Shown here piece by piece: positions 1 to 13,369 of a DNA stretch of 13,369 bases. The stretch comes from Candidatus Tectimicrobiota bacterium. Lineage in GTDB: Bacteria > UBA8248. The notes beneath the pieces were generated by a model. The model did no database searches. It saw only the letters and a list, made by a program, of their open reading frames with translations, and was not told where the DNA came from. Position 1 is the first letter of the stretch. Each line of letters starts with the position of its first letter. The translations under genes and the position numbers were made by a program. Location of the stretch: positions 1 through 13,369 of the forward strand of contig JACPCT010000276.1 of assembly GCA_016184445.1 (NCBI GenBank), given 5' to 3'.

Positions 1-1118
1 TCGCCCACGATGCGGGTGAGCTGGGCGTACTGGACGAGGAAGGCGTCGTGCCCGTAGGTGGACTCCACGGTGTGGAGCTCCACCTCCCGCCCGAGGCGCT
101 GGAGGGCCTCGGCTATCTCGATGCTGCACTGGGGCGGGTAGAGCCAGTCCGAGATGAAGCAGACCAGCATGCACTTCGTCCGCAGCCGCTCGAGCGAGGC
201 CTCGAGGCTCGGCCAGCCGGCCGAGGCGTCGTAGAGGTCCATCATGCGGGAGAGGTAGATGTAGGAGTTGGCGTCGAAGCGGTCGACGAACTTCCCCCCC
301 TGGTGCTCCAGGTAGCTCTCCACCTCGAAGCGGGCGTTGACGTCCTCGAGGAGTCTGCCCTCGTCCCGCACCCGCCGGCCGAACTTGTGCCACATGATGA
401 CGGCGCTCAGGTAGGTGATGTGGCCGATCATCCGCGCCGCGCTGAGCCCCTTCCGGGGGCCCCGGCCCGGCGGGTAGTCCCCCCCCATCCAGTCCGCGTC
501 GGCCATGATGGCGCTCCGGCCGATCTTGTCCCAGGCCACCCCCATCGGGGTGAGGCGGGCGGCGCCTGCCACGGGGATGACGGAGTCGCAGAAGCCGCTG
601 TGGCGCAGCCCCCACTCCAGGGTCTGCATCCCGGCGAGGGAGCCCCCCACCACGGTGCGCAGCCGCTTCACCCCCAGGGCGTCCAGGAGGAGCTTCTGGA
701 GGCGGACGGTGTCTTCCACCGTGACGACCGGGAACCTCATCCCGAAGGGGCGGCCCGTGGCGGGGTCGATCGAGGCGGGGCCCGTGGTGCCCGAGCAGCC
801 GCCAAGGTTGTTCGTGCACACGACGAAGTACTTGTCCGTGTCGAGGGCCTTGCCCGGCCCGATCATGGGGTCCCACCAGCCGGGGCGGGGGTCGCCCGGG
901 GCATGGTAGCCGGCCGCGTGCGCGTCGCCCGTCAGGGCGTGGATGATCAGGACGGCGTTGTCGCCCGCGGCGTTCAGGCGGCCGTAGGTCTCGTAGGCGA
1001 CCGTGACCTCCTGGAGCGCCTTTCCCGACTCGGTGCGGAAGGGCTCGCGGAGGGCGAGGCGCTTCGTCTCGGTCAGGCCGACCGAGCCGGGCTGAAGATA
1101 GGGGGCGGGGGAACTCAT
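1..1118 (-). CDS. metX: Homoserine O-acyltransferase MetX, C-terminus cut by window edge
   Basis: An alpha/beta-hydrolase-fold enzyme that acylates the hydroxyl of L-homoserine, the first committed step of methionine synthesis, in the cytoplasm. The 372 visible codons cover nearly the whole usual length of the family. The frame starts at an ATG preceded by a GAGGTG ribosome-binding site about 9 nt away. Visible motifs are HALTG at residues 60-64, NNLGGCSGTTGP at 103-114, the nucleophile elbow GGSLAGMQ with Ser160, SDWLYPP with the triad Asp324, and GHDAFL with the triad His357. All three catalytic residues are therefore present, and only the extreme C-terminus is missing. A GG to AG change in the elbow (GGSxGGMQ is usual) is minor. 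Members of this family use acetyl-CoA or succinyl-CoA, and the acyl donor cannot be settled by eye. It is transcribed divergently from the DUF3891 gene. A metW partner, common in many bacteria, could lie just outside the left edge. Confidence 0.95.
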   Translation of the reverse strand, partial: MSSPAPYLQPGSVGLTETKRLALREPFRTESGKALQEVTVAYETYGRLNAAGDNAVLIIHALTGDAHAAGYHAPGDPRPGWWDPMIGPGKALDTDKYFVVCTNNLGGCSGTTGPASIDPATGRPFGMRFPVVTVEDTVRLQKLLLDALGVKRLRTVVGGSLAGMQTLEWGLRHSGFCDSVIPVAGAARLTPMGVAWDKIGRSAIMADADWMGGDYPPGRGPRKGLSAARMIGHITYLSAVIMWHKFGRRVRDEGRLLEDVNARFEVESYLEHQGGKFVDRFDANSYIYLSRMMDLYDASAGWPSLEASLERLRTKCMLVCFISDWLYPPQCSIEIAEALQRLGREVELHTVESTYGHDAFLVQYAQLTRIVG

Positions 1119-1180
1119 GGGCGTGGCACCTCGGTTTTTCCTCACCTCCCGGAACCGGACGCGGCTTCCGCAGAAAAGGG

Positions 1181-1209
1181 CTTCTAGCACAGGGGTCCGG
1201 CAGGGACAA
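1181..1209 (-). promoter_or_regulatory. Candidate sigma70-like promoter of metX
   Basis: Reading leftwards there is TTGTCC (1209-1204), exactly 17 nt, then TAGAAG (1186-1181). The -10 is preceded by TGC, forming an extended -10. Each hexamer matches 4 of 6 bacterial consensus bases. It lies about 65 bp upstream of the metX ATG and forms one arm of the inverted repeat at 1184-1264. Confidence 0.5.
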
Positions 1210-1264
1210 GGCCCCGCGCGGGGGCCGCGCCGGGCGGCTTGTCCCCCGCCGGGGCCCCTGCTAG
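1184..1264. repeat. Imperfect inverted repeat formed by mirror-image promoters
   Basis: The arms 1184-1210 and 1238-1264 both read CTAGC...GGGACAAG inwards and are related by imperfect complementarity with small indels, around a GC-rich spacer. It lies between two divergent genes, so it is not a transcript-end terminator for either. The outer ends coincide with the -10 elements and the inner ends with the -35 elements of the two opposing promoters, which explains most of the symmetry. Confidence 0.6.
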
Positions 1265-1267
1265 AGT
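1239..1267 (+). promoter_or_regulatory. Candidate sigma70-like promoter of the DUF3891-hpn operon
   Basis: TTGTCC (1239-1244), exactly 17 nt, then TAGAGT (1262-1267), with TGC directly before the -10 as an extended -10 element. The -35 hexamer is identical to that of the opposing metX promoter. The start of DUF3891 is about 118 bp downstream, implying an mRNA leader of roughly 110 nt. A second TATACC-like -10 at 1327-1332 lacks a good -35. Confidence 0.5.
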
Positions 1268-1385
1268 GGCCCGCAAAGTCGGGTCCAAGACACCCCGAAT
1301 TCCATTCATCTTCTTGTGGATCGGCCTATACCTTGGCTCCCCGATTCGGCGCCGCGGCAGGAAGCCGGGTGAGCGAGGCTGCGCC

Positions 1386-2147
1386 ATGATCGTCCGGCCC
1401 GTGCGGGAAGGGGTTCAGCTCATCCATCAGCACGACCACGCCCGCGCGGCGGGGACCCTGGCCCGCCGCTGGAAGGGGACTTCCTCCATCCCGGCGCCCT
1501 CTCCGCAGGTGCGGGACCCCCTCTTCTTCGCCGCGGACAATCACGACGTGGGCTGGTGCCTCCTCGACAGCTCTCCCCGGCTCGACCTGGGGACGGGGCT
1601 TCCCCAGAGTTTCTTCGCGGCGACGGTGGAGGAGGCGGTTTCGGTCTGGACGGAGGGCATCCGCTTCTGCGAGGCCCACGGCGCTTTCTCGGGCTATCTG
1701 GTGAGCGCCCACTTCAGCTCCCTGGCCGAGGCGGGGCTCCCGGGCGCCCCGCCGGAGGACCTGGCCTTGCTGCGCCGCTTCGCCGGGGACGAGCAGGAGG
1801 CGCTCATCAAGGGCTGCGGCGCGGAGGAGTGCGGCTTCCAGAGCGAGGCGGCGCGGCTTCTCCGGGTGTGTGATACGCTTTCCCTGATCGCGTGCCGCGC
1901 GCCCGAGATTTCGCCTCCTCCCGGGGCCGTCTTCTCGCTGGCGGGGGGGGGCCTGAAGGTCCGCCTCTCCGGGGAAGGGAAGGTGGAGCTCGCCCCCTGG
2001 CCATTCCAGTCCGACGGCGTGCTGCTTCTGTTCCCCGGGTTCACGATCCTCCAGGCCCGCTTCGAGACCCAGATGGACCTGGATGAGGCGCTTCGTCAGG
2101 CCGAGCCGGCCATGTTCGAGACCCGGCTGGTGCCGTTGTCCGGCTGA
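1386..2147 (+). CDS. DUF3891 family protein
   Basis: A 253-residue protein that I recognise as DUF3891 from its start (MIVRP), QHDHARAAG near residues 15-23 and DNHDVGW at 51-57. The biochemical function is unknown. The conserved polar residues are arranged H16-D17-H18, H53-D54, H109 and D163 (in a C-terminal CDTLSL helix). This resembles the H...HD...D metal-ligand order of HD-domain phosphohydrolases; the resemblance is my inference, not an established assignment. There is no signal peptide or membrane segment, so it should be cytoplasmic. The ATG was chosen because the family begins with this MIVR sequence and GAGG lies 8 nt upstream; the frame is open further upstream but without family-like sequence. 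The stop is 37 nt before the Nudix-HpnC-HpnD gene, suggesting co-transcription. A short CCGGGC/GCCCGG inverted repeat (2149-2167) lies in that gap. Confidence 0.85.
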   Translation: MIVRPVREGVQLIHQHDHARAAGTLARRWKGTSSIPAPSPQVRDPLFFAADNHDVGWCLLDSSPRLDLGTGLPQSFFAATVEEAVSVWTEGIRFCEAHGAFSGYLVSAHFSSLAEAGLPGAPPEDLALLRRFAGDEQEALIKGCGAEECGFQSEAARLLRVCDTLSLIACRAPEISPPPGAVFSLAGGGLKVRLSGEGKVELAPWPFQSDGVLLLFPGFTILQARFETQMDLDEALRQAEPAMFETRLVPLSG

Positions 2148-2184
2148 ACCGGGCGGAGAAGGCCCGGACCCCTTGGGAACTTCG

Positions 2185-4308
2185 ATGAAGACGGACCCGG
2201 ACGCGCTCGAAGTGGTCGCCGCGGTTGTCCGCCGCAGGGGGGAAATCCTCATCTGCCAGCGGCCGGACGGGGCGCACCTCGGCGGGCTCTGGGAGTTCCC
2301 CGGCGGTAAGATCGAGAGCGGCGAGTCCCCCGAGGAGGCGCTCGCGCGGGAGCTGCGCGAGGAGCTGGAGGTGGAGGTCGAGGTCGGCTCCCTGCGGTGG
2401 GAGACCCGCCACGCCTACCCGGACCGCCGCGTGCATCTGCGCTTCTACGACTGCGAGTGGAGGGCGGGCGAGGGCAGGGACAACGGCGTGGCCCGCCACG
2501 CGTGGGTCCACCCGAGCCGTCTCGGGCACTTCAGCTTCCTGCCGGCCGACGCCCCGCTCATCCGCGCGTTGAGCGGGGAGGCGCCCCCCGCCGCCCAGGG
2601 CCGGGCCGGGGCCTTCCGCTTCTGCCAGGAGTTGGCGGCCTCCCACTACGAGAATTTCCCCGTCGCCTCCTGGCTCCTTCCCGCGCGGATGCGCCCCCCC
2701 CTGGCGGCGGTCTACGCCTTCGCCCGCACCGCCGACGACGTGGCCGACGGCGGCGCGCCGCCCGCGGAGCGGCTGGCCCTCTTGGCCGAGATGGAGCGGG
2801 GGCTCGACGCCGCGGCGCAAGGCCGGGGGGAGGGGCCGGTCTTCGCAGCCTTGGCCGAGACCATCCGGGCGCATGGCGCGTCCATCCGGCACTTCCGCGA
2901 TCTCCTCTCCGCCTTCCGCCAGGATGTGGAGGTCTCCCGCTACCCGGACTTCGATTCCCTCCTCGGCTACTGCCGCCGCTCGGCCAACCCGGTCGGACGG
3001 ATCGTCCTCGAGATGTGGGGGATCGGGGACGAGGAGGCGCTCCGGGCCTCCGACGCCATCTGCACCGCGCTCCAGATCGCCAACCACTTGCAGGACGTGC
3101 GGGCGGACTACCTCCGGGGCGTGGTGTATCTCCCCCAGGAGGAGCTCGATGCCTTCGGCGTCGGGGAGGAGGAGCTGGGCGGGGAGACGGCGGGCCCGGC
3201 CCTGCGGGCGCTCATGATCTTCCAGGTGGGGCGCGTCCGCCGCCTGCTGGCCGAGGGCCTGCCTCTGCTGGGCATGGTGCGGGGCCCGCTGGCCCGGGAG
3301 CTCCGGGCGATCTGGCGCGGGGGGGCAGCCGCCCTGGAGTCCGTCGAGCGGGCTTCCTATGACGTCCTCCGGGGGGCGCCCCGGCTGGGGCTCCGGGACA
3401 AGGCGGCCTGCCTCGCGGCGGCCTTCCTGCCGGCGGGCCTGCTGGCGGGCCGGGCGGACCCCGCCCTCGATGCCCGGGCGGAGGAGGGCTACTGCCGGTG
3501 GGTGGTGAGGCGAAGCCGCTCGAACTTCTCCCTGGCCTTCCTCGCCCTCCCGCGCGGGCGCCGCCGCGCCCTCAACGCGATCTACGCCTTCTGCCGGATG
3601 GTGGACGACATCGCCGACACCCCGGGGGATCCCGCCGGGAAGCGCCGCCGCCTCGCCCGCTGGAAGGAGGCGATCGCCCGCTTCCACGAGGGCGGGCACC
3701 GGCACCCCATCCTCCGGGAGCTCGCCCGGGCGGACGCCGCCTTCGGGGTTCCCCTCCGCCACCTGCGCGAGGTGTGCGAGGGGGTGGAGATGGACGTCGA
3801 GGGCAAGCCCTTCGCGGAGTTCCCCGGCCTGATCGGCTATTGCGAGAAGGTGGCCTCGGCGGTGGGGCTGGCGTGCCTGGGCGTCTTCGGCGTGCGCACC
3901 GCCGCGGCGGAGCGCTACGCGCGCGCCCTGGGGGTCGCCCTTCAGCTCACCAACATCCTGCGCGACGTGTGGACCGACGCCCGGGCGGGGAGGGTCTACA
4001 TGCCCCGCGAGGACATGGAGCGCTTCGGGGTGGGCGAGGACGCCTTCCGCCGCGGGGAGTACAACGAGCGGGTCGTCGCCCTTCTCCGGTTCCAGGCGGA
4101 CCGCGCCCGCTCCTTCTACGAGGAGGCCGACGCCGCCCTTCCCGGGGACGGCAAGGAGAAGCTCTTTCCCGCCCGCCTCATGGGCCGCATCTACCGCCGC
4201 CTCCTCGAAGAGATGGACGGCGCCGGGTTCCCGCCGGGCGGCTGGCGCCCGCCGCTCTCGGCCTGGTCCAAGCTCCGGGAGGCCCTCCGCTGCTACCTGG
4301 AACGGTGA
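2185..4308 (+). CDS. hpnC-hpnD: Nudix hydrolase-HpnC-HpnD fusion protein (squalene synthesis)
   Basis: A single 707-residue reading frame with three domains. Residues 1-130 are a MutT-type Nudix domain: LGGLWEFPGGKIESGE at 32-47, and the Nudix box runs from G41 through E47, R55-E56 and E59-E60. Residues about 145-415 are HpnC, opening with RFCQELAASHYENFPVASW and carrying Asp-rich motifs DDVAD (184-188) and DVRAD (304-308). Residues about 436-707 are HpnD, with NFSLAF, DDIAD (474-478) and DVWTD (594-598). By established family knowledge HpnD makes presqualene diphosphate from two farnesyl diphosphates, and HpnC converts it to hydroxysqualene. All catalytic motifs look intact in each part, and no stop or frame change interrupts the joins. 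These are normally separate genes, and the Nudix moiety is unexpected. The start ATG is the first after the DUF3891 stop, with a modest GGGA ribosome-binding site. The stop overlaps the next gene by 4 nt. Confidence 0.93.
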   Translation: MKTDPDALEVVAAVVRRRGEILICQRPDGAHLGGLWEFPGGKIESGESPEEALARELREELEVEVEVGSLRWETRHAYPDRRVHLRFYDCEWRAGEGRDNGVARHAWVHPSRLGHFSFLPADAPLIRALSGEAPPAAQGRAGAFRFCQELAASHYENFPVASWLLPARMRPPLAAVYAFARTADDVADGGAPPAERLALLAEMERGLDAAAQGRGEGPVFAALAETIRAHGASIRHFRDLLSAFRQDVEVSRYPDFDSLLGYCRRSANPVGRIVLEMWGIGDEEALRASDAICTALQIANHLQDVRADYLRGVVYLPQEELDAFGVGEEELGGETAGPALRALMIFQVGRVRRLLAEGLPLLGMVRGPLARELRAIWRGGAAALESVERASYDVLRGAPRLGLRDKAACLAAAFLPAGLLAGRADPALDARAEEGYCRWVVRRSRSNFSLAFLALPRGRRRALNAIYAFCRMVDDIADTPGDPAGKRRRLARWKEAIARFHEGGHRHPILRELARADAAFGVPLRHLREVCEGVEMDVEGKPFAEFPGLIGYCEKVASAVGLACLGVFGVRTAAAERYARALGVALQLTNILRDVWTDARAGRVYMPREDMERFGVGEDAFRRGEYNERVVALLRFQADRARSFYEEADAALPGDGKEKLFPARLMGRIYRRLLEEMDGAGFPPGGWRPPLSAWSKLREALRCYLER

Positions 4309-5606
4309 GCGCCGCCGTTGTCATCGGGGCCGGCTTCGCCGGGCTCTCGGCGGCCCTCCGGCTGGCGGAGAGCGGAGTGCCGGTGCGGCTGCTGGAGGCC
4401 GGCCGGCGCCTGGGCGGCCGGGCGTCGAGCTTCGAGGATCCCCGATCGGACACCGAGCTCGACTGGGGGCCGCACCTGTTCATGGCGGCGAACCCCGCCC
4501 TGCGCTCCTTCCTGGACCGGGCCGGGGCGGGTCCCCTCCTGCGCTTTCCGCCTTCGCTGGATATCGGCTTCCGGGATTCGAGCCCCCTTCCGCGCGGAGG
4601 GGGGCTCCGCCTGGCGCGGCTCGCCTTCCCGGCCCGGGGAGGGCGACTGGGCCAGGCGGCCGCCCTGCTGCGCTGGGGCGGGCCGGGCCTCCGCACGAGG
4701 CTCGGGATCGCGCGCGGGCTTAGCCGGATGCTCGCCGGCGAGGGGACGGGGGGCTCCGTGGCCGGCCTGCTGGACAGCCTCGGCCAAGGCGAGGGGCCGC
4801 GCGCCTGGTTCTGGGAGCCGTTCGCCCGGGTGGTGCGCGAGGCGCTCGGCGCGGGGCCGGGCGGTGCCTCGCTCGCCGTCCCGCCCGCTCCGCTCGGGCC
4901 GTTCTGGGCGGAGCGGGCCGGCGCCGCGATCGAGCGGCGGGGAGGGGAGGTGCGCCGGGGAGCGGCGGTGCGGCGGATCGCGGTGGAGGGGGGGAGCGTC
5001 CGGGGGGTGGGGCTCGGGGACGGGGAGTTCCTGGAGGCGGCCGTGGCCGTCCCGGCGGTCCCGCCTCCCGCCTTGCTCGGTTTGCTGCCTGAGCGCTGCC
5101 GCGGGGAAGCCCCCTTCCGGGAGCTCGGCCGGCTGCGGCCCCCCCCGATCGCAAGCGCCTACCTCTGGCTGGACGGGTCCTCTCCCGGCCCCCCCTTCGA
5201 GGCCCTGGTGGGGGAGCCTTGGCACTGGCTGTTCCGCCTCTATGGGAGCGGCGGGCCCCTCTGCCTGCTGGCGGGGGGGAGGGACTCAGTGGCGGCGCTC
5301 CCGCGCGGGGAGGCCGAGGCGTCGGCCCGCGGCGCGGCCGGGCGGCTTCTGCCGGGGAGGAAGGTAGCCCGCGCCCTCCTCGTGCGGGAGCGGGCGGCGA
5401 CCTGGGCCAACGGGTGGGAGGAGCAGGTCTTCAGGCCCGCCGCGGAGACCCCGGTGCGGGGGCTGTTTCTGGCGGGGGATTGGACGGCCACCGGCCTCCC
5501 GGCCACGGCCGAGGGGGCGGTCCGCAGCGGTGAGGGAGCGGCCCAGGCGGCCCTGGGCTTCCTCGGTGGCGGGAGGCGAACCTCCCGCTCATCGGGCGGA
5601 GGCTGA
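4305..5606 (+). CDS. hpnE: Hydroxysqualene dehydroxylase HpnE (FAD-dependent)
   Basis: A 433-residue flavoprotein of the amine-oxidase/phytoene-desaturase fold. In the HpnCDE route it reductively removes the hydroxyl of hydroxysqualene to give squalene, the precursor of hopanoids. The Rossmann motif GAGFAG is at residues 8-13 with the ribose-binding Glu31 and GRRLGGRASSF at 33-43. The C-terminal FAD motif LFLAGDWTATGLPATAEGAV starts at residue 387. The GTG start overlaps the preceding TGA as GTGA, so translation is probably coupled to the fusion gene, fitting successive steps of one pathway. The last dozen residues are a low-complexity Gly/Arg/Ser tail encoded over a perfect DNA hairpin (5569-5588), and the gene ends 8 bp from the convergent cold-shock gene. 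No squalene-hopene cyclase gene is visible downstream. Confidence 0.92.
   Translation: MSAAVVIGAGFAGLSAALRLAESGVPVRLLEAGRRLGGRASSFEDPRSDTELDWGPHLFMAANPALRSFLDRAGAGPLLRFPPSLDIGFRDSSPLPRGGGLRLARLAFPARGGRLGQAAALLRWGGPGLRTRLGIARGLSRMLAGEGTGGSVAGLLDSLGQGEGPRAWFWEPFARVVREALGAGPGGASLAVPPAPLGPFWAERAGAAIERRGGEVRRGAAVRRIAVEGGSVRGVGLGDGEFLEAAVAVPAVPPPALLGLLPERCRGEAPFRELGRLRPPPIASAYLWLDGSSPGPPFEALVGEPWHWLFRLYGSGGPLCLLAGGRDSVAALPRGEAEASARGAAGRLLPGRKVARALLVRERAATWANGWEEQVFRPAAETPVRGLFLAGDWTATGLPATAEGAVRSGEGAAQAALGFLGGGRRTSRSSGGG
5569..5588. terminator. Perfect 8-bp hairpin between convergent hpnE and csp
   Basis: GCGGGAGG-CGAA-CCTCCCGC forms a perfect 8-bp stem with a 4-nt loop, inside the last codons of hpnE and 26 nt past the csp stop. 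On the leftward transcript the loop reads UUCG. Neither side carries a T-tract, so it may act as a weak or factor-assisted terminator or an mRNA-end stabiliser. The hairpin is certain and its role is inferred. Confidence 0.4.
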
Positions 5607-5614
5607 AGGGGCGG

Positions 5615-5815
5615 TCAGCCCTTGGCGACGTTCGCCGCCTGGAGCCCCTTGGGCCCCTGGACGACCTCGAAGCGCACCCGGTCCCCCTCTTTCAGGGAGC
5701 GGAAGCCGTCGCCCTGGATGGCGGAGTAGTGGACAAAAATGTCGCTTCCGCCCTCCTGGGAAATGAAGCCGTAGCCCTTCTTGTCGTTGAACCACTTGAC
5801 CGTCCCTTCCGGCAC
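5615..5815 (-). CDS. csp: Cold-shock domain protein (CspA family)
   Basis: A 66-residue single-domain OB-fold protein that binds single-stranded RNA and DNA; family members act as RNA chaperones in cold or growth-phase responses. It opens with [17 protein letters not shown], has RNP1 as KGYGFIS (13-19) and RNP2 as DIFVHY (25-30), and ends NVAKG, all at the usual spacing and length. The GTG start was chosen because it matches the family N-terminus and has a strong GGAGGAGG ribosome-binding site 6-8 nt upstream. An in-frame ATG 33 codons earlier would add a non-homologous extension and is unlikely. The leader to the upstream gene is about 195 bp and carries a perfect TTGACA (5961-5956) and direct repeats, so the gene probably has its own promoter and perhaps a long 5' leader, as cold-shock mRNAs often do. 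Confidence 0.95.
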
Positions 5816-5969
5816 CTCTGGCCCTCCTCCATCGCGCCAGCGCGCGTTCCTCTGGCGTGCGGGCGCGCACGTGCCCCGCGCCGGCGACATCCCCTGCCCC
5901 CTCGCCTCCTCAATTCGTCTAGGAATGTGAGCAGGGTGCGCCGGGGCCGGTGGCCTGTCAAGAGGACAT

Positions 5970-5997
5970 TTTTGAGGCGATCCGCTCACTTTTGAGG
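5970..5997. repeat. Two TTTTGAGG direct repeats 20 bp apart upstream of csp
   Basis: TTTTGAGG occurs at 5970-5977 and 5990-5997, about two helical turns apart, just upstream of the TTGACA (5961-5956) that faces csp. The arrangement could be a regulator binding pair. No good -10 follows at 16-18 nt from TTGACA (the position holds a C-rich hexamer), so the promoter itself is not confirmed. Confidence 0.3.
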
Positions 5998-6010
5998 TGG
6001 GAGAAGCCGC

Positions 6011-7612
6011 TCAGGCGTAGCCGTCCGGGTTGACGGCCGCGTCGATCACCCAGGGGCGCCCCGAGGCGAGGGCCAGGGCGAGGGCGTCCTTGAGATCGCG
6101 CTCGCTCTCCACGCGGGCCGCCTCGCAGCCCAGGCCCTTGGAGACGGCGACGAAGTCGCAGGCGCCGAGGCTCGTCCCCCGCCGGGCGAAGCGGCGCTCG
6201 TCCTGCTTGAGCTTGATCGTGCTCAGCCAGCCGTCGTTGAAGACGAGAACCACCACCGGGATGTTCTCCCGGGCGGCCGTTTCGAGGTCCCCCAGGCGCA
6301 TCAGGAAGCCGCCGTCCCCCGTCATGCAGAGGACGGGCGAGGCGGGCTCGGCCAGCTTGGCCGCCAGGGCCGCCGGGAGCCCCACCGCCATCGAGCCCAG
6401 CCCGTTCGAGGAGAGGTAGCCCTGGGGGCGGCGGGCCTCCCAGATGTCCCCGGCCAGCACCTTGTGGTTGCCCGCGTCGGTGGTGAGGATGCCCCTGTCC
6501 GGCAGCTGCTCGCGCGCGATCCGGATGACGGCCCCGGGCATGAGGCCGCTCCCCCGGGGATGGAGGGGGGTACGGCACATCCGGCGGTAGGACTCCACCT
6601 CCTCGGTGTCCCAGCCCCGGCAGGGGGCGGCCGCGCGGGAGAGCACCTCCAGGCTGTCGGCCAGGTGGGCCACCACCTCCACGCGGGGGCGGATGAGGCC
6701 TGCGAGGTGGGGCACCTCGTCCAGCATGACCACGGGCTGGGGGTAGTCCCAGCCGCCCGGCGCGAAGATCTCGACCGGGTCGTAGCCGGCGAGGATGAGG
6801 AGGTCCGCCTTGTCGAGGAGGGCCTGTTCCCCGGGCCGGCCCCGGAAGGTGCCCGCGGCCAGGGGGTGCTGCTCGGGGATGGTCCCCTTGGCGGCGGGGG
6901 AAGCGAAGATGGGCGCCCCCAGACGCTCGGCGAGGGCGAATAGGGCGCGCTCGGCCGCCTCCCCGGAGCGGTTCACCTGGAGCCCCGCGATGAGGGCGGG
7001 CCGCTGGGCGCGGGCGATCTCTCTCGCCGCCGCCTGGAGACCCGGGTGGTCCGCCCCGGCCCGGGCGATGTGGCGCTCCCCGTCCGGGGCGGGGGCGAGC
7101 GCGCCCTCGGGCGCCTGGGCCAGCATGACGTCGTAGGGGAGGTCCACGTGGACGGGGCCGGGGCGCCCCTCCATGGCGAGGGCGAGGGCCCGCCGCATGG
7201 TGACCGCCGCCGAGTCGGCCCCGACCTTGAAGGTGCCCTTGGTGATGGGCCGGTAGAGGAGGTCCTGGTCCACCCGCTGGCGCTCGAGGCGGCGGAACTG
7301 GGCATCGGAGTAGCGGTCCGTGAGGATGAGGCAGGGAGCCCGCTCGAGCCAGTTGTGCGTGGCGCCCAGGACGGCGGCGGCGGCCCCCGGGCCCACGCCC
7401 GTGCTGCACACCCCGGGGCGGCGGCGGAAGATGCCGTAGGTCCCGGCCATCACGGCGGCGCTCGATTCGTTGCTGCACAGGATGTAGCGGACGCCCCGCT
7501 TGGCGGCCGCCTCGATCAGCTCGACCGAGCTGAGGCTGCCGGGGACGCCGAAGATGTACTCGATCCGGGCTTCGGCCAGGACGCTGGCCACCACGTCGGC
7601 ATAAGTGGGCAC
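6011..7612 (-). CDS. Thiamine-diphosphate-dependent enzyme, acetolactate synthase-like
   Basis: A 533-residue three-domain ThDP enzyme of the family that includes acetolactate synthase large subunit, benzoylformate decarboxylase and related 2-oxo-acid decarboxylases and lyases. The N-terminal PYR domain has FGVPG (21-25) and the catalytic Glu49 in CSNESSAAVMAG. The middle domain spans roughly residues 185-330. The C-terminal PP domain has the Mg/ThDP motif GDGGF starting at 432, with N459 25 residues after it. It starts with GTG, and AGGAG lies 8 nt upstream. No regulatory small subunit (IlvN/IlvH) gene is adjacent and ilvD is not in the same transcription unit, so I do not call it a biosynthetic acetolactate synthase. 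The substrate is unknown. It is divergent from the SirB1-like gene and lies upstream of csp on the same strand. Confidence 0.88.
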   Translation of the reverse strand: MPTYADVVASVLAEARIEYIFGVPGSLSSVELIEAAAKRGVRYILCSNESSAAVMAGTYGIFRRRPGVCSTGVGPGAAAAVLGATHNWLERAPCLILTDRYSDAQFRRLERQRVDQDLLYRPITKGTFKVGADSAAVTMRRALALAMEGRPGPVHVDLPYDVMLAQAPEGALAPAPDGERHIARAGADHPGLQAAAREIARAQRPALIAGLQVNRSGEAAERALFALAERLGAPIFASPAAKGTIPEQHPLAAGTFRGRPGEQALLDKADLLILAGYDPVEIFAPGGWDYPQPVVMLDEVPHLAGLIRPRVEVVAHLADSLEVLSRAAAPCRGWDTEEVESYRRMCRTPLHPRGSGLMPGAVIRIAREQLPDRGILTTDAGNHKVLAGDIWEARRPQGYLSSNGLGSMAVGLPAALAAKLAEPASPVLCMTGDGGFLMRLGDLETAARENIPVVVLVFNDGWLSTIKLKQDERRFARRGTSLGACDFVAVSKGLGCEAARVESERDLKDALALALASGRPWVIDAAVNPDGYA

Positions 7613-7639
7613 GCGGGCGCTCCTGTAAAAATCCGGGAC

Positions 7640-7668
7640 TTGGGAATATCCGCGGCCGATCTTATCAT
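7640..7668 (+). promoter_or_regulatory. Candidate promoter of the SirB1-like/phosphatase unit
   Basis: TTGGGA (7640-7645), exactly 17 nt, then TATCAT (7663-7668, 5 of 6 consensus matches), 40 bp before the ATG. The -10 is embedded in a short palindrome (7661-7671). Confidence 0.55.
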
Positions 7669-7671
7669 AAG
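7661..7671. promoter_or_regulatory. Palindrome CTTATcATAAG over the -10 element
   Basis: Five-bp perfect arms around one central base, overlapping the rightward -10 and sitting in the divergent region with the ThDP enzyme gene. It is AT-rich within GC-rich surroundings. It could be an operator, or simply reflect -10 elements for both strands (the leftward strand reads TATGAT). Confidence 0.3.
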
Positions 7672-7707
7672 GGGAGGGGATTCCCCGCGCCGGGGAAGGG
7701 TGCTTCC

Positions 7708-8550
7708 ATGCCGTTGACCGACGCCCAGCTGGAGGCCTTCTGCCTTCTCCTGAGGGAGGAGCGGCCCTCCATCACGGCCGCGCTGGACCGCCAGGTCGCC
7801 GGGTTCTCCGAGGAGGACCGGGACCGCCTCCTCGTGCAGCTCCGGGGGGAGGGGCGCGGGCCGGTGGTCATCCCGCCCGCCCTGGAGGAGCACCACCACC
7901 GCGCCATCGAGCGCGCCTTCTCGGACTGGGCGGTGTCCCCGCCCGGGGAGATGGACCTGGAGCGGGGCGCCTTCCTCCTGGCCTCCCACGCCCATCCGCT
8001 GGAGGACATGGGGCGGTGGGAGGCCGAGCTGGACAGGATGGCGGAGGCCCTGGGGGTCCGCCTCGGGGAGGCCGCCTCGCCCGGGGAGATCGTGGAGGGG
8101 ACCGCGGAATACCTGCACGGGGAGCTGCGCTTCGACGGCGACCGGGAGAACTACTACGATCCCCAGAACAGCTACCTCAACCGGGTGCTCGACCGGAGGC
8201 GGGGGACCCCCATCTCCCTCTCGGCCGTCTACCTGCTGCTCGGGCGGCGGCTGGGCCTCCCCTTCCGGGGGGTGGGCATGCCGGGCCATTTCATTGTGAA
8301 GTACGAGGCGCCCGGGGGCCCGATCTTCCTCGACCCCTTCGACGGGGGGCGCCGGCTCAGCGTGCGCGAGTGCGACGCCATCGTGCGCGGGCTGGGCTAC
8401 CACTTCGACCTCCGCTTCCTCCAGGAGACCCCGCCGCGGCGGATCGTGGAGCGGATGCTGAACAACCTCATCGGCATCTTCCAGCGGGACGGCGGAGAGG
8501 AGAGGATCAAGCGGCTCATGCGCTACCGCGAGATCGTGCAGCGTGGCTAA
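7708..8550 (+). CDS. SirB1-like transglutaminase-fold protein (Transglut_core2)
   Basis: A 280-residue cytoplasmic protein of the SirB1/YchA family (Transglut_core2). The hallmark block is NYYDPQNSYLNRVLDRRRG (148-166), then TPISLSAVYLLLGRRLGLP and PGHFIVKY (192-199) with the family His194, then FLDPFDGG (207-214). The C-terminal part, LNNLIGIFQRDGGEERIK, resembles the helical tail of family members. No Cys lies where a classical transglutaminase nucleophile would be, which is usual for this family, whose function is poorly defined. The ATG has a GGGAAGGG ribosome-binding site about 8 nt upstream. The stop is 45 bp before the UGA-containing phosphatase gene on the same strand, so the two are probably co-transcribed. 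Confidence 0.88.
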   Translation: MPLTDAQLEAFCLLLREERPSITAALDRQVAGFSEEDRDRLLVQLRGEGRGPVVIPPALEEHHHRAIERAFSDWAVSPPGEMDLERGAFLLASHAHPLEDMGRWEAELDRMAEALGVRLGEAASPGEIVEGTAEYLHGELRFDGDRENYYDPQNSYLNRVLDRRRGTPISLSAVYLLLGRRLGLPFRGVGMPGHFIVKYEAPGGPIFLDPFDGGRRLSVRECDAIVRGLGYHFDLRFLQETPPRRIVERMLNNLIGIFQRDGGEERIKRLMRYREIVQRG

Positions 8551-8595
8551 GCAGGCTTTTCCAGTCGGCCCACACCATCACAGGAGAGCCCGTGC

Positions 8596-9051
8596 ATGGA
8601 ATACCGTGAACTTTCAGAGAAGCTGACCTTCGGGGGCCAGCCCACGGTCGAGGAGCTTCGGGAGCTGGCCCGGAAGGGGGTGAAGACCGTCGTCAACGTC
8701 CGGTCCCCGGACGAGGAGGAGGTTCACCTCTCGACCACCCAGGAGAAGGCCCTGGCCGAGTCGCTCGGGATGACCTACGTCAACATCCCCCTCACGGCCA
8801 AGACCATCGCCGAGGACACCGCCGCCCAGGTGAAGCGGGCCATCGCCGACGCCAAGAACACGGGCCCGGTCTTCGTCCACTGAAGGGTCCTCGGGCGGGC
8901 CGGGGTCTGCTCGCTGATGCACGAGGCGGAGGAGAAGGGCTGGAGCGGGGAGGAGACGATCCAGGCGGCCCAGAAGCTCAACTTCGACTGGACCACCAAC
9001 CCGCTCACGAAGTTCTTCGAGGGCTTCCTCGCGGGGCGGAAGAAGAAGTAG
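8596..9051 (+). CDS. DSP/PTP-like phosphatase with in-frame UGA at the catalytic Cys (candidate selenoprotein)
   Basis: Read through one TGA (8881-8883), the frame encodes 151 residues, the expected length of the small DSP/PTP-like phosphatase domain also seen fused to NAD kinase or in beta-lactamase-hydrolase-like proteins. The N-terminus has LTFGGQPTVEELRELARKGV (10-29), VVNVRSPDE and a TYVNIPLTA strand. The UGA is codon 96, in PVFVH-UGA-RVLGRAGV. This family typically has VHCxxxxR[VA]G, so UGA replaces the nucleophilic Cys, and Arg101 and Gly103 keep their positions. The following 55 codons retain G/C third positions and a helical, family-like end before TAG. AGGAGA precedes the ATG. Selenocysteine insertion is my preferred reading; a TGC-to-TGA mutation or sequencing error is the alternative. 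No sel genes are in the window. Substrate unknown. If termination does occur at UGA, the product is a 95-residue protein without an active site. Confidence 0.62.
8906..8930 (+). promoter_or_regulatory. Candidate bacterial SECIS-like hairpin
   Basis: Downstream of the UGA, TCTG-CTCG can pair with CGAG-(G)-CGGA, giving eight pairs including one G-U, with a single bulged G and an 8-nt loop CTGATGCA. The loop begins 30 nt after the UGA, within the 16-37 nt range used for bacterial SECIS models. A G occurs at the third rather than the first or second loop position, so the match is partial. Two shorter alternative hairpins (stems at 8889-8905 and 8892-8913) place the loop closer, about 10-13 nt from the UGA. 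Confidence 0.38.
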
Positions 9052-9071
9052 CGGGGCGGAACGATGGTCCG

Positions 9072-9106
9072 AAACAAAGCGGGGAAACCCCCAGGGGCTC
9101 CCCCGC
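9072..9106. terminator. Terminator between convergent phosphatase and ilvD genes
   Basis: GCGGGG (9079-9084) pairs with CCCCGC (9101-9106), with an inner C-run/G-run. Read leftwards, the hairpin begins 6 bp after the ilvD stop and is followed at once by TTTGTTT, a good intrinsic terminator for ilvD. Read rightwards the T-rich stretch (9112-9117) is displaced by a few bases, so termination of the phosphatase transcript would be weaker. Confidence 0.65.
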
Positions 9107-9112
9107 CCGCGT

Positions 9113-10804
9113 TTATTCGTCCGTGACGCAGCCCTCCGAGGCCGAGGAGACGAGCTTGGCGTACTTGTAGAGGGTGCCCTTCTTGAACTTCAGGGCGGGC
9201 GCTTTCCATTTCTTCCTGCGCGCCTTGATTTCGGAGGCGGGGACGTCCAGCGTCAGGGCGCGCTTGGCGGCGTCGATGACGATCCGGTCCCCGTTCCGGA
9301 CCAGGGCGAGGAGGCCGCCGGTCTGGGCCTCGGGGGTGACGTGTCCCACCACCAGGCCGTGGGTGCCGCCCGAGAAGCGCCCGTCGGTGATGAGGGCCAG
9401 GTCCTTGCCCAGGCCCGCCCCCATGATGGCCGAGGTGACGGTGAGCATCTCGCGCATGCCGGGGCCGCCCTTGGGCCCCTCGTAGCGGATGACGACCACG
9501 TCGCCCTTCTTGATCTTCTTCTGCTCGAGGCCCTTGAGGGCGTCCTCCTCGGAGTTGAAGACGCGCGCCGGGCCCTCGAAGCGCTCCCCCTCCTTGCCGG
9601 TGATCTTGGCGACGGCGCCCCCGGTGGCGAGGTTGCCGTAGAGGATCTGGAGGTGGCCCGTCTTCTTGAGGGGCCGCGAGAGCGGGAAGATGACCTTCTG
9701 TCCCCCCTTGAGGTCCGGCACGGATTCGAGGTTCTCCGCCATGGTCTTGCCCGTGACGGTCAGGCAGTCTCCGTGGATGAGCCCCTCCTTGAGCAGCAGC
9801 TTCAGGACGCCGGGCACCCCGCCCGCGTTGTGGAGGTCCTCCATCACGTACTGGCCGCTGGGCTTGAGGTCGGCGAGGTAGGGGGTGCGGTTGCTGATGC
9901 GCTGGAAGTCGTCCAGGGCGAGGCGCACCCCCACCGACTTGGCGATGGCGATGTAGTGCATGACGGCGTTGGTCGAGCCGCCCAGGGCCATGACGACGGT
10001 GATGGCGTTCTCGAAGGCCTTCTTCGTCATGATGTCGCGCGGGCGGATGCCGTTCTCCAGGAGGTGCCAGATGGCCTTGCCCGCGCTCTGGCACTCGGCC
10101 TGCTTCTCCTGGCTGGTGGCGGGGTTGGAGGAGCTGTAGGGCAGGCTCATCCCCAGGGCCTCGATGGAGGAGGACATGGTGTTGGCCGTGTACATGCCCC
10201 CGCAGGCGCCCGCCCCGGGGCAGGCGTGCTGGATGACGTCCCTCAGCTCCCTCTCGCCGAGCTGGCCGGCGATGTACTCCCCGTAGGCCTGGAAGGCGGA
10301 GACCACGTCCAGCTTCTTCCCGTTCAGGAAGCCGGGGCTGATGGTGCCGCCGTAGACCATGAGGCTGGGGCGGTTGAGGCGGCCCATGGCGATGATGGAG
10401 CCGGGCATGTTCTTGTCGCAGCCGGGGACGGCGACCAGGGCGTCGTACCACTGGGCGCCCGCCACGGTCTCAATGGAGTCGGCGATGATGTCCCTCGACT
10501 GGAGGGAGTACTTCATCCCCTCGGTGCCCATCGAGATGCCGTCGCTCACCCCGATGGTGTTGAAAATGAGGCCCACCATCCTCTTCCCGTCGTTCACGCT
10601 CTCCTTGATGAGCCGGGCCAGGTCGTTCAGGTGCATGTTGCAGGTGTTGCCCTCCCACCACATGCTGACGATGCCGACCTGGGGGCAGCGCATTCCGTGC
10701 TCGTCCACGCCCGCTCCGTGGAGCATGGCCTGGGAGGCCGCCTGGGAGAGGGGTTCGGTCACCCGGCTGCTGTACTGGTTGAGTCGTACCGCGCGCTCCG
10801 CCAT
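9113..10804 (-). CDS. ilvD: Dihydroxy-acid dehydratase IlvD
   Basis: A 563-residue iron-sulfur dehydratase that converts 2,3-dihydroxyisovalerate and 2,3-dihydroxy-3-methylvalerate to the 2-oxo acids in valine, isoleucine and leucine synthesis. Cluster-ligand cysteines appear as C55 (EGNTCNMH), C129 ([10 protein letters not shown]) and C201 ([16 protein letters not shown]), matching the three-Cys pattern of the family. [15 protein letters not shown] (substrate and metal region) and [11 protein letters not shown], with the catalytic Ser, are intact. The ATG was chosen because GGAGG lies 7 nt upstream; a TTG five codons earlier overlaps that ribosome-binding site. Length and motifs are normal. 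It lies 77 bp behind the TSP3 lipoprotein gene on the same strand with no clear promoter in the gap, so the two may share a transcript. An intrinsic terminator follows directly. Confidence 0.96.
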
Positions 10805-10881
10805 CTTGCCCGCCTCCAAGAAAGGTCAGTCTGATCGGAACCAGACGCTTCGGTCGGGGTGAAGCCGGCTGCCGCGGGCCA

Positions 10882-11688
10882 TCATCGCACGGATGGCCCC
10901 GGGCCGGGTAGGGCGCTCCCGCCGGAGGGCCCCCGGGGCGCGGCCGGCTTGGGAACGAACCTCTTGGGCGGCGCCGCCGCCCCCGCGGGCTTGGGCCGGC
11001 ACTGGGTGTAGGGCCCCGGGAGGCGGTGCGCCCCCTCCCCCGCGGGGAAGGAGCACGGGTCGAGCGGGTCCGTGCCCTTGAACACCTCCAGGCCGTCCGG
11101 GTAGCCGTCCCCGTCCGAGTCCTGCCGGAGGGGGGAGGTCTTGTAGAGGAGCACCTCCTCGCCGTCGCTGAGGAGGTCGCCGTCCGTGTCGAACTTGAGG
11201 GGGTCGGTGCGGTGGCGGCGCACCTCCTCCCCGTCGGAGAGGCCGTCGCCGTCCGTGTCGGCCTTGTTGAGGTTGGTCTTGTGGACCCGCGCCTCCTCCA
11301 GGTCGGTCAAGCCGTCGCCGTCGCTGTCCACGCACTGCTTGTCCCGCAGGGCTTGCTGGGGGAAGCTGAGGGCCCGCCGGGCCCGCGAGATGAAGCGGGC
11401 GAGCTGGGCCAGGTCGGAATTCCGCCTCTCCTCCACCGCCTGGTAGACGGCGAAGCGCGCCACGGCGAAGTGGACGGGGGCGCAGAGCTCCATGTCCCCC
11501 TGGCTGTCGAGCTGGTCGAACTCCCTTACCAGGAGGTCGAACTCCTTCTGGATGGAGCTCGCCAGCGTCTTCCAGGCTTCGTCGCTCACCGATGAGTTCC
11601 GGACGCACCCGGCCAGGCCGAGGAGGCCCAGGAGGAGGCAGGCGGCCCCCAGGCGGCGCGGGAAGTGGAGGTGGTCGGTGGACGGCAT
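10882..11688 (-). CDS. Lipoprotein with four TSP3-type calcium-binding repeats
   Basis: A 268-residue predicted lipoprotein. The N-terminus has RR, a hydrophobic segment LGAACLLLGLLGLAGC and a lipobox LAGC with Cys28, so export and lipidation are expected. Residues 31-118 form a mostly helical region that I do not recognise. Four Asp-rich loops follow: DSDGDGLTD (121), DTDGDGLSD (144), DTDGDLLSD (167) and DSDGDGYPD (190), spaced exactly 23 residues apart, as in bacterial thrombospondin type 3 repeats, which bind calcium. The third has Leu in place of a loop Gly. The C-terminal 55 residues are Pro/Gly/Ala-rich and look disordered. Many such proteins end in an OmpA peptidoglycan-binding domain, and this one does not. 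The ATG has GAGGA 7 nt upstream. The binding partner is unknown, and a surface or periplasmic structural role is inference. Confidence 0.85.
   Translation of the reverse strand: MPSTDHLHFPRRLGAACLLLGLLGLAGCVRNSSVSDEAWKTLASSIQKEFDLLVREFDQLDSQGDMELCAPVHFAVARFAVYQAVEERRNSDLAQLARFISRARRALSFPQQALRDKQCVDSDGDGLTDLEEARVHKTNLNKADTDGDGLSDGEEVRRHRTDPLKFDTDGDLLSDGEEVLLYKTSPLRQDSDGDGYPDGLEVFKGTDPLDPCSFPAGEGAHRLPGPYTQCRPKPAGAAAPPKRFVPKPAAPRGPSGGSALPGPGPSVR
11053..11328 (-). repeat. Four tandem 69-bp TSP3-coding repeats
   Basis: Four 23-codon units encode D-x-D-G-D-x-x-x-D loops followed by a G/L-E-E or L-E-V helix and K/R-T-[ND]-P-like turn. The period is exactly 69 bp at each step. The units differ in many codons, so this is an old protein-level repeat, not a recent DNA duplication. 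Confidence 0.8.
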
Positions 11689-11730
11689 GGGGCGTCCTCG
11701 GAAGCAGGCGCCGGAAGCGCCCTGGAGGCG

Positions 11731-11759
11731 TTGGCTCTCTTCGCGCGCTCGCGTACCAT
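11731..11759 (+). promoter_or_regulatory. Candidate promoter of the sirtuin gene
   Basis: TTGGCT (11731-11736), exactly 17 nt, then TACCAT (11754-11759). Each hexamer has 4 of 6 consensus matches. It lies 67 bp before the sirtuin ATG. Confidence 0.45.
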
Positions 11760-11785
11760 AGCACCCGCCGCGCCGCGCGCACCAA
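11755..11785 (-). promoter_or_regulatory. Candidate promoter of the TSP3 lipoprotein gene
   Basis: Reading leftwards, TTGGTG (11785-11780) is followed after 19 nt by TATGGT (11760-11755), preceded by TGC as an extended -10. The spacing is long, so the extended -10 carries most of the evidence. It overlaps the -10 of the rightward sirtuin promoter almost completely. Confidence 0.3.
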
Positions 11786-11826
11786 CGGCGGCGCGCCGGT
11801 TTTTCTCCCTGGAGCGCAAGGCCGGA

Positions 11827-12591
11827 ATGGGGACCCAGGCATTGGATCGGGCGGCGGGCTGGCTCCGGGCGTCCGGCGCGACGGTCTGCCTGACCGGGGC
11901 CGGGATCAGCACCGAGAGCGGCATCCCCGACTTCCGCTCCCGGGACGGCATCTGGGCCCGCTTCGACCCCAAGGATTTCGACATCCGCCGCTGGCTGGGC
12001 TCGGAGGAGGTCCGCCGCCGCTACTGGGCCGCGGCCCGGGAGGGCTACCGGCTGGTGAGCGGGGCCGCGCCCTCGGCCGGGCACGGGGCGCTCGCGCGCC
12101 TGGACGGGGCCGGGCGCCTCTCCCTCCTCGTCACCCAGAACACCGACGGGCTCCACCAGAAGGCGGGCCACCGCCCGGAGCGGATCGTCGAGCTGCACGG
12201 CACGAGCCACGTCTGCGTGTGCGCCAGCTGCGGGGAGAAGCTCCCGCGCCCGGAGGTGCAGGCCCGGGTGGAGGCCGGCGAGGAGATCCCCTGCTGCCGG
12301 CGCTGCGGCGGGGCGCTCAAGCCGGACGCCGTCTTCTTCGGCCAGCCCATCCACCCCGGCCTCCTGGCCCGGGCGGTGGAGGGGGCCGAGGCGGCCGAGG
12401 TGTTCCTGGTGGTGGGCTCCTCCCTCTCCGTGCGCCCCGCCGCCGCCCTGCCGGAGCGGACCCTGCTGCGGGGGGGCAGGCTCATCATCGTGAACGCGGG
12501 GCCCACGCCCCTCGACTCCAGGGCCCACGCCGTGCTGCGGGGGAGGGCGGGGGAGATCCTGCCCCCCCTGGCGGAGGCGGCCCTGGCCTGA
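11827..12591 (+). CDS. cobB: Sirtuin, NAD-dependent protein deacylase (Sir2/CobB family)
   Basis: A 254-residue cytoplasmic sirtuin that removes acyl groups from lysine side chains using NAD+. The NAD-binding GAGISTESGIPDFRS is at 24-38, QNTDGLH at 104-110, and the catalytic His124 is in ELHG. The zinc knuckle is C132-x2-C135 with C157-x2-C160, and extra Cys residues (130, 156) sit beside it. GSSLSVRPAA (197-206) and NAG (223-225) complete the NAD site. The residues after the DFRS motif (GIWARFDPKDFDI) do not show the Tyr/Arg pair I would expect of a desuccinylase, so deacetylation is more likely, but acyl preference is not settled. The start was placed at MGTQALDRA because the fold begins there; upstream sequence in the frame lacks family character and overlaps the promoter region. 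The ribosome-binding site is weak (AAGG). An intrinsic terminator follows. Confidence 0.93.
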   Translation: MGTQALDRAAGWLRASGATVCLTGAGISTESGIPDFRSRDGIWARFDPKDFDIRRWLGSEEVRRRYWAAAREGYRLVSGAAPSAGHGALARLDGAGRLSLLVTQNTDGLHQKAGHRPERIVELHGTSHVCVCASCGEKLPRPEVQARVEAGEEIPCCRRCGGALKPDAVFFGQPIHPGLLARAVEGAEAAEVFLVVGSSLSVRPAAALPERTLLRGGRLIIVNAGPTPLDSRAHAVLRGRAGEILPPLAEAALA

Positions 12592-12604
12592 GGCCGGGGG
12601 GTGC

Positions 12605-12625
12605 CGGGGGAAGCCCCCGCTTTTT
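12605..12625 (+). terminator. Intrinsic terminator after the sirtuin gene
   Basis: CGGGGG-AAG-CCCCCG forms a 6-bp stem with a 3-nt loop, followed after one base by TTTTT, 13 bp past the sirtuin stop. This is a compact Rho-independent terminator. Confidence 0.7.
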
Positions 12626-12652
12626 GATCCGCCCGGCCCGGGGTGATAGAGT
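12624..12652 (+). promoter_or_regulatory. Candidate promoter of the acetamidase gene
   Basis: TTGATC (12624-12629), exactly 17 nt, then TAGAGT (12647-12652). The -10 hexamer is identical to that of the DUF3891 promoter at 1262-1267. The -35 uses the last two Ts of the preceding terminator's T-tract. The TTG start is about 95 bp downstream. Confidence 0.45.
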
Positions 12653-12747
12653 CCAGCGGGTCCGGTCATGGCCCTGACGGAGGGGTGCGGAAGTTTCCCC
12701 GCGTCGGCGTGGCCTTCCGGCTGGGCGCAGGCTGCGAGGAGGCTCCT

Positions 12748-13369
12748 TTGGCGACCCACGAGCTCGTCACCCGGCCCGACAACGTCCACTGGGGCTTCTA
12801 CTCGGCGGCGCTGAAGCCCGTGCTGGCCATCGACTCGGGCGACACCCTGGTCATCCACACCGAATCGGGCCGGAGGGACCTTCTTCCCAAGCTGGGCGGC
12901 CGCGTCTCGCCCGAACTGCGGAAGATCCTGGAGACCGTCCCCCAGGGGGCGGGCGCCCACATCATGACCGGCCCGGTGGCGGTCCGAGGGGCGAAGCCGG
13001 GGGACGCCCTCGAGGTGCGCTTCCGGGACATCCAGCCCCGCTACGACTGGGGCTACAACGGCTTCAGGCCCCTGGTCGGGGGGCTCCCGGAGGATTTCCC
13101 CTACATGCGGGTGGCGGTCGTGGAGGTGGACAAGAAGTCCTGGACGGGGGACTGGGGCGCGGGGGTGAGGGTGCCGCTCTCGCCCTTCTTCGGGAACTTC
13201 GGGGTGGCCCCGCCGGCCCAGCTGGGCCAGGTCCCCTCCTCGCCCCCGGGGGCGTGGGGCGGGAACACCGACAACAAGGAGTTCGCGGCGGACTCGACGG
13301 TCTATCTTCCCGTCTTCAACGAGGGGGCGCTCTTCTCGGCGGGGGACGGCCACGGCTGCCAGGGGGACG
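12748..13369 (+). CDS. Acetamidase/formamidase family protein, C-terminus cut by window edge
   Basis: The first 207 codons of an FmdA_AmdA-family amidohydrolase (PF03069), which releases ammonia from acetamide, formamide or similar small amides. Visible blocks are VHWGFYSAALKPVLAIDSGD (13-32), MTGPVAVRGAKPGDALEVRF (73-92), DIQPRYDWGYNG, a VPLSPFFGNFGVAP stretch (142-155), GGNTD (171-175) and GALFSAGDGHGCQGD (193-207), whose Asp/His residues belong to the conserved active-site region. The start is a TTG with GAGGAGG 5 nt upstream; an in-frame GTG 13 codons earlier lacks a ribosome-binding site. An ATG at 12668 is in another frame. The family is usually 300-400 residues, so about half is present. 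The substrate cannot be told from sequence. Confidence 0.9.
   Translation, partial: MATHELVTRPDNVHWGFYSAALKPVLAIDSGDTLVIHTESGRRDLLPKLGGRVSPELRKILETVPQGAGAHIMTGPVAVRGAKPGDALEVRFRDIQPRYDWGYNGFRPLVGGLPEDFPYMRVAVVEVDKKSWTGDWGAGVRVPLSPFFGNFGVAPPAQLGQVPSSPPGAWGGNTDNKEFAADSTVYLPVFNEGALFSAGDGHGCQGD

Follow-up and report, generated by a model that had tools for sequence, protein, structure and literature searches.

The open frame at positions 8596..9051 of the window (the whole stretch of 13,369 nucleotides that was analysed), on the + strand and including its TAG stop, very probably encodes a selenoprotein with selenocysteine (Sec) at codon 96 of a PTP-fold protein of the TIGR01244/DUF442 kind. We put the probability of this reading, which is drawn from sequence comparison, at roughly 0.88. 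The preliminary description of this DNA had proposed that the UGA stands for Sec at the nucleophile, and the proposal is now supported by the UGA in 22/22 loci, a SECIS-like hairpin, Sec genes in the family, a Cys ortholog and a second lineage (clade B) with the same replacement. The frame reads ATG...VFVH-TGA-RVLGRAGVCSLMH...RKKK-TAG and holds a single in-frame TGA. Its layout is exactly as first described: 95 codons, the TGA at 8881..8883 (+ strand, codon 96), 55 further codons and the TAG. The predicted product has 151 residues, with U96 at the nucleophile position of an HUxxxGR motif (a UX4R loop), and codon 96 aligns with the catalytic Cys of the Cys homologs and of NMA1982. Because TGA terminates six of the nine window ORFs checked as an ordinary stop, UGA is not simply reassigned, and genome-wide reassignment was rejected. 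Compensating frameshifts near codon 96 were considered because the loop Gly is displaced; they were rejected since frame and length are common to all 22 loci. Gene callers appear to read the UGA as a stop and thus to lose the active site. This loss had been foreseen in the preliminary description, and public databases hold the family largely as stubs of 85-97 residues.

The UGA is conserved across the relatives of the window's genome. A survey of 61 genomes, including the 18 of the window's family, gave matches in 18. Sixteen of these, all from the window's family, carry the UGA form, which amounts to 22 loci (two loci in six genomes). In this group, clade A, all 22 loci have an ATG start, TGA as codon 96 and a product of 148-154 codons, the normal length noted at the outset. 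An additional TAA in the G012 match lies past the stop of the gene itself. One family genome (G005) gave no match to the Sec gene, and another (G003), together with G042, holds distant homologs only, without the stop. The loci are 40% to 87% identical to the window protein, and the invariant columns include U96, R101, A102, G103, C105, S106 and L107. In a protein collection, whose listing covered the best 120 of 302 matches, 119 proteins were examined (P0001-P0006 and P0031-P0143). Among them 88 have lengths of 85-100 aa, and all but one of these (87/88) terminate in VH, IH, VY or IY, the residues expected just before the UGA. The sole exception, P0122, resembles a C-terminal piece. Nitrospinae names are found on other short protein matches among the matches listed. 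P0120, with 100 aa, has the beginning of a short-chain dehydrogenase (PF00106) fused to the N-terminal part of the Sec family and probably comes from a chimeric contig. A full-length Cys ortholog, P0031 (162 aa, 51% identity over its whole length), has Cys at the nucleophile position: VHCKAIGRAGVCSF. It groups inside the Sec clade in the tree (support 100/100 for 23 rows, its inner placement being less sure), and its Cys form may therefore be a reversion. UGA/Cys pairs at codon 96, which the preliminary description had suggested looking for, are thus represented by P0031 in clade A and are abundant in clade B.

Decay of the sequence after the UGA would have spoken against Sec; instead, that sequence is conserved across the 22 loci. 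We compared substitution rates in 11 chosen pairs of the 231 possible. In 10 of the 11, dN was lower than dS both before and after the TGA. The remaining pair, G000 and G002, is the most closely related one and has zero synonymous change and a dN of 0.024 after the UGA. Pairs within the genus gave high downstream dN/dS ratios of 0.62 and 0.66, which is in part an effect of the suppressed synonymous change in that region. The synonymous difference rate was 0.47 upstream of the UGA and 0.35 over the whole downstream part, and it fell to 0.02 (1036 comparisons) at codons +6 to +10, the lowest five-codon stretch of the gene. Codons +4, +6, +7, +9 and +10 showed zero synonymous change, and the GCC, GGG, TGC and TCG codons after the UGA are each found in 22/22 loci.

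The codons of low synonymous change lie in a SECIS-like hairpin at 8894..8915 (+ strand). The RNAalifold consensus of the 22 sequences has a 7-bp stem and an 8-nt loop that starts 17 nt after the UGA; the loop is CGGGRUYU in most loci and CGGGGUCU in the window. An alternative with the same start, a 9-bp stem and a 4-nt loop, has a lower energy in the window (-12.3 vs. -9.7 kcal/mol for the consensus form) and is the best-scoring form in G000, G001 and G002. The bSECIS criteria, as worded in the legend of Fig. 2 of PMC13188914, are a loop of 3-9 nt, a stem of 4-16 bp, G in the first two loop positions, a spacing of 16-37 nt and an energy of -7.5 or lower. Hairpins of this description follow the UGA in 22/22 clade A loci, the window included, compared to 288/2816 other codons of the same genes. 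Since the clade A hairpin is nearly invariant, covariation cannot be judged there. The 51 nt of the window folded alone were no better than shuffles (z 0.43), and a gathering-threshold Rfam search and ARAGORN found nothing on the window.

We also searched for the Sec machinery. Among the 18 family genomes, curated cut-offs were exceeded by selB in 14, tRNA-Sec in 16, selA in 14 and selD in 14. The tRNA-Sec scores of these 16 genomes are 72.6-76.2 bits against a cut-off of 47, which taken alone is lenient and was exceeded by 5/14 control genomes. In G001, of the same genus as the window's genome and 96% complete, selA, selB and tRNA-Sec were over the cut-off and selD was not; in G002, also of this genus, selA, tRNA-Sec and selD were over the cut-off and selB was not. 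The preliminary description had suggested checking whether the genome itself carries the sel genes: the window's own MAG (67% complete, 463 contigs) has a Sec-type selD over the cut-off, and selA, selB and tRNA-Sec were not found over the cut-off in it but exceed it in relatives. In all 14 family genomes with a match, the window's own among them, SelD is itself encoded by a UGA gene (GGUGSK). The SelD genes of these 14 genomes share an invariant GGUCCGGAGGACC hairpin with its loop start 17 nt after the UGA, near the clade A hairpin in spacing and in its CCGG core.

A wider survey of 386 genomes (E 1e-6; 39 genomes matched) gave one UGA case outside the window's family, G280, whose tRNA-Sec scored 70.1 bits. 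In the family of G280 (99 genomes), 17 genomes gave 18 matching loci, of which 12 are intact with TGA exactly at the nucleophile, five have Cys there and one is degraded. The last (L181, G478:C164:9462-9749) is a second copy that keeps the UGA at the nucleophile position, has an internal TAG and loses the frame after the UGA; it resembles a decayed Sec gene, a pseudogene. A search of 149 genomes of the same phylum added four more TGA loci from a neighbouring family and three more distant homologs, which are Cys forms. Clade B thus comprises 16 Sec loci and five close Cys loci. By database names it is Eremiobacterota-like, with Candidatus Eremiobacteraeota, Vulcanimicrobiaceae, Candidatus Velthaea and Candidatus Elarobacter on close matches, and a Candidatus Acidoferrales name also among the matches listed. 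The best 120 of 319 clade B protein matches consist of 87 proteins of at least 120 aa, two of middle length and 31 stubs of 85-90 aa. All 31 stubs listed end in IH, TH, LH or VH, and by pattern the 87 long proteins listed have Cys in 79, no fit in seven and a match elsewhere in one. Among the matches listed, identity of the clade B Cys relatives to the Sec protein of G280 goes up to 65% (P0165).

Clade B has its own hairpin, unlike that of clade A, with 6 bp around GGUC and the loop 20 nt after the UGA. Covariation was tested with 12 sequences, the four later Sec loci being left out, against 500 shuffles. The stem is paired in 97.2% of cells, and four of its six pairs changed on both sides. 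The covariation score was 0.482 compared to 0.237 in shuffles, and slid versions gave at most 0.086. None of the 500 shuffles reached the values for paired cells, cells changed on both sides or covariation score, though related sequences can exceed shuffles without structure. Two weaker measures of the five were reached more often, pairs changed by 6/500 shuffles and pair types by 417/500. The GGUC loop is present in 16/16 Sec loci and 0/5 Cys loci; one Cys form (G447) keeps the stem. The bSECIS criteria describe 10 of the 12 Sec loci tested (of 16), 2/5 Cys loci and 322/1991 background codons; the other two Sec loci fall outside the published stem or energy limits. Among the 12 Sec carriers, selB was over the cut-off in 10 and tRNA-Sec in nine, with at least one of the two in each; the five Cys carriers had selB in four and tRNA-Sec in two, and selB was over the cut-off in 77/99 genomes of G280's family. 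Since these genes are common to Sec and Cys carriers, the machinery does not separate the two forms in clade B; the GGUC loop does.

We placed the two lineages in a midpoint-rooted tree of 43 rows (13 of the 22 clade A proteins, 17 clade B proteins and 13 Cys proteins). Clade B stands apart at 100/100, clade A and P0031 group at 100/98, and Cys homologs lie between; inside clade B, Sec and Cys rows interleave. The simplest reading of this topology is that Sec was gained twice, once in clade A and once in clade B.

The read-through window protein matches Pfam models across the UGA: PF22741 (PTP-NADK) with 41.5 bits over residues 9-103 (cut-off 27), PF04273 (BLH_phosphatase/DUF442) with 41.4 bits over residues 3-103 (cut-off 26.1) and PF22785 with 32.2 bits over residues 15-105. 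All 22 clade A proteins match the TIGR01244 and Blh models, and TIGR01244/DUF442 is the closest named family for 22/22 clade A and 17/17 clade B proteins scanned. The window protein scores 59.1 bits against the curated TIGR01244 cut-off of 85.85 and 71.9 bits against the Blh cut-off of 625. By these scores it would be a relative of TIGR01244 and is not filed as a member. With TIGR01244/DUF442 (PF04273; Blh of Xylella and Agrobacterium) it shares the PTP fold, the position of the catalytic Cys, the X4R loop and the small domain. It differs in having Sec instead of Cys (5/17 clade B proteins scanned are Cys forms) and in its stand-alone form, without the ETHE1 dioxygenase fusion of Blh; the loop Gly of clade A lies at +4 and not at +3. 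The best PDB match both by sequence (E 2.6e-09) and by Foldseek E-value (2.7e-08) is NMA1982 (PDB 2f46), a C(X)4R protein tyrosine phosphatase, which shares loop length, Arg and the upstream R/E but has Cys instead of Sec, 25-28% identity and a D71 that is replaced in 33 of the 34 clade A and B Sec rows. The rhodanese-like selenoproteins (PF00581 and related, forms 1-5, PMC13188914 Table 1) are a functional parallel, with Sec predicted in sulfur-transferase-like proteins; they are a different family, since the Pfam matches of the window protein at E 0.001 include PTP-fold models but not PF00581. No rhodanese was among the 50 VIA-align rows listed, which by itself does not exclude similarity.

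The gene has a conserved place in the genome. Its upstream neighbour at 7708..8550 (+ strand) encodes a transglutaminase-like protein (PF13369), and its downstream neighbour at 9113..10819 (- strand) encodes IlvD, dihydroxy-acid dehydratase, convergent here and co-directional in six relatives. We compared 21 loci with flanks, 15 of type a and six of type b (second copies), leaving out the G017 locus. The ilvD gene is adjacent in 14/15 type-a loci; six of these have it co-directional at 42-159 bp downstream, and the other eight have it on the opposite strand. By script, nine loci have the transglutaminase-like gene no more than 64 bp upstream, and the window has it as well. HpnC/HpnD, HpnE and a TPP enzyme are found at a greater distance, and the type b loci have other neighbours, mostly without a Pfam match. 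This conserved place beside ilvD and the transglutaminase-like gene suggests a stable housekeeping role. A 741-residue ORF at 2083..4308 (+ strand) of the window combines a NUDIX domain with two squalene-synthase domains (HpnC, HpnD); since this architecture recurs in G008 (L149), a local artefact can be discounted. Among the annotated neighbours of the copies, a TorD-like chaperone and a molybdopterin oxidoreductase adjoin only the divergent paralog G002b (L151, G002:C212).

How would the protein be made and what would it do? The hairpin just past the UGA would direct SelB and Sec-tRNA-Sec to place Sec at codon 96, and the product would be a 151-residue PTP-fold protein with a selenolate nucleophile in the UX4R loop. 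The DUF442 domain of Blh has been demonstrated to transfer sulfane sulfur, according to the available text of PMC5823870. By analogy, a persulfide, polysulfide or thiosulfate might donate sulfane sulfur to the selenolate, an Se-S intermediate would form, and the sulfur would then be passed to a thiol acceptor. We regard this chemistry as the likeliest and give it about an even chance.

With Sec inserted, the protein could also be a redox enzyme, reducing peroxide, sulfenate or disulfide or repairing Fe-S enzymes, for example IlvD; C105 or an external thiol would then resolve U96. IlvD is an Fe-S dehydratase, and its adjacency in the type-a loci fits this role, as does the molybdopterin oxidoreductase beside paralog G002b. 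C105 (TGC at 8908..8910, + strand) is invariant in 22/22 loci and kept in P0031. Its codon lies within the hairpin, however, so that TGC may be held by the RNA; the residue sits midway along the helix that follows the active-site loop (H99-114), not obviously within reach of U96, and clade B has no Cys at its place. Most uncharacterised selenoproteins are thought to be redox-functional (PMC13188914), and we nevertheless consider a redox role unlikely, if well worth keeping in mind.

A selenol-based phosphatase, in which the selenolate would play the part that Cys has in NMA1982, attacking a phosphoester and forming a seleno-phosphate intermediate, is improbable. The preliminary description had called the protein a DSP/PTP-like phosphatase. 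The fold stands and spans the whole domain, with conservation of the nucleophile position, the loop Arg and the R36/E40 pair upstream; NMA1982, with its CX4R loop, is a demonstrated phosphatase according to the available text of PMC10716126. The phosphatase part does not stand so well. The loop is U(X)4R, and not C(X)5R, in the 34 aligned Sec rows (22 clade A, 12 clade B). At the position of the general-acid Asp (D71 of NMA1982), D occurs in 1/22 clade A and 0/12 clade B Sec rows, and the window protein has T. Eighteen of the 22 clade A rows have lost the P-loop Gly at +3, although clade B keeps it in 12/12, and the named family models nearest to the protein are those of sulfur transferases.

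That the UGA is a true stop, with a functional 95-residue product and a relic or overlapping feature behind it, is very hard to credit. It would agree with the many 95-residue products in databases and with the search of the window's own MAG (67% complete), in which neither selB nor tRNA-Sec was found. However, conservation and domain homology continue through the UGA, the Cys orthologs are full length, and two lineages, both with SECIS-like hairpins, have UGA at this codon; moreover, a 95-residue form would be without the catalytic residue and the Arg. A sequencing error or a recent, private nonsense mutation of a Cys codon, for which TGC to TGA needs one substitution, is the least credible reading of all and was rejected, the TGA being present in 22/22 loci of 16 genomes and implied by 87 short database proteins ending alike.

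As far as our searches of the open-licence PMC literature show, this would be the first PTP-fold active site with Sec. We regard the protein as the Sec version of a fold family that is already known; the groundwater deep-Sep study (PMC13188914 ref. 66), which might contain this family, is outside the scope of the searches. PTP, DSP, DUF442 and TIGR01244 have no entry among the 119 prokaryotic selenoprotein families and subfamilies of the 2026 inventory (PMC13188914 Table 1). The word "phosphatase" is absent from the available portions of the main text of the deep-Sep paper and of a 2022 review, and in the available portion of the GOS paper the sole phosphatase is a PP2C-type domain fused to a Sec peroxiredoxin. 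Searches of the open-licence PMC full texts found no paper that pairs a selenoprotein with Tectomicrobia or Eremiobacterota. Among NCBIfam models named "seleno", clade A gave only a weak HesB_rel_seleno match (E 0.064, 1/22 members), and the 17 clade B proteins scanned matched none. The full proposal, that Sec arose at least twice as the PTP-fold nucleophile, in two unrelated bacterial lineages and with different SECIS elements, for the transfer of sulfane sulfur (perhaps selenium) and not for thiol redox, as the Sec equivalent of the DUF442 sulfur transferases, and that this is the first such site, we put forward tentatively, at a little short of even odds.

The finding places Sec in the PTP fold, where the reactivity of a single Cys nucleophile is the textbook case, and in a family that public databases hold mostly without its active site. 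The covarying hairpin of clade B, with a loop that is altered in the Cys relatives, is a good test case for SECIS function, and the natural Sec/Cys pairs allow one to ask what selenium adds in the PTP fold.
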